In this document: piece after piece, positions 1-64,000 of the stretch
How positions within the stretch are numbered: position 1 is the stretch's first letter
How the letters are laid out: every line of letters begins with the position of its first letter
Assembly (NCBI GenBank): GCA_027490225.1
Contig: JAIXYK010000049.1
Coordinates: forward strand, 1-64,000
DNA length: 64,000 bases
Reading direction: 5' to 3'
From: Bacteroidota bacterium
GTDB taxonomy: Bacteria; Bacteroidota; Bacteroidia; M30B66
Program-made: the position numbers and the translations under genes
The notes under the pieces: generated by a model
Told to the model about the DNA's origin: nothing
What the model saw: the letters and a program-made list of their open reading frames with translations, nothing else
The model's database searches: none

Positions 1-3000
1 ATTCCTGTAGTTGATGCATTAGAAACTAATCTTAAATTACCGTTGGTAGTTAATGTACCATTAGTTGGTCTAACAATACCTCTTACACTTTGAATACCTG
101 AAGTAATAGCAAGTGTACCGCTTGTTTTATCAAATGCAATGTTTTGGAAATTAGTAGCTCCGGCAATATTTTGAGCTGTAGTACCATTAAATACAACTTG
201 TCCAGCACCTGAAACTGTATTTCCAATACTATTCCAGTTTCCACTTACGTTTAATGACTTTCCTGCTTGGATAGCTAATGAAGCTACCCCAAATGTATTG
301 TTAAAGTCTACACTTCTTGCAAAACCATTTAAACCTGCTGTAGGTATAATAGGGTCGTTAGCTCTATCGAATATTTCAATGTCGGTAAGTGCAGTTGGAA
401 CTAAGAAAGGACTCCAGTTTTGAGCTACGTTCCAATCTGTGCTAACTGTACCTTCCCAAACAATTGCAGAAGTTAAGAATGGAGTAATATCTGAAGGTAA
501 ACTTGTACAAATATTATTATCAGCAGATACTCTGTAGTAATAAGCAATTCCTGGTAATAGACCACCTGGAATTGTATAAGAAGTAACATTACCAATGAAT
601 TGATTTACAATATTTACTGAGGCAAATGTTGGATCTGAAGTAGCTTGTAAATAATATCTAGTCGCTCCAGCAACGGCGTTCCATGCTAATGAAACACTAT
701 TTGCATTAATATAGTTAAATGTTGTGAAAGTAGGAGTAGCAATTGGTGCTAGATCTGTTGCAGTTAAGGCAATTGCTGTAGTTCCTCCAGCTGGTGATGC
801 TGTAGACCCCGCATTCGGCCAAATACCATCTGCATCTATTCTTGGGCAATCTACTATGGCACCTGTTGAAAGACTTCTTTCTTCCACTCTTCTAATTCCA
901 TTTGTTAAATTATTAGGAACAATAGAACCAAATGCATTGGCAGTAGCATTTGGATAATATCCAGCATAACTTGCAACTGGAGCACCATCATTCTCAATAA
1001 TCGCACTAGAAATTGGTCTTCCAGTTCCGTTGATATTATCATACAACATTACCAAGTTCTTTTCTGTACCATAAGTGCTACCTGTTATACCAGTGCATTG
1101 TGTTCCTGAACCTGATGTGTTACCAAAATTCAATATGGTTGCACTTAAAGCAGTAGTTATTCTGTTAACTACTGAAGTTCCTGGGGTAACTGAATTACCG
1201 TCATTTAAACATAATCTAAAGTTTACAACATTTCCTGGGATGAAACGAGCATTACCAGAAGGTTCTGTGATAAACCAACCTGTGTAAGAACCTGCACCGT
1301 CAGTTGTAAATTCTCCGTAAGTTCCAGCAGTGCTTAAACCAACAGCTGTTGTTCTTGTGTATGAACCCGCAGCAGGATAAATTGCATTACCAGCACCATT
1401 TGCATTACCAGCATCACTAGGGACAGAAATTTGATTGAAATAACGGTAAGTTGCATTTGGTGTTAAACCCGCTACTGTAGCTCTATAAGCAAAAGGAATT
1501 CTATTGTTATTAGTTCCAGCAATACCTTGAATAAACTGAGGAACAATTACACCAGTAAATGTTGGAGAATTACCAACAACAGTTTGAGCAGCAGAGGCTG
1601 CAACTGGATTTGTACCAGTTAAACCACCTGTAGTTGTAAATGTAAAATTAGTAAATGGATTAGCTGCAGTTGAAATTGTTCTACCAGTAACCGCACCAGC
1701 TGCAATATCTACTGTAACCCAAATTGTAGCTGTTTGACCACTGTTTATTAATTGAGAAAATCCGTTAAATACTACGTTTCCTCCACTTGCTACCGGAGCA
1801 ACTGCTGAACCCAATTGAATAGACTCATAGAAATTAGTAGAAGTAACATTATACCACAATCTAAATGTTGCTGCAGTTAAGTCAGATGTTTGGTAAGTTC
1901 CTGCAGTAGGAACTGTTAAACCTGTTAAAGTTGCATTTGCCAAAGTAACAACAAATGAAGACTGGTAAATGATGTTTCTTTGAGATGGCTTATCTAAAGT
2001 TGAAGCAAAAGTAGAGGCTTGTGAGCCAACAGCTATACTTGGTTCATTATCAGTAATTGAAATATTTATTACAGAAGGAGAACCAATTTCAACACCAAAG
2101 CTTGGGTTGCTTATAGTAAGCACTGCTGTTTCAGTTCCTTCACCAACTGCATCATCTACAATTGTAAAAGTAACAGATCCTGTTGTGGCGCCATCTAAAA
2201 TTGTGATAGTTGTATTTGTAAGTGTGTAATCACCTGCAGTAATTCCTGCGCCTGTTACAGCTAAATCAACTGTTTGATTTCCTCCTGATACAGCTGAACT
2301 TGCAGTTGCTGTGATTGTAATTACAGTAGCTGATGTTTCGCTAGAAGTTGAAGCAGTTGCAGAAATTGAAACCGAAGGATTAGATTCATCGTCAGTAATG
2401 GCAATGTTAACAGAGTTTGTTGAACCAATTACAATACCACTTGATGGAGTATTAATTGTTACAATCGCTGTTTCAGTCCCTTCTGGACCATCAACATCAT
2501 CTGAAACTGTGAACGTTGTTGTGCCTGTAGTTTGGCCATTCAATATAGTGATAGTAGCAGGAATAACTTGATAATCTCCTCCTGTAATTCCTGTTCCTGT
2601 AACTGTAACATTTACTGTTTGGTTTCCAACTACTGGAGCCGAAGCAATTGCTGTTAAAGTAATTGAACTTGTTAATGCTTCAAATCCAGTAGTTGCGCTA
2701 GCATATAAGTTAACACGAGGTTTTCCTGGTGCAAATGCAACACCTTTAATTGTTGTTCCTGCTGGAGTGGTATAAACTGTAACGTTACTACCTGTAGTAA
2801 TATTTATTGTTGTATTAAAACCAGCAGCATCTGTTAATCTTATTAAATTATTAGCAGCGTTTGCTCCAGTACCTGAAGTAACCCATAAATTGGCTCCGTT
2901 TCCGTTTCTTTCTCCCGTTATTCCAAAACCTCCAAAGTTGGTAGCATATGTTCCGTTAGAAACCCATGATCCGCTTACTAGTGAGTATTTGTAAATTGCA

Positions 3001-6000
3001 CCAACAGTAGCAGACGTACCAGAAACCAAGTACAATACATCATAAGTTGCTCCATTTGAGCCAGATGATACAAATGTAAAGTCAACTGCAGCAACTGCCG
3101 TTGTGATTGAACCAGGCAGCGCAACTAATGTTGTAGCTGTTGTTGAAGGTACAGTATACATTGGAGTTGTAGTAACAGAATTTAATGTATAAACAACACC
3201 TCCATAAGCTTTTGAACCTCTAATGTTTACTACTGGTGATAATGTATTTACTGCAGCTCCATTAGTGTATAAACCTCCTTGTTCTGTTATAAAGAAGTTA
3301 GTATTATTTATTGTAGTTGCACCTCTCGCTTGGTTACCAGAAGCACCTGTATAAGTAGTTGCTAAGTTAAAAGTTCCTGATCCATTATAAGTAACAACTG
3401 CTCTTGTTAATAATGCATTAGCGTTTCCTGTTGTTATATTTGACCTATGTCCTGTAACAGTTAACAATGTTCCATCATTGCTATTTGCTAAATATCCTGT
3501 AGTTCCTGCACTACCAGAAAAACGCATATGGTCAGGAGCAGTTACTCCGTCAATTGCAAAAGTATTTACTGGGCTTGCATTAAGTGAACCTGGTGTTAAT
3601 TCTAAAATAGAGAATGTAGTATTTTGTGAAGTATTACTGGCTGCTTGAGCTACCACAATATTACCTGGAGTAAATGCTGGTGTTACAGTTCCGCTTGCAG
3701 TAATAGAAGCACTTGCTCCACCGCCAGAAATATTAATTGTTTGTGGACCATAGCTGGTAACTGATCTGCCTGCTTTTAAACGCACATAAAATGGCGTAGA
3801 AGCTAATGTTGCAGAAGCAAAAGAAATAGATGCTGAAGCCCCGAATGTAGTATTATCGCTTGATACTTCAAAGTCTGTTGATTGCGTAATTGTAATTGTT
3901 CCTGAAAAAGGACCATTTAAATCTGCACCTGTTAAGTTAACTGTTTGAGAAACAGAAGGACCTTGTCCTAAACCATAATTTAAACCTGTTAAACTAGCAA
4001 CACTTGGTGTTAAGCTCGGTGTAGCTGCTAAAGGCGTGTATACTAAGTTTACAGCAGTTGCTGTTTGAGTTACGGTGAAAGTTCCAGAAAAGCTAGGTGC
4101 AAAACTTCCAGTAGAAATAGAATACACTGGTGTTCCTGTAACAGAACTTCCTGTAATAATAGGCCAAGAATAAGCATTACCATCAACAAATCCTGCTGCA
4201 AGGCCATTTACGTCTATGAAAATAGTTCCACTGAGTGCAACAGCTCCTGTAGAAGCAATTCTATCTTGGTTCAACGCAGAAACAGTAACATTTGAGATGT
4301 CAAAATTGTAGTTTGCTCCAGTATTCCAGGTCTGTGCAGCAGTTGTAAATGTTCCTATTGAACCTACACCTGTAGCCCCAGGGCTAACATTTCCAGAAAG
4401 ATTTAGTGTTCCTGTTGTTGTACCATTACCTCCAATTTCACCTAAAGCTGCTACAGTAATGTTACTTGCATTGGTGCTGTTTAAGAATAAAGTACCACTT
4501 GTAACTGTTGTAGCTCCAGTATAAGTATTAGCTCCTGTTAATGTAGTAGAACCGCTACCTGCTCTTGTTAAAGCTACAAATGCAGTTGTGCCATTTGTTA
4601 TTGGTAAACCAAAAGTAGTAGAAGTTGAACCATTAATGGTTAAGGTTGAAGTTCCGGTTCCTGCATTTTGATTAGAGATAGAACCTCCACCAGCGCCACT
4701 AGTTAAAGATGCAATCGTAGGGCTGAAACTATTCAAATCCCAAATTCCTCCATTACTTGCAGAAAATCCCATAGAAACTGCAGTTGTACTTGGAAATGCA
4801 GTTGCAGTCCCTAATCTAATAATACCTCCGCTTGCAGCATTAAATATGGTACCACCAGTGTAAGTATTCGTAGAATTGATAACAATAGTACCTGCACCTC
4901 CAGAAGAACCAGCGGCAAACATTAAAGGAGCAGAACCAGAAATTACACCATTTACGGTTAAGTCATTTCCACCGGTTGCTCCAACTGAAGTTGCATAAGC
5001 AGTATTGTTTGCGATTGTGGCAGAGGAAGTCATAACTGTACCTGTACTGGTTCCTGCAATACACATATTACCAAAAGTAACGGCGTTCGCACCTGCAGTT
5101 ACAGTACTAGGCAATGACAAAGTAGCTCCTGGAGCAGCAAGGTTAATACGGGAAGTACTTCCAGTTAGTTGGTTTACGTTAAAATTAAGAGAAGCACCTG
5201 CTCCACCAGAAACATTTCCTGCAAAAGATAATGTTCTATTGTCAGTTGCAGTTAGGCTATTTAGATTTAGCACACCACTAGCCACAACTGTTGTTGGACC
5301 AGTAATAGTTCGACCTGTAATAGCATCAGGCGTTAAAGTGTAGCCAGAAGTTTGAAAGTCCAAAGAAGTAACAATTCTGTTCGCTTCGATAGTTAATATA
5401 CCAGCAGTACCAGCAACAATTGCTGGAAAATTATCAGCCCAATTTGCCTGTGCACCAGTGTTGGTTGGTTGTCTCCAAGAGAGTGCTGTTCCCCACGTAC
5501 CTGTTCCACCTGCAGCTGGAGAAGCAGCTATTGATGCTCCATTCCAAAAATATTGTGTTAAAGCTGGGACTACTGTTGTAGTGGGAGAGGCAGCACCTGT
5601 TGTCCAAGTAGTTCCTTTGCGGGTAAAAATTTTAAAATGGTAAGTTGTTCCATTTGTAAGGCCAATAATAGTTTGTGGTGAGGTTATGCCTTTATAAACA
5701 CAAGTACCACCATCGAAAGCTGTTCCACTTCCAAAAGTTAAGTTAGCTGTGTAAGCCGTTCCATCTCCAGTTGGAGTGGCAGTAGTAAAAGCACTTGCTT
5801 TAGCAAAAATGACTACTTCATCTAAACAAGCTCCGTTTGTCCAAGAAAGAGCAGATTGAAGATTAGCAACTGAAGCAGATAAGCCTGTTGCTACATCAGG
5901 TGTTGAACAAGAAGCTGCAGCTGTAGATCCATTTAGAGTTATGTTAACTACATTTGTTGTAACGTCAAATCCGCCAGTTCCACCTGCTGCTGTGGCACCA

Positions 6001-6584
6001 ACTCCGTATACTCTTATAGTTGTGGCTACAGTTATGGCTGAAAGACCTGATAATGTTGTTGTATATAGAGTAGGTCCGCCTGTTACAGCCTGAGTACCTA
6101 TATTTGACGCATAACTATCTGCTGAAGATCTAAATACTAGTGATGTTGGACCAGCTCCTGAACTTTGCCATTGATATGACAAATTAGTAACAGTGAATGA
6201 AAATCCACTATTTGGAGTTATTGTGAATTGAATGTATCTATTTCCTGAAATAGCATCGGCCTGAGTTGTTGGATTTGATGTATTAAACCAACCTGAACCT
6301 CCAAAACGATTGGTATTTGCAGCTGGAACGACTGAAGAACCTGTATAATTTAAACTAGAACCGGTAATATTAGCATTATTACTTATACTTGCCTCAGTTG
6401 TTTCGGTTCCAGCGTTTCCAAAAGTGTTCCAAGTTAAAAGTTGCGCTTTAGCCAAATGGTTATTCGCAAACAAACCAACTAATAAAACCAGCATCATTAG
6501 CCAGTTTTTGGTAAGTAGGTTTGTTTTTAAATTCGAAACAGTTGCCGCTGTTGTAGAATTAGAAAACTTGTTAAAGTGTTTCAT
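1..6584 (-). CDS. Giant secreted multidomain beta-rich protein, 3' end outside window
   Basis: The frame is open from the ATG at 6584 down to the left edge, at least 2194 codons without a stop; the C-terminus is missing. A long basic N-region is followed by a hydrophobic stretch (about 29-41) and AKA|Q, so signal cleavage is likely after residue 47. Visible parts are fibronectin-III-like stretches (about 225-280 and 1950-2020), two autotransporter-associated beta-strand type repeats (NTYTGG/NTYTGATTV, about 565-700), and two tandem Calx-beta-like repeats ending in ITDDE/ITDNE (about 1300-1510). It is rich in T, S, G, N and A. By analogy with such proteins in Bacteroidota it is probably a T9SS-exported surface protein or adhesin, but the sorting domain would lie outside the window. 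Many short plus-strand ORFs here are antisense shadows. Confidence 0.85.
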   Translation of the reverse strand, partial: MKHFNKFSNSTTAATVSNLKTNLLTKNWLMMLVLLVGLFANNHLAKAQLLTWNTFGNAGTETTEASISNNANITGSSLNYTGSSVVPAANTNRFGGSGWFNTSNPTTQADAISGNRYIQFTITPNSGFSFTVTNLSYQWQSSGAGPTSLVFRSSADSYASNIGTQAVTGGPTLYTTTLSGLSAITVATTIRVYGVGATAAGGTGGFDVTTNVVNITLNGSTAAASCSTPDVATGLSASVANLQSALSWTNGACLDEVVIFAKASAFTTATPTGDGTAYTANLTFGSGTAFDGGTCVYKGITSPQTIIGLTNGTTYHFKIFTRKGTTWTTGAASPTTTVVPALTQYFWNGASIAASPAAGGTGTWGTALSWRQPTNTGAQANWADNFPAIVAGTAGILTIEANRIVTSLDFQTSGYTLTPDAITGRTITGPTTVVASGVLNLNSLTATDNRTLSFAGNVSGGAGASLNFNVNQLTGSTSRINLAAPGATLSLPSTVTAGANAVTFGNMCIAGTSTGTVMTSSATIANNTAYATSVGATGGNDLTVNGVISGSAPLMFAAGSSGGAGTIVINSTNTYTGGTIFNAASGGIIRLGTATAFPSTTAVSMGFSASNGGIWDLNSFSPTIASLTSGAGGGSISNQNAGTGTSTLTINGSTSTTFGLPITNGTTAFVALTRAGSGSTTLTGANTYTGATTVTSGTLFLNSTNASNITVAALGEIGGNGTTTGTLNLSGNVSPGATGVGSIGTFTTAAQTWNTGANYNFDISNVTVSALNQDRIASTGAVALSGTIFIDVNGLAAGFVDGNAYSWPIITGSSVTGTPVYSISTGSFAPSFSGTFTVTQTATAVNLVYTPLAATPSLTPSVASLTGLNYGLGQGPSVSQTVNLTGADLNGPFSGTITITQSTDFEVSSDNTTFGASASISFASATLASTPFYVRLKAGRSVTSYGPQTINISGGGASASITASGTVTPAFTPGNIVVAQAASNTSQNTTFSILELTPGSLNASPVNTFAIDGVTAPDHMRFSGSAGTTGYLANSNDGTLLTVTGHRSNITTGNANALLTRAVVTYNGSGTFNLATTYTGASGNQARGATTINNTNFFITEQGGLYTNGAAVNTLSPVVNIRGSKAYGGVVYTLNSVTTTPMYTVPSTTATTLVALPGSITTAVAAVDFTFVSSGSNGATYDVLYLVSGTSATVGAIYKYSLVSGSWVSNGTYATNFGGFGITGERNGNGANLWVTSGTGANAANNLIRLTDAAGFNTTINITTGSNVTVYTTPAGTTIKGVAFAPGKPRVNLYASATTGFEALTSSITLTAIASAPVVGNQTVNVTVTGTGITGGDYQVIPATITILNGQTTGTTTFTVSDDVDGPEGTETAIVTINTPSSGIVIGSTNSVNIAITDDESNPSVSISATASTSSETSATVITITATASSAVSGGNQTVDLAVTGAGITAGDYTLTNTTITILDGATTGSVTFTIVDDAVGEGTETAVLTISNPSFGVEIGSPSVINISITDNEPSIAVGSQASTFASTLDKPSQRNIIYQSSFVVTLANATLTGLTVPTAGTYQTSDLTAATFRLWYNVTSTNFYESIQLGSAVAPVASGGNVVFNGFSQLINSGQTATIWVTVDIAAGAVTGRTISTAANPFTNFTFTTTGGLTGTNPVAASAAQTVVGNSPTFTGVIVPQFIQGIAGTNNNRIPFAYRATVAGLTPNATYRYFNQISVPSDAGNANGAGNAIYPAAGSYTRTTAVGLSTAGTYGEFTTDGAGSYTGWFITEPSGNARFIPGNVVNFRLCLNDGNSVTPGTSVVNRITTALSATILNFGNTSGSGTQCTGITGSTYGTEKNLVMLYDNINGTGRPISSAIIENDGAPVASYAGYYPNATANAFGSIVPNNLTNGIRRVEERSLSTGAIVDCPRIDADGIWPNAGSTASPAGGTTAIALTATDLAPIATPTFTTFNYINANSVSLAWNAVAGATRYYLQATSDPTFASVNIVNQFIGNVTSYTIPGGLLPGIAYYYRVSADNNICTSLPSDITPFLTSAIVWEGTVSTDWNVAQNWSPFLVPTALTDIEIFDRANDPIIPTAGLNGFARSVDFNNTFGVASLAIQAGKSLNVSGNWNSIGNTVSGAGQVVFNGTTAQNIAGATNFQNIAFDKTSGTLAITSGIQSVRGIVRPTNGTLTTNGNLRLVSNASTTG

Positions 6585-6802
6585 AAATTATGTTTTATGT
6601 TAGTTGTTAAGGTGCAATTTTTAGCATTGCAAAATAAAGTCAGACATATAACTCGCATGTAAGACCAATGTTAAGTTTGTGTTAAAAAACTAAGGCTGTA
6701 TTTTGTGGAAATCAATATTTACAAGGCATGCAACAATTATTAGGATTGTTGATATTTTGAAAATTGGATGTAATAAATAATGAGGAAACGGGGTTTCGGC
6801 GA

Positions 6803-6891
6803 CTTCGAGTGCCTCAGCCACCTCAATATTCAGGCAACGGCTTAACGGTGGCTGAGGCTTCTGCGGTGGCTGAGGCACTCGAAGCCATCGT
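6803..6891. repeat. Left repeat cluster of the GIY-YIG unit
   Basis: Holds CTTCGAGTGCCTCAGCCACC (6803-6822), a partial copy in the other orientation (6847-6860, GGTGGCTGAGGCTT), and a full reverse copy (6865-6884). The 28 bases 6864-6891 are identical to 7261-7288. The full copies at 6803 and 6865 could pair as a 20-bp stem around a 42-base loop. Much of the cluster is read as the tail of the nuclease. Confidence 0.85.
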
Positions 6892-7170
6892 TACGTATCT
6901 CTTTGAAAACTCCTGTAATTTCTCCACATCCCCATTTATCAGCGCTTCTTTCTTTTTTCTACTCCAGCCCTGAATTTGCTTTTCGCGGTAATAGGCTTCA
7001 TCAATCCTATCGAATTCTTCAAAATACAACAGTTTTACTGGGAGCCTTTTCTTTGTATGGTTTGCTCCTTCGCCACATTTATGCTGAAAAATGCGCTCTT
7101 CGATGTTTCTAGTGCTGCCTGTGTAGTAGCTGCCATCTGCACAAAGTAAAATGTACATGTAACCTTTCAT
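6823..7170 (-). CDS. Small GIY-YIG family endonuclease with repeat-encoded C-terminal tail
   Basis: 115 residues. The N-terminus MYILLCADGSYYTGST is the classic GIY-YIG core of the YhbQ/UPF0213 group, followed by the helix with the conserved arginine (TRNIEERIFQH), YFEEF, and REKQIQGWSRKKKEALI. The nuclease fold ends near residue 93. The last 21 residues or so (MASSASATAEASATVKPLPEY) are low-complexity and are encoded by the repeats at 6826-6891. The family cuts DNA with one metal ion and the fold is shared by homing endonucleases and UvrC. The gene is alone, with no operon partners, and is flanked on both sides by repeat copies. Confidence 0.85.
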   Translation of the reverse strand: MKGYMYILLCADGSYYTGSTRNIEERIFQHKCGEGANHTKKRLPVKLLYFEEFDRIDEAYYREKQIQGWSRKKKEALINGDVEKLQEFSKRYVTMASSASATAEASATVKPLPEY

Positions 7171-7220
7171 GGGAACTAAAATAAGGAATATGTGGTTTCA
7201 TGTCTTCGTCTTCGCCTTTG

Positions 7221-7379
7221 CCTTCGACAAGCTCAGGCAGCGGCTCAGACAGAGCCGATTCGGTGGCTGAGGCACTCGAAGCCATCGTCTTCGGCCCTTC
7301 GACAAGCTCAAGGACCTTATTGCTCAGGCGGCGGCCCTTCGACTCTTCGACGGTGACTGAGCTTGCCGAAGCCATCGTT
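7221..7379. repeat. Right repeat cluster of the GIY-YIG unit (two repeat families)
   Basis: Contains the second copy of the 28-bp repeat (7261-7288) and a degenerate third copy ending in GCCGAAGCCATCGT (7351-7378). A second family, CCTTCGACAAGCTCA, occurs at 7221-7235 and 7296-7310, and a truncated relative GGCCCTTCGAC at 7334-7343. In one minus-strand frame the second family reads ELVEG. The cluster begins about ten bases after the stop of the neighbouring T9SS gene and runs to the front of the nuclease gene. Confidence 0.8.
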
Positions 7380-7387
7380 TATCGGAT

Positions 7388-9535
7388 TTACTCTACCACC
7401 AATTTCTTACTCGCTGTAGCTTTATCATTGTTTAATTTTACAATGTAAAGTCCACTGGCCAGATCATTTGTTGCAACAACAGTTGAATTAGATTCCATTT
7501 TCACTTGTTTCACCAATTTACCTTCTATGCTGTAAATTGAGATTGCCGTTCCTGTTTTAAATGTTGGAATGCTAACTGTTATTTGCTCATTTGCCGGATT
7601 TGGAAATAAATTAATTTCATTTTCTAAAATACTTGTAATTCCAGAAGTATTGTTAGAAGCATTAGGTGTAGTTAAAGTTGGTGCAAATTCTACCCAAGTA
7701 GAACCTCCATCTTCTAGTCTACCAAAACTGATATCATCTGTTTGTGGAGGAAATGAAATCGAATCAACTACAAACAACTCTGCTCCTTGGTAATACAATC
7801 CTACAAATTCTCCTGATGTAGATGAAAGCTTGAAGTTAGCATGTAACGGTCCTGTTTGTGTGCTATCGTCAGCCCAAATTAATTTAAAACCTCCCGCAGG
7901 AATCACTGTTGCAGAAGAACCAGTCGGAAATTGATATTTGGTTGGTGTTGTTGCATCATCAGAAATATACATTCCAGCTAAATCTACTGCTATTACTCCT
8001 GGATTGTAAATTTCAATCCAATCGCCAAAATATCCATTTTCATCAGCAATAGTGCTGGTATTACTCGCCATTACTTCATTAATAAAAAGTACAGGCGCTT
8101 CTATCGGAGAATCACTATCTACAATAACTACTGTTATACTATCCAAAGCACCTAACAATAAATCGGGAGGCAAATCTCCAATTGTTATTGCAAAACTTTC
8201 AGCTAATTCTTGTAACAAATCATCTGTTGCCGTAATGGTAAAAGAATACGTTCCTTGTCCAGCAGCAAGCGGAACATCAAATGCACCAAAAGAACTAATA
8301 GGTGCAGAGGTTGTAAAATCTGCAAATGTAATATCAGGGCTAATTGAACTCAAAACCAACTGTAATGTTGTTGCATTGATTGGAGCAGGAGCTATGTTTA
8401 CATTAATTGTTACTACAGCGCCTTCGTTTAAAAAAGTATTTTCTTGTTCACTTGTAAAAGAAACAATAGGGTCGCTCGACTCTGAAATGGTATAATTAAT
8501 TACACTTTGAGCACCCAAACTTAACCCGCAAGAAACTGTTGAAATAGTAATGGTTCCAATTTCATTTCCTTCCACAATTCCATCAGCAACAGCGCTTATA
8601 GAAAATGAAGCAAAAGCCGAACCCGCGGGAATTTGCAAAGTCAATAATCCATTAACATTCGCTGGGAATGTAATAATATCACTTGAATTTGCAGCTCCTC
8701 CCAACTGTATTGTAACAGTTTGTGCAGAAGCTGCTTCTGGAGTAATTTCAAATGAAACTATTTCCTCAGCACCACCTTCTTGTAAATTTATTACGCTACT
8801 CTGAAACTGAAAAACAGAAGTATTGGAAGGACCAAATGTAAAATTCCATGCTGGCCATAATGGTGCTCCTGCAACTGTTGGTTCATTATTTTTTGTCCAA
8901 TTAGATACATTATTAATTGCACATCTAATTTCTTCTACACTACCTGTTAAAGCTGATACATTAAAAAAACCATTATCATAGTCATGTAAAGCAGTAATAA
9001 CTTCTACTGAATCAACGCTTAAACAAACAGCATTAACTCCATTTGTTAAATTAGATGGAAGACAAGTGTAATTAGCATTTCCAACTGCAACGGTATTGCA
9101 CACTGGTAGCCAAAAATTTGTAGAAATTGCAGCAATTGGAACTTTTGCACCACTAATTCTCACCCATGCTATCACCTGGTCACCACTTGCCGACAAACCT
9201 GAAAGTTTACCAGTACAAGTACCTGGCCCTGTTACAATTCCATTTAAAATCAAACCATCATCCGGATCCGTAATTTTAATAAGTGTTCCTGCAGGTGTTG
9301 CTGCAGAATTTACCCAACTTGCAACATTTTCAGTAGTAAAAAAATCTGTTCCATTCCAGCCATTATCTGTAAAATGTATGGTATCTCCTGCTGGTATCGT
9401 TGTTAGTGCTACAAATGCAAATGCATCAGGAGCATCCATTTGAATTCCAACAAAAGCGATACTTCCGGGAGAAAGTTGGGCTGAAACTGAAATGCTAATC
9501 GAAATTGTAAGGATTAAAAGTAGACGTTTTAACAT
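7388..9535 (-). CDS. Secreted lamin-tail-domain protein with T9SS type A sorting signal
   Basis: 715 residues from the ATG at 9535. I prefer this start to a longer frame beginning at 9619 because it begins directly with a signal peptide (MLKRLLLILTISISISVSAQ) and has a TATATTTG promoter box just upstream. The N-terminal half is beta-rich with Calx-beta-like stretches. A lamin tail domain (about 480-630: FINEVMASN, GDWIEIYNPG, HANFKLSS) is followed by a T9SS type A sorting domain (about 642-715: NLFPNPANEQITVSI ... GLYIVKL ... KKLVVE). The product should be exported by the T9SS and anchored or released at the surface. It is last in an operon whose first gene encodes a lipoprotein with the same lamin tail domain. 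Substrate unknown. Confidence 0.85.
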   Translation of the reverse strand: MLKRLLLILTISISISVSAQLSPGSIAFVGIQMDAPDAFAFVALTTIPAGDTIHFTDNGWNGTDFFTTENVASWVNSAATPAGTLIKITDPDDGLILNGIVTGPGTCTGKLSGLSASGDQVIAWVRISGAKVPIAAISTNFWLPVCNTVAVGNANYTCLPSNLTNGVNAVCLSVDSVEVITALHDYDNGFFNVSALTGSVEEIRCAINNVSNWTKNNEPTVAGAPLWPAWNFTFGPSNTSVFQFQSSVINLQEGGAEEIVSFEITPEAASAQTVTIQLGGAANSSDIITFPANVNGLLTLQIPAGSAFASFSISAVADGIVEGNEIGTITISTVSCGLSLGAQSVINYTISESSDPIVSFTSEQENTFLNEGAVVTINVNIAPAPINATTLQLVLSSISPDITFADFTTSAPISSFGAFDVPLAAGQGTYSFTITATDDLLQELAESFAITIGDLPPDLLLGALDSITVVIVDSDSPIEAPVLFINEVMASNTSTIADENGYFGDWIEIYNPGVIAVDLAGMYISDDATTPTKYQFPTGSSATVIPAGGFKLIWADDSTQTGPLHANFKLSSTSGEFVGLYYQGAELFVVDSISFPPQTDDISFGRLEDGGSTWVEFAPTLTTPNASNNTSGITSILENEINLFPNPANEQITVSIPTFKTGTAISIYSIEGKLVKQVKMESNSTVVATNDLASGLYIVKLNNDKATASKKLVVE

Positions 9536-9554
9536 GGTTGTTTTTTTAGATTTG

Positions 9555-9562
9555 CAAATATA
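9555..9562 (-). promoter_or_regulatory. Probable -7 element of the lamin-tail T9SS gene
   Basis: Minus strand reads TATATTTG, matching the Bacteroidota -7 consensus TAnnTTTG, 19 bases before the ATG at 9535. I see no good TTG at -33. It suggests the last gene of the operon also has its own promoter. Confidence 0.5.
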
Positions 9563-9634
9563 TAGTAAGGATTCTTTGTAAATATTTATTTTTTTATGTG
9601 GTATTCTTTCCTTCGTCAAGAACCGGGCTTTCGG

Positions 9635-10795
9635 TTAGAACATCACCTGCCAGCCAATTCTAAATTGTTCATTCCATTTTAGGGCATCTAAAATTTCTTC
9701 TTTCATAATATGTGTCCATTGCGCTTTTATCATCGAATTAAATCCATCAATTTGATAAGCCAAGGCCATTGAGAATCTCTGATTATTTCCAACTACCAAA
9801 TCGCTTATGTTATATTCTTCGTAACGAATAGAAATTGCCGTTTTAAGTTTCCTTGAGAAATAACTCATTTGACCGTAATATCCACCAGAAAGAAAGTATC
9901 CTTTGCTTTGGGCAACAGAGTAGTTTCTTAATAAAAAGCTATTCGTATCTGCTGGAGTACCTTTTATTTGATGTAATTCAAATTGGGCAGAAAATCCTTT
10001 CCATTGCGCGCTCAGATCGAAACCATAAGTTTCTTTCTTTCCGCTTATAACTTTTAAACCAAAATCGCCAGTTGCCCCACTTGGGAAAAATGTTCCTGCA
10101 GGCAGTACTTTATTGGCATATCTTCCATTTACTCCTAAAGCAATCATTGGAACAGGAACGTGCAATACATCTAAATCTCTGTTTCTGTAATACGTTGGCC
10201 AGCAGAACTCTGCTCTACCAATATATTCTAAAGCTCCACTCGCATCATTGTCTCCAACCCTGGCCGAAACTTCTCCCAATCCGGTATATGCGCCAGCAAT
10301 TAGCTCAACTCTTCTTTGCCAAAATGATTTAGATAAAGTTAAACCAATGTCTCTTCTGCTAAAGTACTGTCCGCGAAACAACTCTGGCCTTTGCCAGTAA
10401 GCTGAATAGGAAAAAGGAACCAACGAACTTCTTGAGTATTGTACTTTACCATATCCCAACTGCACATCGAACCATTTTAAGCCTTTGTATTTGAACCAAG
10501 CATCCATTAAACCAGGATTTTCTGGGTCGGTGCTTCCTTGGGTTAAATCTGCAAAATCCATTTGAATGCGGTATTCATACAAATTTCCGTTTCTACCTTC
10601 TATCATCAGCTGGGCATCACGGAGGTTGAATCTGTTTTTGTCTTTTTCCGTTTCTCCTACCTTTAGTTCTCTGTAATTATAATATGTAGAAACAGTTCCA
10701 GAAATTTCAAGTATATGTTTCCCATTATTTACAGAAAATTGTGCACTCAAAGCTTGAGCAAACAACATCAATACAATTAAAATACTACTGCGCAT
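9635..10795 (-). CDS. OprP/OprO-type outer-membrane porin
   Basis: 386 residues with signal peptide MRSSILIVLMLFAQALSA|Q. The body has alternating beta-barrel segments, features of the phosphate-selective porin O and P family (RFNLRDAQLMIEGRNGNLYEYRIQMDF near residue 55; YSRSSLVPFSYSAYWQRP near 120; FSRRDIGLTLS), and a C-terminal aromatic residue (QVMF). Its start overlaps the end of the SdiA-regulated gene by 11 bases, so the two are cotranscribed. Family members conduct phosphate or other anions across the outer membrane; specificity cannot be read from sequence alone. Confidence 0.85.
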   Translation of the reverse strand: MRSSILIVLMLFAQALSAQFSVNNGKHILEISGTVSTYYNYRELKVGETEKDKNRFNLRDAQLMIEGRNGNLYEYRIQMDFADLTQGSTDPENPGLMDAWFKYKGLKWFDVQLGYGKVQYSRSSLVPFSYSAYWQRPELFRGQYFSRRDIGLTLSKSFWQRRVELIAGAYTGLGEVSARVGDNDASGALEYIGRAEFCWPTYYRNRDLDVLHVPVPMIALGVNGRYANKVLPAGTFFPSGATGDFGLKVISGKKETYGFDLSAQWKGFSAQFELHQIKGTPADTNSFLLRNYSVAQSKGYFLSGGYYGQMSYFSRKLKTAISIRYEEYNISDLVVGNNQRFSMALAYQIDGFNSMIKAQWTHIMKEEILDALKWNEQFRIGWQVMF

Positions 10796-11519
10796 TACTC
10801 AAATTTTCGGGGTTAGGAAAGAAATACATCAACTGTCTGTCATCACTTACAATAATCATTTGCCCATCAGGCAAAAAAGCAATTCCTTCAGGATTCATCA
10901 CATTAATCTGGTATCTTTTTTCAATTTGCTTATTGTCAACATTCATCACTAAAATCTCCCGGCGCTCATCGTTCAACAACCATAATTTTCCTTTGTAAAA
11001 AGTAGCAGCAGAAACATCGCCTTTCTCCTGCAATGAAAATTGACTTTGCACATTTAGCTTTTCATCTAATTCTATGATCCAAGTCGGGTCTTTTTCAGTA
11101 ATCAAGTAAAAAACTTTCTTGCTTGCATCGAAGGTAAGCGACTCAAATCCTTTGTTTCTGCCTCCTCCATAAGGAATGTAAACCGATTTTACATATTCAA
11201 AAGATTTTACATTAAACAAAGAAATCAATCTTGGTGATTCGTCTGCTACATATATATATGTCTCGTCTGCATAAACACCTTCTGCATCGGTTAATTCTTT
11301 GGTAGTTTTTCGCAGTACATTTCCTTGTAAGTCTGTTTCTGCTAAGATACCATCATCACTTACTATGTAAAGATGTTTTTTATCAAAGCTGAGCGCAACA
11401 TCACTTGGTTCTTTTACTTTCAAATGAATAACATTGCTGTGTTTTAATTTTTGGGCATCGGCATTTTTGCATTGCACCATAATTAAAACAACCATTGTTA
11501 AAAAGAGTATTTTTTTCAT
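10785..11519 (-). CDS. SdiA-regulated-type beta-propeller protein
   Basis: 244 residues. The ATG at 11519 overlaps the previous gene's stop as ATGA and is followed by a secretion signal (MKKILFLTMVVLIMVQC); the cysteine at 17 or the ADA|Q site could be the cleavage point. Repeated blades (LKVKEPSDVALSFDKKHLYIVSDD, DAEGVYADETYIYVADE, GFESLTFD, PEGIAFLPDGQMIIVSDD) fit the SdiA-regulated domain, a six-bladed propeller related to the esterase-like phytase group. It is probably periplasmic or a lipoprotein. The porin and lamin-tail neighbours suggest a role in processing or sensing something outside the cell; no enzyme activity is proven. Confidence 0.8.
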   Translation of the reverse strand: MKKILFLTMVVLIMVQCKNADAQKLKHSNVIHLKVKEPSDVALSFDKKHLYIVSDDGILAETDLQGNVLRKTTKELTDAEGVYADETYIYVADESPRLISLFNVKSFEYVKSVYIPYGGGRNKGFESLTFDASKKVFYLITEKDPTWIIELDEKLNVQSQFSLQEKGDVSAATFYKGKLWLLNDERREILVMNVDNKQIEKRYQINVMNPEGIAFLPDGQMIIVSDDRQLMYFFPNPENLSNAQ

Positions 11520-12079
11520 TGGTTTGGATCTCCTGGGGTTGGTACAACTGGAAACACCCAATTAGGTGAACCATCTGGAATTCTTGCTGAGGCTTCATTT
11601 GTACCTTGCGCTCCAAAGCTTACACTATCAACAATAATATCAGAACTGCCCGATTTATAGAAAATTCCCAATTTATCTCCTGCTGATGATAATTTGAAAT
11701 TGGTGTGTATTTGAGTTAATACCTTATTAGAATCATCACAAAAAACAATTAAGTGACTTAAGGCATCGATTGTAAAAGGGGGAAGTTCATATTTTTCTGG
11801 GTCATTCAGGTCGTCAGAAACAAACCACTTACCTGCTTCTAAAGTGCATGCAGTTGTTTTTGGATTGTAAATTTCAAACCAATCACCACCAGGGCCTAAT
11901 TCTGAAACTAAAGTTGCACCAGAAGATACTACTTCGTTTACCATCAAACTTCCAACTACGTTATTACTATCTATTGGAGGAGGATTGTTCCAACTTGGAT
12001 TATCTGTTTCAAAAATTCTGTCTTTTGTGCAACCTATCGCAAATAGTGCAAGTAAGCATAAAATCGAAAAGTACTTCAT
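11516..12079 (-). CDS. Lamin-tail-domain lipoprotein
   Basis: 187 residues from the ATG at 12079. I chose this over an upstream in-frame start because it begins with a clean lipoprotein signal (MKYFSILCLLALFAIGC, lipid attachment at C17). A lamin tail domain fills most of the rest (MVNEVVSSG ... GDWFEIYNPKT ... WFVSDDLNDPEKYELPPFTI ... HTNFKLSSAGDKLGIFY ... SARIPDGSPNW). Its motifs align with the domain in the T9SS protein at 7388-9535. First gene of the operon. Confidence 0.85.
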   Translation of the reverse strand: MKYFSILCLLALFAIGCTKDRIFETDNPSWNNPPPIDSNNVVGSLMVNEVVSSGATLVSELGPGGDWFEIYNPKTTACTLEAGKWFVSDDLNDPEKYELPPFTIDALSHLIVFCDDSNKVLTQIHTNFKLSSAGDKLGIFYKSGSSDIIVDSVSFGAQGTNEASARIPDGSPNWVFPVVPTPGDPNQ

Positions 12080-12148
12080 AGTAATAATTAATTCCGCGAA
12101 AGTAATCTTCAAGTGTCAGCAGATTGTTAATTGATTGTTTCGGCAATG

Positions 12149-12685
12149 TTAACTTGTTCTATTCTGTTCTAATAAAATGAGTCTTCTAATTCTTTCAGAA
12201 ACTTCACCAGCATCGTATGGAGGTAATTCGAAAGTTTTATTATCTGTGCGTTTCAAATGCAATGAAAAACTTTCAATTATTAATTGCTGTTTTTGCAAAG
12301 CATCAATCATTCCGTGCAATAAAGGAGCTTCTGCTTTTAATTGAAATAGTTTGTAAAAAAACTCACCAATTGGCTCAAGACAGCTTGTTTTGTTAGTTAA
12401 CGGTTGGTAAGAACTAAAAATTTCTGTAAGCTCCTTCAATAAAAAACTTGATTTATCTGCTGTCTTTATTTCCAGAAACAAACAGGGTATGCTTCTTTTA
12501 TTTATTAACTCCAGTTTTTCATCAAATGGAATTTCAATTTCACTTCCTTTTATCGTGAGCGAAAAGTATAGTTTATTCCAAATCAGGCCCAAATGAGGTG
12601 GCTTTTTATCTGCATGAAATATAATTAAGTAAAGCTTGTCGGGTTTAATCTCTCCGAATTCGTTTACTTGTTTAATTAAAGTCAT
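12149..12685 (-). CDS. Hypothetical protein, dapF operon
   Basis: 178 residues, soluble, with no signal peptide or membrane segment. I do not recognise a family. Alternating beta strands in the N-terminal half (LYLIIFHADKK, LYFSLTIKGSEIEIPF) precede a helical C-terminal half with a charged end (SERIRRLILLEQNRTS). It starts 2 bases after the dapF stop, so it is in the same transcript. Confidence 0.7.
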   Translation of the reverse strand: MTLIKQVNEFGEIKPDKLYLIIFHADKKPPHLGLIWNKLYFSLTIKGSEIEIPFDEKLELINKRSIPCLFLEIKTADKSSFLLKELTEIFSSYQPLTNKTSCLEPIGEFFYKLFQLKAEAPLLHGMIDALQKQQLIIESFSLHLKRTDNKTFELPPYDAGEVSERIRRLILLEQNRTS

Positions 12686-12687
12686 TA

Positions 12688-13482
12688 CTAAATGTGCATT
12701 TTACCTTCAAAAACCGGAGTCGCTTCGCCTGTAAGATATACTGAAGTAAAAATGTCTTTTTCGGAAGCATCAAAACTTATATTCAAATTACCTCCTTTGG
12801 TGTGAATTTCTACCGAATTAGTTTCAATCATTTTTCCCCAATATGCAGCTATAGCAGCAGCAGTAGCGCCAGTTCCGCAAGATAAAGTCTCATCTTCAAC
12901 ACCTCTTTCATATGTGCGCATTGTAAGTACTTGCTGATTTACTTCTACGAAATTTACATTCACGCCATTCCTAAGGAAAGGACCAGAATTTCTTATGTTT
13001 CTGCCTTCCAATAATACTTCTGTTAATGCAACATCATTTACAAACTTTACATAATGAGGCGAACCTGTATCTAGCAAGAAATCACTGCCTATCTTTTGGG
13101 GAGCTACTACCTGTTGCATTTCTAATTTTACAATGAAACCATCATTTTGCAGATATTTTATGGCGCTTTTATGCAAACCATCAAAAGCTATGAATTTAAA
13201 TTCTGTTTTTGATGGCATTAGTTTGTGAGCAAAAGCGGTAACACATCTTCCTCCATTTCCGCACATAGAACCTTCATACCCATCTGCATTGAAATACAAC
13301 ATTTTAAAATCAACCTCTTTTTCGTTGCGAAGCAAAATAAGTCCATCTGCCCCAATCCCAAATTTCCTATGACATAACCTTTGAATCAAACTGTTATTGG
13401 TAATATCGAACGTCCTTTCACGGTCATCAATAATTATAAAATCATTTCCAGTTGCCTGATATTTATGAAAATTTAACAGCAT
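12688..13482 (-). CDS. dapF: Diaminopimelate epimerase
   Basis: 264 residues, usual for the family. It interconverts LL- and meso-diaminopimelate in the cytoplasm for lysine and peptidoglycan synthesis. The two active-site cysteines are C74 in SMCGNGGRC and C202 in LSCGTGATA; the N-terminal FHKYQATGNDFIIID is also typical. Middle gene of a three-gene minus-strand operon with 2-base gaps. Confidence 0.96.
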   Translation of the reverse strand: MLLNFHKYQATGNDFIIIDDRERTFDITNNSLIQRLCHRKFGIGADGLILLRNEKEVDFKMLYFNADGYEGSMCGNGGRCVTAFAHKLMPSKTEFKFIAFDGLHKSAIKYLQNDGFIVKLEMQQVVAPQKIGSDFLLDTGSPHYVKFVNDVALTEVLLEGRNIRNSGPFLRNGVNVNFVEVNQQVLTMRTYERGVEDETLSCGTGATAAAIAAYWGKMIETNSVEIHTKGGNLNISFDASEKDIFTSVYLTGEATPVFEGKMHI

Positions 13483-13484
13483 AA

Positions 13485-14147
13485 TTAACGCATTAATTTA
13501 ATAACTGATTCGTCATTAATTTTTGTAAACGATTGAAAGTCAGAAGTTAGATATACCTTGTAAACAGAGCTGCCATGTTTCAAATAGTATTGTTGTTCAT
13601 AGCTGAATAACTTACAATTCTCGCTTGTTTCTAGACCAAAGGCAATTATATTATTTCGAATCATTTTAAACCCACGATAATTAATAGGCGATTTCCAAAA
13701 TTCAATTTTAAACTGAGTTTTATCAAAACCGTTATTATCAATCAACTTTAACAATGAATCTGATTTGTTGTTTTTTGTTTTTCCATCTAATACAATCAAT
13801 TCTAAAGACCTACTTTCCAGTAATTCATCTCTTCTAACGATTATATCTTCGTCTGTAAGTGATATTTTGACAGTTTCAGTGTCATTTTGAATTGCAAAAC
13901 TGTCATTTCCATTCGAGTTATCTTCTTTTTGAATCGTAGAATTATTTTTTTTATTCTTTCTTGTAGTTGCTGATTTATTATTTCTTAAATCTACCAATGT
14001 ATCACCAGAATTGGTTTCTTCTTTATCATTTACTAAATTTAGTGGATTAAAGTCATTCATTATTAAGAATACCAAACCAATTGCAGCCAGCATTCCCAAA
14101 AGAACACCTGATACAAACGAAAAAGATTTACCGCCACCAGCACTCAT
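13485..14147 (-). CDS. Hypothetical single-pass membrane protein
   Basis: 220 residues. One hydrophobic helix near the N-terminus (FVSGVLLGMLAAIGLVFLIM, about 11-30), then a polar, Asn/Lys-rich linker (about 40-95), then a compact domain ending with strand-rich sequence (CKLFSYEQQYYLKHGSSVYKVYLTSDF). The C-terminal domain probably faces the periplasm, but topology is a guess. First gene of the dapF operon. No family recognised. Confidence 0.7.
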   Translation of the reverse strand: MSAGGGKSFSFVSGVLLGMLAAIGLVFLIMNDFNPLNLVNDKEETNSGDTLVDLRNNKSATTRKNKKNNSTIQKEDNSNGNDSFAIQNDTETVKISLTDEDIIVRRDELLESRSLELIVLDGKTKNNKSDSLLKLIDNNGFDKTQFKIEFWKSPINYRGFKMIRNNIIAFGLETSENCKLFSYEQQYYLKHGSSVYKVYLTSDFQSFTKINDESVIKLMR

Positions 14148-14353
14148 TTTTTACTAAAAAAAGTTAAAATTGATTTTTCTAACAACACACTTAAGTTTCA
14201 ATCGTTAATTGCGCAAACCTACGCTGAAAATCGATAGTTAGTTAAAATACAAATCTGAATGATTCACAAATTGATGTTGATGATTAGCTGAGTTGATTTT
14301 TTATTTTTTAAAGGCATATTTTTTGATAACCAAATTTTTAAATTAATTACAAT

Positions 14354-15796
14354 ATGAAAAAAATAGCAACGTCACTATTAATGGCTTTTTTAGGAGGATT
14401 CGCTGCCATTGCCATTAATAATTATTTTGACAAACAACAGACAGGATTTGATAGATTAACTAAAGAGCGAATTCCAGTTCAATTTGCTGGAAACCACGAA
14501 GGAACCCCTTCAAATGTTCCTAATTTTATTGATGCAGCTGATGTTAGTTTAAATGGCGTTGTACACGTTAAAACTTTGGTTGATAACAGAAGAGCTGGTG
14601 GAAATGATCCATTTTTTGATTTGTTTTTCGGTTCACCTAACAGAAATGCTCCTTCTCAAAAACCTACTGCTTCTGGTTCAGGCGTTATTATTTCAGAAGA
14701 TGGTTACATCGTAACAAACAACCATGTTATTGCCAATGCCGAAAAAGTGGAGGTAGTTTTAAATGATAAACGAGAATACCAGGCTGAAGTTATTGGTCGT
14801 GACCCAAGCACAGATTTAGCCCTTTTAAAAGTTGATGCCAAAGGTCTTCCTTTTGTTTACTACGGTAATTCCGACAACGTGAAAGTAGGGGAGTGGGCAT
14901 TAGCTGTTGGAAATCCTTTTAGCCTAACTTCTACTGTTACAGCTGGTATTATCAGCGCAAAAGGAAGAAATATTAATATATTAAATGAAAAATTTGCAAT
15001 CGAATCATTTATTCAAACCGATGCAGCAGTAAACCCAGGAAACAGCGGTGGGGCATTGGTAAACACATCAGGTGAGTTAATAGGAATTAATTCTGCAATT
15101 GCCTCAAATACAGGTTCATATTCAGGATATTCATTCGCAATTCCAGTAAACATTGTACGTAAAGTAGTGGCCGATTTATTAGAATATGGAGAAGTTCAAC
15201 GTGCTTTTATTGGTGTTGTTTTGGAAGATTTAAATGCTGATTTGGCAAAAAAGAAAGGAATTGAGCACATTAAAGGTGTGTATGTTTCTGGTTTAAATGC
15301 TGGTGGTGCTGCTGAATCTGCAGGAATTAAAGAAGGAGATGTGATTCTGAAGGTTCAATCGGCTGTTGTTAATAATGTTCCTGAGCTTCAAGAACAAATT
15401 GGAAGATATCGCCCAGGCGACAAAGTACTTCTGACCATCGCAAGAGGTTCCAGTAACAAAGAAATTAGTGTGGAACTAAAAAATAAAAATGGCGACACTA
15501 AATTAATTAAACATACTGAGGCTGTTGCCAATGAGTTAGGTGCTGATTTTGAACAACCAAATGAAAAAGAGAAATCAAGACTTAATATTCAGAATGGATT
15601 AAAAGTGATGAAAATAAGAGAAGGAAGATTGAGAAACATAGGAATTCAGGAAGGGTTTATTATTACTCATATTGGAGATAAAGCAATAAATTCTATTGAA
15701 GACTTAACTTCAGCTTTTAAATCAGAACGCAGAGGATTACTTATTGAAGGATATTACCCAAATGGTTCAAGAGCATATTACGGATTAGGAATTTAA
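14354..15796 (+). CDS. HtrA/DegP-type periplasmic serine protease
   Basis: 480 residues. An N-terminal signal or anchor (about 5-22) precedes a trypsin-like domain with catalytic triad H124 (TNNHVI), D154 (STDLALLKV) and S231 (NPGNSGGAL). A first PDZ domain follows (about 275-370, GVVLEDL ... GGAAESAGIKEGDVILKV), and a shorter PDZ-like end (about 400-480). The family degrades or refolds damaged envelope proteins. Monocistronic: divergent from the dapF operon over 206 bases and closed by a terminator. Confidence 0.94.
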   Translation: MKKIATSLLMAFLGGFAAIAINNYFDKQQTGFDRLTKERIPVQFAGNHEGTPSNVPNFIDAADVSLNGVVHVKTLVDNRRAGGNDPFFDLFFGSPNRNAPSQKPTASGSGVIISEDGYIVTNNHVIANAEKVEVVLNDKREYQAEVIGRDPSTDLALLKVDAKGLPFVYYGNSDNVKVGEWALAVGNPFSLTSTVTAGIISAKGRNINILNEKFAIESFIQTDAAVNPGNSGGALVNTSGELIGINSAIASNTGSYSGYSFAIPVNIVRKVVADLLEYGEVQRAFIGVVLEDLNADLAKKKGIEHIKGVYVSGLNAGGAAESAGIKEGDVILKVQSAVVNNVPELQEQIGRYRPGDKVLLTIARGSSNKEISVELKNKNGDTKLIKHTEAVANELGADFEQPNEKEKSRLNIQNGLKVMKIREGRLRNIGIQEGFIITHIGDKAINSIEDLTSAFKSERRGLLIEGYYPNGSRAYYGLGI

Positions 15797-15820
15797 AAAA
15801 ATCATGAATTTATAGTTGTT

Positions 15821-15850
15821 AAAACCTGTTCATTTTTGGACAGGTTTTTT
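15821..15850 (+). terminator. Rho-independent terminator of the HtrA gene
   Basis: AACCTGTTC at 15822-15830 pairs with GGACAGGTT (one G-T pair), followed by a run of T. Confidence 0.85.
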
Positions 15851-15923
15851 TGTTTGAATGTTTCCCTTGTATTAATTTTTAAATACAGGAGGGGAGCTTT
15901 TATTTACTTTAACTTTTAATTGT

Positions 15924-15931
15924 TACATTTG
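15924..15931 (+). promoter_or_regulatory. Probable -7 element of guaB
   Basis: TACATTTG matches TAnnTTTG, 32 bases before the guaB ATG. No clear TTG at -33. Confidence 0.5.
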
Positions 15932-15963
15932 CGCGCAATTCGGACAATAACCCGCAAATTGCA

Positions 15964-17427
15964 ATGGAATTACAAACTACTTTATTTGAAGGACTCACCT
16001 ACGATGATGTTCTACTACTTCCTGATTATTCTGAAGTATTGCCAAGAGATACTGATATCAGTTCTCATTTTACCCGTAAAATAAAATTAAATGTTCCAAT
16101 TGTATCAGCCGCGATGGATACGGTTACTGATTCTGTTATGGCAATTGCAATTGCGCAAGAAGGCGGAATTGGAGTTTTACACAAAAACATGACAATTGAG
16201 CAACAAGCTGCTCAAGTAAAACGCGTAAAAAGGTCAGAAAGCGGAATGATTCTGGATCCTGTGGTGATGGATGAAGATTTACTAGTTGCTGATGCGCTGC
16301 AGTTAATGAAGGAATATAAAATTGGAGGAATTCCTGTTATCGATAAAGAAAGAAGATTGGTTGGAATTGTGACAAATCGGGATTTAAGATTTGAAAAACA
16401 ATTGAGCAAATCGATAAAAGAAGTAATGACAAAAGAAAACCTCATTACAACTACTGAAACCAATTTAGAAAAGGCCGAAATTTTATTGCAAGCACATAAA
16501 ATAGAAAAACTTCCAGTTATTGACAGTAATTTTCGTTTAGTTGGGTTAATTACATATAAAGATATTATTAAGAACAGTTTGAGGCCTAATGCGTGCAAAG
16601 ACGATTTTGGAAGGTTAAGAGTTGCTGCTGCTGTTGGTGTTACTTTCGATACATTACAAAGAGTAGACGCGCTAAAAAATGCAGGTGTTGATGCAATTGT
16701 TATTGATACGGCTCATGGGCATTCAAAAGGTGTAGTTGATATGTTAAAAGAAGTGAAACGTGTTTATCCTGATTTACAAGTTGTAGTGGGTAATATTGCT
16801 ACTGCAGCTGCCGCAAAAATGTTAGCAGATAATGGCGCAGATGCTGTAAAAGTGGGCATTGGCCCAGGTTCAATATGCACAACTCGAGTAATTGCAGGTG
16901 TTGGTGTACCACAGTTTTCAGCAGTTGTAGAAGTAGCAAAGGCTTTAAAAGGCACTGGAATTCCTGTAATTGCCGATGGCGGTATCAGGTTTTCAGGAGA
17001 CATTGTAAAAGCAATTGCAGGTGGAGCAAATAGTATAATGGCTGGTTCCTTATTTGCCGGAGTAGAAGAATCTCCTGGGGAAACTATTATTTACGAGGGA
17101 AGGAAATTTAAATCTTATCGCGGTATGGGCTCAATCGAAGCCATGCAATCTGGTTCTAAAGATCGATATTTTCAAGATGCAGAAGATGATATTAAGAAAT
17201 TGGTACCAGAAGGAATTGTTGGACAAGTTCCATTTAAAGGCTCACTTGCAGAAGTTATTTATCAAATGACAGGCGGTTTAAGAGCTGGTATGGGATATTG
17301 CGGAGCTAAGACCATCTCGGATTTACAAACAAAACAATTGATTAGAATAACAGCTTCTGGCATCAGAGAATCTCATCCACATGATGTTGTAGTTACCAGA
17401 GAAGCTCCTAACTATTCAAGTAGATAA
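15964..17427 (+). CDS. guaB: Inosine-5'-monophosphate dehydrogenase
   Basis: 487 residues, full length. It oxidises IMP to XMP with NAD, the committed step to GMP. The TIM-barrel catalytic domain carries the catalytic C305 (GPGSICTTRV) and the flap and potassium regions (GIRFSGDIVKAIAGGA, YRGMGS). Two CBS domains (about 95-205) are inserted in the barrel. The stop lies 8 bases from the stop of the convergent lipoprotein gene, leaving no room for a separate terminator. Confidence 0.97.
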   Translation: MELQTTLFEGLTYDDVLLLPDYSEVLPRDTDISSHFTRKIKLNVPIVSAAMDTVTDSVMAIAIAQEGGIGVLHKNMTIEQQAAQVKRVKRSESGMILDPVVMDEDLLVADALQLMKEYKIGGIPVIDKERRLVGIVTNRDLRFEKQLSKSIKEVMTKENLITTTETNLEKAEILLQAHKIEKLPVIDSNFRLVGLITYKDIIKNSLRPNACKDDFGRLRVAAAVGVTFDTLQRVDALKNAGVDAIVIDTAHGHSKGVVDMLKEVKRVYPDLQVVVGNIATAAAAKMLADNGADAVKVGIGPGSICTTRVIAGVGVPQFSAVVEVAKALKGTGIPVIADGGIRFSGDIVKAIAGGANSIMAGSLFAGVEESPGETIIYEGRKFKSYRGMGSIEAMQSGSKDRYFQDAEDDIKKLVPEGIVGQVPFKGSLAEVIYQMTGGLRAGMGYCGAKTISDLQTKQLIRITASGIRESHPHDVVVTREAPNYSSR

Positions 17428-17435
17428 TTCAAGTA

Positions 17436-17951
17436 TTAGTTTACTTGTCCCAACTTCAGGCGCCATTTTAGTTTTAATTGCAATGAAAATGGCCTTGGAT
17501 GGTTTTTGCTAAAAGTGCCAATCGGTAGCAAGTATATCGCTCTACCTGAATACATATCAGCAATATCGGTATTAAAGGTCTTTAACGTTGTAATAGCGGA
17601 AATTTCATTTGAACTTGCGAGTGAAAAGGGTTTTCCTGGCTGATTATTGTTTAAATCTCCAGCCATATCCAATCTAAATTCCGATAAATCTTTTCTAATT
17701 AAATTTGTGTCGTTTGCAATTAAAGTAGCTTGTATTAATTGCATTTTATTCAGATGTCCTATATCACTTTTATTTGCTTTTAAAATGCTATCTAAAGGCA
17801 GCACTAAGAGCAAATTTCCTAATTGATTCATGCCAGCATTTACTTCGTTTTCATAAACCGTAAATGATAAAGATTGGTCAAAATCTACTTCTTTTTCGGC
17901 AGCACATCCAAACAGAAAGATTGATAGAATAAATAATGATAATTTTCTCAT
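17436..17951 (-). CDS. Hypothetical lipoprotein
   Basis: 171 residues with lipobox FILSIFLFGC (lipidated C16) and mature start AAEKEVDFDQ. The rest is soluble, with a beta-rich C-terminus (LQLKLKWRLKLGQVN). No family recognised. The start directly abuts the stop of the upstream membrane-protein gene. Confidence 0.7.
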   Translation of the reverse strand: MRKLSLFILSIFLFGCAAEKEVDFDQSLSFTVYENEVNAGMNQLGNLLLVLPLDSILKANKSDIGHLNKMQLIQATLIANDTNLIRKDLSEFRLDMAGDLNNNQPGKPFSLASSNEISAITTLKTFNTDIADMYSGRAIYLLPIGTFSKNHPRPFSLQLKLKWRLKLGQVN

Positions 17952-18836
17952 TTAAAAGCTAATACCATTATTAAAGAATATCTTCATTAAAATTAAAGCA
18001 GAGGCTAAGAAAATTAAGAACCTATTTTCAATTCCGTTAGTTTCGGGAAACCGATAAATCATTATCATTCTGCTCTTAAGCGAATTAATGAAAATAGAAA
18101 TTACCGTAATAAATAAAGTTAAAATAATAGTTATATTCAGGATAAAATATCCATCACTGAAATAAACTAGGGTTATTCCTGATCCAATGATATAAGGAAG
18201 AAAAACAATATGAAATAAATAGACTACTTTATTTTCATTTTTGTAAACAAAAGAAGTGCTGTTTGAAGTTTGAATAAATGGTTTCGATGCAAGAAAACCT
18301 ACAAAAATCATTAGTAAACTAGCTATAATTGAGAAAATTATTTTTGTAAAGTCATCCCAGAATAAATATGTAGAAACCACACCTAAATTACTGGCATGTA
18401 TATTTTCAGAGCCAGATTTAATGGGTAAAAGTATTACTTGAGTACCTACAAAATTTAAATAGTTAACCCCTAACCATAACCAGAAAAATTTAATTATTCC
18501 AGGTTTTTTCCTAACTGCATTCTGAATAACAAAACAAATTATACCAGCAAAAAGGCAAAAAACAGGTCCTGCTAAAAATGTCTTTAATACAGGTTCTATT
18601 TGCCAATAATCCCAATTTTGAGTATACTCTACTTTAAAGAAAAAAAGTTTGTAAAATAAGTTATATCTTTTTGCAAATAAAGCTGTAACAATTTGGAAAG
18701 AAACATAAACAACTGTGTAGCTTGCGAGAAATGCAATTGTTGAATTTATGATTCTATTATTGCGTTCTTGGTCTCCAGTTAAAACTCTTGTAGGTAGCTT
18801 TTCTGTAAAATCTAAAATACGTTCCTTCGATTCCAT
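17952..18836 (-). CDS. Hypothetical multi-pass inner-membrane protein
   Basis: 294 residues with about six hydrophobic helices (around residues 28-50, 85-108, 115-135, 160-180, 203-250 and 270-290) and a short cytoplasmic N-terminus. Arrangement is loosely like Yip1/DUF-type membrane proteins, but I cannot assign a family. Forms a two-gene operon with the lipoprotein after it. Confidence 0.7.
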   Translation of the reverse strand: MESKERILDFTEKLPTRVLTGDQERNNRIINSTIAFLASYTVVYVSFQIVTALFAKRYNLFYKLFFFKVEYTQNWDYWQIEPVLKTFLAGPVFCLFAGIICFVIQNAVRKKPGIIKFFWLWLGVNYLNFVGTQVILLPIKSGSENIHASNLGVVSTYLFWDDFTKIIFSIIASLLMIFVGFLASKPFIQTSNSTSFVYKNENKVVYLFHIVFLPYIIGSGITLVYFSDGYFILNITIILTLFITVISIFINSLKSRMIMIYRFPETNGIENRFLIFLASALILMKIFFNNGISF

Positions 18837-18976
18837 AAAACTTTAAATCCTGATGGCAAATATATAAGAAAAAGTTCTAGATACTAATACCTATTGCTAT
18901 GATTTGAATCTATAATTGAATGAACTAACAGGTTGGACATACATTAATTTATATTGACAATTCACGAAAACTTTCA

Positions 18977-19007
18977 TTGCAAGTGATGTTCATTTCTGTT
19001 ATTTTCG
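18977..19007 (+). promoter_or_regulatory. Bacteroidota-type promoter for the parvulin operon
   Basis: TTG at 18977-18979 and TATTTTCG at 19000-19007 are 20 bases apart, matching the -33/-7 spacing of Bacteroidota sigma-ABfr promoters. The ATG follows 21 bases later. Confidence 0.65.
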
Positions 19008-19028
19008 CACCCTCATTTAAAATAAGTT

Positions 19029-21077
19029 ATGAAAATCTTTCAAAAAGCGAATTGTTTACTATTACTTTTTGCCCTCAGCAGTGTTAGTCTTCAGGCGCAA
19101 ACAGGATCGAAAAAGAGCACCTCAACTTCTACTAACAAGAAAACAAACATAGTTCCTCCTCCTCCACCAACAGTTGAGATAGTTGACCCAGTTTTAATGA
19201 CAGTAGGAGGCGACCCTGTAACTAAGGGAGAATTCGAAAGTATCTACAGAAAAAACAATCAAAAAGACACAAAGAGTGATAGAAAAGCACTTGAAGAATA
19301 TTTGGAATTATTTACAAATTTTAAATTAAAAGTAAAAGCTGCTAAAGACGCTGGAAAAGATACAGTTAAAGCGTTTCAAAACGAATTGAAGGGCTATCGT
19401 AAGCAACTTGCACAGCCATATTTAACTGACAAAGATGTAAATGATAAGTTAATAAATGAAGCATATGAACGCATGAAAAAGGATGTTCGTGCTAGTCATA
19501 TTTTGATTAAATTAGGTTCAGATCCTTCCCCGAAAGATACACTTATCGCATTTAACAAGATTATGGGACTGCGCAATAGAGTGCTAAAAGGAGAAGACTT
19601 TGGGGTTCTTGCTTCAGCAAATTCTGATGACCCATCTGCAAAGCAAAATGCAGGAGATTTAGGATATTTTACTTCTATGATGATGGTTTATCCTTTTGAA
19701 AATGCAGCATATACTACACCTGTGGGCCAAATTTCAATGCCAGTGCGCACCAAGTTTGGATATCATATTTTAAAAGTTGTTGATACCAGAGACGCGCAAG
19801 GACAAGTTCATGTTGCTCATATCATGGTGAAAGTACCTGAAAACGCAAAGGATTCAGCAGTTGCTATTTCAAGAAAGAAAATTGAAGAAATTGCCGATAA
19901 GGTTAAAAAAGGTGAAGATTTTGCAAGTTTAGCCTCGAACTTTTCTGATGACAGAACTTCAGGAAAAAACGGAGGACAATTACCTTGGTTTGGAACTGGA
20001 AAAATGGTTCCTGACTTCGAAAAAGCAGCATTTGACTTAAAGAAAGATGGTGATGTTTCTTCAATTATTCAAACTCAATACGGATTTCATATCATTAAAA
20101 GATTAGAGAGAAAAGGTGTGCAAGCATTTGATGAGGTAAAAGCAGAATTAAAGCAAAAAGTATCCAAAGATTCAAGGTCTCAAGTAAGTCGCAATTCTGT
20201 AATCTCTAAAATTAAAGCTGAAAACAGTTTTAAAGAAGACCCTAAGGCTTTAATCGAATTAATTTCAAAAGTTGATACAAGCTATTACAATGGCAAATGG
20301 AAGGCTGAAAGCGCAGCAGGTTTAACAAAGCCTTTGTTTAACTTAGGGGATGTTACTTTTACTCAGCAAGATTTAGCAAAATTTATTTCTGAAAATCAAA
20401 GCAAACAATCTAAAGAAAGCAGTTTAGATGGACTTGTAAGAAAAGCTTATGATGCCTGGAAGGATGATAAAATTATTGCTTTTGAAGATGCTAAATTAGA
20501 ATCTAAATACCAAGATTTCCGCCTGTTAATGCAGGAGTATCGTGATGGAATTTTGCTTTTTGAGATTACAGACGAAAATGTATGGTCAAAAGCGCTTAAA
20601 GATAGCGCGGGAATGGCCGGTTTTTATGAGAATAACAAATTGAATTACATGTGGGGCGATCGCTTAGAAGCCGTTATTTACAAAGCAAAAGATTTGAAAA
20701 TAGCAAAAGAAAGCCGCAAACTAGTTGATAAAAAAATTAAGAAAGGAACTTCAATAGAAGAAATTACTAAAAAAGTAAACGCTTCCTCTCAATTGAACTT
20801 ACAAGTAGAAGAGGGCGTTTTCTCAAAAGGAGACAATGAAACAATCGATAAAATTACTTGGATAGAAGGTGTTTCACCAGATATTATCAATCCTGATGGT
20901 TCAGTTACTTTTGTAGAGGTTAAAAAGAAAATGGCTCCTATGCCTAAGTCAATTTCAGAAGCCAGAGGCTTAATTACTGCCGATTATCAAACTTTCTTAG
21001 AGAAAGAATGGATAGAACAACTCAAAAAGAAGTATACAGTAAATGTTAACCGTGCTGTTTTTGATACCATCCAGTAA
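19029..21077 (+). CDS. Periplasmic peptidylprolyl isomerase with two parvulin domains
   Basis: 682 residues with signal peptide MKIFQKANCLLLLFALSSVSLQAQ. A Pro-rich spacer (PPPPPTVEIVDP) and a SurA-like N-terminal helical region are followed by two PpiC domains: about 152-255 (ASHILIKLG ... NAGDLGYF ... GYHILKV) and about 260-360 (VAHIMVKVP ... GQLPWFG ... GFHIIKR). The C-terminal third is a chaperone-like extension. It should help outer-membrane and secreted proteins fold in the periplasm. A terminator separates it from the next gene. Confidence 0.9.
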   Translation: MKIFQKANCLLLLFALSSVSLQAQTGSKKSTSTSTNKKTNIVPPPPPTVEIVDPVLMTVGGDPVTKGEFESIYRKNNQKDTKSDRKALEEYLELFTNFKLKVKAAKDAGKDTVKAFQNELKGYRKQLAQPYLTDKDVNDKLINEAYERMKKDVRASHILIKLGSDPSPKDTLIAFNKIMGLRNRVLKGEDFGVLASANSDDPSAKQNAGDLGYFTSMMMVYPFENAAYTTPVGQISMPVRTKFGYHILKVVDTRDAQGQVHVAHIMVKVPENAKDSAVAISRKKIEEIADKVKKGEDFASLASNFSDDRTSGKNGGQLPWFGTGKMVPDFEKAAFDLKKDGDVSSIIQTQYGFHIIKRLERKGVQAFDEVKAELKQKVSKDSRSQVSRNSVISKIKAENSFKEDPKALIELISKVDTSYYNGKWKAESAAGLTKPLFNLGDVTFTQQDLAKFISENQSKQSKESSLDGLVRKAYDAWKDDKIIAFEDAKLESKYQDFRLLMQEYRDGILLFEITDENVWSKALKDSAGMAGFYENNKLNYMWGDRLEAVIYKAKDLKIAKESRKLVDKKIKKGTSIEEITKKVNASSQLNLQVEEGVFSKGDNETIDKITWIEGVSPDIINPDGSVTFVEVKKKMAPMPKSISEARGLITADYQTFLEKEWIEQLKKKYTVNVNRAVFDTIQ

Positions 21078-21096
21078 GAAGTAAATTTTTTATAAC

Positions 21097-21135
21097 GCCC
21101 GTTTTGCTATTATGGCTTAACGGGCTTATTTTTTT
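21097..21135 (+). terminator. Terminator after the first parvulin gene
   Basis: GCCCGTT at 21097-21103 pairs with AACGGGC at 21119-21125, followed by TTATTTTTTT. Confidence 0.8.
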
Positions 21136-21173
21136 AAACCTTGTGATAATTTGTAGCTTGCAAAAAAATATTA

Positions 21174-22016
21174 ATGCGTAATCTTATCATTTTTATTTCT
21201 ATAAGTTTAAGCTATTCTTGCGGCGGTAAAGACCCTAAGGAAAATGCTGTTGCTAGGGTATATGATAATTTTTTATATCAATCAGATTTAAAAGGTGCGG
21301 TACCTTATGGAACATCACCAAAAGATAGTGCAGCGCTTGTGGAAGAGTTTATTAACACTTGGACAAAGAAACAATTAGTGCTTAGAAAAGCCGAATCAAA
21401 TTTAACAGAAGAGCAAAAAGATGTAGAAAAGCAGTTAGAAGATTACAGGGCTTCGCTTATTATTTTTTCTTACGAAAGGGAATTGGTTAGACAAAAATTA
21501 GATACAGTAGTTTCAGATTTAGAAATTGAAAAGTATTATACCTCAAATCCTGCTAACTTTGAACTGAAAAATAATATCATTCGTCTTCGGTATGTTAAGA
21601 TTCCGATTAAAACACCCAATAAAGATAAGGTTAAAACATGGTTTAATGGAACCAGCTCAGCCGACAGAAATAAGCTAGAACAATACTGTAAATTGTATGC
21701 CGTTAACTACCTGCTCGATGATACTAATTGGCTTTTATATGAAGATGTTTTAAAAGAAATACCCTTAAATAATTATCCTATTGAGCAATTAAAAAATGGA
21801 AAAAAAAGTTTTGAACTCAATGATAATGATTATCATTATATTGTTAACGTAACTGGCTTTATGGTAAAAGAATCGAGTGCACCATTAAGTTTCGAAAAAG
21901 AAAGTATCAGAAATAGAATACTCAACAAAAGAAAAATTCAACTTGTGCAAAAAATGCAAATAGATGCATATAACGACGCCCTAAACAATAACGACATTGA
22001 AACATTTAAAAAGTAA
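21174..22016 (+). CDS. SurA-N-like lipoprotein without a parvulin domain
   Basis: 280 residues; lipobox SLSYSC gives a lipidated C16. The sequence after it (ARVYDNFLYQSDL ... SAALVEEFINTWTKKQLVLRKAE) looks like the helical N-terminal chaperone region of SurA/PpiD proteins, but I see no HIL...G..GFH parvulin signature. It lies between two true parvulin genes and overlaps the next by 20 bases, so it probably belongs to the same outer-membrane assembly job. Confidence 0.75.
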   Translation: MRNLIIFISISLSYSCGGKDPKENAVARVYDNFLYQSDLKGAVPYGTSPKDSAALVEEFINTWTKKQLVLRKAESNLTEEQKDVEKQLEDYRASLIIFSYERELVRQKLDTVVSDLEIEKYYTSNPANFELKNNIIRLRYVKIPIKTPNKDKVKTWFNGTSSADRNKLEQYCKLYAVNYLLDDTNWLLYEDVLKEIPLNNYPIEQLKNGKKSFELNDNDYHYIVNVTGFMVKESSAPLSFEKESIRNRILNKRKIQLVQKMQIDAYNDALNNNDIETFKK

Positions 22017-23349
22017 TCCTTTATTATTTATTCTTTTTGCACTCGCTCTCCAGCTAAAAGTAAATGCACAACCAGTTGTAATTGATAAAATAGTTGCAGT
22101 TGTAGGAGATAAAGCTATTTTATTTTCAGACGTAGAAGCGCAGGCTTTGCAAATGCAAGCGCAATCTGGTGTTAGCGATTCAACAATTCGTTGTAACGTT
22201 TTAGAAGATATTATCATTCAGAAACTATTGTTAAATCAGGCGGAAAAAGATTCTGTTACTGTTTCAGATGAGCAAGTGGATGCAGAATTAAACAAGAAAA
22301 TTAGGTATTTCGTAAATCAAATTGGGTCTGTAGAAAAATTAGAAGCTTATTTGGGAAAGTCAATTATTAAAATTAAGGATGATTTTAAAGAAAGAATCCG
22401 AGATCAGCTTGTTGTGCAACAAATGCAATCAAAAATTGCCGGCGATTTGAAAGTAACTCCAGCCGAAGTTAAAACGTACTTCGATAATATTCCTCAAGAT
22501 AGTTTACCCTTAATTGAAAGTGAAATACAAGTTGCCCAGATTCTCAAAAAACCTCCGGTAAATGAAGTGGAGAGGCAACGCGTAAAAAGAGAATTGATGG
22601 ATATTAAACGAAAAATAGCTGATGGAAAATCTTTTGCTTCTATGGCCGCTTTTTATTCAGAAGACCCAGGTTCTGCTGTAAAAGGAGGTGACCTCGGTTT
22701 TGTTGGAAGAGGAGAAATGGTACCTGAGTTTGAAGCTGCTGCATTTGCGCTGAAAGGCAAAGAAATTTCTGATGTAATAGAAACTACGTATGGTTTTCAT
22801 ATTATTCAATTAATAGAAAGAAGAGGAGAAACAATTAATGTGAGGCATATTTTAATGAGTCCTAAAGCTTCAGGGAGTGATTTAGATAAAGCAAGAATTA
22901 AACTCGATAGTGTTGCAGCTTTGATTCAAGCTGGAAGTATCACTTTTGAAGAAGCTGCCGCTAAATATTCAGATGATGTGGATACAAAATTTAACGGAGG
23001 TTTACTCGTAAATCCAGCAACAGGTTCCACCTGGTTTGAAGTTTCACAAATGGACCAGAGCTTATTTTTTATTGTAGACAAACAAAAAGTAAATGAGGTT
23101 TCAGATCCTTCACTTGTAAGAGTTGGTGAAAAGAAAGAATCTTATCGTTTGGTTTCCTTAAAGGCAAGAACAAATCCTCACCGGGCGAATTTAAAAGACG
23201 ATTACCAAAAAATTCAGCAAGCTGCCGAAGCCGAAAAGAAAGATAAACAAGTAAGAAATTGGATCAATAGAAAAAGACAGTCATTTTATATTAAAATTGA
23301 CAAAGAGTTTTCAGATTGTCCCTTTGATAATCCATGGGTTACCCCTTAA
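21997..23349 (+). CDS. surA: SurA-type periplasmic chaperone, two parvulin domains
   Basis: 450 residues. The start is a TTG at 21997, inside the previous gene; it is the only start that keeps the signal peptide (MKHLKSNPLLFILFALALQLKVNAQ). The SurA N-terminal domain (IVAVVGDKAILFSDVEAQALQ) is followed by parvulin domains at about 173-275 (VAQILKKPP ... GGDLGFVGRGEMVPEFEAAAF ... YGFHIIQLIERRG) and about 281-380 (VRHILMSPK). It should guide beta-barrel proteins to the outer membrane. The TTG start and overlap suggest translational coupling. Confidence 0.88.
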   Translation: MKHLKSNPLLFILFALALQLKVNAQPVVIDKIVAVVGDKAILFSDVEAQALQMQAQSGVSDSTIRCNVLEDIIIQKLLLNQAEKDSVTVSDEQVDAELNKKIRYFVNQIGSVEKLEAYLGKSIIKIKDDFKERIRDQLVVQQMQSKIAGDLKVTPAEVKTYFDNIPQDSLPLIESEIQVAQILKKPPVNEVERQRVKRELMDIKRKIADGKSFASMAAFYSEDPGSAVKGGDLGFVGRGEMVPEFEAAAFALKGKEISDVIETTYGFHIIQLIERRGETINVRHILMSPKASGSDLDKARIKLDSVAALIQAGSITFEEAAAKYSDDVDTKFNGGLLVNPATGSTWFEVSQMDQSLFFIVDKQKVNEVSDPSLVRVGEKKESYRLVSLKARTNPHRANLKDDYQKIQQAAEAEKKDKQVRNWINRKRQSFYIKIDKEFSDCPFDNPWVTP

Positions 23350-23369
23350 TTTAGCAACAAAATATTTTC

Positions 23370-24341
23370 ATGCGAACATTTCAATCAGATGTAGAAGCCA
23401 TCGACAACCTTAAAGACGCTTACCAACGCTTACAAAACGAAATTGGTAAAGTAATAATCGGACAAGATGATGTAGTTAAAGATGTAATTATTTCAATATT
23501 CAGTCGAGGTCACTGTTTATTGGTGGGTGTTCCCGGTTTAGCTAAAACTTTATTGGTTACCACTATTTCAAGAGTTTTAGGTCTAGATTATAACAGAATT
23601 CAGTTTACTCCCGATTTAATGCCTTCTGATATTATTGGAACAGAAATCCTTGATGAAAACAGACAATTCCGTTTTATAAAAGGACCATTATTTGCCAATA
23701 TTATTTTAGCAGATGAGATCAACAGAACTCCTCCAAAAACCCAGGCAGCATTGCTTGAAGCGATGCAGGAAAAAGCTGTTACAGCTGCTGGAAAACGATA
23801 TGAACTTGGAAAACCGTTCTTTGTTTTAGCAACTCAAAATCCTATTGAACAGGAAGGTACATATGCTTTACCAGAAGCTCAATTAGACCGTTTTATGTTC
23901 AATATTTGGGTAGATTATCCTACTTACGAAAATGAGTTATTGGTAGTTAAAAGCACTACTTCCGACGACAAAACCGAACTGAAATCAATCTTAAACGCTG
24001 AAGAAATTCTATATTTTCAGGAACTTGTTCGCCGCATTCCAATTTCAGATAAAGTATTAGAATATGCCGTAAAATTGGCTGTAAAAACCCGTCCAAATTC
24101 TGAGCATGCTCCCGAAGTAGTTAAAAAATACTTGGCCTGGGGTGCTGGTCCTCGTGCTTCACAGTTTCTGGTGTTAGGAGCAAAATGCCATGCAGCAATT
24201 AAAGGAAAATATTCCCCCGATATTGAAGATGTAAATGCCGTTGCAACTGCAATTTTACGTCACAGAGTTATTCGAAATTACAAGGCTGAAGCCGAAGGCT
24301 TAAATGTAGACAGTATCATCAAGCAATTAATGACTAACTAA
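23370..24341 (+). CDS. MoxR-family AAA+ ATPase
   Basis: 323 residues. Walker A GVPGLAKT at 53-60, Walker B IILADEINRTPP (about 112-123), sensor motif ATQNPIEQEGTYALPEAQLDRF, and the C-terminal lid domain. MoxR ATPases act as chaperones, usually with DUF58 and von Willebrand proteins encoded downstream. Here none follows: the gene ends at a strong terminator. It starts 20 bases after the SurA-like gene and is probably cotranscribed with it. Confidence 0.92.
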   Translation: MRTFQSDVEAIDNLKDAYQRLQNEIGKVIIGQDDVVKDVIISIFSRGHCLLVGVPGLAKTLLVTTISRVLGLDYNRIQFTPDLMPSDIIGTEILDENRQFRFIKGPLFANIILADEINRTPPKTQAALLEAMQEKAVTAAGKRYELGKPFFVLATQNPIEQEGTYALPEAQLDRFMFNIWVDYPTYENELLVVKSTTSDDKTELKSILNAEEILYFQELVRRIPISDKVLEYAVKLAVKTRPNSEHAPEVVKKYLAWGAGPRASQFLVLGAKCHAAIKGKYSPDIEDVNAVATAILRHRVIRNYKAEAEGLNVDSIIKQLMTN

Positions 24342-24367
24342 ACACCCTTTCAGTAATAATTGAAAAA

Positions 24368-24408
24368 GGGAATAATTAATTCGAAAAAATTAATTATTCC
24401 CTTTTTTT
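24368..24408 (+). terminator. Strong terminator after moxR
   Basis: A perfect 14-bp stem, GGGAATAATTAATT (24368-24381) with its complement at 24388-24401, a CGAAAA loop, then seven T. Confidence 0.92.
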
Positions 24409-24423
24409 ATTCCTCTTCTCTCT

Positions 24424-24503
24424 CTCCCCTTTCCCCTTTATACTTTGTACTTTGTACTTTATACTTTGTACTTTCTACTTTGTACTTTCTACTTTGTACT
24501 TTC
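24424..24503 (-). repeat. Heptamer array, GAAAGTA family, after the gap stop codon
   Basis: Nine consecutive 7-base units TACTTTN (N is G, A or C) run from 24441 to 24503, preceded by degenerate pyrimidine units from about 24424. On the minus strand, the sense strand of gap, the units read NAAAGTA and begin 6 bases after the gap stop. A similar array follows tadA at 56375. Confidence 0.85.
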
Positions 24504-24509
24504 TACTGT

Positions 24510-25985
24510 TTAATAGTAAGTCAACCTTATTACATTGCTCAAGTACTTCGCATATCTTATAACTTGTCTTGTGTAACCATATTCGTTGTCGTACCATACA
24601 TATAATACAATCGACTTTCCGTCTCCACTAACTAGCGTTGCAGGAGAATCAACTATAGAAGCACAAGGGTTTCCAACTAAATCGCTTGATACCAATTCTT
24701 GAGAAACTGAAAATTGAATTTGTTCTACCAATTCACCATGCAATGCTGCATTACGTAAAACACTGTTTACATCTGTTACATTTGTTTTAGTTTCTACCTG
24801 TAAATTCAAGATAGCCAACGAAACATTTGGTGTTGGTACACGCACAGAATTAGAAGTAAACAGTCCTGCCAATTCAGGAATTACTTTAGCGACTGCGCTT
24901 CCTGCACCTGTTTCTGTAATTACCATGTTCAAGGCAGCAGAACGACCACGTCTGTATTTCTTGTGGTAATTGTCAAGTAAATTTTGGTCATTCGTGTAAG
25001 AGTGTATGGTTTCAATGTGACCAGTAGTAATTCCCAAATTCTTGCTAATCACTTTAATTACAGGAACAATTGCATTGGTAGTGCATGATGCCGCAGAAAA
25101 AACATTCTCTGTTTCCCTATCAACAGCTTCTTGATTCACACCGTAAACTACATTTGGAATGTCTCCTTTTCCAGGAGCAGTAAGCAATACTTTTGAAATT
25201 CCTTTCGACTTTAAATGTTCTGAAAGACCATTTCTATCTCTTGTAACACCAGTGTTATCTATCAACAAAGCATCGAAAATCCCAAAACTCTCATAATCAA
25301 TTGTTGCAGGGTTTTCTGCAGCAATCATTTTCACCATATGACCATTAATTATCAATGCTTTATTTTCAAAATCTTCGATAATAGTTCCTGGAAAAGGACC
25401 ATGTACCGAATCTTGTCTTAACAAAGAAGCTCTTTTTGTAATATCTTCATCAGAATTACTTCTTGTAACAATTGCGCGCAACCTTAATTGCTCACCTTTA
25501 CCTGCTTGAGAAATTAATTCTCTTGCAGCAATTCTTCCAATTCTTCCAAAACCATATAAAACCACATCTTTAGGTTTTAATACCCTTTTATCTTTGCCTA
25601 AAAAGTTACCAAGTTTTTCAATTATAAACTGAGATGCTGTAGCGTATGCTGCCTTTTCATTCAACCATTCAGTAGCTAATCTTCCTAAATCTATTCGAGA
25701 AGGAGCAAATTCCATAGAAGCAATTTCTTTTGCCAATAACAAAGAATCCTGAATGTTGATTGGCTTTCCTACTACATTTCCTGCATAATTATGTAAATTA
25801 AGAATCTCACTCGCACTTCTATCTACCAACTGATTTCTAAAAATTACCAATTCTATGCTTTTATCGAACCATAACAAACCTGTAGTGTTTATTAGTTCAA
25901 TGGCTGCTTTTTCATCTTTAATCCATTCCGTAAGTTCTGCTTCGTAAGCTTTTGAAGCATCATTTGCATTATCTGAAGTTGTCAT
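24510..25985 (-). CDS. gap: Glyceraldehyde-3-phosphate dehydrogenase, long form
   Basis: 491 residues, about 150 more than the classical enzyme. The Rossmann motif GFGRIGR starts at 145, so the extra length is an N-terminal helical extension. Catalytic C301 is in SAASCTTNAIVPVIK; the substrate site HSYTNDQNLLDN and the C-terminal WYDNEYGYTRQV are intact. It catalyses the NAD(P)-dependent conversion of glyceraldehyde-3-phosphate to 1,3-bisphosphoglycerate, in glycolysis or gluconeogenesis. Long GAPDHs of this kind are common in Bacteroidota. Monocistronic. Confidence 0.93.
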   Translation of the reverse strand: MTTSDNANDASKAYEAELTEWIKDEKAAIELINTTGLLWFDKSIELVIFRNQLVDRSASEILNLHNYAGNVVGKPINIQDSLLLAKEIASMEFAPSRIDLGRLATEWLNEKAAYATASQFIIEKLGNFLGKDKRVLKPKDVVLYGFGRIGRIAARELISQAGKGEQLRLRAIVTRSNSDEDITKRASLLRQDSVHGPFPGTIIEDFENKALIINGHMVKMIAAENPATIDYESFGIFDALLIDNTGVTRDRNGLSEHLKSKGISKVLLTAPGKGDIPNVVYGVNQEAVDRETENVFSAASCTTNAIVPVIKVISKNLGITTGHIETIHSYTNDQNLLDNYHKKYRRGRSAALNMVITETGAGSAVAKVIPELAGLFTSNSVRVPTPNVSLAILNLQVETKTNVTDVNSVLRNAALHGELVEQIQFSVSQELVSSDLVGNPCASIVDSPATLVSGDGKSIVLYVWYDNEYGYTRQVIRYAKYLSNVIRLTYY

Positions 25986-26018
25986 AAATTGAATAGGGTT
26001 TTGTTGACATTAGAGCCG

Positions 26019-26026
26019 CGAAATTA
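26019..26026 (-). promoter_or_regulatory. Probable -7 element of gap
   Basis: Minus strand reads TAATTTCG, a variant of TAnnTTTG, about 33 bases before the gap start. Confidence 0.45.
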
Positions 26027-26070
26027 GCTAAAAACCCTTATTTATAGCACCAATCTATCAAATTTAATTT

Positions 26071-26146
26071 TGGGTGCACTCCAAAGGAGCCGGGTGCTCC
26101 GCCATAGCTCCTACGGAGGCTATTTGCGTCGCCCCCTTGCACAGCA
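26071..26146. repeat. GC-rich structured intergenic element
   Basis: A GC-rich stretch in AT-rich surroundings, with two hairpins: GGAGC-CGGGT-GCTCC (26086-26100) and ATAGCTCC-TAC-GGAGGCTAT (26104-26122, one bulge). It then ends in a GC-rich tail. It lies between the gap promoter and the 3' end of the DsbA-family gene. It does not look coding. I believe similar sequences recur in Bacteroidota intergenic regions, but could not check. Confidence 0.6.
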
Positions 26147-26176
26147 TTTTAGTAGAAATTGAAGATTTAGTAAAAC

Positions 26177-26809
26177 CTAATCTTTGATTTGCATTTCTTT
26201 GGCACTTTCTAGCCTTTTCTCTAAATCCGAGAAAGTTGTGTATCCATTGCTTATTGCAATTAGTGAATCTCCTCTGTTCAAAATTACAGCAGGGAAACCG
26301 GTAATTCCCCATTTTTGAGCTTGTTCAAATTCACTTGTTGCCATATTTTCGTAGCGCGGGTCTGCCATTTTTCTTCTGAATTCAACCTCATCTAAGTCGA
26401 ATGATTTTGCTACTTCGGCATAAGTATCCTCATTTTCAAGGTCTTTACCTGCAACAAAATATATTTGTTGAAGCGCATGTGCCAATTGTACTTGCTTATC
26501 TGGAAGCATTTCTTTTAAAATACATAAAGCAATTGCCGGAGTTAAAGAATTTTGAATTCTAACACCTAATTTCAATTGTCTTTTAAACTCTTCTCCAACT
26601 TTTACTCCTGTAGTTTTTTCTAAGCCGGGAATTGCTTTTTCAATATAACTAGCCATATTGCTCATTGGGCCAACTCGGCTTCCAGTTACCAATCCTCCAC
26701 TTATTACTGTAAACTTTAAGTCGGGATGTTTTTTATAAAACTCTTGCATTACAGGGCTAAAACCAAAACACCAGCCACACAGCACATCAAATACATATAT
26801 TATTTCCAT
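26177..26809 (-). CDS. DsbA-family thioredoxin-fold protein (FrnE-like)
   Basis: 210 residues without a signal peptide, so cytoplasmic. The redox motif C11-G-W-C14 sits at the end of the first strand (IIYVFDVLCGWCFGFSPVM); the helical insert and the cis-Pro region GITGFPAVIL follow. Fits the DsbA/FrnE group of dithiol oxidoreductases. The start lies 2 bases after the stop of the upstream barrel protein gene, so it is last in a minus-strand operon with waaA. Confidence 0.85.
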   Translation of the reverse strand: MEIIYVFDVLCGWCFGFSPVMQEFYKKHPDLKFTVISGGLVTGSRVGPMSNMASYIEKAIPGLEKTTGVKVGEEFKRQLKLGVRIQNSLTPAIALCILKEMLPDKQVQLAHALQQIYFVAGKDLENEDTYAEVAKSFDLDEVEFRRKMADPRYENMATSEFEQAQKWGITGFPAVILNRGDSLIAISNGYTTFSDLEKRLESAKEMQIKD

Positions 26810-26811
26810 GT

Positions 26812-27567
26812 TTATTTATTTTTATCTTTTGTAATTGTTTTATTTTTTCTCTTAGCTTTTTTTTCAGGGTCTTCGTGAAAAAAATATTTTACATCAAAAG
26901 TCAAATAGGCTCCATTTAAATTTCCAAAAACATTATTTATAACAGCATTGTTTTTTAAGTAGTCAATAGAAAAAGAATAAATTTCTTTGAATGGTCTGTT
27001 TAATGTGGTTCCTAAATAAAAATAGCCACTTTTTGTTGTTCTATACTCAACACCTAAATTCGCCAGTAATGACGGATTAATTAACAAGCTTCTTCCTGCA
27101 ACAATTCCATAATTATCATTTCCTCGTGCAATATCAGAAGGAAACATATTTATACAAATTCCAACCGCTGCATTCATAAACATTTTTTCGTTGAGTTTAA
27201 TAAATATTAATTGGCTAAACGGAATTTCATAAGCAACAATTTTGAAATTATCTTCTATGAGTAAATTTCCGGCAGACGCAATTTTCAATTTATAATTTCT
27301 TACCGCATAATTAATTCCGTATTCAAAAGAAAGATTTTTTTTATATCCTTTTCTTATTACCATTCCTCCCGAAAATCCTCTTCCAGGTCTTATTTCATGA
27401 GCAAAACCGCTATCAACTAAATTAATTGGCCCAGTTCCAAAAAAAGGAGAAGAATAAATAGGTTTAAATTGCAGTCCAACAGTACTTATTTTTTCTTGTG
27501 CATTATATTCATGCATTCCTGCTAAATTAAATAGCAAAAAGAATAATAAATATAAAAAGAATTTCAT
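26812..27567 (-). CDS. Probable outer-membrane beta-barrel protein
   Basis: 251 residues. Signal peptide MKFFLYLLFFLLFNLAGMHEYNAQ, then amphipathic strands (GFSGGMVIRKGYKKNLSFEYGINYAV, FYLGTTLNRPF, YLTFDVKYFF) and a lysine-rich C-terminal tail (KKAKRKNKTITKDKNK). No specific family recognised. It follows the Kdo transferase gene by 3 bases. Confidence 0.7.
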   Translation of the reverse strand: MKFFLYLLFFLLFNLAGMHEYNAQEKISTVGLQFKPIYSSPFFGTGPINLVDSGFAHEIRPGRGFSGGMVIRKGYKKNLSFEYGINYAVRNYKLKIASAGNLLIEDNFKIVAYEIPFSQLIFIKLNEKMFMNAAVGICINMFPSDIARGNDNYGIVAGRSLLINPSLLANLGVEYRTTKSGYFYLGTTLNRPFKEIYSFSIDYLKNNAVINNVFGNLNGAYLTFDVKYFFHEDPEKKAKRKNKTITKDKNK

Positions 27568-27570
27568 GTA

Positions 27571-28788
27571 TTAATTTAAAATTTCGTTTACAGAATCCAT
27601 TATAATCTTTGATGCTCCGGTTTGACTTTTTACAAATAAACTGCAATTTTTTGAAGCTTTTTCGTAATTCATTTTAATTGTTAAAAATTCAATAGCATCA
27701 TTAAATTCTTTTCTATTGCTAATTTCAATTGCCCCTTCTGCATCAATTAAAGCTTTTGCTTCGGGGAATTTTTCATGTTTATTTCCAAAAATTACGGGTA
27801 ATCCAAAAGCTGCAGGTTCTAATATATTATGTAATCCGCTTCCAAATCCACCACCAACATAAGCAATATGTCCCATTTTGTAAACAGATAATAACATTCC
27901 CATATTATTTAATACTAAAATGTTTTCATTTTGGGCATTATTTAATTCAGTAAATAAAATCCCATGCTTACCAACCTTGTTTTTTATTTGTTCAATTCTC
28001 GAAGCATTAATTTCATGCGGGGCAATTATTAACTTATAATCTATATTGTCCCAAGGCAACATTAAATCATCATCTATTGACCATGTGCTACCTGCAATGA
28101 CACATTTTTTATTTCCCAGCCATTTCTCAATTACTTCTGTTTTATTTGCTTTTTCAGCATTTTCATTCACCCTGTCATAACGGGTATCACCACTCACAAT
28201 TGCAGTATTAATGCCTATATTATTTAATAAATTTCTAGAAATTTCATCTTGCACATGAATTACCGAAATTTGTTTTAATTGTTTTTGTGCCCATCCTCCA
28301 AACCATTTAAAAAAATGCTGATTCTTTCTAAATCTAACAGCAATAAATAAAATTGGAATATTTAATTGTTTTAATTTATTCAAATATCCAAACCAAAATT
28401 CATATTTTACGAAAATAGCCAATACTGGATTTACAGCTTTAATAAAGTCAATATTTTCAGATGGCAAATCGATTGGTAAATACATTACTAAATCCGCTTT
28501 CTCATAATTTTTCCTTACTTCAAAACCAGATGGAGAAAAAAATGTCAGAACTATAAAATAATTGGGGTATTCAGATTTAATTTTTTCAATAATTGGTCTT
28601 CCTTGCTCAAATTCACCAAGCGAAGCACAATGTACCCAAATTGTTTTTTTATTTGTTGGAATTGATTTTAATTTATTTCTCCAATCTTTCCTGCCCGTTA
28701 CCCAAAGTTTTGCCTTATAGTTAAATGAAGCTGCAATTCTCAGGAAAATTGAGTAAATAAAAATACCAGCATAATAGAAAAAAAACAT
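27571..28788 (-). CDS. waaA: 3-deoxy-D-manno-octulosonic acid (Kdo) transferase
   Basis: 405 residues, family GT30. The N-terminal anchor helix is followed by WVHCASLGEFEQGRPIIEKIK, TFFSPSGFEV, KYEFWFGYL, and the C-terminal donor domain YVGGGFGSGLHNILEPAAFGLPVIFG. It adds Kdo to lipid A precursors at the inner membrane, so the organism makes a Kdo-containing LPS core. It is flanked on both sides by genes for putative outer-membrane barrels in the same direction. Confidence 0.93.
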   Translation of the reverse strand: MFFFYYAGIFIYSIFLRIAASFNYKAKLWVTGRKDWRNKLKSIPTNKKTIWVHCASLGEFEQGRPIIEKIKSEYPNYFIVLTFFSPSGFEVRKNYEKADLVMYLPIDLPSENIDFIKAVNPVLAIFVKYEFWFGYLNKLKQLNIPILFIAVRFRKNQHFFKWFGGWAQKQLKQISVIHVQDEISRNLLNNIGINTAIVSGDTRYDRVNENAEKANKTEVIEKWLGNKKCVIAGSTWSIDDDLMLPWDNIDYKLIIAPHEINASRIEQIKNKVGKHGILFTELNNAQNENILVLNNMGMLLSVYKMGHIAYVGGGFGSGLHNILEPAAFGLPVIFGNKHEKFPEAKALIDAEGAIEISNRKEFNDAIEFLTIKMNYEKASKNCSLFVKSQTGASKIIMDSVNEILN

Positions 28789-28793
28789 AGGCC

Positions 28794-29543
28794 TTAGAAA
28801 TAATAAAAATCTTTTGCCCTTTTCTTATATATTGGCAACAACCAATTAAATCGAACATTAAAGAAACTATCAGTTCTCTTTTTGTTATCTACAGCAATTT
28901 CATCAAAATTATAAGAACGCCTGTTTTGCGTAAAAGCCAAACAATATTCAAGTTGTATAGAAAAGTTTAAAAGCCTGCTATTGCTTAAGTGCAAGTAACC
29001 TAAAGTTGGTTGAATTAAAATTCCATTGGTAAGTCTGTCATAACCTTTTAAATAATCTTTTGTAAGTGCAGGAACAAAAGCATTTCTTTCAGTATCTATT
29101 CTAATTTTATGTTGCAAAAAACCTCCGCCTGCCATCACAAAAATTCCAGAATTTTTATTGGGGCCAATAATAGGAAATAGCTTACCAATCTTAACGCTAG
29201 TAGAATAACCTCTCATGTAAAAGAAAGGTTCGTAAAGCGTTCCATTTCCTCCGATTATATATCCATCTTCAGTACTAATGGATTTTAAAACACTTCTTTC
29301 ATTAACCTTATCACCAAAGTAATAATTTAAATCGGCACTCCAAATTAATCCAGATGCTTGCTTGCGGTAATAATTAGCATGTAAGCTTGTAAAATAGCCA
29401 AATCTTGTTTTTAAATCGGCACCAGGAACATTAATTCCTCCTCCAATTCCAATTATTGAAACGCTTTGCAATGAATCTTTAACATTGACCTGAGCGCACA
29501 AAAAACCCGAGAAAAAGAGAATAAAAAATAGGGTAAATCGCAT
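28794..29543 (-). CDS. Probable outer-membrane beta-barrel protein
   Basis: 249 residues from the ATG at 29543; upstream in-frame codons are unlikely because this start gives a clean signal peptide (MRFTLFFILFFSGFLCAQ). Beta-barrel-like strands follow (FGYFTSLHANYYRKQ, LIWSADLNYYFGD, LLNFSIQLEYCLAF, FFNVRFNWLLPIYKKR). No family recognised. First gene of the waaA operon. Confidence 0.7.
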   Translation of the reverse strand: MRFTLFFILFFSGFLCAQVNVKDSLQSVSIIGIGGGINVPGADLKTRFGYFTSLHANYYRKQASGLIWSADLNYYFGDKVNERSVLKSISTEDGYIIGGNGTLYEPFFYMRGYSTSVKIGKLFPIIGPNKNSGIFVMAGGGFLQHKIRIDTERNAFVPALTKDYLKGYDRLTNGILIQPTLGYLHLSNSRLLNFSIQLEYCLAFTQNRRSYNFDEIAVDNKKRTDSFFNVRFNWLLPIYKKRAKDFYYF

Positions 29544-29602
29544 TCGGCAAATATACCCGATTCTTTCATTGAAAACATTCCTTTCTAAAATTGCAAAATA
29601 TG

Positions 29603-29610
29603 TATCTTCG
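29603..29610 (+). promoter_or_regulatory. Probable -7 element of the nucleotide-sugar operon
   Basis: TATCTTCG, a variant of TAnnTTTG, 14 bases before the first gene's ATG at 29625. No convincing -33 TTG. Confidence 0.5.
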
Positions 29611-29624
29611 CGCAAATTTTTGCT

Positions 29625-30755
29625 ATGGAAAAAATTCAAATGGTAGACCTCAAAGCACAATATCAGCATATAAAAGCTGAGGTAGATGCTGCAATTGGGG
29701 ACGTTATTAATAATACCGCTTTTATTAATGGCCCCGCGGTTGGTGAATTCCAAAAGGATTTAGAAAATTACCTTCATGTAAAACACGTTATTCCATGTGC
29801 CAATGGTACCGACGCTTTGCAAATTGCAATGATGGGCCTTGGATTTAAACCAGGTGATGAGGTTATAACAGCTAGTTTTACTTATGTAGCAACTGCTGAA
29901 GTTATTGCTCTTTTGGGTTTAAAGCCAGTTTTGGTAGATGTCGATCCATTAACTTTTAACATTGACCCAGTTGCAGTTGAAAAAGCAATTACAGATAAAA
30001 CAGTAGCCATAGTACCTGTGCATTTATTTGGGCAATGTTCAGATATGGAAGCCATCATGGATATTGCTAAAAGACATAATATTCATGTAATAGAAGATAC
30101 AGCTCAAGCAATAGGAGCAGAGTACATTTTTAAAGATGGCTCAAGAAAAAAAGCGGGAACCATGGGAATTATTGGCGCTACTTCATTCTTTCCATCTAAA
30201 AATTTAGGTTGTTATGGCGATGGTGGAGCACTTTTTACGAATGACGACGAGCTTGCTGCAAAAATTAGAATGATTGCAAATCATGGTCAACGTGTGCGTT
30301 ACTATCACGATGAAGTTGGAGTAAATTCCAGATTAGATACCATTCAGGCGGCAGTTTTAAAAATTAAATTGAAGAGCCTAGATAATTATGCTGCAGCACG
30401 TAACAAGCTTGCTAGTGCTTACGATACAGCATTTGCTGCTACAGATAAGTTGATTACTCCTAGAAGATTTGCAAATTCTACTCATGTATTTCATCAATAT
30501 ACTTTGCAAACAAATGGTATCGATCGTAAGGAAATAATTAGCTTTTTAGAAGCAAATCAAATTCCTGCAATGATATATTACCCTGTTCCTTTGCATATGC
30601 AGAAAGCTTATCTCGACGAACGTTATAAAACAGGAGATTTTCCAGTTACCGAAAAATTATGTGCCACAGTTTTTTCTTTGCCAATGCATACTGAAATGCG
30701 AGAAGATCAACTGGCCCATATCATTAAAACAGTTTTAGAATTTACAAATCGTTAA
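29625..30755 (+). CDS. PLP-dependent sugar aminotransferase, WbpE-like
   Basis: 376 residues of the DegT/DnrJ/EryC1/StrS family. The PLP lysine is K192 in TSFFPSKNLGCYGDGG; NGTDAL and EDTAQAIGAEY are other family marks. With the neighbouring WbpA-, WbpB- and WbpD-like enzymes it most likely aminates the 3-keto intermediate of UDP-GlcNAcA. First gene of the operon, divergent from the waaA operon over about 80 bases. Confidence 0.88.
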   Translation: MEKIQMVDLKAQYQHIKAEVDAAIGDVINNTAFINGPAVGEFQKDLENYLHVKHVIPCANGTDALQIAMMGLGFKPGDEVITASFTYVATAEVIALLGLKPVLVDVDPLTFNIDPVAVEKAITDKTVAIVPVHLFGQCSDMEAIMDIAKRHNIHVIEDTAQAIGAEYIFKDGSRKKAGTMGIIGATSFFPSKNLGCYGDGGALFTNDDELAAKIRMIANHGQRVRYYHDEVGVNSRLDTIQAAVLKIKLKSLDNYAAARNKLASAYDTAFAATDKLITPRRFANSTHVFHQYTLQTNGIDRKEIISFLEANQIPAMIYYPVPLHMQKAYLDERYKTGDFPVTEKLCATVFSLPMHTEMREDQLAHIIKTVLEFTNR

Positions 30756-30765
30756 ATTTAGGAAA

Positions 30766-32094
30766 ATGAAAAAAATAGCAGTTGTAGGTACAGGGTATGT
30801 TGGCTTAGTTACTGGAACATGTCTCGCCGAAACAGGTAATCAAGTTATTTGTGTTGATATTGATGTAGCTAAATTGGCGAAACTTAAAAAAGGTACAGTT
30901 ACTATTTATGAGCCTCAATTAGATGTTTATTTTGAGCGAAACCTTAAGCAAAACAGACTTCATTTTACTGATAATCTTGCTGAAGCGGTTGCGCAGTCTG
31001 AGATTATTTTTCTTGCATTACCTACACCTCCGGGCGAAGATGGATCCGCAGATTTATCATATATTTTAGGTGTTGCCAATGAATTGGGACACCTTATAAA
31101 TAAAACAGATTATAAAATTATTGTAGATAAAAGCACTGTGCCAGTTGGTACGGCAGAATTAGTGCACAAAGCGATTGCAAAAAACGCAACTGGAGAATTT
31201 GATGTTGTTTCAAATCCAGAGTTTTTACGTGAAGGATTTGCTGTAGAAGATTTTATGAAACCTGATAGGGTTGTAATTGGAACTTCCTCTACAAGAGCAA
31301 AGAAAGTGATGGAAGAGCTATATATGCCATTCGTTAGACAAGGAAATCCGATTATTGTAATGGATGAGCGCTCTGCAGAGCTTACTAAGTATGCTGCAAA
31401 TTCATTTTTAGCAACGAAAATTTCATTTATGAATGAAGTAGCTAATTTATGCGAATTGTTGGGTGCTGATGTCGACCAAGTTCGCATGGGAATTGGTTCT
31501 GACGCAAGAATTGGAAAGAGATTTTTATTCCCAGGAATAGGTTATGGAGGAAGTTGTTTTCCGAAAGATGTAAGTGCTTTGGTTAAGTCAGCAAGCGATG
31601 TGAAATATGATTTTGATATTTTAAATGCGGTAATGCGCATCAACGAAAAACAAAAAACCATTTTAATTCCAAAGATTAACAAGTACTTTAATAATGATTT
31701 AAAAGGGAAACACATCGCTATTTGGGGCTTGGCTTTTAAACCAGATACAGATGATATCAGAGAAGCTCCTGCTTTATACATTATAAATGAATTGCTTGCT
31801 GCCGGTGCAACCGTTACAGCATTTGATCCTGAAGCGATGTCAAACGTAAAAGCAAAATTGGGCAAAAAGATTAATTTTTCTGATACCCAATATGACGCAT
31901 TAAAAGATGCCGATGCCTTAGTAATTTGCACAGAATGGGCCGCTTTTAGAAATCCAGATTTTGAGCAAATTTCTGCTTTGTTAAAATCTAAAGTAATTTT
32001 TGATGGAAGGAACCTTTTTGGGACAGACCAAATGAAAAAATTAGGTTATAGCTACTATAGCATTGGCCGTAAATCAATAAAAAAATCTAAATAA
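30766..32094 (+). CDS. ugd: UDP-glucose 6-dehydrogenase
   Basis: 442 residues. NAD site [17 protein letters not shown], catalytic C264 in [11 protein letters not shown], and C-terminal domain [16 protein letters not shown]. Oxidises UDP-glucose to UDP-glucuronate. The next gene uses that product; its ATG overlaps this stop by one base (TAATG). Confidence 0.93.
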
Positions 32095-33077
32095 TGGCAG
32101 ATATTAAAGGCAAACGTGTATTAATTACTGGTGCAGCAGGTTTTTTGGGTTCACACCTTTGTGACAGATTTATTGCAGAAGGCTGTAGAGTAGTTGCAAT
32201 GGATAACCTCATAACAGGTTCATTACAAAATATTGAACATCTTTTTAAACTCGAAAATTTCGAATTTTATCACCACGATATTTCAAAATTTGTATTTGTT
32301 CCAGGTGAAGTGGATTACATCCTGCATTTCGCCTCACCAGCAAGCCCAATTGATTATTTAAAAATTCCTATTCAAACTTTAAAGGTAGGTTCTTTGGGAA
32401 CGCATAATCTTCTAGGCTTGGCAAAAGCTAAAAAAGCACGAATGATTATCGCTTCCACTTCAGAAGTTTATGGTGACCCAACAGTGCATCCTCAAACTGA
32501 AGAATACTGGGGAAATGTAAATCCGATTGGTCCTAGAGGAGTTTATGATGAAGCAAAGCGTTTCCAGGAAGCAATTACAATGGCGTATCATACATTTCAT
32601 GGATTAGAAACGCGTATTGTTAGAATTTTTAATACTTATGGACCAAGAATGCGCTTAAACGATGGTCGTGCATTGCCGGCATTTATGGGACAAGCTTTAA
32701 GGGGAGAAGATATTACAGTTTTTGGTGATGGAAGCCAAACGCGTTCTTTTTGCTATGTTGATGATTTAGTAGAAGGCATTTACAGACTCTTGCTGAGCGA
32801 TTATCATTTACCTGTAAATATTGGTAATCCAGATGAAATTAGCATCAAAGATTTCGCTGAAGAAATCATTAAACTAACAGGAACAGATCAAAAAATTGTT
32901 TATAAACCATTACCTCAAGACGACCCAAAACAACGTCAACCAGATATTACTCAAGCTAAAAAAATATTAAATTGGGAGCCTAAAGTTCATAGAAGTGTGG
33001 GGATGAAAACAACATGGGAGTATTTTAAAGCGCTTCCTGAATGGGAAATTATTCCACGCAGTTTCCAATCAAATTAA
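32094..33077 (+). CDS. UDP-glucuronate decarboxylase (UDP-xylose synthase)
   Basis: 327 residues, extended short-chain dehydrogenase. NAD site [14 protein letters not shown], catalytic YDEAK, and [23 protein letters not shown], diagnostic for UDP-xylose synthases. Converts UDP-glucuronate to UDP-xylose. Translationally coupled to ugd. Confidence 0.92.
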
Positions 33078-33080
33078 AAT

Positions 33081-33665
33081 ATGGATGCAAACTACTATGC
33101 ACATCCAAGTGCAATTATCGACGAAGGTTGCGAAATTGGTGAGGGAACCAAAATCTGGCACTTTACGCATGTAATGCCTAACTGCAAATTGGGAAAAAAA
33201 TGCAACCTTGGCCAGAACGTTGTTATTTCACCTGAAGTTATTTTAGGCGACAATGTTAAAGTTCAAAATAATGTATCAATTTATTCAGGTGTAACTTGCG
33301 ATGATGATGTATTCCTTGGACCTTCTATGGTATTTACCAATGTGATTAATCCCAGAAGTGCTGTAAATAGACGCGATCAGTATTTAAAAACACACGTAGG
33401 AAAAGGTGCTTCTATTGGAGCAAATGCAACTATTGTTTGTGGTCATGATATTGGAGAATTTGCTTTTATTGGCGCTGGTGCAGTTGTAACTAAGACTGTT
33501 CCTGCGTTTGCTTTGGTTGTGGGGAATCCTGCACGTCAAACCGGATGGATGAGTGAATATGGTCATAAACTCAAATTTGATGCAAGCGGAATCGCAGAAT
33601 GCCCTGAAAGCAAAGAAAAGTACGAATTGAAAAATAATAAAGTAACAAAAATAGCTGCAGCATGA
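33081..33665 (+). CDS. Left-handed beta-helix N-acetyltransferase, WbpD-like
   Basis: 194 residues with hexapeptide repeats ([37 protein letters not shown] ... [24 protein letters not shown]). Close in design to WbpD, which acetylates the 3-amino group of UDP-GlcNAc3NA. Its stop overlaps the next start as ATGA. Confidence 0.88.
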
Positions 33666-34696
33666 TTGTAAACGAAAAAGTAAAATTTGCAGTGATTGGT
33701 GCTGGCCACATTGGTAAAAGACACGCAGAAATGATTATGCGTAATGAAGATGCAACTTTGGTAGCTATTACTGATATTTTACCTAAAGAAAATTTGAATA
33801 TCGACCATTTTAATGTTCCCTATTTTCAATCAATTGAGGAGCTTTTCGCTTCAGGATTAGAATTTGATGTGGTGAATGTTTGTTCTCCTAATGGATTACA
33901 TGCTTTTCATTCAATTCAAGCATTAGAAAATAGAAAGCATATTGTTTGCGAAAAACCAATGGGGTTGTCTAAAGCAGAATGCGAACAAGTAATTTACAAA
34001 GCACTTCAAATGTCGAAACAAGTGTTTTGTGTTATGCAAAACAGATATTCACCACCTTCAGTTTGGATAAAAGACGTTATTGAAAATAAACTCTTGGGGG
34101 ATATTTACTTGGTACAGCTCAATTGTTATTGGAATCGCGATGAAAGATATTATAAAAAGAACAACTGGAAAGGTACTGCCGATTTAGATGGAGGAACATT
34201 ATTTACACAGTTTTCACATTTTATTGATATCATGTTTTGGCTTTTTGGCGATATCAAAGATATTCAAGGAAAGTTCAACGATTTTAATCATCATGATCTT
34301 ACAACTTTTGAAGATTCTGGTTTCGTAACATTCGATTTTATTAATGGAGGAATGGGCTCAATAAATTATTCAACTTCTGTTTGGAACCAGAATTTAGAAA
34401 GTTCTATTACCATTATTGGGGAAAAAGGAACAGTGAAAATTGGCGGGCAATATATGAATGAAGTTGAATATTGTCATATTAAAGATTATTCAATGCCAAT
34501 CCTTGAAGCCGCTAATCCGGCAAACGATTATGGCACTTATAAAGGTTCTGCAGCTAATCATCATTACATTATTCAAAACGTAATAGATACTTTAAAAGGC
34601 AGAACCAGCGCAACAACTAATGCGCTCGAAGGACTAAAAGTAGTAGAGATAATAGAAAGAATATACGCACTTAGAAATCTTACAAAATTGAAATGA
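33662..34696 (+). CDS. Gfo/Idh/MocA oxidoreductase, WbpB-like
   Basis: 344 residues. NAD site [15 protein letters not shown] and the signature [14 protein letters not shown]. In the WbpB role it oxidises C3 of UDP-GlcNAcA so that the WbpE-type aminotransferase can act. Overlaps both neighbours by 4 bases (ATGA). Confidence 0.87.
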
Positions 34697-35991
34697 GTAA
34701 CATGTATCAACAACTAGTTCAAAAGGAAGCAAAATTGGCCGTAGTAGGTCTTGGGTACGTTGGATTGCCTATTGCTTTGGAATTTGCTAAAAGTATTAAA
34801 GTAATAGGCTTCGATATCAATGCGCAAAGGGTAGAAATGATGAAAAACAAAATCGACCCAAGCGAGGAATTGAATTCTCAGGATTTTGAAGGTTGCGATA
34901 TTACATTTACTGCAAGTCCTGCAGAATTAAAGGAAGCTACCTTTTTTATTGTAGCTGTACCAACACCTATCGATGAACATAATTTACCAGATTTAAAACC
35001 ACTTTTATCTGCTACGCGTTCAGTTGCTGGAGTATTGAAAAAAGGTGATTATGTGGTATATGAATCTACCGTTTATCCTGGATGTACAGAAGAAGATTGC
35101 ATTCCATTATTAGAGGAAATTTCTGGTTTAAAATTCATTTCTGACTTCAAAGTAGGATATTCACCAGAAAGAATTAATCCGGGAGATAAAGAACATACAC
35201 TTTCGAAAATTATAAAAGTTGTGAGCGGTTGTGATGATGAATCTCTTGATAATATCGCAAAAACATATGAGATAGTTGTTGAAGCAGGTGTTCACCGCGC
35301 ATCTACTATTAAAGTAGCAGAAGCTGCAAAGATAATTGAAAATACACAAAGAGATTTGAACATCGCATTGATGAATGAGCTTTCAATGATTTTTGGTCAA
35401 ATGGGAATTTCAACTTACGATGTATTAGAAGCTGCAGGTACAAAATGGAATTTCTTGAAGTTTGTGCCAGGTTTAGTTGGTGGCCATTGTATTGGAGTAG
35501 ATCCTTACTATTTAACTTATAAAGCAAAAGAAGTTGGTCATACTTCTCGTGTAATTCTTTCTGGTCGTGCTGTAAATGATGGAATGGGAGCTTATGTTGC
35601 TGGAAAAGTTATCAAAAAGATGGTTGCTGCAGGTGTTGATATTGTGAAAGGGCGTGTTTTAATTATGGGCGCAACTTTTAAAGAAAACGTTTCCGATATA
35701 AGAAATTCAAAAGTTGCTGATGTGATAAAAGAATTATTGGAATTTGGCGTTGAGGTAAATGTGATAGACCCGCATGCAAGTTCTGAAGAATTAAAACACG
35801 AATATGGCTTCGGTTTGATTGAAAAACCAAATGGTATTTATGACGCTGTAGTTGTAGCAGTTAATCACAATGATTATGTTGGACTACCAGAAAGTTACTT
35901 CACTAATTTTACAACAGACAAAGCAATTTTTGCAGATATAAAAGGAATTTATAGAAATAAGATAACTAAACTAAAATATTGGAGCCTTTAA
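34693..35991 (+). CDS. UDP-N-acetylglucosamine 6-dehydrogenase, WbpA-like
   Basis: 432 residues of the WecC/WbpA/VipA group. NAD site GLGYVGLPIALEFAKS, catalytic C266 in GLVGGHCIGVDPYYLTYKA. Makes UDP-GlcNAcA, the entry point for the WbpB/E/D steps encoded in the same operon. UDP-GalNAc as substrate cannot be excluded. Confidence 0.9.
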   Translation: MSNMYQQLVQKEAKLAVVGLGYVGLPIALEFAKSIKVIGFDINAQRVEMMKNKIDPSEELNSQDFEGCDITFTASPAELKEATFFIVAVPTPIDEHNLPDLKPLLSATRSVAGVLKKGDYVVYESTVYPGCTEEDCIPLLEEISGLKFISDFKVGYSPERINPGDKEHTLSKIIKVVSGCDDESLDNIAKTYEIVVEAGVHRASTIKVAEAAKIIENTQRDLNIALMNELSMIFGQMGISTYDVLEAAGTKWNFLKFVPGLVGGHCIGVDPYYLTYKAKEVGHTSRVILSGRAVNDGMGAYVAGKVIKKMVAAGVDIVKGRVLIMGATFKENVSDIRNSKVADVIKELLEFGVEVNVIDPHASSEELKHEYGFGLIEKPNGIYDAVVVAVNHNDYVGLPESYFTNFTTDKAIFADIKGIYRNKITKLKYWSL

Positions 35992-37026
35992 GTGAATACT
36001 GAGAAAAAAACAATATTAGTAACAGGAGGCATGGGCTATATAGGTTCCCATACTACTGTTGCGCTTATCGAGCAAGGTTTTGATGTTGTTATAGTTGACA
36101 ATCTGTCTAATTCTTCTTCATTTATATTAGAAAGAATTCAACAGATATCAGGTGTTCTGCCAAAATTTTATCAAGTAGACTGTTGTGACAAAGCAGCTTT
36201 AGAAAAAGTATTCATACAAGAAAATTCTATTGTTGCAAGTATTCATTTTGCAGCGCTTAAAGCAGTAGGTGAATCTGTAGAAAAACCAATGTTGTATTAC
36301 AAAAACAACCTTGTTTCTTTAATGAATATTATTGAATTGCAATTACAATATGAAATTCCAAAATTGGTGTTTTCTTCAAGTTGTACTGTTTATGGAGAGC
36401 CTGATTTTCTGCCTGTTACTGAAAAGTCTGAAATTAAGCCAGCCACTTCTCCTTACGGTAATACAAAGCAAATTGGAGAGGAGATAATTTTAGACATTTC
36501 AAGAAATTCACCTCTGCAAGCTATCGCTTTGCGCTATTTTAATCCCGTTGGAGCACATGCATCTGCGCTAATTGGCGAATTACCAAATGGAACGCCTAAT
36601 AATTTGGTTCCTTACATAACACAAACTGCAATTGGAAAGCAGCCTTATTTACGTGTTTTTGGAAACGATTACAATACACCGGATGGCACTTGTATAAGAG
36701 ATTATATACATGTTGTAGATGTGGCTGCAGCGCATGTTGCTGCATTAAATAGATTACTTATTATTCCTGAAAGACCACAGTTTGAGTTTTTTAATATTGG
36801 TACTGGAAATGGAAATACTGTGCTGGAAGTAATCCATGCTTTTGAAAATGCAACTGGCGTTAAATTGCCATATCAAATTTATCCAAGACGAGATGGTGAT
36901 ATAGAAAAAGTGTACGCAAATACAGATTTATCTAACAACGTGTTGGGCTGGAAATCAAATTTAAATATTGAACAAATGATGGCCTCTGCTTGGGCTTGGG
37001 AACAAAAACTTTCAACAATAAAATAA
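35992..37026 (+). CDS. galE: UDP-glucose 4-epimerase
   Basis: 344 residues. It starts with GTG directly after the previous stop. NAD site GGMGYIGSH, catalytic SSSCTVYG and YGNTK, and the galE-typical RYFNPVGAH and DGTCIRDYIHVVD. Interconverts UDP-Glc and UDP-Gal. Confidence 0.93.
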   Translation: MNTEKKTILVTGGMGYIGSHTTVALIEQGFDVVIVDNLSNSSSFILERIQQISGVLPKFYQVDCCDKAALEKVFIQENSIVASIHFAALKAVGESVEKPMLYYKNNLVSLMNIIELQLQYEIPKLVFSSSCTVYGEPDFLPVTEKSEIKPATSPYGNTKQIGEEIILDISRNSPLQAIALRYFNPVGAHASALIGELPNGTPNNLVPYITQTAIGKQPYLRVFGNDYNTPDGTCIRDYIHVVDVAAAHVAALNRLLIIPERPQFEFFNIGTGNGNTVLEVIHAFENATGVKLPYQIYPRRDGDIEKVYANTDLSNNVLGWKSNLNIEQMMASAWAWEQKLSTIK

Positions 37027-37027
37027 C

Positions 37028-38086
37028 ATGAGTAGACTTAAAATTTGCATTACAGGAGGAGCTGGATTTATTGGCTCACATGTAGTTAGACTTTTTGTAA
37101 ATAAGTATCCACAATACGATATAGTTAACCTAGATAAGCTAACATATGCAGGGAATTTGATGAACCTTCATGATTTAGAGGATTTACCAAACTATACTTT
37201 TATAAAAGGTGATATAGTAGATGAAGTATTTGTAAATGAACTTTTTCAAGAACAAAAATTTGATGCAATCATTCATCTTGCTGCTGAATCTCATGTTGAT
37301 CGTTCTATTTCGAATCCATTAGAATTTATAAAAACTAACATTTTAGGTACTGTTAATTTACTCAATGCTGCCAAAAATGAATGGAAAGATAACATGGAAG
37401 GAAAAACATTCTACCATATATCAACTGATGAAGTTTATGGTTCTTTGGGTGATACTGGGTTTTTTACTGAAGACACAGCGTATGATCCAAGAAGTCCTTA
37501 TTCTTCGTCTAAAGCTAGTAGCGATCATCTTGTAAGAGCTTATCATCATACTTATAAACTTCCAGTTGTCGTTTCTAATTGCTCTAACAATTACGGTTCT
37601 TTTCAATTTCCTGAAAAATTAATTCCATTAGCAATAAATAATATCAAACATTTTAGGCCTATTCCAGTTTATGGTAAAGGAGAAAATATTCGTGATTGGT
37701 TATATGTTGAGGACCATGCAAGCGCGATAGATTTAATTTTCCACCAAGGCAAAAAAGGAGAAACCTACAATATTGGAGGAGAAAATGAATGGAAGAATAT
37801 AGATTTGATTCACAGGTTATGCAAAGTTATGGATGAGTTACTTCAAAGAGCCGAGGGAACGTCAGCTAAACTTATTACATTTGTGCAAGATAGGGCCGGT
37901 CACGATGCTAGATATGCAATTGATTGCAGTAAACTTAAAAATGAACTAGGTTGGAAACCTTCTTTACAATTTGAAGAAGGACTAAAGAAAACTGTACAAT
38001 GGTACTTATCTCAAGAAGAGTGGCTGAGCGCAGTAACTTCAGGAGATTATTTAAATTATTACGAATCACAATATACTAAGCGTTAA
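37028..38086 (+). CDS. rfbB: dTDP-glucose 4,6-dehydratase
   Basis: 352 residues. GGAGFIGSHVVRLF, HLAAESHVDRSI, STDEVYGSLG and YSSSKASSDH are RmlB/RfbB marks. Makes dTDP-4-keto-6-deoxyglucose. The usual partners rfbA, rfbC and rfbD are not in the window. Confidence 0.92.
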   Translation: MSRLKICITGGAGFIGSHVVRLFVNKYPQYDIVNLDKLTYAGNLMNLHDLEDLPNYTFIKGDIVDEVFVNELFQEQKFDAIIHLAAESHVDRSISNPLEFIKTNILGTVNLLNAAKNEWKDNMEGKTFYHISTDEVYGSLGDTGFFTEDTAYDPRSPYSSSKASSDHLVRAYHHTYKLPVVVSNCSNNYGSFQFPEKLIPLAINNIKHFRPIPVYGKGENIRDWLYVEDHASAIDLIFHQGKKGETYNIGGENEWKNIDLIHRLCKVMDELLQRAEGTSAKLITFVQDRAGHDARYAIDCSKLKNELGWKPSLQFEEGLKKTVQWYLSQEEWLSAVTSGDYLNYYESQYTKR

Positions 38087-38099
38087 TCCTAAAATTATA

Positions 38100-39104
38100 A
38101 TGCCATCTTTATTACAATTTCATTCAGATTCAGTAAAATTCCAGCAATCAAAATTTCTTGTTACAGGAGGTGCAGGTTTTATTGGCTCACATATAGTTGA
38201 TTACCTGATGCAAAATAATGCTGCAGAAGTTGTAGTAATCGACAACTTATCTGAAGGTTATAAAGATAATATTGTCCATTGGCTTAACAATCCAAGATTC
38301 AAATTTATTGACGGTGATATTTGTAATTATGATACTGTAAAACTTGCAATGCAAGGAATAGATTACGTTTCTCACCAAGCTGCATTAGGCTCTGTTCCTC
38401 GTTCCATCAAAGATCCTATTTCAACAAATAAAGCCAATGTATCTGGATTTTTAAATGTACTAAATGCTGCAAGAGAAGCAAATGTAAAAAGAATGGTATT
38501 TGCCAGTTCTTCAAGTGTTTATGGCGATAGTCCTGTGCTTCCGAAAGTTGAAAATCAAATAGGCCAGCCTCTTTCTCCTTATGCTGTAAGTAAAAGAGTG
38601 AATGAATTATATGCCGACGTTTTTTATAAAACATATGGTATGGAAGTTATTGGTCTTCGTTACTTTAATATTTTTGGTCCCCGCCAAAATCCTGATGGGC
38701 CATATGCTGCTGTTGTTCCATTATTTATTCGTTCTATTTTAAATGATGAACCTCCATTTATAAATGGCGATGGTGGCCAAACCAGAGATTTCACCTTTGT
38801 TGAAAACGCTGTTCAAGCTAACATAAGAGCTTTGTTTACTTCGCATCCTGATGCTGCTGGAAAAATATATAATGTTGCTGTTGGTGAGCGGGTTTCAATT
38901 TTAGAAATGTATCAAATTTTAAGAGATTTTTCAGGCAGAGGTGTCGAACCTAACCACAGAGCGTCTCGAGAAGGCGATATAAGAGATTCTTTAGCAAACA
39001 TTAGTTTAGCAAAAAATCTTTTGGGTTATGACCCTGAGGTTAAAATGCGAGAAGGTTTGCAGAGAACTTTAAATGCTACACAATTGAAACATGGGATGGC
39101 TTAG
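38100..39104 (+). CDS. UDP-N-acetylglucosamine 4-epimerase, WbpP/TviC type
   Basis: 334 residues. GGAGFIGSHIVDYL, HQAALGSVPRSIKDP (characteristic of WbpP and TviC), SSSSVYGDSP and YAVSKR. Interconverts UDP-GlcNAc and UDP-GalNAc or their uronic forms. Its last 14 bases overlap the start of the phosphatase gene. Confidence 0.88.
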   Translation: MPSLLQFHSDSVKFQQSKFLVTGGAGFIGSHIVDYLMQNNAAEVVVIDNLSEGYKDNIVHWLNNPRFKFIDGDICNYDTVKLAMQGIDYVSHQAALGSVPRSIKDPISTNKANVSGFLNVLNAAREANVKRMVFASSSSVYGDSPVLPKVENQIGQPLSPYAVSKRVNELYADVFYKTYGMEVIGLRYFNIFGPRQNPDGPYAAVVPLFIRSILNDEPPFINGDGGQTRDFTFVENAVQANIRALFTSHPDAAGKIYNVAVGERVSILEMYQILRDFSGRGVEPNHRASREGDIRDSLANISLAKNLLGYDPEVKMREGLQRTLNATQLKHGMA

Positions 39105-39834
39105 TAACATACTCAGAAATTCTAGGTCTGGTATAGATTTGAGCATATTAAAAACAGATATGCATTCTCATTTAATTCCTGGAATTGATGATGGTGCTAC
39201 AAGTCTCGAAAACAGTATCGAACTTATAAAAGGACTTAAAGATTTAGGTTATTCTAAGCTCATAACTACGCCGCATATAATGAGCGATTTTTATAAGAAT
39301 ACTCCAGAAATTATTTTAGGAGGGCTCGAGCTTGTAAGGGCAGAATTGAAAAAGCAACAGATAGAAATAGAAATAGAAGCTGCAGCTGAATATTACTGTG
39401 ATCATTCTTTCGAAAAGCTAATTGAACAAAAGAACTTACTCACATTTGCCAGCAATTACGTACTTTTTGAACTTTCGTATTTAAATCCCCCAGAAATTTT
39501 TGAAACGGTAACTTTTAAGTTGCAAATGGAAGGTTATAAGCCTGTTTTAGCGCATCCAGAAAGATATCCATATTGGTTTCAAAGTTTCGAAAAATTTAGA
39601 GAAATTAGAGATAAAGGAATATTATTTCAAGTAAATTTAGGCTCACTTTCTGGGCATTATGGTGCAGGAACAAAACGCACAGCAGAGAGATTAATTGATG
39701 AAGGCTTAGTCGATATTATTGGAACTGATACCCATAAAATTTCGCACATTGATTTATTCAAAACCAAAGCCATTAAAGAAAATTACCTTCAAAAAGCGAT
39801 AGATTCGGGAAGATTATTAAACACTAGTTTGTAA
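39091..39834 (+). CDS. CpsB/CapC-type PHP-domain tyrosine phosphatase
   Basis: 247 residues. Metal-binding PHP motifs DMHSHLIPGIDDG, TPHIMSDFY, AHPERYP and IGTDTHK. Such manganese-dependent phosphatases remove phosphate from the Wzc/CpsD kinase that controls capsule polymerisation. No kinase is encoded nearby. Last gene of the operon; only 14 bases separate it from convergent fabD. Confidence 0.9.
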   Translation: MGWLSNILRNSRSGIDLSILKTDMHSHLIPGIDDGATSLENSIELIKGLKDLGYSKLITTPHIMSDFYKNTPEIILGGLELVRAELKKQQIEIEIEAAAEYYCDHSFEKLIEQKNLLTFASNYVLFELSYLNPPEIFETVTFKLQMEGYKPVLAHPERYPYWFQSFEKFREIRDKGILFQVNLGSLSGHYGAGTKRTAERLIDEGLVDIIGTDTHKISHIDLFKTKAIKENYLQKAIDSGRLLNTSL

Positions 39835-39848
39835 TATTTCTACTTTTT

Positions 39849-40724
39849 TTAGCCTGCAGTAACTTCTACCTCCGGTTTAATTTTTTTAACCAATCCTTGC
39901 AATACTTTTCCCGGGCCATATTCCGTAAAATGTGAAGCTCCTGCAGCCACCATATTTTGAACAGTTTGTGTCCAAAGCACAGGTGCTGTTAGTTGAGCAA
40001 TTAAATTTTCTTTTATTTCTAAAGGATTTGAAGAAGCTGAAGCGTTTACATTTTGGAAAATTGGACAAACTGGATTTGCGAAATGTGTATTAGCAATAGC
40101 GTGGGCCAATTCTGCCCTAGCAGGTTCCATTAACGGAGAATGAAATGCTCCTCCAACTGCTAATGTTAACGCTCTTTTTGCTCCTGCGGCTTTCATCTTT
40201 TCACAAGCTATTTCAATGCCTGAAATACTTCCAGAAATTACCAATTGGCCAGGGCAATTATAATTAGCAGCAACTACGACCTCATTTTCTATGCTTGCAC
40301 AAATCTCTTCAACAATATTGTCTTCTAATCCAAGAATAACCGCCATAGTACTTGGGTTTATCTCACAAGCTTTCTGCATGGCAAGGGCTCTTTGGTAAAC
40401 CAATTTTAATCCATCTTCAAAAGACAGTGTTTTGTTTACAACCAATGCAGACAATTCTCCTAAAGAATGCCCAGCTACCATTTGTGGTGTTATTTCCGCT
40501 TTCACCATTGCCTGTATTACAGAATGCAGAAAAACAGCGGGTTGCGTAACTTTAGTCTGTTTCAAATCCTCATCACTTCCCTCAAACATAATAGTTGTTA
40601 TCTCAAAGCCCAAGATATCATTTGCTTTATCGAATAGCATTTTTGCTTCAGGAAATAAAGTGTATAAATCTTTGCCCATTCCTGAAAATTGAGCTCCTTG
40701 ACCAGGGAAAACGAATGCTTTCAT
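39849..40724 (-). CDS. fabD: Malonyl-CoA:ACP transacylase
   Basis: 291 residues. PGQGAQFSGMG at the N-terminus, nucleophile S87 in GHSLGE, and catalytic histidine in GGAFHSPLM. Loads malonyl groups on ACP for fatty acid synthesis in the cytoplasm. Monocistronic. Confidence 0.95.
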   Translation of the reverse strand: MKAFVFPGQGAQFSGMGKDLYTLFPEAKMLFDKANDILGFEITTIMFEGSDEDLKQTKVTQPAVFLHSVIQAMVKAEITPQMVAGHSLGELSALVVNKTLSFEDGLKLVYQRALAMQKACEINPSTMAVILGLEDNIVEEICASIENEVVVAANYNCPGQLVISGSISGIEIACEKMKAAGAKRALTLAVGGAFHSPLMEPARAELAHAIANTHFANPVCPIFQNVNASASSNPLEIKENLIAQLTAPVLWTQTVQNMVAAGASHFTEYGPGKVLQGLVKKIKPEVEVTAG

Positions 40725-40915
40725 ACTTTTAGATTGAATTGCAAAAATGCAAGGAATCAGTTAATTTTTACTTAACTAGCAGAATCTTTATCTTAATCCT
40801 AACAATTCCAAGGCATTAAAATTTTAAAAATTGGATTTCAACTTAAATTTAAAAATTACAATAAGTTCCTGTATCTCCCGTTCAACTTTCCACAAAATCT
40901 CTTTAATTTGCAGCC

Positions 40916-41956
40916 GTGAGGAACTATACATTTTTGTTTTTTATACTAGTTAGTCTGAATGCCTTTTCTCAAATTGGTGGAGAAAATGTGTACCGCTTTA
41001 TTAATCTTCCAAATTCTGCCCGAGTGCTTGCTTTGGGCGGCTCCGCAATTGCTTTCAGAGATGATGATGTGAACATGGCTTATCAAAATCCTGGATTAAT
41101 AAATTCGTCAATGGCAAACAGGGCTTCCTTGACTTTTGTTGATTATTTTGCAGGAATAAATTTTGGAAATGCAGCTTATGCATTTAATGTAAAAAAAGCA
41201 GGAACAGCTGCAGTTAGCATTCAATACATTAATTACGGAAAGTTTGATTTAACTGATAATACAGGAGCTATAAATGGCGAGTTTTCGGCAGGTGAATATT
41301 GCATTAATACAGGTTTTGCGCGTAAAATCGATACTCTTTTTAATGTTGGTATCAATATCAAGACAATTTTTTCTAATCTGGAATCTTACAACTCATTCGG
41401 TATGGCGGTTGATTTAGGCGCTTCTTATATGAGTAAAGACAAATTATTTGAAGCTGCTGTTTTAGTTAAGAATTTCGGTTATCAGTTTAGTACTTATGAT
41501 GTTGGAAACAGAGAAACACTTCCTGCCGAAATTCAAGCTGGCATTTCTAAAAGGTTTAAACATGTGCCTTTGCGTTTTTCACTTACAGGTACAAATTTGC
41601 AACGCCCCAACTTAACTTATAACGATCCTGCAAAACCCGAACAAAGCATTGATCCTATTACCGGTGATACAGTTATTAATAAAATCGGGATTGGAAACAA
41701 AATTATGCGTCATGCTATTTTTGGTGCTGAATTCAACATTAGTAAGGCTATTGCATTTAGATTAGGCTATAATTATCAACGCAGACAAGAATTGAAAGTA
41801 GATACCAAATTGGGAACTGTTGGAATCTCTTGGGGGCTTGGTATAAAAATTTATAAATTTTCTATTGCATATGCGCGTTCTGCTTACCATCTTGCGGGCT
41901 CACCCAATCAGGTAACTTTAAGTGCTAAATTATCTGAATTTTACCGAAAGAAATAA
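40916..41956 (+). CDS. porQ: Type IX secretion system protein PorQ
   Basis: 346 residues, started by GTG at 40916. Signal MRNYTFLFFILVSLNAFSQ, then IGGENVYRFINLPNSARVLALGG typical of PorQ; an outer-membrane barrel of the PorV/FadL type. In Porphyromonas PorQ belongs to the PorU-PorV-PorQ-PorZ attachment complex that processes T9SS substrates. A weak -7-like TTAATTTG ends 5 bases before the GTG. Overlaps cmk by one base. Confidence 0.9.
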   Translation: MRNYTFLFFILVSLNAFSQIGGENVYRFINLPNSARVLALGGSAIAFRDDDVNMAYQNPGLINSSMANRASLTFVDYFAGINFGNAAYAFNVKKAGTAAVSIQYINYGKFDLTDNTGAINGEFSAGEYCINTGFARKIDTLFNVGINIKTIFSNLESYNSFGMAVDLGASYMSKDKLFEAAVLVKNFGYQFSTYDVGNRETLPAEIQAGISKRFKHVPLRFSLTGTNLQRPNLTYNDPAKPEQSIDPITGDTVINKIGIGNKIMRHAIFGAEFNISKAIAFRLGYNYQRRQELKVDTKLGTVGISWGLGIKIYKFSIAYARSAYHLAGSPNQVTLSAKLSEFYRKK

Positions 41957-42645
41957 TGTCAAAACGCAAGATAACTATAGCCATAGACGGATACTCATCT
42001 TGCGGTAAATCTACCATAGCACGAGACATTGCAGCTCGAATGCATTACAATTATGTGGACACAGGTGCGATGTACAGAGCTGTGACATTGTATTGTTTAA
42101 GAAATGGTTTAATCAATGGAAAAGAACTTGATTTGGAAGGATTAATTGATGAATTGGACCAAGTTTTTATCGAATTCAATTTTAATCAAGAAACTCTTGC
42201 TTCAGAAATTTTGCTCAATGGAGAAAATGTTGAACAATACATTCGTCAAATGGATGTAAATGATTGGGTAAGTCAGGTAAGTGCTGTGGGTGAAGTGAGG
42301 AGAAAAATGGTGAAAATTCAACAAGAACTTGGCAAAGGAAAAGGAATTGCAATGGATGGTCGTGATATTGGAACTACTGTTTTTCCTGACGCAGAACTTA
42401 AGTTATTCATGACAGCTGATATCAATATACGGGCGCAACGTAGAATTGATGAATTAGAAAGCAAACAAATTGCCGCTTCTTTTGAGGAAGTGAAAGAAAA
42501 CTTGATTCAAAGAGATTTTGAAGATATGAATCGTATTGAAAGTCCTTTAAGAAAAGCTCAAGATGCTATCATTCTTGACAACAGTAACCTTACTCAGCCG
42601 CAACAACTTGAGTTTGCATTAAATCTTATTCAACAATTATTATAA
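41956..42645 (+). CDS. cmk: Cytidylate kinase
   Basis: 229 residues. Walker A GYSSCGKST, DTGAMYRAVTLY, and MDGRDIGTTVFPDAELKLFMTA. Phosphorylates CMP and dCMP. Coupled to porQ through TAATG. Confidence 0.95.
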   Translation: MSKRKITIAIDGYSSCGKSTIARDIAARMHYNYVDTGAMYRAVTLYCLRNGLINGKELDLEGLIDELDQVFIEFNFNQETLASEILLNGENVEQYIRQMDVNDWVSQVSAVGEVRRKMVKIQQELGKGKGIAMDGRDIGTTVFPDAELKLFMTADINIRAQRRIDELESKQIAASFEEVKENLIQRDFEDMNRIESPLRKAQDAIILDNSNLTQPQQLEFALNLIQQLL

Positions 42646-42698
42646 AGATACTTGCTTTTTGTAAAGTTGTTAATTCATTTTAAAATCAAATTTAATTT

Positions 42699-42706
42699 TA
42701 CTTTTG
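42699..42706 (+). promoter_or_regulatory. -7 element of ispH, next to the start codon
   Basis: TACTTTTG is an exact TAnnTTTG match. Only four bases separate it from the ATG at 42711, so transcription would start at or very near the first codon. Confidence 0.55.
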
Positions 42707-42710
42707 CCGC

Positions 42711-43598
42711 ATGGAAATTACGATTGACTCAAATTCTGGTTTTTGTTTCGGAGTTGTTTATGCCATTCAAATGGCCGAAGACGAATTAGATTCAGGAAAT
42801 GAATTGTATTGTTTAGGTGATATTGTTCACAATGAAATGGAAATAGAACGCTTAAAGAATAAAGGATTGAAAATCATTGACCATGATACTTTTTCTACGC
42901 TTTCTAATGCAAAAGTTTTAATTCGTGCACATGGTGAACCACCATCAACATATAAGACTGCAATTGAAAATGGTATAGAATTAATAGATGCTTCTTGTCC
43001 GGTAGTTTTAAAATTACAACACCGCATTAGAAATGGATACGAGCAATTAAAAGAAGGACAATTAGTGGTTTATGGTAAAGACGGGCATGCGGAAGTAAAC
43101 GGGTTAGTGGGGCAAACGGAAGGACATGCTATTATTGTGAATTCAATTGAAGATTTATATCTGGTAGATTTTACCAAACCAATCAAGTTTTTCTCTCAAA
43201 CTACGCAACCTACTTCTGGATTTAAAGAAATGCATGATGAGATTGCGAAAAGGATGTTAGCTGCTGGTCAAGATATAAAAACTGCTTTGGAATCAAATGA
43301 TACACTTTGCAGACAAGTCTCAAATAGAGAACCACAGTTGCTAGAATTTGCAGCAACCCATGATGTTATTTTATTTGTGAGTGGAAAGAAAAGTTCTAAT
43401 GGGAAAGTGCTATACAATGTTTGCAAATCTGTAAATCCCAATACTTATTTTATTTCAGATGAAACTGAACTTGTACCTAGTTGGTTCGAAGGCAAAGCTA
43501 CTGTTGGTATCTGTGGAGCTACTTCAACGCCAATGTGGTTAATGACAAAAATTTCAGAAAATCTTAAAGGAATCAATAACTTAGAGTTCGTTTCATAG
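42711..43598 (+). CDS. ispH: 4-hydroxy-3-methylbut-2-enyl diphosphate reductase
   Basis: 295 residues. Iron-sulfur ligands C12 (SGFCFGV), C96 (DASCPVV) and C200 (DTLCRQVSNRE) are present, plus GATSTP. Last step of the MEP isoprenoid pathway, giving IPP and DMAPP. It follows porQ-cmk but has its own promoter box. Confidence 0.95.
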   Translation: MEITIDSNSGFCFGVVYAIQMAEDELDSGNELYCLGDIVHNEMEIERLKNKGLKIIDHDTFSTLSNAKVLIRAHGEPPSTYKTAIENGIELIDASCPVVLKLQHRIRNGYEQLKEGQLVVYGKDGHAEVNGLVGQTEGHAIIVNSIEDLYLVDFTKPIKFFSQTTQPTSGFKEMHDEIAKRMLAAGQDIKTALESNDTLCRQVSNREPQLLEFAATHDVILFVSGKKSSNGKVLYNVCKSVNPNTYFISDETELVPSWFEGKATVGICGATSTPMWLMTKISENLKGINNLEFVS

Positions 43599-43631
43599 TT
43601 GCTTTACTTACAAGCAATTGCGTCTTTCTTT

Positions 43632-43651
43632 ACTACCTCTTATTAGGTAGT
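43632..43651. other. Small hairpin after ispH
   Basis: ACTACCT-CTTATT-AGGTAGT, a perfect 7-bp stem with a 6-base loop, 33 bases after the ispH stop. No T-run follows, so it is not a clear intrinsic terminator. Confidence 0.4.
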
Positions 43652-43768
43652 TGCATGCTTCAAATATTGTAGAAAGGTTAAAATTCTTACAGTAAAACGA
43701 TTACTGCCTTTAGTCTTTTAAGTAACACATTTATTTTTTTAGAGTATAGATGTTATGAAAGATTGGAA

Positions 43769-45130
43769 ATGAATAGCATTTTACAGAAAACAAAACAATT
43801 CTTAAAAGATAAAATTGTTAAACAGCAAGTGTTTGACTCATTACCGCAAGACGATATTATGGATCGCCAGCGCTTTGTGGTTTTTAGACTTTTTTCTCTT
43901 TTTGGTAGTTTGATATGCTTGGCAATCGCTTTTAGAGAGTATGTCGACTTAGAAAACTATAGCACAAATGTTTACTTTGTAGTTAGTTTATCAGTTTTCT
44001 TACTGATAAACTATTTAAGAATAACCCATGCTAATCAGTTAAAATTGGCCTCAACACTCATGTTGATTGCAACAATTTTTTTATTGCATATTGTGTCATA
44101 TACAGCAGGAGGAATTCAAAACGCAGGAATACTTTTTTACGGAGTTGTGATAATTTACGCTTTCATGCTACTTGGCAGTAAAGGAGGAGTGTTTATTACT
44201 TCTGTTGTTTTCTTAAATGGAATCTATATTTATTATATTTCAAATTTCACAAATTTAACGTCTGACACAGTTTTTCATGGAGATCAAAAACTCATTAATA
44301 ATGATTTCATAACCAACTTAATTTTTTCATCTGCTTTGTTTGCCATCTTAAGCGATTATATGCAAAATGGGAGAAAGCATTTAATTATGCACCTTATAAA
44401 AACAAGAGATGAGGTAAAGGAAAAGAATGAAGCACTTTATGTAAACAATAATATTCTTGAAAAAAAGAACATGGAATTAGACAAATTTGCTTCCATTGCT
44501 TCACATGATTTAAGATCTCCATTAAGGGCAATTGGTTCACTTTCGGATATGATATTAGAAGATGATCCCAACCTTAGTATCGATTCAAAAGAGAAACTCA
44601 ATATTATTCGCAACAGAGTGCAAAGAATGGATGATTTACTAAATGCATTGTTGGAGTATTCAAGAGCCGATCGTGGTGTTAAAAAACTCGCGCTAACTGA
44701 TGTGAATGAGATTATTCGGCCAATTGTTGAAAGAAGAAAGAACGATAAGCCTGTAAATGTTTTAACCCACAATTTGCCAGTTATAAACACAAATTCAAGT
44801 AAATTGGAACAGGTGTTCGATATTTTAATTACAAATTCTATCAGATTCAATAAAGAAAATCAAATAAATATTGAAATTAGTTCAAGAGAAACAGATCATC
44901 ATTTTTTGTTTTTTGTAAAAGATAATGGCCCGGGTATCGATCCTGCATACCATGAAAAGATTTTTGTTATTTTTCAAACCCTTGAAACTCGGGATAAATT
45001 CGAAAGTGCTGGAGTTGGACTTGCCATAGCAAAAAAGATAGTAGATGAAAATGGAGGAGCTATCAAAGTAAATTCAAACAAAGGTGAGGGCGCCAGTTTC
45101 GAATTTACTTGGAAAAAAATTGCCGCCTAG
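43769..45130 (+). CDS. Membrane-bound sensor histidine kinase, orphan
   Basis: 453 residues from the ATG at 43769 (a TTG two codons upstream is less likely). About six helices in the first 195 residues form a sensor region, followed by a coiled coil (RDEVKEKNEALYVNNNILEKKNMELDKF). HisKA phospho-acceptor is H246 (ASHDLRSPL); HATPase motifs are DILITNSIRFN, DNGPGID and GVGLAIAKKIV. No response regulator gene is adjacent. Signal unknown. Confidence 0.9.
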   Translation: MNSILQKTKQFLKDKIVKQQVFDSLPQDDIMDRQRFVVFRLFSLFGSLICLAIAFREYVDLENYSTNVYFVVSLSVFLLINYLRITHANQLKLASTLMLIATIFLLHIVSYTAGGIQNAGILFYGVVIIYAFMLLGSKGGVFITSVVFLNGIYIYYISNFTNLTSDTVFHGDQKLINNDFITNLIFSSALFAILSDYMQNGRKHLIMHLIKTRDEVKEKNEALYVNNNILEKKNMELDKFASIASHDLRSPLRAIGSLSDMILEDDPNLSIDSKEKLNIIRNRVQRMDDLLNALLEYSRADRGVKKLALTDVNEIIRPIVERRKNDKPVNVLTHNLPVINTNSSKLEQVFDILITNSIRFNKENQINIEISSRETDHHFLFFVKDNGPGIDPAYHEKIFVIFQTLETRDKFESAGVGLAIAKKIVDENGGAIKVNSNKGEGASFEFTWKKIAA

Positions 45131-45151
45131 TCAATATTTTACCTGCAAATT

Positions 45152-45184
45152 TTGCGTTTTCAATAAAATAATTTATTACTTTTG
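45152..45184 (+). promoter_or_regulatory. Promoter of rpsA
   Basis: TTG at 45152-45154 and TACTTTTG at 45177-45184, spacing 22. It leaves a leader of about 65 bases. Confidence 0.6.
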
Positions 45185-45188
45185 CACC

Positions 45189-45205
45189 CCTTCGAAAATC
45201 GAAGG
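45189..45205 (+). promoter_or_regulatory. Hairpin at the start of the rpsA leader
   Basis: CCTTCGA-AAA-TCGAAGG, a perfect 7-bp stem beginning about 5 bases after the -7 box, so at the extreme 5' end of the mRNA. It could stabilise the message or serve autoregulation. Confidence 0.5.
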
Positions 45206-45252
45206 CTGGTAATTAATTATCAGATTGTTAAACTTTTTTAATCATTGACTTA

Positions 45253-47139
45253 ATGTCAGAAATCAATCAAGACACTCCAGAAACAACTCCAGAAGTTGTT
45301 ACCGAAAAAGCAGTGTCAGCTCCTGTTGCACCAATTACCCCTTCAAGTGTAGACTTTGACTGGGATACAGCAGGGAAAAAATCAAGTAATTACAATGCAG
45401 CTGATCGCTTGCGAATGGAATCATTGTATGAAAAATCATTGAGCTCAATTACTGAGCATGAAGTAGTAGAAGGTGTAATCGTTGCAAAAACATCAAAAGA
45501 TGCTGTTGTAAATATCGGTTACAAATCTGATGGAATCGTTCCATTATCTGAATTACGTTACAATCCAGATATTACAATCGGTGAACGCATCGAAGTGTAT
45601 ATCGAAAGTAAAGAAGATAGAAGCGGTCAGTTATTGCTTTCTCATAAAAAAGCACGCTCTTTAAAATCATGGGATCGTGTAAATACTGCTTTAGAAACAG
45701 ATGAAATCATTAAAGGATACGTTAAATGCCGCACAAAAGGTGGTTTAATTGTTGACGTTTTTGGTATCGAAGCTTTCTTACCAGGTTCACAAATTGATGT
45801 GAAACCAATTCGTGACTATGATGTTTACGTTGGTAAATCAATGGAATTTAAAGTTGTGAAAATCAACAAAGAATTTAAGAACGTTGTAGTATCTCACAAA
45901 GCATTAATTGAAGAAGAATTAGAAGCTCAAAAAACTGAAATTATCTCTAAATTAGAGAAAGGTCAAGTATTAGAAGGTACAGTTAAAAATATTACATCAT
46001 ATGGTGTATTCGTAGATTTAGGTGGTGTTGATGGATTAATCCACATTACTGACTTAAGTTGGGGACGCATCAATCATCCAGAAGAAGTTGTTACATTGGA
46101 TGGTAAAATTCAAGTGGTTATCCTTGATTTTGATGAAGGGAAAAAACGTATTGCATTGGGCTTAAAACAATTAACTCCTCATCCTTGGGATAAAGTTGAT
46201 GCTAACTTAAAAGTTGGTGATACTGTAAAAGGTAAAGTAGTTGTTTTAGCTGATTATGGTGCATTTATCGAAATTGAGCCAGGCTTCGAAGGTCTTGTTC
46301 ACGTTTCTGAAATGTCTTGGTCACAACATTTACGTTCAGCTCAAGATTTCTTGAAAGTTGGAGATGATGTTGAAGCAAGTATCTTAAGCATTGATCGCGA
46401 AGAGCGCAAAATGTCATTAGGAATCAAACAATTAATGCCAGATCCTTGGGCTGAAATTGAAAACAGATATCCTGCAAACTCTCGTCACACTGCAAAAGTT
46501 CGTAATTTCACTAATTTCGGTGTTTTTGTTGAACTAGAAGAAGGTGTTGATGGTTTAATTCATATTTCTGACTTAAGCTGGAGCAAAAAAATAAAACACC
46601 CAAGTGAGTTTACTAAAGTTGGTGAAACAATCGAAGTTACAGTTTTAGAAATTGATAAGGAAAATCGTCGCTTGAGTTTAGGTCACAAACAATTGGAAGA
46701 AAATCCATGGGATGTGTTCGAAACAGTTTTCAATGAAGGTTCTGTTCACCAGGGTACAGTTATTACTATTACTGATAAAGGTGGTGTAATTGCCTTACCA
46801 TATGGTGTTGAAGGATTCTCTCCAACTAAGCACTTATCAAAAGCTGATGGAACACTTGCAAAAGCTGAAGAAACACTAGACTTTAAAGTGATAGAGTTCT
46901 CTAAAGAAAACAAGAAAATCATCGTTTCTCATGCACGTACTCACGAAGAAGAAAAAGCTGGTTCAGCTAAAGAATCTTCTTCTGATGCAAAAGAAAATAA
47001 AGGTGACGAAACTAAAAAAGCTGTGAAGAAAATTAAGGATAACCTTGAAAAATCTACACTTGGCGATTTAAGTGTTCTTTCTAACCTAAGAAGTGAATTA
47101 GAAGAAAGCGAAAAAGCTGCTGCTAAAAAAGGAAAATAA
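45253..47139 (+). CDS. rpsA: 30S ribosomal protein S1
   Basis: 628 residues with six S1 OB-fold repeats (about 60-125, 145-210, 230-300, 315-388, 405-475, 490-560; for example GVFVDLGGVDGLIHITDLSW and GVFVELEEGVDGLIHISDLSW). An Asp/Pro/Thr-rich N-terminal extension and a lysine- and glutamate-rich C-terminal tail flank them. Binds mRNA on the small subunit during initiation. Monocistronic, with a clear terminator. Confidence 0.96.
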   Translation: MSEINQDTPETTPEVVTEKAVSAPVAPITPSSVDFDWDTAGKKSSNYNAADRLRMESLYEKSLSSITEHEVVEGVIVAKTSKDAVVNIGYKSDGIVPLSELRYNPDITIGERIEVYIESKEDRSGQLLLSHKKARSLKSWDRVNTALETDEIIKGYVKCRTKGGLIVDVFGIEAFLPGSQIDVKPIRDYDVYVGKSMEFKVVKINKEFKNVVVSHKALIEEELEAQKTEIISKLEKGQVLEGTVKNITSYGVFVDLGGVDGLIHITDLSWGRINHPEEVVTLDGKIQVVILDFDEGKKRIALGLKQLTPHPWDKVDANLKVGDTVKGKVVVLADYGAFIEIEPGFEGLVHVSEMSWSQHLRSAQDFLKVGDDVEASILSIDREERKMSLGIKQLMPDPWAEIENRYPANSRHTAKVRNFTNFGVFVELEEGVDGLIHISDLSWSKKIKHPSEFTKVGETIEVTVLEIDKENRRLSLGHKQLEENPWDVFETVFNEGSVHQGTVITITDKGGVIALPYGVEGFSPTKHLSKADGTLAKAEETLDFKVIEFSKENKKIIVSHARTHEEEKAGSAKESSSDAKENKGDETKKAVKKIKDNLEKSTLGDLSVLSNLRSELEESEKAAAKKGK

Positions 47140-47160
47140 TATTTCCTAAATACTATTCTG

Positions 47161-47197
47161 AAAGCCCGACTGATTTTTATTAGTCGGGCTTTTTTTA
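47161..47197 (+). terminator. Terminator of rpsA
   Basis: AAAGCCCGACT pairs with AGTCGGGCTTT around an A/T-rich loop, ending in a T-run. Confidence 0.92.
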
Positions 47198-47237
47198 TTG
47201 AATTTAAAAAAGTTCATAATAATTTTATATATCATCT

Positions 47238-47245
47238 TATCTTCG
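47238..47245 (+). promoter_or_regulatory. Probable -7 element of pyrR
   Basis: TATCTTCG, 8 bases before the pyrR ATG, leaving a very short or no leader. A PyrR attenuator leader is therefore not present here. Confidence 0.5.
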
Positions 47246-47253
47246 CACCCGAA

Positions 47254-47787
47254 ATGGGACAAAGAAAAATACTTGATGCCGAGCAATGCAACCTTACTTT
47301 GCAACGCCTCAGCTTTCAATTAATTGAAAATCACGACCATTTTATAGATAGTGTCATTATCGGACTTCAACCTCGTGGAATTGCTCTTGCGAAGCTATTA
47401 TACAGTAAAATTTGTTTGAATATTGGAAATGAATTTCCATTCGGAGAATTAGATACCACCTTTTTTAGAGACGATTTTAAGTTAAAACCCCTCATTCCAC
47501 AAACTACTTCTATCGATTTTCAAATTGAAAATAAAAGGGTAATCCTGATAGATGATGTATTGTATACCGGCCGTTCTGTGCGATCAGCATTAGACGCGCT
47601 TACGCATTTTGGTCGGCCAGCTTCTGTTGAGTTGCTTGTATTAATTGATAGAAGATTCAGCAGGCATTTGCCAATTCAGCCCGATTATGTGGGCGTAACT
47701 GTAGATGCTGTAGAGAATGAAAAAGTTATAGTAGATTGGCAAAATAATGGACAATCTGCAGAAGTTTATTTAACCACCATACAATAA
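47254..47787 (+). CDS. pyrR: PyrR-type uracil phosphoribosyltransferase / pyr regulator
   Basis: 177 residues. PRPP loop VILIDDVLYTGRSVRSALDAL and the N-terminal VIIGLQPRGIALA. In Firmicutes PyrR binds pyr mRNA and also makes UMP from uracil. With almost no leader in front of this operon, regulation by attenuation looks unlikely at this locus. Five bases before pyrB. Confidence 0.92.
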   Translation: MGQRKILDAEQCNLTLQRLSFQLIENHDHFIDSVIIGLQPRGIALAKLLYSKICLNIGNEFPFGELDTTFFRDDFKLKPLIPQTTSIDFQIENKRVILIDDVLYTGRSVRSALDALTHFGRPASVELLVLIDRRFSRHLPIQPDYVGVTVDAVENEKVIVDWQNNGQSAEVYLTTIQ

Positions 47788-47792
47788 GATAA

Positions 47793-48719
47793 ATGCTATC
47801 AGTCAATCATTTACTTGGAATAAAATACCTCAAAAAGGATGATATTGACTTAATTCTTAAAACAGCTGATACTTTTTTAGATGTTATCAATCGCCCAATT
47901 AAAAAAGTTCCTTCACTGAGAGATACGACTATTGTAAATTTATTTTTCGAGAATTCAACAAGAACCAGGTTGTCTTTCGAATTAGCTGAAAAAAGGCTTT
48001 CTGCTGATGTACTCAATTTTACAGCTTCTTCATCTTCTGTTTCTAAAGGAGAAACATTAATAGATACTGTAAATAATATTCTTGCCATGAAGGTAGACAT
48101 GGTAGTGATGAGACATCCAATGCCTGGTGCAGCTCATTTTTTATCACAACGGGTAAAATCTAAGATAGTAAATGCAGGTGATGGCGCACACGAACATCCT
48201 ACACAAGCTTTGTTAGACGCTTTTTCTATCCGTAGAAAATTAGGAGAAGTGGCTGGTAAAAAAGTATTAATTGTGGGAGATATTTTGCATTCACGTGTCG
48301 CTTTATCTAACATTTTCTGCTTGCAAAAGTTAGGTGCTGAAGTAATGGTATGCGGACCACCAACACTCATTCCTAAATACTTGCATACTTTAGGAGTGAA
48401 AGTAGAATATGACCTTAAAAAAGCACTCTTATGGTGCGATGTGGCCAACATGCTCAGGATTCAGTTAGAAAGACAAGACATTAAGTATTTTCCATCTTTA
48501 AGAGAATATACGCACTTGTACGGCTTGAATAAAGATATTTTAGATTCACTAGAAAAGCCCATTGTTATTATGCACCCGGGGCCAATCAACAGGGGAGTGG
48601 AAATAACTTCTGAAGTTGCTGATAGTGAACATGCTATTATCTTAGATCAGGTAGAAAACGGTGTAGCGGTGCGCATGGCTGTTTTGTATTTACTGGCCAA
48701 TCGTCCTGATGTAGTTTAA
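47793..48719 (+). CDS. pyrB: Aspartate carbamoyltransferase catalytic subunit
   Basis: 308 residues. Carbamoyl phosphate loop FFENSTRTRLSFELAEKRL, SSVSKGETL, HPTQALLDAFSI and HPGPINRGVEI. Second step of pyrimidine synthesis. Its operon partner here is pyrR; no pyrI or pyrC follows. Confidence 0.96.
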   Translation: MLSVNHLLGIKYLKKDDIDLILKTADTFLDVINRPIKKVPSLRDTTIVNLFFENSTRTRLSFELAEKRLSADVLNFTASSSSVSKGETLIDTVNNILAMKVDMVVMRHPMPGAAHFLSQRVKSKIVNAGDGAHEHPTQALLDAFSIRRKLGEVAGKKVLIVGDILHSRVALSNIFCLQKLGAEVMVCGPPTLIPKYLHTLGVKVEYDLKKALLWCDVANMLRIQLERQDIKYFPSLREYTHLYGLNKDILDSLEKPIVIMHPGPINRGVEITSEVADSEHAIILDQVENGVAVRMAVLYLLANRPDVV

Positions 48720-48765
48720 CTTAGATAATCCAACAAACCGAACCTTTAATCACAATATTTTAGCA

Positions 48766-48796
48766 TTGTTTGATTGAATGAATTTGTGTAAGTTTG
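48766..48796 (+). promoter_or_regulatory. Promoter of the STAS gene
   Basis: TTG at 48766-48768 and TAAGTTTG at 48789-48796, spacing exactly 20. It overlaps a possible TTG start at 48794, which supports the ATG at 48815 as the real start. Confidence 0.65.
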
Positions 48797-48814
48797 TCGA
48801 AAGTTTTAATCATT

Positions 48815-49186
48815 ATGTCATTTACACAAGAAAAAACGGAACATTACACAGTATTAAGGGTTCAGGCAGATAAATTGGACAATTCAATTGCTCCAGATTT
48901 GAAATCTGAATTGCTTTTGATTAATAAAGAAGGTGTTTGCAATGTTATTCTTGATTTAACAGATGTGAGATATTGTGATTCTTCAGGTTTATCTTCAGTA
49001 CTCGTAGGAAACAGATTGTGTAAAAACGCAAATGGTTCTTTGGTGCTAACTGGACTTCAGCCTACAGTTAAGAAGTTAATTACCATTTCTCAGTTAGACC
49101 CTGTTTTGCATATTGTTCCAACAGTAAGTGAAGCAATTGATTATCTTTTCATGGAATCTATCGAAAAAGACTTAAACAACGAATAA
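48815..49186 (+). CDS. STAS-domain protein (anti-sigma-factor antagonist type)
   Basis: 123 residues. VILDLTDVRYCDSSGLSSVLVG holds the conserved phosphorylatable serine region (DSSGL). Related to SpoIIAA; partner-switching kinases are not nearby. Probably cotranscribed with the T9SS protein gene 19 bases downstream. Confidence 0.88.
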   Translation: MSFTQEKTEHYTVLRVQADKLDNSIAPDLKSELLLINKEGVCNVILDLTDVRYCDSSGLSSVLVGNRLCKNANGSLVLTGLQPTVKKLITISQLDPVLHIVPTVSEAIDYLFMESIEKDLNNE

Positions 49187-49205
49187 CCATCCAACAAAAA
49201 AATAT

Positions 49206-50096
49206 ATGCTTAAAAAATTACTTTTTACTTTTAGTGTACTTTCCTTTTTAGGAAATGCAGCCAATGCGCAATGCACACCCGATCCAGCATTTGCAGATTC
49301 TTCTTTCGGTGTTTGGCCTGATACTGTTGACAATTTGCCATGTGCATTTTCAGATAATGCCGCTGGATATAGTACAGTTATTAATCTTAAAACTCTGGCT
49401 GATACATCATTAGCTGTTGCTGGTCAAGTTGTATCTGCCTCTGTTCAAAAATTTAGAATTCTTTCGGTAACAGGTTTACCTAATGGATTTACATATACTC
49501 CAAATGCAGCAGAATGGGTTAATGGAGGTTCAGATCCTAACTTTACTCCTGTGCAAGGTTGTGTAACATTAGATGCAACACAAGCAAGTATACAATCATT
49601 AATTGCTGCAAATCCAAATGGAATTGATTATGCGCTTACAATTAATGTTGATGCATTCATCAAATCAACTAATAACGCATTAATTAACTTTGCTTTAGGT
49701 TCTGGTAAATGGTTGTCTGATCCGGCATTATCTACTTTTGGTGTGAGTGCAATTCCTGTTACTGGATATTCTATTAAAGTAAGAGGAACGACAGGAGCTT
49801 GTAATCCACTATCAATTGGAGATGCAACTACAAATAGTTTTTCTGTTAAAGGAAACTTCCCCAATCCATTTAACCGTTCTACTAAAATCACTTACAATGT
49901 AGCGCGCAGTCAATATGTTGAATTGGCTATCTACAACATGGTAGGAACATTGGTGATGAAACAAAATATACCTTCAATTATCGGTGAAAATACTTACGAA
50001 GTTTCAGCTGAGCAGTTAAAATCTGGTATTTATTTCTACACGATAAATGATGGAAAAAAATCTATTACAAAACGCATGAACGTTAGTAATAACTAA
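49206..50096 (+). CDS. Secreted protein with T9SS type A sorting domain
   Basis: 296 residues. Signal peptide MLKKLLFTFSVLSFLGNAANAQ, then CTPDPAFADSSFGVWPDTVDNLPCA, a start seen in other secreted Bacteroidota proteins, and a sorting domain (about 215-296: NFPNPFNRSTKITYNV ... LVMKQNI ... SGIYFYTI ... KRMNVSNN). The central region has no recognised enzyme fold. Second gene after the STAS gene. Confidence 0.85.
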   Translation: MLKKLLFTFSVLSFLGNAANAQCTPDPAFADSSFGVWPDTVDNLPCAFSDNAAGYSTVINLKTLADTSLAVAGQVVSASVQKFRILSVTGLPNGFTYTPNAAEWVNGGSDPNFTPVQGCVTLDATQASIQSLIAANPNGIDYALTINVDAFIKSTNNALINFALGSGKWLSDPALSTFGVSAIPVTGYSIKVRGTTGACNPLSIGDATTNSFSVKGNFPNPFNRSTKITYNVARSQYVELAIYNMVGTLVMKQNIPSIIGENTYEVSAEQLKSGIYFYTINDGKKSITKRMNVSNN

Positions 50097-50115
50097 TTAA
50101 ACTTTTATATTTATT

Positions 50116-50150
50116 AAAGCCCTGCTTGTAGTTCCAGCAGGGCTTTTTTT
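50116..50150 (+). terminator. Terminator ending 3 bases before the rnz start
   Basis: AAAGCCCTGCTTG pairs through CAGCAGGGCTTT, then seven T. The rnz ATG is at 50154. Confidence 0.9.
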
Positions 50151-50153
50151 ATT

Positions 50154-51068
50154 ATGGCAATAGATTTAACAATTTTAGGGAGTGGTTCGGCTACGCCAAC
50201 ATTAACAAGAAACCCAACATCTCAATTTCTGCAAATTGATGGCAAGTGTTTATTGATAGATTGTGGAGAAGGAACCCAGATGCAATTGATGAAGTTTCAG
50301 CTAAAGTCAAGTAAAATTGATACTATTTTAATCAGCCATTTGCACGGTGATCATTATTTTGGATTGCCCGGACTTTTATCTTCTATGCATTTGATGGGGC
50401 GGACGGCAGTATTGAAGTTAATTGCTCCACCAGAATTGAATGATATTTTGAAAGAACAATTCAGCATTTCTCAAACCGTTTTAAATTACCCGATTGAGTT
50501 CATTGGCACACAGAATGAAATTGCAGAGACAGTATTAGAAAATGGCTCTTTTAGCATTCAAACATTTCCACTTCACCATAGAATACCTTGTACGGGATTC
50601 ATTGTAAGGGAAAAGGAAAAGCCCCGAAATATAAGGCAAGACATTATTGAAATGTATAAACCTGATGTTAGCCAGTTTAAAGCTATTAAAGCAGGTGCAG
50701 ATTTAGTTCTTCCCAATGGTCAGGTTATTCCTAATAAGCTCATTACAAATGATCCTCCGAAACCAGTTTCATATGCATTCTGCTCAGATACAGCTCCAAG
50801 TGAATCGGTTTTTGAATTTCTGGTTGACATTGATTGCTTGTATCATGAAGCGACATTTGATGAGGAATTGGTGCAAAGAGCTAAAGAAACATTCCATTCT
50901 ACAGCTAAACAAGCTGCTTTGATTGCCAAACGAGCAAATGTAAAACAACTCATTATCGGTCATTTCTCTTCCAGATATCGTGAAATTGAAACATTGCTGG
51001 CTCAGGCGCAATCTGTATTTCCTCTTACAAGAGCTGCTTTTGATGGTATGTTTCTTCAAATTAAATAA
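50154..51068 (+). CDS. rnz: Ribonuclease Z
   Basis: 304 residues, metallo-beta-lactamase fold. Metal motif H62-L-H64-G-D66-H67, N-terminal ILGSGSATPTLTRNPTS, SYAFCSDT and GHFSSRY. Cuts the 3' trailers of tRNA precursors. The conserved N-terminus fixes the start at 50154, directly behind a strong terminator. Confidence 0.95.
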   Translation: MAIDLTILGSGSATPTLTRNPTSQFLQIDGKCLLIDCGEGTQMQLMKFQLKSSKIDTILISHLHGDHYFGLPGLLSSMHLMGRTAVLKLIAPPELNDILKEQFSISQTVLNYPIEFIGTQNEIAETVLENGSFSIQTFPLHHRIPCTGFIVREKEKPRNIRQDIIEMYKPDVSQFKAIKAGADLVLPNGQVIPNKLITNDPPKPVSYAFCSDTAPSESVFEFLVDIDCLYHEATFDEELVQRAKETFHSTAKQAALIAKRANVKQLIIGHFSSRYREIETLLAQAQSVFPLTRAAFDGMFLQIK

Positions 51069-51134
51069 AAAGCAACGCAATAAAAAATTTGTTCGAATTG
51101 TTATAATTTGTACTTTTATAAAAATTTAAAGTAA

Positions 51135-51884
51135 ATGACCATATCTAAAGATAAGGTGCTTTTAGAAATAGTAAATGATAATCCCCTGCTGGCTTCAGTT
51201 GTGGATAGGTTTGGTATTCCTTATTCTAGATGGACATTAACTTTAGAGAAAGCTTGTGAAACAGATGATGTAAACATGCCGCTTTTGTTGGAAATGTTAA
51301 AAGCATTTTCAGATAGCAATCATTTCCCTAAGGCTGAATTAGATCAACTTCCTTTACAGTCGATTATCGAGTATTTGATAAAAACGCATGTTTATTATAT
51401 TAAATCTCGTTTGCCAAGAATCGAACAGTTTATAGACTTATTGGTAGATCATTATGGGAAGTTTGATATGCATTTGTATCTCTTGAAAGACTATTTTCAG
51501 GATTACAAAAGAGATATGTTGGCGCACATTTGCATAGAAGAAAGAAATTTGTTCCCGTATGTTTTGAAGTTGTTAAAAACAGATGTAAATGTATTAACCA
51601 CCAACCAGCTTTATAATTTACTTGAAGAGAATTCGATTACTCGCTTTATAAACGAGCATCACCATGTGGAGGATGAACTGGTTGAAATTAGAAGAAGATT
51701 GAATAATTACTCAGAAGCAAATAACCATAAAATTCAGATTACTACACTCTTTTATGAGTTGCGTTTGTTTGAAATTGATTTGCTTACACACGGTAAAGTT
51801 GAAGACGAAATTCTTATTCCACGTGCGCAAGAAATTGAAGAGAAACTGAAAAGGAACTTATTGCGTAAAGCAATGCTCAGTTAA
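51135..51884 (+). CDS. Hemerythrin-like protein
   Basis: 249 residues, all helical. Candidate metal ligands are in IKTHVYYI, MLAHICIEERNLFPYV, INEHHHVEDELVEIRRR and LLTHGKVEDEILIPRA, the H..E/HxxxE pattern of hemerythrin and the Ric/YtfE iron-sulfur repair group. Ferritin follows 22 bases downstream, so an iron, oxygen or nitric oxide stress role is plausible. Confidence 0.78.
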   Translation: MTISKDKVLLEIVNDNPLLASVVDRFGIPYSRWTLTLEKACETDDVNMPLLLEMLKAFSDSNHFPKAELDQLPLQSIIEYLIKTHVYYIKSRLPRIEQFIDLLVDHYGKFDMHLYLLKDYFQDYKRDMLAHICIEERNLFPYVLKLLKTDVNVLTTNQLYNLLEENSITRFINEHHHVEDELVEIRRRLNNYSEANNHKIQITTLFYELRLFEIDLLTHGKVEDEILIPRAQEIEEKLKRNLLRKAMLS

Positions 51885-51906
51885 TGATATTGAACCCCAA
51901 ATTTGT

Positions 51907-52434
51907 ATGTTAAAAAAGAATATTGAAGCTGCTTTAAACGAGCAGATTGCAACAGAAGCTCATGCTTCATTTTTATATTTAGGTCTTGCTTCTTGGTGCG
52001 ACATGAAAAGTTTTGATGGAGCAGCTGGCTTCCTTTACAAGCATTCTGAAGAAGAAAGAATGCATATGCTAAAATTGTTTCATTACATAAATGATTCTGG
52101 AGGATATGCTAAATCTCCTGAGATTAAAAAATCGAAAACAGAATATAAATCACTTGCTGATGTTTTTAAAACCATTTACGAAAGTGAAATTAAAGTAACC
52201 CAAAGTGTAATGGAATTGGTTGATTTGTGCAACCGCGAAAAAGATTTTTCTACACTTAATTTTATTCAATGGTATGTTGCTGAGCAACACGAAGAAGAAG
52301 TGTTGTTTAAGTCAATTTTAGATAAAATTGAGTTAGTAGGTGATGATGGTAAAGGTTTGTTTATGATAGACCAATACATTGAAACCCTGAATGCTAAAAA
52401 AGCCGCTGCAGAAGCTGCTGGCGGAGAAGCTTAG
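51907..52434 (+). CDS. ftnA: Non-haem ferritin
   Basis: 175 residues. Ferroxidase residues lie in NEQIATEAHASFLYLGLASWCD, HSEEERMHMLKLFHYIN and WYVAEQHEEEVLFKSI. Stores iron in a 24-mer shell. Its stop overlaps the stop of convergent miaA (4 shared bases). Confidence 0.94.
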   Translation: MLKKNIEAALNEQIATEAHASFLYLGLASWCDMKSFDGAAGFLYKHSEEERMHMLKLFHYINDSGGYAKSPEIKKSKTEYKSLADVFKTIYESEIKVTQSVMELVDLCNREKDFSTLNFIQWYVAEQHEEEVLFKSILDKIELVGDDGKGLFMIDQYIETLNAKKAAAEAAGGEA

Positions 52435-53333
52435 TCTATTTTTTTAAGTATTTCATCCAGTCCATTTGCTGGATTTATCCATATTGCAGGAGCTTGGTTT
52501 TTTAACCAGGTAACCTGCCTTTTTGCGTACCTTCTTGTGTTTTGTTGAATCAATGCAATAGTTTCATCTAGGCTAGATATCCCATCTAAATGTTGAAATA
52601 GCTCTTTGTAACCAACAGTTTGTAATGCATTTAAATGTCGATAGGGTTGAAGTGCCTCTGTTTCTGCAAGCCAGCCCTGCTCCATCATTTTTAAAGTTCG
52701 CTTGTTAATGTTGTTGTACAATTCTTCCCTATTGACATCAGTGGCAAAGTAATATGTTTTAAAATTTCTCTCTTTGACCGTTTTCTTTCTGAAACTTGAA
52801 TAAGGCTGTCCAGTTGCATTAATAATTTCTAATGCTCTGATTATCCTTTGAGGGTTATCGAGGTCAGCTTGGGATGCGAATGAAGGATCTTTCGCAATCA
52901 ATTCCGCTCTTAAGTCCACCAAACCCTCTTCTTTCCATCTTTTATTTAATGAGTCTCTTATTTCTTTAGGAATTTCAGGCATTTCATCCATTCCGTTTAA
53001 CAAGGCACTGATGTAAAGGCCTGAACCTCCGCAAACTATCTGAATGTTGTTTTGAAAGAATAAATTATCAAGTAAATTGATGGCTTCTTGTTCAAACATT
53101 CCAGCATTAAAAGGCTGACTTACAGCGCGATCTCCAATGAAATAATGTGTAGCCAGTTTTAATTCTTCTTCATTTGGCGCAGCACTTCCAATTTTTAACT
53201 CACGAAATACCTGGCGTGCATCTGCAGAAATAATAGAGCAATTGAAATGCTTTGCAAGTTGAATTGCTAATGTAGTTTTACCAGAGCCGGTTGGCCCTCC
53301 AATAACAATTACCGTTTTATTTTCAATTGGCAT
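52431..53333 (-). CDS. miaA: tRNA dimethylallyltransferase
   Basis: 300 residues. P-loop GPTGSGKT at 13-20, SADARQVFRELKIGSAAP, LDNPQRIIRALEI and the C-terminal NTRRYAKRQVTWL. Adds a prenyl group to A37 of tRNAs reading UNN codons. Third gene of the cca operon. Confidence 0.96.
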   Translation of the reverse strand: MPIENKTVIVIGGPTGSGKTTLAIQLAKHFNCSIISADARQVFRELKIGSAAPNEEELKLATHYFIGDRAVSQPFNAGMFEQEAINLLDNLFFQNNIQIVCGGSGLYISALLNGMDEMPEIPKEIRDSLNKRWKEEGLVDLRAELIAKDPSFASQADLDNPQRIIRALEIINATGQPYSSFRKKTVKERNFKTYYFATDVNREELYNNINKRTLKMMEQGWLAETEALQPYRHLNALQTVGYKELFQHLDGISSLDETIALIQQNTRRYAKRQVTWLKNQAPAIWINPANGLDEILKKID

Positions 53334-53338
53334 TTGGC

Positions 53339-54124
53339 CTATTCATCGTAATCGCTTCCGCCGCCGCCGTAACCTCCACCAAATTCGTCTTCGTCTTTTT
53401 CTCCGAATTCATCATCTTCATCATCACCAAAACCATATTCCTCATCCTCTTCGGCTGCTCCAGCTCCACTTGTTTCGGTAGTATTATTAAACTCTTCTGC
53501 CAATTTTGCAATCTCACTGTCTGTTTCTAAATCTAACTCTTCAGGCAATCCTAATACTAAATCATCATTTTCTTCTGTTTCTGCAATTTCTCCTAATTCT
53601 GGATCTTCGTCATCGCTTGCCATTGCTGCAAACATTTGCAAATCATCGTCTGCTGCTGCAATCTTTGGTTTACGTCCTCTTCCATCTGGTTCGGTTCTCT
53701 CTCTATTTGGAATGATGAGTGTTTCTTTATATTGCACAGGTGGAGCGCCAACAACTGCAGCTACTTTAGGATACACAGTTTTATACTCTGCATCGGGCAT
53801 TATTTTAATCAATTCAATATTAAAGTTCCATGGGTTGTTTTCGTCATAAGAAAACAAGAATTTCTGATGCGGATCGTCAATTCTATCAACCAAATCAACC
53901 TTGTTTAGGGGAGCTAGATTTTCACCAGTAATTTCACCAATCAATTCACCTTTTCTGAGGTTATGGTCTGCCATGTAAAAAACACCTTTGTGTTTGTTAT
54001 CAAAGCCGATGGAGCTTAGTATTTGCAAAAATAAATCTGCAAAAGTATTGTCCGCCTGCAAGTCGATATCGCGGTGGATATCATCATAATCATCAAAAAT
54101 AACACGAAATCTAAGTATACTCAT
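53339..54124 (-). CDS. pRiA4b ORF-3-like protein with long acidic tail
   Basis: 261 residues. The N-terminal domain (about 1-150: ILRFRVIFDDYDDIHRDIDLQADNTFADLFLQIL ... KFLFSYDENNPWNFNIELIKI) matches the plasmid pRiA4b ORF-3 / IS1096 passenger TnpR-like fold. The rest is disordered, dominated by Asp and Glu, ending in a Gly-rich stretch. Despite the mobile-element name it sits inside an operon between cca (ATGA overlap) and miaA (5-base gap). Function unknown; a nucleic-acid or tRNA link is inference from position. Confidence 0.8.
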   Translation of the reverse strand: MSILRFRVIFDDYDDIHRDIDLQADNTFADLFLQILSSIGFDNKHKGVFYMADHNLRKGELIGEITGENLAPLNKVDLVDRIDDPHQKFLFSYDENNPWNFNIELIKIMPDAEYKTVYPKVAAVVGAPPVQYKETLIIPNRERTEPDGRGRKPKIAAADDDLQMFAAMASDDEDPELGEIAETEENDDLVLGLPEELDLETDSEIAKLAEEFNNTTETSGAGAAEEDEEYGFGDDEDDEFGEKDEDEFGGGYGGGGSDYDE

Positions 54125-55572
54125 ATGTTTTCAGAATTCTGCGAAGATACAGAAGCTTGCAATATTCTCGCAGGAATTAAGTTCAATTTTGCACCTTCTT
54201 TCAACATAAATTCATAAGCACCTTCAAATTCGTTTGGTATCAGCCCATCCAGGATAGCTTCTCTAATGGCGGTTTTAATTATTCCTACTTCTTTGCCCGG
54301 ATTTAGCCCGAAAGTCTCCATAATATCAAGACCAGTTACAGGTGGTTGCCAATTGCGAATCTTGTCGCTTTCTTCAATTTCTTTCAATTTCACCTTCACC
54401 ACTTCGAAGTTAGACAGGTAACGTTTTACCTTTTCTTCGTTTTTAGAAGTAATATCGGCCTGGCATAAGGTCATTAAATCGTCAATATCATCACCTGCCT
54501 CAAACAGCAAGCGCCTAACTGCCGAATCGGTAACAATTTCTTTGCTTAAAACAATAGGTCTCAAATGGAGTAGTACCAACTTTTGCACGTACTTCATTTT
54601 TTCATTCAAAGGCAGTTTTAGTCGCTTGAAAATCTGGGGAACCATTCTCGCACCTTTATCTTCATGCCCGTGAAACGTCCAGCCGTGCTCAGGTTCAAAT
54701 CTTTTGGTGGCAGGTTTTGCTATGTCGTGTAATATAGCAGCCCAGCGCAACCATAAATTATCTGTGTTTACTGAAATATTATCTAATACTTGCAGCGTAT
54801 GGTAAAAATTATCTTTATGCGCCTTGCCTTTTATAACTTCTACACCATGCAAAGCAACCATTTCAGGAAAAATCAAATGCAATAATCCAGTATCAAAAAG
54901 CAATTTGAATCCAACTGATGGTTTGGGTGATTCAACGATTTTGTTTAATTCCACGGTGATTCTTTCCATAGAAACAATGCTGATTCTTTGTTTATTGGAT
55001 TGAATAGACTGTAAAGAACTTTTCTCGATTTCAAAGCCCAGTTGGCTGGCAAACCTTATGGCACGCATCATACGCAAAGGGTCGTCGCTGTAGGTTTGAT
55101 CTGGATGAAGTGGTGTTCTTAAAATTCCATTTTCCAAGTCATTTAAACCGTTAAACGGGTCAACAATTTCGTCGGTGAAAGGATTTAAGGAAATTGCTAA
55201 TGCATTAATTGTAAAATCGCGTCTTTCTTGGTCTTCCTGCAAAGTGCCATCTTCTACCAATGGCTTACGCGATTCTAATCTGTATGATTCTTTGCGAGCA
55301 CCAACAAATTCAATTTCTAAATCCTCGTGCTTCAGCATTGCTGTGCCGTAAGTTTTAAAAATGGTAATTTGTTTGGTTTGCCCCAACATTTTTGCAACTC
55401 TCTGGGCCATTTCTATTCCGCTGCCTTCCACAACCACATCAATGTCTTTGCATGGCCTTCCCAACAATTTATCTCGTACAAAACCGCCAATTATAAAGGC
55501 ACGCACATTAAGCTCAGTTGCTGCTGTGCTGAGCGTTTCAAAAATTGGATGTTCAAGAGAGATATGTTTCAA
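54121..55572 (-). CDS. cca: CCA tRNA nucleotidyltransferase with HD domain
   Basis: 483 residues. Nucleotidyltransferase motif GGFVRDKLLGRPCKDIDVVVEG, RRDFTINALA, DPLRMMRAIRFASQLGF, then an HD domain (RWAAILHDIAKP, HGHEDKGA). Adds or repairs the 3' CCA of tRNA. The start appears to be TTG at 55572; a TAATTTTG box lies 8 bases upstream and no in-frame ATG fits better. Confidence 0.93.
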   Translation of the reverse strand: MKHISLEHPIFETLSTAATELNVRAFIIGGFVRDKLLGRPCKDIDVVVEGSGIEMAQRVAKMLGQTKQITIFKTYGTAMLKHEDLEIEFVGARKESYRLESRKPLVEDGTLQEDQERRDFTINALAISLNPFTDEIVDPFNGLNDLENGILRTPLHPDQTYSDDPLRMMRAIRFASQLGFEIEKSSLQSIQSNKQRISIVSMERITVELNKIVESPKPSVGFKLLFDTGLLHLIFPEMVALHGVEVIKGKAHKDNFYHTLQVLDNISVNTDNLWLRWAAILHDIAKPATKRFEPEHGWTFHGHEDKGARMVPQIFKRLKLPLNEKMKYVQKLVLLHLRPIVLSKEIVTDSAVRRLLFEAGDDIDDLMTLCQADITSKNEEKVKRYLSNFEVVKVKLKEIEESDKIRNWQPPVTGLDIMETFGLNPGKEVGIIKTAIREAILDGLIPNEFEGAYEFMLKEGAKLNLIPARILQASVSSQNSENI

Positions 55573-55580
55573 AGCGGGCG

Positions 55581-55588
55581 CAAAATTA
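55581..55588 (-). promoter_or_regulatory. -7 element of the cca-miaA operon
   Basis: Minus strand reads TAATTTTG, an exact TAnnTTTG match, 8 bases from the TTG start of cca. Confidence 0.5.
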
Positions 55589-55643
55589 GCAGATTTTAAG
55601 GTTTTAACAGTATATGATTAATATTGCAGTAAAATTAATCAAC

Positions 55644-55940
55644 ATGAGTGCGCACATTTTAATAAATAATGAGGTAGAGCAGCAATTAGAATTTCAATTA
55701 CAAAGCGGAGAAAAGGCATTTGTAACTTATCGCTATTGGGGAAAAATAATTGTACTGATGCATACCGAAGTGCCGCAATCAGAAGAAGGAAAAGGACTTG
55801 GAAGTGAATTGGCCAGGCAGACATTCGAATGGATTCGCGCACAAAAAATAATGGCAAAGGTTTTTTGCCCATTTTTGGTAGTTTATTTAAAACGACATCC
55901 TGAATTTTTAGATGTAGTAACATCAGAAGAACTAAAATGA
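55644..55940 (+). CDS. Small GNAT-like N-acetyltransferase (YjdJ type)
   Basis: 98 residues from the ATG at 55644, preferred to an in-frame start 10 codons upstream. LEFQLQSGEKAFVTYRYWGKIIVLMHTEVPQSEEGKGLGSELARQTFEWIR has the short GNAT acetyl-CoA loop (EGKGLGSELA). Substrate unknown. Overlaps tadA as ATGA. Confidence 0.82.
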   Translation: MSAHILINNEVEQQLEFQLQSGEKAFVTYRYWGKIIVLMHTEVPQSEEGKGLGSELARQTFEWIRAQKIMAKVFCPFLVVYLKRHPEFLDVVTSEELK

Positions 55941-56374
55941 TACTAGACGATAACTATTTTATGCAAGTTGCACTCAAAGAGGCGCAGAAAGCCTTGGATG
56001 CTGATGAGGTTCCAATAGGATGCGTAATTGTGTGCAATGGAACCATCATTGCGCGTGCATTCAACAGAACCGAGCAATTAAAAGACTTTACTGCACATGC
56101 CGAAATGCAGGCATTTACCAGCGCTTCAGAGTATCTAAACAATAAGTACTTAAACGAATGCACCCTTTATGTAACGCTAGAGCCTTGCGTAATGTGTTCG
56201 GGTGCAGCCTTTTGGACACAAATTGGGCGTATTGTTTTCGGCGCTAGCGACGCAAAGCGGGGTGTTTCTCAACTTTCAAAAAACATTTTTCATCCTTCTA
56301 CAGAAATTACACAAGGAGTTTTAGCAGCAGAAAGTGCAGCTTTGTTGAGTAAATTTTTTAAAGCTAAAAGGTGA
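55937..56374 (+). CDS. tadA: tRNA-specific adenosine deaminase / nucleoside deaminase
   Basis: 145 residues. Zinc ligands H54 (TAHAEMQAF, with E56) and C84/C87 (EPCVMCSGA). Most likely TadA, which makes inosine at tRNA position 34; guanine deaminase-type relatives are possible. The tRNA genes cca and miaA are in the divergent operon next door. Confidence 0.88.
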
Positions 56375-56660
56375 AAGAGGGAAGTGTAAAGTATAAAGTA
56401 GAAAGGGGAAAGTAGAAAGGGGAAAGTAGAAAGGAGAAAGGGGAAAGGAGAAAGGGGAAAGGAGAAAGGAGAAAGGAGAAAGGGGAAAGGAGAAAGGGGA
56501 AAGGAGAAAGGGGAAAGTAGAAAGGGGAAAGTAGAAAGGAGAAAGGGGAAAGGGGAAAGGAGAAAGGGGAAAGGAGAAAGGGGAAAGGGGAAAGTAGAAA
56601 GGGGAAAGTAGAAAGTAGAAAGGGGAAAGGGGAAAGGAGAAAGGTGAAAGTATAAAGTGA
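56375..56660 (+). repeat. Purine-only heptamer array, GAAAGNN, about 40 copies
   Basis: About 285 bases of 7-base units GAAAGGG, GAAAGGA and GAAAGTA in mixed order, starting at the base after the tadA stop and ending about 25 bases before the stop of the convergent acyltransferase gene. This stretch of about 309 bases holds no credible gene. The complementary strand reads as a 7-residue Leu-Ser-Pro-Phe repeat, an artefact of the period. Confidence 0.92.
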
Positions 56661-56683
56661 ACAGCTTTTTGAAAGCCTGTAAT

Positions 56684-57760
56684 TTATTGCTTCTTCATAA
56701 ATATTTGCAACAACAACTTCGATAATATTTTTTCGACTATTTGGTATGTGATGGATGACATTAGAATTATAACTAACAAACAGCTGCAAAAGTAAATCCA
56801 ACCGTTTAATGGTATGGTAAATCCAGCTTGTCTTAATACAATAGGTAAACTAAAAAGTATGATAGGATGCACTAAATAAAGAGAAAAAGAGATGTCTCCT
56901 AAAAAAACTAAGAATTTTGGAATTTTATATGGTTTTAATTTATCTCTCAAAAGGGTTGATAGAATTAACAAACCGCAATTAAATAAATGAGTGAAAAATC
57001 CGCTAAAAAAATGAAATAAATCAAAGTAATAGCCAGCAAAATTTATGAGTGAAGCAATTACAAATAAATTCGCCCAAATTATTCGATTAAAATTAATAGT
57101 AGACTTATATAACTTTCCAATTAAAAGACCAAGCACAAAAAATAAGATAACTGGATTTGTAATTAAGCTAAAATATGAAAAGTGAAAGATGTACCATTGT
57201 CTTAAATCTTGCATTACATAACCTCTTGTTAAAACTGGAATAATAATTAAAGTGATAATTATAATGCTCGAGAAAAAGTACCAGCGGTATTTTTTAAACA
57301 TAAACGAAAACGCAAGCAGTAAATAAAAATAAACTTCATAATTTAACGACCAGCCTACTTTGAGCGCCGGCATTCCGTAAGAAGGGCCAATTAAATTAGC
57401 ATAGGTTGGATAAAAGAAAATGGTAGGTAAAAGTAATTTTGGATGTTCAATTATGTATAAATGTAATTGATAAGAAACCAGTATAAAAACGAATGTAGCA
57501 AGATAATATAGTGGAAGAATGCGAACAGCTCTTTTGAATAAAAAGGTTTTTATCTTATCAAAGTTCCATTCGATTTGGTAAGTGGTTACATACATTATAA
57601 AACCACTGATGATGAAAAACAAAGGCACGCCAATGGAACCTTTTTTAAACAAGACAAAACCAAAGCTATTTTCTGGTAAAAGTCCTTTCATGTGAAAACA
57701 ACATACAAGCAAAGCTGCTAAACCGCGAAACAGCTGTATAACTTGAATTTGTGTTTTCAT
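56684..57760 (-). CDS. Acyltransferase 3 family membrane protein (OafA/YrhL type)
   Basis: 358 residues with about ten membrane helices. [19 protein letters not shown] carries the R/H motif of the family; [17 protein letters not shown] and [13 protein letters not shown] are also typical. Such proteins O-acetylate or acylate surface sugars. It ends with FMKKQ before a run of purine heptamers. Confidence 0.88.
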
Positions 57761-57885
57761 AGCCTGCTAATGTAAAGGAATCTTTTTTTTTAGCAGAGTT
57801 GTTTTTTATGATTTATAACATTTTAAGCCCTTCGGGTTTACGTCTTGAGATTTTGGAATTTTTTCGATAGGTAATTGATATCCAT

Positions 57886-57926
57886 AAAAAATCCCTTGTC
57901 TCTTAACAGAAACAAGGGATTTTTTA
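57886..57926 (-). terminator. Terminator of the T9SS protein gene, possibly bidirectional
   Basis: AAAAATCCCTTGT pairs with ACAAGGGATTTTT, with T-runs on both strands. Confidence 0.85.
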
Positions 57927-57944
57927 TTATTGAAAAACAGTTAA

Positions 57945-59999
57945 TTAATGCGATACTACTAATTTCTGAGTAGCAACTTTAACATTATTGTAAATAAGCT
58001 CAACTAAATATACACCAGCAGTAATGTCGGTGGTTTCTATGATTTGTTGGAAATTATTAATAGTAACAACTTTAACAATTCTACCACTTAAATCGGTAAT
58101 TTGTAAAGTCCCATTAGAAAATTCTGAAGAAACTGTAAGTGTTCTATCAGCAGGATTTGGATAAATATCCAACTTTGGATTAATAGTATTTATTCCATTT
58201 GGCAAAGGAACCTCAAATATTGCATCATTAGTAATTACTGGCTCATTTACATCAAATACTATAGAAGCACGATTTGCAATTTCTTGACCTGGTAACAATA
58301 CTTGATTTGTTTTAACCTTGAAAATTACCGTTCCAATACTTTCAGCAAAATTTTCAGAGCTATCTGGAAGATTAATGAAATAATGTACAAATTTTAATGT
58401 TCCATCTCCTGTATTTACTAGCATACATTCGTGACTAGCACCTAATAATTCAGCTGTGCTATAATCAAAAAATGAAGGTAGAATGTCGGTAACTACAACA
58501 GTTTGAGCTGGTGCAGTTCCTGTATTTTGGAATTGAATACGGTAAGTGTACCACTGTTCGTTACCTTCAACTTCCATGTTGTACACATATTGTGGTGTAG
58601 GTGGATTTTTCAGTAACTGTATGTGGTTCGGGTCATAAGAGCCATTTACAATTTGACAAATTTCAGAAGCATTGTTATTGTTATTGCAATCGCCTAAAGA
58701 ACTAACATTAGCCGACATACATTTAAATGTACCGTCTGTAGTGTAGCAACTAAGTGAATCGTACAAATGGATAGAAGTTATCTCCCCAAAAACGAGCGTG
58801 TCGTTAAAATTCCATGTGTAGGTATTTCCTTCTTGCGAAGAAAACGCAGGCTCGGTGTTATAAAGGTATAGAGAATCAGGTATTGTCAAAGAAACAGAGT
58901 AATTTTCAACCGGAAGCAAACCATGGTTGGTTACAAAAATTACTTGATGGTTATCGTTTCCTGCACAACGGCGAAAAGGACCAACTGGTGAAATGTGAAT
59001 TTGAGGGTCTGCACATGTTGAGTCAGGAAATATAAAAAAGTCTAAACTGTCTGCTATTGTTCCAGCTTCAGTTATGTTTAAATTGAAGCTGGCATTTTCA
59101 GGACAATTAACTGTTCCAAAAGGCAGATTTGCAGTTAATCCATTAAAACCTATTTGATAATTGCCAGTGTCAGCTTCAAAACTGTAAACTCCAGCTTGAT
59201 TTGTAGAAGTAAATACTTGATTACCATCGCGAATAACTATTTGTCCTGGTAATGCATAGTCGTTACCATCTACAACACAATTACCATTAAAATCGGCAAT
59301 TACGCGTCCTGTCATAATACAAGCTTCCGCGCTTATAGTATCAGGGTCGAATCTCCAGGCATCATTAGAAGTTTGCCAAATACCGTTGTTGTTTCTTCCT
59401 GGAACATGGAAAGCTGCAGTTCCATTTGAATTTTGAATGCCTTCGATAGCAAAATTTCCCCAAGATGTACCAGAATTGCACAATGGTTTATCGGTAATGT
59501 GCATTTCAATATTGTTAGAACCTTCGTATAATTTTAACTGACCAATGTAATTAGTTTGTGGACAACCAAAATAGGGTACATTATTATAATTTACGACAAA
59601 AATTCTGTTGGGAGCATTTCCTATAGTAGCATAAGAAATCAATGGTTGAAAACCAGGGTCGAGGTCAAACCAAGATAGAAAAACAGCGTTTAATGGCGCA
59701 CTTGTGTCGGGAAGTGATTGGCTTACTGAAAAGTCAGAAAAGTTATTTGCAAAACCCAATTCAAAGCGAACATAGCCATTAGATGAGATAAGCAAACTTT
59801 CATAAGATTGCCCGAAAAAAACGAATGGAAAACCAATTTGAATTGGACTAGAATACTCATCGTCAGGTAAAGTAACGAAATTTGTTTGCTCAAACTCTTC
59901 TGGAGCAAAGCTAATTTGATATACTCCATAAGGAGTTTGTGCTGAAACCGCTTTTGAAAGTAACAACAAAAGCACTAAAAATGGTAAAAATTTGTTCAT
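57945..59999 (-). CDS. Large secreted T9SS protein with DUF11-like repeat region
   Basis: 684 residues. Signal peptide MNKFLPFLVLLLLLSKAVSAQ; an N-terminal nidogen-like region (SSPIQIGFPFVFFGQSYESLLISSNGYVRFE, WFDLDPG); a short carboxypeptidase-like region (GRVIADFNGNCVVDGNDYALPG); a conserved DUF11-type domain (about 440-590: YDPNHIQLLKNPP ... YRIQFQNTGTAPAQTVVVTDILPSFFD ... SIVFDVNEPVITN); and a sorting domain (about 610-684: LDIYPNPADRTLTVSS ... GVYLVELIYNN). Surface-exposed; function unknown. The fic gene is upstream in the same direction, with double palindromes between. Confidence 0.86.
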   Translation of the reverse strand: MNKFLPFLVLLLLLSKAVSAQTPYGVYQISFAPEEFEQTNFVTLPDDEYSSPIQIGFPFVFFGQSYESLLISSNGYVRFELGFANNFSDFSVSQSLPDTSAPLNAVFLSWFDLDPGFQPLISYATIGNAPNRIFVVNYNNVPYFGCPQTNYIGQLKLYEGSNNIEMHITDKPLCNSGTSWGNFAIEGIQNSNGTAAFHVPGRNNNGIWQTSNDAWRFDPDTISAEACIMTGRVIADFNGNCVVDGNDYALPGQIVIRDGNQVFTSTNQAGVYSFEADTGNYQIGFNGLTANLPFGTVNCPENASFNLNITEAGTIADSLDFFIFPDSTCADPQIHISPVGPFRRCAGNDNHQVIFVTNHGLLPVENYSVSLTIPDSLYLYNTEPAFSSQEGNTYTWNFNDTLVFGEITSIHLYDSLSCYTTDGTFKCMSANVSSLGDCNNNNNASEICQIVNGSYDPNHIQLLKNPPTPQYVYNMEVEGNEQWYTYRIQFQNTGTAPAQTVVVTDILPSFFDYSTAELLGASHECMLVNTGDGTLKFVHYFINLPDSSENFAESIGTVIFKVKTNQVLLPGQEIANRASIVFDVNEPVITNDAIFEVPLPNGINTINPKLDIYPNPADRTLTVSSEFSNGTLQITDLSGRIVKVVTINNFQQIIETTDITAGVYLVELIYNNVKVATQKLVVSH

Positions 60000-60174
60000 A
60001 GTGTTGGTTTTTTATGAAGTGTGAAGGTATTTATTTATCTAAGAAAAACAACTTTACTTTCGTATTTATTTTTTAGAATCATCAACTTCTAATGACACAT
60101 ATTGCCTAAAAATATAAGAAATATAAGCCTTAAAACGGATTTAAAGAAATATTATTTAAATCAAAATATTTTCC

Positions 60175-60237
60175 ACGTGTCGATTATTTTGCGTTTTTTC
60201 GACACGTAATTACTACATGTCGATTGTATCGACATGT
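60175..60237. repeat. Downstream copy of the fic-flanking double palindrome
   Basis: Two palindromes in a row: ACGTGTCGA...TCGACACGT (60175-60207, 15-base centre) and ACATGTCGAT-TGT-ATCGACATGT (60215-60237). The first is identical over 33 bases to 61408-61440; the second shares TGTCGATTGTATCGACA with 61451-61467. It lies between the fic stop and the promoter side of the T9SS gene. Confidence 0.92.
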
Positions 60238-60276
60238 CAATAAAATGCAACTGCTTGATTATTAAGTATAATTATG

Positions 60277-61368
60277 TTATTCAGACAAAACTTTCATTAA
60301 ACCAGTATTGATATAATAGACCTCTTTACCAATTTTTATTGAAGTGATTAATCCTGTATTTTCTATCTTTTTTAAGTACTCGGCGGCAGTTTGTCTTTTG
60401 GCAATTGAATTTTCTTCTAAAATGCTGGTTTTAATGTAAGGGTAACTAAACAACAAGTCGACTAACTCTTTAGAATAGGAAGATTTGAGAACTTTTTTAA
60501 TCAAAGGCTGAGTATCTTGTTTTAGTTGCAAAATGGTATTTATCTTCAATAAAGTCATTTCTGCTGTTTCGCCAATTCCTTTCAATACAAACTTTACCCA
60601 AGCTTCCCAATTGTTTTTTTCTGTTACTTCTCGTAAAAATTTATAATAATCTGATTTATGTTGAATGATATATCTACTTAAATATAAAACCGGAAGACCT
60701 AATAAATCTTTGTTTATGAGATAAAGTACATTCAAAATTCTTCCTGTTCTACCATTTCCATCACCGAAAGGATGAATTGCTTCGAACTGATAATGAATAA
60801 GCGCCATTTTAATTAAAGGGTCTAAATCGTTTAATGTATCATCATTTATGAATTTCTCTAATTGTGCTAGCTTCTCTCTGATTAGAGACTCTCCTTCTGG
60901 CGGTGTATAAACGATTGATTTAGTAAATGGATTTGCCAACTTTGTTCCTGGATTCTTTCTTATATTATCATCAGAATTTCTTAGTTTTTGCATGATTCCA
61001 ACAAGCATGTTTGTTGTAATAATGCCATTCTTGTTTATCTGCTCTAATCCCCAATACATAGCTTCTCTGTACTGAATTACTTCTTTTGCAGCAGGGTTTT
61101 TAATTTTGTCGGTTATGTTTAGTGAGGCTTTATACAGTTCATCTTGTGTGGTAACAATGTTCTCAATTGCATTAGACTCTTTACTTTCCTGAAGAATAAT
61201 GGTATTAAGAAGTAAATTAGGATTTGGAAGTGTTAGACAATAACCTTTTAGTTCTGCCAAAAGCTTGTTGGCTTTTATTGTAAGTTTAAAAATTTCGGGA
61301 GTTTCCAAATCTGCTTTTGGAGGCAAGTCTGGCAAGGAATTGTAAGGTTGATTTTTATTGAAATTCAT
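60277..61368 (-). CDS. Fic-domain protein, self-inhibited, with C-terminal winged helix
   Basis: 363 residues from the ATG at 61368, chosen over one ten codons upstream because of the N-terminal Fic sequence and the promoter box. Inhibitory motif S65-N-A-I-E69-N70 matches (S/T)xxxE(G/N). Active site H199-PFGDGNGRTGR is complete. The last 75 residues or so (LVDLLFSYPYIKTSILEENSIAKRQTAAEYLKKIENTGLITSI) look like a winged helix-turn-helix. Known Fic enzymes transfer AMP from ATP to protein hydroxyls; the target here is unknown. It is flanked on both sides by double palindromes. Confidence 0.93.
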   Translation of the reverse strand: MNFNKNQPYNSLPDLPPKADLETPEIFKLTIKANKLLAELKGYCLTLPNPNLLLNTIILQESKESNAIENIVTTQDELYKASLNITDKIKNPAAKEVIQYREAMYWGLEQINKNGIITTNMLVGIMQKLRNSDDNIRKNPGTKLANPFTKSIVYTPPEGESLIREKLAQLEKFINDDTLNDLDPLIKMALIHYQFEAIHPFGDGNGRTGRILNVLYLINKDLLGLPVLYLSRYIIQHKSDYYKFLREVTEKNNWEAWVKFVLKGIGETAEMTLLKINTILQLKQDTQPLIKKVLKSSYSKELVDLLFSYPYIKTSILEENSIAKRQTAAEYLKKIENTGLITSIKIGKEVYYINTGLMKVLSE

Positions 61369-61374
61369 GGCATG

Positions 61375-61382
61375 CGAATATA
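61375..61382 (-). promoter_or_regulatory. Probable -7 element of fic
   Basis: Minus strand reads TATATTCG, a variant of TAnnTTTG, 6 bases before the ATG at 61368. The -33 region would fall around 61403-61410, the edge of the first palindrome. Confidence 0.45.
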
Positions 61383-61406
61383 GTAATTCAATTAACACTT
61401 CGGAAT

Positions 61407-61467
61407 AACGTGTCGATTATTTTGCGTTTTTTCGACACGTTCTGATAACGTGTCGATTGTATCGACA
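61407..61467. promoter_or_regulatory. Upstream fic double palindrome, candidate operator
   Basis: AACGTGTCGA...TCGACACGTT (61407-61441, 10-bp arms) and TGTCGAT-TGT-ATCGACA (61451-61467). It is the same pair and order as the copy after fic, and overlaps the expected -33 position of the fic promoter. Operator function is inference. Confidence 0.75.
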
Positions 61468-61494
61468 TATTAAAATGATAATATTTGCTTCTAC

Positions 61495-61579
61495 AGCCCG
61501 CGCCCGCGATAGGAGCAAATTAGCTCCCAATTTGCTTTTCGCAAAATGGGACTAATGCGGATAGCGCGTTAAGGCGCCC
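61495..61579 (+). ncRNA. GC-rich structured element resembling Flavo-1 RNA
   Basis: Reads CCCGCGATAGGAGC at 61503-61516, an inner hairpin CCCAATTTGC-TTTTC-GCAAAATGGG (61526-61550, one mismatch), then CTAATGCGGATAGCGCG (61552-61568) and GGCGCCC. The paired GATAG and GGATAG blocks around a hairpin are what I remember of the Flavo-1 RNA motif of Bacteroidota. It lies 6 bases after the FAD dehydrogenase stop, on the opposite strand. Not confirmed by a covariance model. Confidence 0.5.
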
Positions 61580-61585
61580 AAAAAA

Positions 61586-63142
61586 TTAACTTTCTAAGAA
61601 CCGTTTGGTTGCTTGTGCACAATTTTGTCCATCCATGGCGGCCGATACAATTCCTCCGGCGTAACCTGCGCCTTCACCGCAAGGGAAAAGTCCTTTTATT
61701 TGAAGGTGTTGCAAGGTTTCTGGGTCTCTTGGAATGCGCACTGGTGTTGAAGTACGAGATTCTACTCCATGCAAAACAGCTTCGTTTGTAAAATAACCGC
61801 GCATTTTATTGTTGTAGTTTTTAAGGGCGATTTGCAATCTGCTTGAAACTGCTTCTGGTAAAACGGAATATAAATCTACTGAGGAAATGCCTGGTTGGTA
61901 AGAAGTTGGCGGCAGCGTTACTGAAGTTTTCTTGTTTACAAAATCTACCATGCGTTGTGCTGGAACGGTTTGATTTCCTCCTGCTGAAATGCACGCAGTC
62001 TGTTCAATAGCTTGTTGCAAATACATTCCTGCCAATGCACCATGTTGGGCAAATTGAACCTGGTCTTCGGGCAAAATTTCCACTACAATTCCCGAATTTG
62101 CGAAAGGGTTGTTGCGGCGCGAAGGCGACCAACCATTGGTAACTACTTCACCTGGGCTAGTGGCACAAGGAGCAATAATTCCACCCGGACACATGCAAAA
62201 AGAATACACTCCGCGCCCATTTACTTGCTCCACCAAAGAATAGGAGGAGGGAGGTAAAAACTCACCGCGGTCTGCACATTTGTATTGAATGGAATCTATT
62301 AATGTTTGTGGATGTTCTATGCGAATGCCAAGTGCAAATGGTTTACTTTCTAAAACGATGTTTTGATTGTGAAGGATTTGGTAAATATCTCTTGCAGAAT
62401 GGCCAGTTGCCAGAATGCAGGCTTTGGCTGAGAATGTTATTCCATCAGCAGTTTTTATGCCTGTAAACGCAGCGTTTTTTATAATGAACTCGGTAACTTT
62501 TGAATTAAAATGCACTTCACCACCATGTGCAATAATGCTTTCGCGCATGGCCGTAATAATTCCCGGTAGTTTATTGGTACCAATATGTGGATGCGTTTCT
62601 ATGAGAATTTCAGGTACGGCTCCATGTTCAAAAAAAGTATTGAGCACAGACTGGATGCTTCCTCTTTTGTTGGAACGGGTGTACAATTTCCCATCAGAAT
62701 AAGTTCCGGCTCCACCTTCTCCAAAACAATAGTTAGATTCGGGATTTACAATGTGTTCTTTGTTGATGGCAGCCAAATCTCGGCGGCGATCGCGCACGTT
62801 TTTACCACGCTCCAATACAATAGGTTTTAAGCCTAATTCAATCAATTGCAAGGCTGCAAAAAGTCCTGCTGGACCAGCACCAATCACAATGACTTCTGTG
62901 GAATTTTTTACGTTTTTGTAAGCTGGTCGTTCTATTTTTGAATGAGGCAAAACTTCGTTAATGGCAACATTTACCTGCACTTGTATTTTTACTTGTCGGC
63001 TGCGCGCATCTATAGACCTTCTTAAAAGCTCCACTTGCACTACATCAGTATAACTTAAGCCAAGATGGCGAATAACAGCTTGTTTGAGTAAATCTGGACT
63101 AAAGCCTTCTTCTGGTGAAAGGGAAAGATGAAGCGTTTGCAT
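61586..63142 (-). CDS. FAD-dependent dehydrogenase (COG2509 type)
   Basis: 518 residues. An N-terminal ferredoxin-like domain (about 1-85) precedes the FAD-binding VIGAGPAGLFAALQLIELG; then YCFGEGGAGTYSDGKLYTR, LATGHSARDIYQIL, and the C-terminal GLFPCGEGAGYAGGIVSAAMDG. It matches the widespread uncharacterised FAD-dependent dehydrogenase family (COG2509). Substrate unknown. Three bases after porT. Confidence 0.9.
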   Translation of the reverse strand: MQTLHLSLSPEEGFSPDLLKQAVIRHLGLSYTDVVQVELLRRSIDARSRQVKIQVQVNVAINEVLPHSKIERPAYKNVKNSTEVIVIGAGPAGLFAALQLIELGLKPIVLERGKNVRDRRRDLAAINKEHIVNPESNYCFGEGGAGTYSDGKLYTRSNKRGSIQSVLNTFFEHGAVPEILIETHPHIGTNKLPGIITAMRESIIAHGGEVHFNSKVTEFIIKNAAFTGIKTADGITFSAKACILATGHSARDIYQILHNQNIVLESKPFALGIRIEHPQTLIDSIQYKCADRGEFLPPSSYSLVEQVNGRGVYSFCMCPGGIIAPCATSPGEVVTNGWSPSRRNNPFANSGIVVEILPEDQVQFAQHGALAGMYLQQAIEQTACISAGGNQTVPAQRMVDFVNKKTSVTLPPTSYQPGISSVDLYSVLPEAVSSRLQIALKNYNNKMRGYFTNEAVLHGVESRTSTPVRIPRDPETLQHLQIKGLFPCGEGAGYAGGIVSAAMDGQNCAQATKRFLES

Positions 63143-63145
63143 GTG

Positions 63146-63880
63146 TTACTCGAAAGTAATAGAAAAATAGAATGCTTTAGAGCGCAATGCATCTAAACCT
63201 CCTGTAAAAATATTACCTTCTTGCACTAGTAAATTGCTGAGGCCGTAAGCCATTTTAATTTCTGGGGTAAACTTAAAATACTGAGAATAAAAATCGAAGC
63301 CCATTCCGATTTCAAAAGCAAGGTCGTTTCTTTTTAATTTTAGAATTTTCTCACCTTGGTCGTCAACTTTGTTTTGAGAAGCAAGGTCAATCATTGGTTT
63401 TACACCACCCAACACATACGTTCTGAAATTGGTATGTCTTGAGGATTTAAATTTTAACAATAAAGGAAACTCGAGTAAAGTAGATTCTACTGGTTTGTTT
63501 CTGGTAACTAATGAATCGAATGTTTTGTAATTAATGGTATAAGTTAATCTTCTTTCACCAAATGAAAGGGTTGGTAAAAATCGCAAATCGAAATTGTCTC
63601 CCATGTGTAAGTTTGCAATAATACCTAAGGTAAAACCAGCACCACTAAAATTTTGGATGACATTAAGTGAATCGAGAATTCTTATATCTTTAACAGGCTT
63701 AGTAACAAAATCCAAGCTATTGACACCTAACAAGAAACCAAAGTGTATGGTTTGCCTGTCGTAGTTTGGTAAGTTTAAGATTTTCCGATTTTGAGCATTC
63801 CCCATTGAAGCAATGGACAACACTACCACCAGAAGTAGAAAGCGTATTTTTATCACGTACTTAGTAATCGTTTGCTTCAA
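63146..63880 (-). CDS. porT: Type IX secretion / gliding protein PorT
   Basis: 244 residues. Signal peptide ends at MGNAQ; NLPNYDRQTIHFGFLLGVNSLDF and the barrel C-terminus FYFSITFE are typical of PorT (SprT). PorT is an outer-membrane protein needed for T9SS function in Porphyromonas and Flavobacterium. Sits 16 bases after ubiE, a common arrangement in the phylum. Confidence 0.88.
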   Translation of the reverse strand: MKQTITKYVIKIRFLLLVVVLSIASMGNAQNRKILNLPNYDRQTIHFGFLLGVNSLDFVTKPVKDIRILDSLNVIQNFSGAGFTLGIIANLHMGDNFDLRFLPTLSFGERRLTYTINYKTFDSLVTRNKPVESTLLEFPLLLKFKSSRHTNFRTYVLGGVKPMIDLASQNKVDDQGEKILKLKRNDLAFEIGMGFDFYSQYFKFTPEIKMAYGLSNLLVQEGNIFTGGLDALRSKAFYFSITFE

Positions 63881-63896
63881 CGAAAGTTAATTAGAT

Positions 63897-64000
63897 TTAT
63901 TTTATTGCAGTGTACAGACTAACGATTCCAAAAGTTACACGTTCGCAGTTCATCTTTGTAAAACCATTGTTTTCAGCGATATCTGTAAATTCTTTTCCTT
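63897..64000 (-). CDS. ubiE: Demethylmenaquinone methyltransferase, C-terminal fragment at edge
   Basis: Only the last 34 codons are in the window: the minus strand reads GKEFTDIAENNGFTKMNCE, then RVTFGIVSLYTAIK and a TAA at 63897. The LTFGI(C/V)SLYTG-type ending and the position next to porT are typical of Bacteroidota UbiE/MenG, which methylates demethylmenaquinone. Confidence 0.75.
   Translation of the reverse strand, partial: GKEFTDIAENNGFTKMNCERVTFGIVSLYTAIK

What the first reader, a model, noticed from the sequence alone, without database searches (positions are those of the whole stretch)
60175..61467. fic gene bracketed by two copies of a double TCGA palindrome
Seen: the same pair of palindromes, in the same order, lies before (61407-61467) and after (60175-60237) fic, with 33 identical bases in the first member including its non-palindromic centre. 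Known: Fic enzymes with a C-terminal winged helix exist. Inference: the winged helix binds these sites, controlling fic and perhaps the T9SS gene after the second copy; or the repeats mark the ends of an inserted single-gene unit. Together with the GIY-YIG unit this makes two single genes enclosed by palindromic repeats in one window.
Basis: partly seen in the sequence, partly recalled or inferred. Interest (0 to 1): 0.8.

Follow-up and report, generated by a model that had tools for sequence, protein, structure and literature searches.

The report
SoFic defence toxin with paired operator arrays
The repeats around this gene are not ends of a jumping element but very probably docking sites for the gene's own protein, a SoFic-type anti-phage toxin with a DNA-reading tail; the same docking sites turn up in phages that lack the gene, as if they were decoys.

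Summary
Two 66-bp direct repeats (88% identical, first 33 bases identical) flank fic (60277-61368, -) and occur nowhere else in the genome. Each is an array of four TGTCGA half-sites in alternating orientation, spaced 11/19/21 bp (about 10/20/20 bp, one face of the helix). Fic is a SoFic-family AMPylase, a known single-gene anti-phage toxin, with a C-terminal winged helix. Phased arrays accompany SoFic homologues across many phyla, and the half-site follows the recognition helix: RQ with TGTCGA in 49 of 49 labelled loci, RKT with TGTCCA, RNT with TGTGCA, PKT/LKT mostly with GGG[TC]AA. Switches occur between sister genes. The wHTH therefore very probably binds the arrays; autorepression is inferred (precedent: CccR). 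The downstream array belongs to fic, not to the T9SS gene. The mobile-unit reading is not supported: an E. coli empty site shows an insert whose borders are not the arrays. Unexpectedly, the same arrays occur in phages without fic: 28 exact hits in IMG/VR (27 without fic) against 0 for two control patterns, and five coliphages carry a module 93% identical over 73 bp to the E. coli SoFic operator. Decoy or DNA-antitoxin function is an open, testable possibility.

The parts
60277..61368 (-). fic: SoFic-family protein adenylyltransferase (363 aa; Fic_N, Fic, SoFic-like_C)
   Evidence: Pfam Fic_N 1.8e-24, Fic 3.1e-15, SoFic-like_C 3.7e-21; PADLOC SoFic 371.5 bits, 1.3e-111; nearest solved structures EcSofic 9vjc and SoFic 3eqx
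60739..60774 (-). FIC catalytic motif HPFGDGNGRTGR (residues 199-210), intact
   Evidence: translation and alignment to 9vjc
61159..61176 (-). class II inhibitory-helix motif SNAIEN ([ST]xxxE[GN], residues 65-70)
   Evidence: translation; motif definition from the Fic literature
60295..60519 (-). C-terminal winged helix (residues 284-358)
   Evidence: Pfam SoFic-like_C residues 284-358
60388..60396 (-). recognition-helix residues R325-Q326-T327 (AKRQTAAEY), which covary with the half-site
61408..61473 (-). upstream operator array; TGTCGA half-sites at 61462-61467, 61451-61456, 61432-61437, 61411-61416; nearest half-site 43 bp before the ATG
60175..60240 (-). downstream operator array, same order and spacing; half-sites at 60229-60234, 60218-60223, 60199-60204, 60178-60183; begins about 40 bp after the fic stop

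Best explanation
The two repeats are operator arrays of the enclosed gene. SoFic, an AMPylating anti-phage toxin, binds TGTCGA half-sites with its C-terminal winged helix (recognition residues RQT); two or more dimers sit on one face of the DNA on four half-sites spaced about 10/20/20 bp. Binding to the upstream array most likely holds down transcription of fic, keeping a leaky toxin low. The downstream array is a second, fic-associated binding array that probably shares or stores the bound protein. In restriction-modification operons the same downstream position lies directly before the next gene and may regulate it. Shown here from sequence: the arrays, their phasing, their linkage to SoFic, the helix/half-site covariation and the family identity. 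Inferred: physical binding, repression, and the role of the downstream copy.
For: Half-site density is 2.6/kb within 300 bp of fic, against 0.37 inside the gene and 0.38 further away. In an unsupervised search 69 of 156 loci have phased inverted 6-mers beside fic, against 1 of 156 in control windows inside the gene. Gaps between neighbouring half-sites are overwhelmingly 19, 21, 11 or 20 bp; 87% of pairs up to 60 bp lie within 0.6 bp of a multiple of 10, and periodicity peaks at 10.0-10.1 bp. RQT goes with TGTCGA: 34 of 43 loci against 4 of 67 others (p = 9e-16), the four being RQA, RQA, RET, RET. Among 94 labelled loci RQ/TGTCGA is 49/49, RKT/TGTCCA 4/4, RNT/TGTGCA 2/2, and PKT/LKT/AKT carry 14/14 of the GGGYAA labels. 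A tree of the Fic part alone shows repeated switches: L022 (RQT) beside L020 (RKT), L043 (RQT) beside L207 (RKT), L226 (RQT/TGTCGA) inside a TGTAWA clade. L022 and L207 read GIAKRQTAAEYL and GIAKRKTAAEYL with TGTCGA and TGTCCA arrays. Out-of-sample: Cedecea, Pantoea, Rhizobium and E. coli SoFic (RQT/RQA) have TGTCGA arrays upstream. CccR, a Fic-HTH protein, is an autorepressor with a footprinted inverted repeat (PMC9755527). SoFic is toxic when leaky (PMC12249575). In several Bacteroidota loci a TAnnTTTG promoter box lies between half-sites.
Against: No binding or expression data exist for this protein. No consensus Bacteroidota -7 box is found upstream of the window's fic. Upstream arrays are absent in the two closest relatives (L010, L177), which carry only the downstream one, so autorepression through an upstream operator cannot be universal. 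Ilyobacter (RKT) has ATGGTAA half-sites rather than TGTCCA. 20 of the 72 RQ/RE loci have at least two downstream half-sites without a uniform relation to the next ORF.
Confidence: 0.8

Rival explanations
1. The repeats are ends of a mobile single-gene unit (MITE-like or cassette-like) that carries fic from site to site.
For: Single gene between direct repeats; patchy distribution (31 of 100 relatives have a homologue); argE-[array]fic[array]-argH in two genomes and argE-argH without fic in two relatives; arrays without fic beside them in 8 of 27 Bacteroidota genomes.
Against: Only two copies in the genome, both at fic; no recombinase in the unit. In 38 of 72 RQ/RE loci only the upstream flank has at least two half-sites. 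The E. coli empty site shows borders not at the array and no array on the right, and E. coli VCSW7 keeps the array and the last bases of fic after an internal deletion, which accounts for an array without fic. Half-sites covary with the Fic helix, which repeat ends would not need to do.
Confidence: 0.07
2. The downstream array is an operator of the next gene (here the T9SS surface protein; elsewhere hsdR, hsdS or a methylase), so Fic acts as a controller-protein-like regulator of its neighbour.
For: In R-M loci the array lies between fic and the next R-M gene: L020 hsdM-fic-array-hsdS, L029 and L032 fic-array-hsdR, L010 res-fic-array-methylase. Seven of the eight downstream-only loci first examined have fic within 55 bp of an upstream co-directional ORF.
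Against: Downstream arrays also occur where the next ORF converges (L181, L187, L188, L177). In the window the T9SS gene starts about 175 bp beyond the array, and its orthologues in G003 and G008 have no array.
Confidence: 0.2
3. The palindromes act as RNA hairpins (terminators or processing sites), not as protein-binding DNA.
For: In a P22-like phage group the inner half-sites change in a compensatory way and are followed by T-runs, as in intrinsic terminators; some fic arrays also have a T-run after the third half-site.
Against: The 10-bp phasing extends over unpaired and same-direction half-sites; half-sites track the wHTH residue; in the window the fic-sense strand has A-runs, not T-runs, after the central stem.
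Confidence: 0.06

Closest known systems
SoFic anti-phage defence (EcSofic, Shewanella SoFic; PADLOC SoFic)
   Same: Same family by profile (PADLOC SoFic 371.5 bits), same three domains, intact FIC and class II inhibitory motifs; EcSofic recognition helix AKRQTAS is nearly that of the window protein. E. coli SoFic also has TGTCGA arrays upstream.
   Different: The SoFic paper read here reports a 47-aa antitoxin AS1 in E. coli and mentions no operator arrays in the parts read; AS1 was not looked for here. Arrays on both sides of the gene are not described there.
CccR of Yersinia pseudotuberculosis (Fic-HTH autorepressor)
   Same: Fic enzyme with C-terminal HTH that binds an inverted repeat in its own promoter and represses it (PMC9755527).
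   Different: CccR is distant from SoFic (29% identity over 45% per that paper); one pair of boxes, AGATAATCAT-N26-ATGATAATCT, rather than a phased array; no downstream copy reported.
CbFic2 of Coxiella burnetii
   Same: Class II Fic with C-terminal winged HTH; DNA binding changes its oligomeric state and activity (PMC10628234).
   Different: Only random DNA was tested; no specific site known; acts on host histones.
Controller (C) proteins of type II R-M systems
   Same: Works alike: regulator bound to tandem palindromes beside R-M genes (from own knowledge).
   Different: Different fold and family; here the regulator is itself an AMPylating toxin and the linked R-M systems are mostly type I.

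Membership tests
SoFic anti-phage defence protein | Fic_N + Fic + SoFic-like C-terminal wHTH in one protein | tested here: met
SoFic anti-phage defence protein | Intact FIC motif HPFx[DE]GNGRxxR and N-terminal inhibitory motif [ST]xxxE[GN] (class II) | tested here: met
   HPFGDGNGRTGR and SNAIEN in the translation
SoFic anti-phage defence protein | Toxicity and protection against phage | not testable with these tools
   needs expression and plaque assays
Autoregulated Fic-HTH (CccR-like mode) | Inverted-repeat operator before its own gene | tested here: met
   array 61408-61473
Autoregulated Fic-HTH (CccR-like mode) | The HTH binds that operator | tested here: inconclusive
   strong covariation of helix residue and half-site, no physical test
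Autoregulated Fic-HTH (CccR-like mode) | Binding represses transcription | not testable with these tools
   needs a reporter or expression experiment
Mobile single-gene unit | Further copies of the repeat or unit in the genome | tested here: not met
Mobile single-gene unit | Insert borders coincide with the repeats at an empty site | tested here: not met
   E. coli Flag-2 empty site; argE-argH empty sites too diverged to place borders
Mobile single-gene unit | Encodes or sits beside a recombinase | tested here: not met
   neighbours are a FAD-dependent oxidoreductase and a T9SS protein

The most novel reading that the evidence does not exclude
The arrays are DNA antitoxins: SoFic held on phased arrays is inactive, so arrays on either side of the gene work even without a promoter role, and phages carry copies as decoys that soak up or switch off the toxin. 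Evidence that does not exclude it: the exact array in 28 IMG/VR contigs (27 without Fic) against 0 for two controls; five coliphages (ECP26, ECP32, NHEP1, S127 BCL3, B9-1) with a module at 93% identity over 73 bp to E. coli SoFic operators, and a 51-bp stretch differing at 2 positions; enterobacterial-type modules (with TAAACA half-sites) in Klebsiella and Raoultella phages; and DNA-switched activity in CbFic2 (PMC10628234).
Probability: 0.3. Interest if true: 0.93.

Novelty: new variant of a known kind. Interest (0 to 1): 0.72.

Why it matters
How SoFic toxins are kept quiet and how phages escape them are open questions (the first is stated in PMC12249575). A family-wide helix-to-half-site code predicts the binding site of many SoFic proteins from sequence and can be tested with one point mutation. 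If the phage-borne arrays are decoys, counter-defence by operator DNA rather than by a protein would be a new tactic, and such arrays would mark phages adapted to SoFic hosts.

Tried and rejected
Repeat as transposon ends: rejected on copy number, lack of a recombinase and E. coli empty-site borders. T9SS gene as regulated target: orthologues without array. Array as operator of whatever gene follows: not general, convergent neighbours. Empty-site test at the window's own locus: neighbours are rearranged in all eight same-family genomes, no clean empty site. argE-argH empty sites: junctions too diverged to place borders. Phage arrays as chance: excluded by wrong-spacing and wrong-hexamer controls, 0 hits each. 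Phage arrays explained by a phage-borne fic: Fic found in 1 of 28 records. Host of the P22-like array phages: no relative of their gp4-like protein in the annotated phage collection. Literature on fic in type I R-M operons: nothing directly relevant found. Literature on phage operator decoys against a toxin: nothing found.

Full report
OBSERVATION. The repeats exist as described. Copies 60175-60240 and 61408-61473 are 66-nt direct repeats, 88% identical, with the first 33 nt identical. The palindrome pattern gives four strand-matches against none in 100 shuffles. In the 3.77-Mb genome nothing else resembles the repeat beyond chance, and the full array pattern with up to two mismatches occurs only at these two places. 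Read in the direction of fic, each copy is TGTCGA-N5-TCGACA-N13-TGTCGA-N15-TCGACA, four half-sites in alternating orientation.

THE GENE. fic (60277-61368, -) encodes 363 aa with Fic_N, Fic and SoFic-like_C domains. It scores 371.5 bits against the PADLOC SoFic model, and its nearest solved structures are E. coli EcSofic (9vjc) and Shewanella SoFic (3eqx and others). The FIC motif (HPFGDGNGRTGR) and the class II inhibitory motif (SNAIEN) are intact in the translation. SoFic is an established single-gene anti-phage toxin that is hard to clone because it is leaky (PMC12249575).

LINKAGE AND GEOMETRY. I collected homologous loci from many phyla. In the first 110, TGTCGA half-sites occur at 2.6/kb within 300 bp of fic, against 0.37/kb in the gene and 0.38/kb further out. 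In an unsupervised search, 69 of 156 loci have phased inverted 6-mers beside fic against 1 of 156 in control windows within the gene. Gaps between neighbouring half-sites are almost always 19, 21, 11 or 20 bp; after correcting for orientation, 87% of pairs up to 60 bp apart lie within 0.6 bp of a multiple of 10, with the strongest period at 10.0-10.1 bp. Half-sites thus lie on one face of the helix, as expected for cooperative protein binding.

A HELIX-TO-HALF-SITE CODE. The half-site is not the same in all members, and it follows the recognition helix. RQT proteins have TGTCGA in 34 of 43 cases against 4 of 67 others (p = 9e-16), and the four are RQA, RQA, RET and RET. With 94 labelled loci the counts are RQ/TGTCGA 49/49, RKT/TGTCCA 4/4, RNT/TGTGCA 2/2, RIT/TGTAWA 8/8; PKT, LKT and AKT account for all 14 GGGYAA labels, with a few exceptions in the other direction. 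The tree of the Fic part alone shows that the pairs switch together more than once: L020 (RKT) beside L022 (RQT), L207 (RKT) beside L043 (RQT), and L226 (RQT with TGTCGA) inside a TGTAWA clade. L022 and L207 read GIAKRQTAAEYL and GIAKRKTAAEYL, with TGTCGA and TGTCCA arrays of the same kind. As an out-of-sample check, Cedecea, Pantoea, Rhizobium and three E. coli SoFic types (RQT or RQA) all have TGTCGA arrays upstream; in E. coli they extend over 170 to at least 310 bp. Ilyobacter (RKT) has ATGGTAA and is a partial exception. I take binding of the array by the wHTH as very probable though not physically shown. The autorepressor mode has an experimental precedent in CccR, a distant Fic-HTH protein (PMC9755527).

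THE DOWNSTREAM COPY. Of 72 RQ/RE-type loci, 38 have at least two half-sites upstream only, 11 downstream only, 9 on both sides and 14 on neither. Among the first eight downstream-only loci, seven have fic within 55 bp of an upstream co-directional ORF, and several are R-M operons: hsdM-fic-array-hsdS, fic-array-hsdR, res-fic-array-methylase. The closest relatives of this fic (L010, 82%; L177, 84%) have only the downstream array, at the same 46-48 bp past the stop, followed by unrelated sequence. The array therefore goes with fic and not with the neighbour. T9SS orthologues in G003 and G008 lie elsewhere and have no array. The near-identity of the two linkers in the window suggests that one copy arose recently from the other by duplication or gene conversion (inference). 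Where the next ORF converges (L181, L187, L188) the downstream array cannot be its promoter operator (ORF-level gene calls). Its function is the weakest part of this account.

MOBILITY. argE-array-fic-array-argH is found in two genomes, and two relatives have argE-argH without fic. In E. coli EC1515 fic lies in the Flag-2 cluster. Strains without it show an insert from about 120 bp before the array to about 11 bp after the fic stop, so the arrays are not the borders, and there is none on the right. Strain VCSW7 keeps the array and the last bases of fic after an internal deletion, which shows how an array can be left behind without fic. Eight of 27 Bacteroidota genomes with the array have no SoFic within 1.5 kb of it.

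PHAGES. The exact 24-base array pattern occurs in 28 IMG/VR contigs, only one of which encodes any Fic. The same pattern with an altered spacing and the same spacing with another hexamer give none. A GGGYAA-type array occurs in one contig. At least seven of the contigs belong to one P22-like group, where the array lies between a small gene after the coat gene and a gp4-like gene; in variants there the inner half-sites change together like a terminator stem, so a hairpin role in that group cannot be excluded. Among isolated phages, 29 records match the E. coli SoFic operator at a loose threshold, almost all of them phages of Klebsiella, Escherichia, Cronobacter and Raoultella. The five records inspected carry single modules with TGTCGA and TAAACA half-sites in long stretches without annotated genes. 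Escherichia phage ECP26 has a 51-bp stretch differing at two positions from the operator of E. coli AVS0969. Its module matches 270 of 5426 E. coli genomes at a median of six places each, close to the 278 genomes that carry SoFic; I compared the two sets only for a few strains. Five coliphages share the module. SoFic itself is in only one record of the phage collection. Capture of the operator by phages is the simplest reading of the ECP26 case; that it acts as a decoy is a hypothesis.

VERDICT. It is an operator system of a known defence family with an unusual, family-wide architecture, and it leads to a surprising observation in phages. No experiment has tested either.

Noticed in passing
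L388 (Escherichia phage ECP26) 1500-1585; also NHEP1, ECP32, S127 BCL3, B9-1: Coliphages without fic carry a module 93% identical over 73 bp to the E. coli SoFic operator.
   Followed up: partly
L389-L392 (phages 4MG, Ro1, KP13-16, VLCpiM5a): Single SoFic-type operator modules with TGTCGA and TAAACA half-sites in 0.7-1.2-kb stretches without annotated genes.
   Followed up: partly
L271, L272, L281, L285, L286, L288, L291 and L297-L376: P22-like environmental phages with the exact array between a small gene after the coat gene and a gp4-like gene; inner half-sites covary as a hairpin followed by T-runs.
   Followed up: partly
L386 601-755 (E. coli VCSW7): SoFic operator array and last bases of fic left behind after internal deletion of the gene.
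   Followed up: yes
L381 and L384, upstream of fic: E. coli SoFic promoters with many phased half-sites over 300 bp or more, built of 70-bp modules.
   Followed up: partly
L243, L244, L245, L249, L260, L261, L263: Arrays without a nearby fic in Bacteroidota chromosomes; L244 and L261 lie beside BrnT/BrnA-like toxin-antitoxin genes and L243 beside a Cas6-like ORF (by eye).
   Followed up: no
window 6823-7170 (-): GIY-YIG-like ORF (115 aa) with CGGTGGCTGAGGC...GAAGCCATCGT repeats at 6864, 7261 and 7351; sequence unrelated to the fic arrays.
   Followed up: partly
window 56311-56702 and 24415-24512: Imperfect 7/14-bp tandem repeats in two places, in opposite orientation to each other.
   Followed up: no
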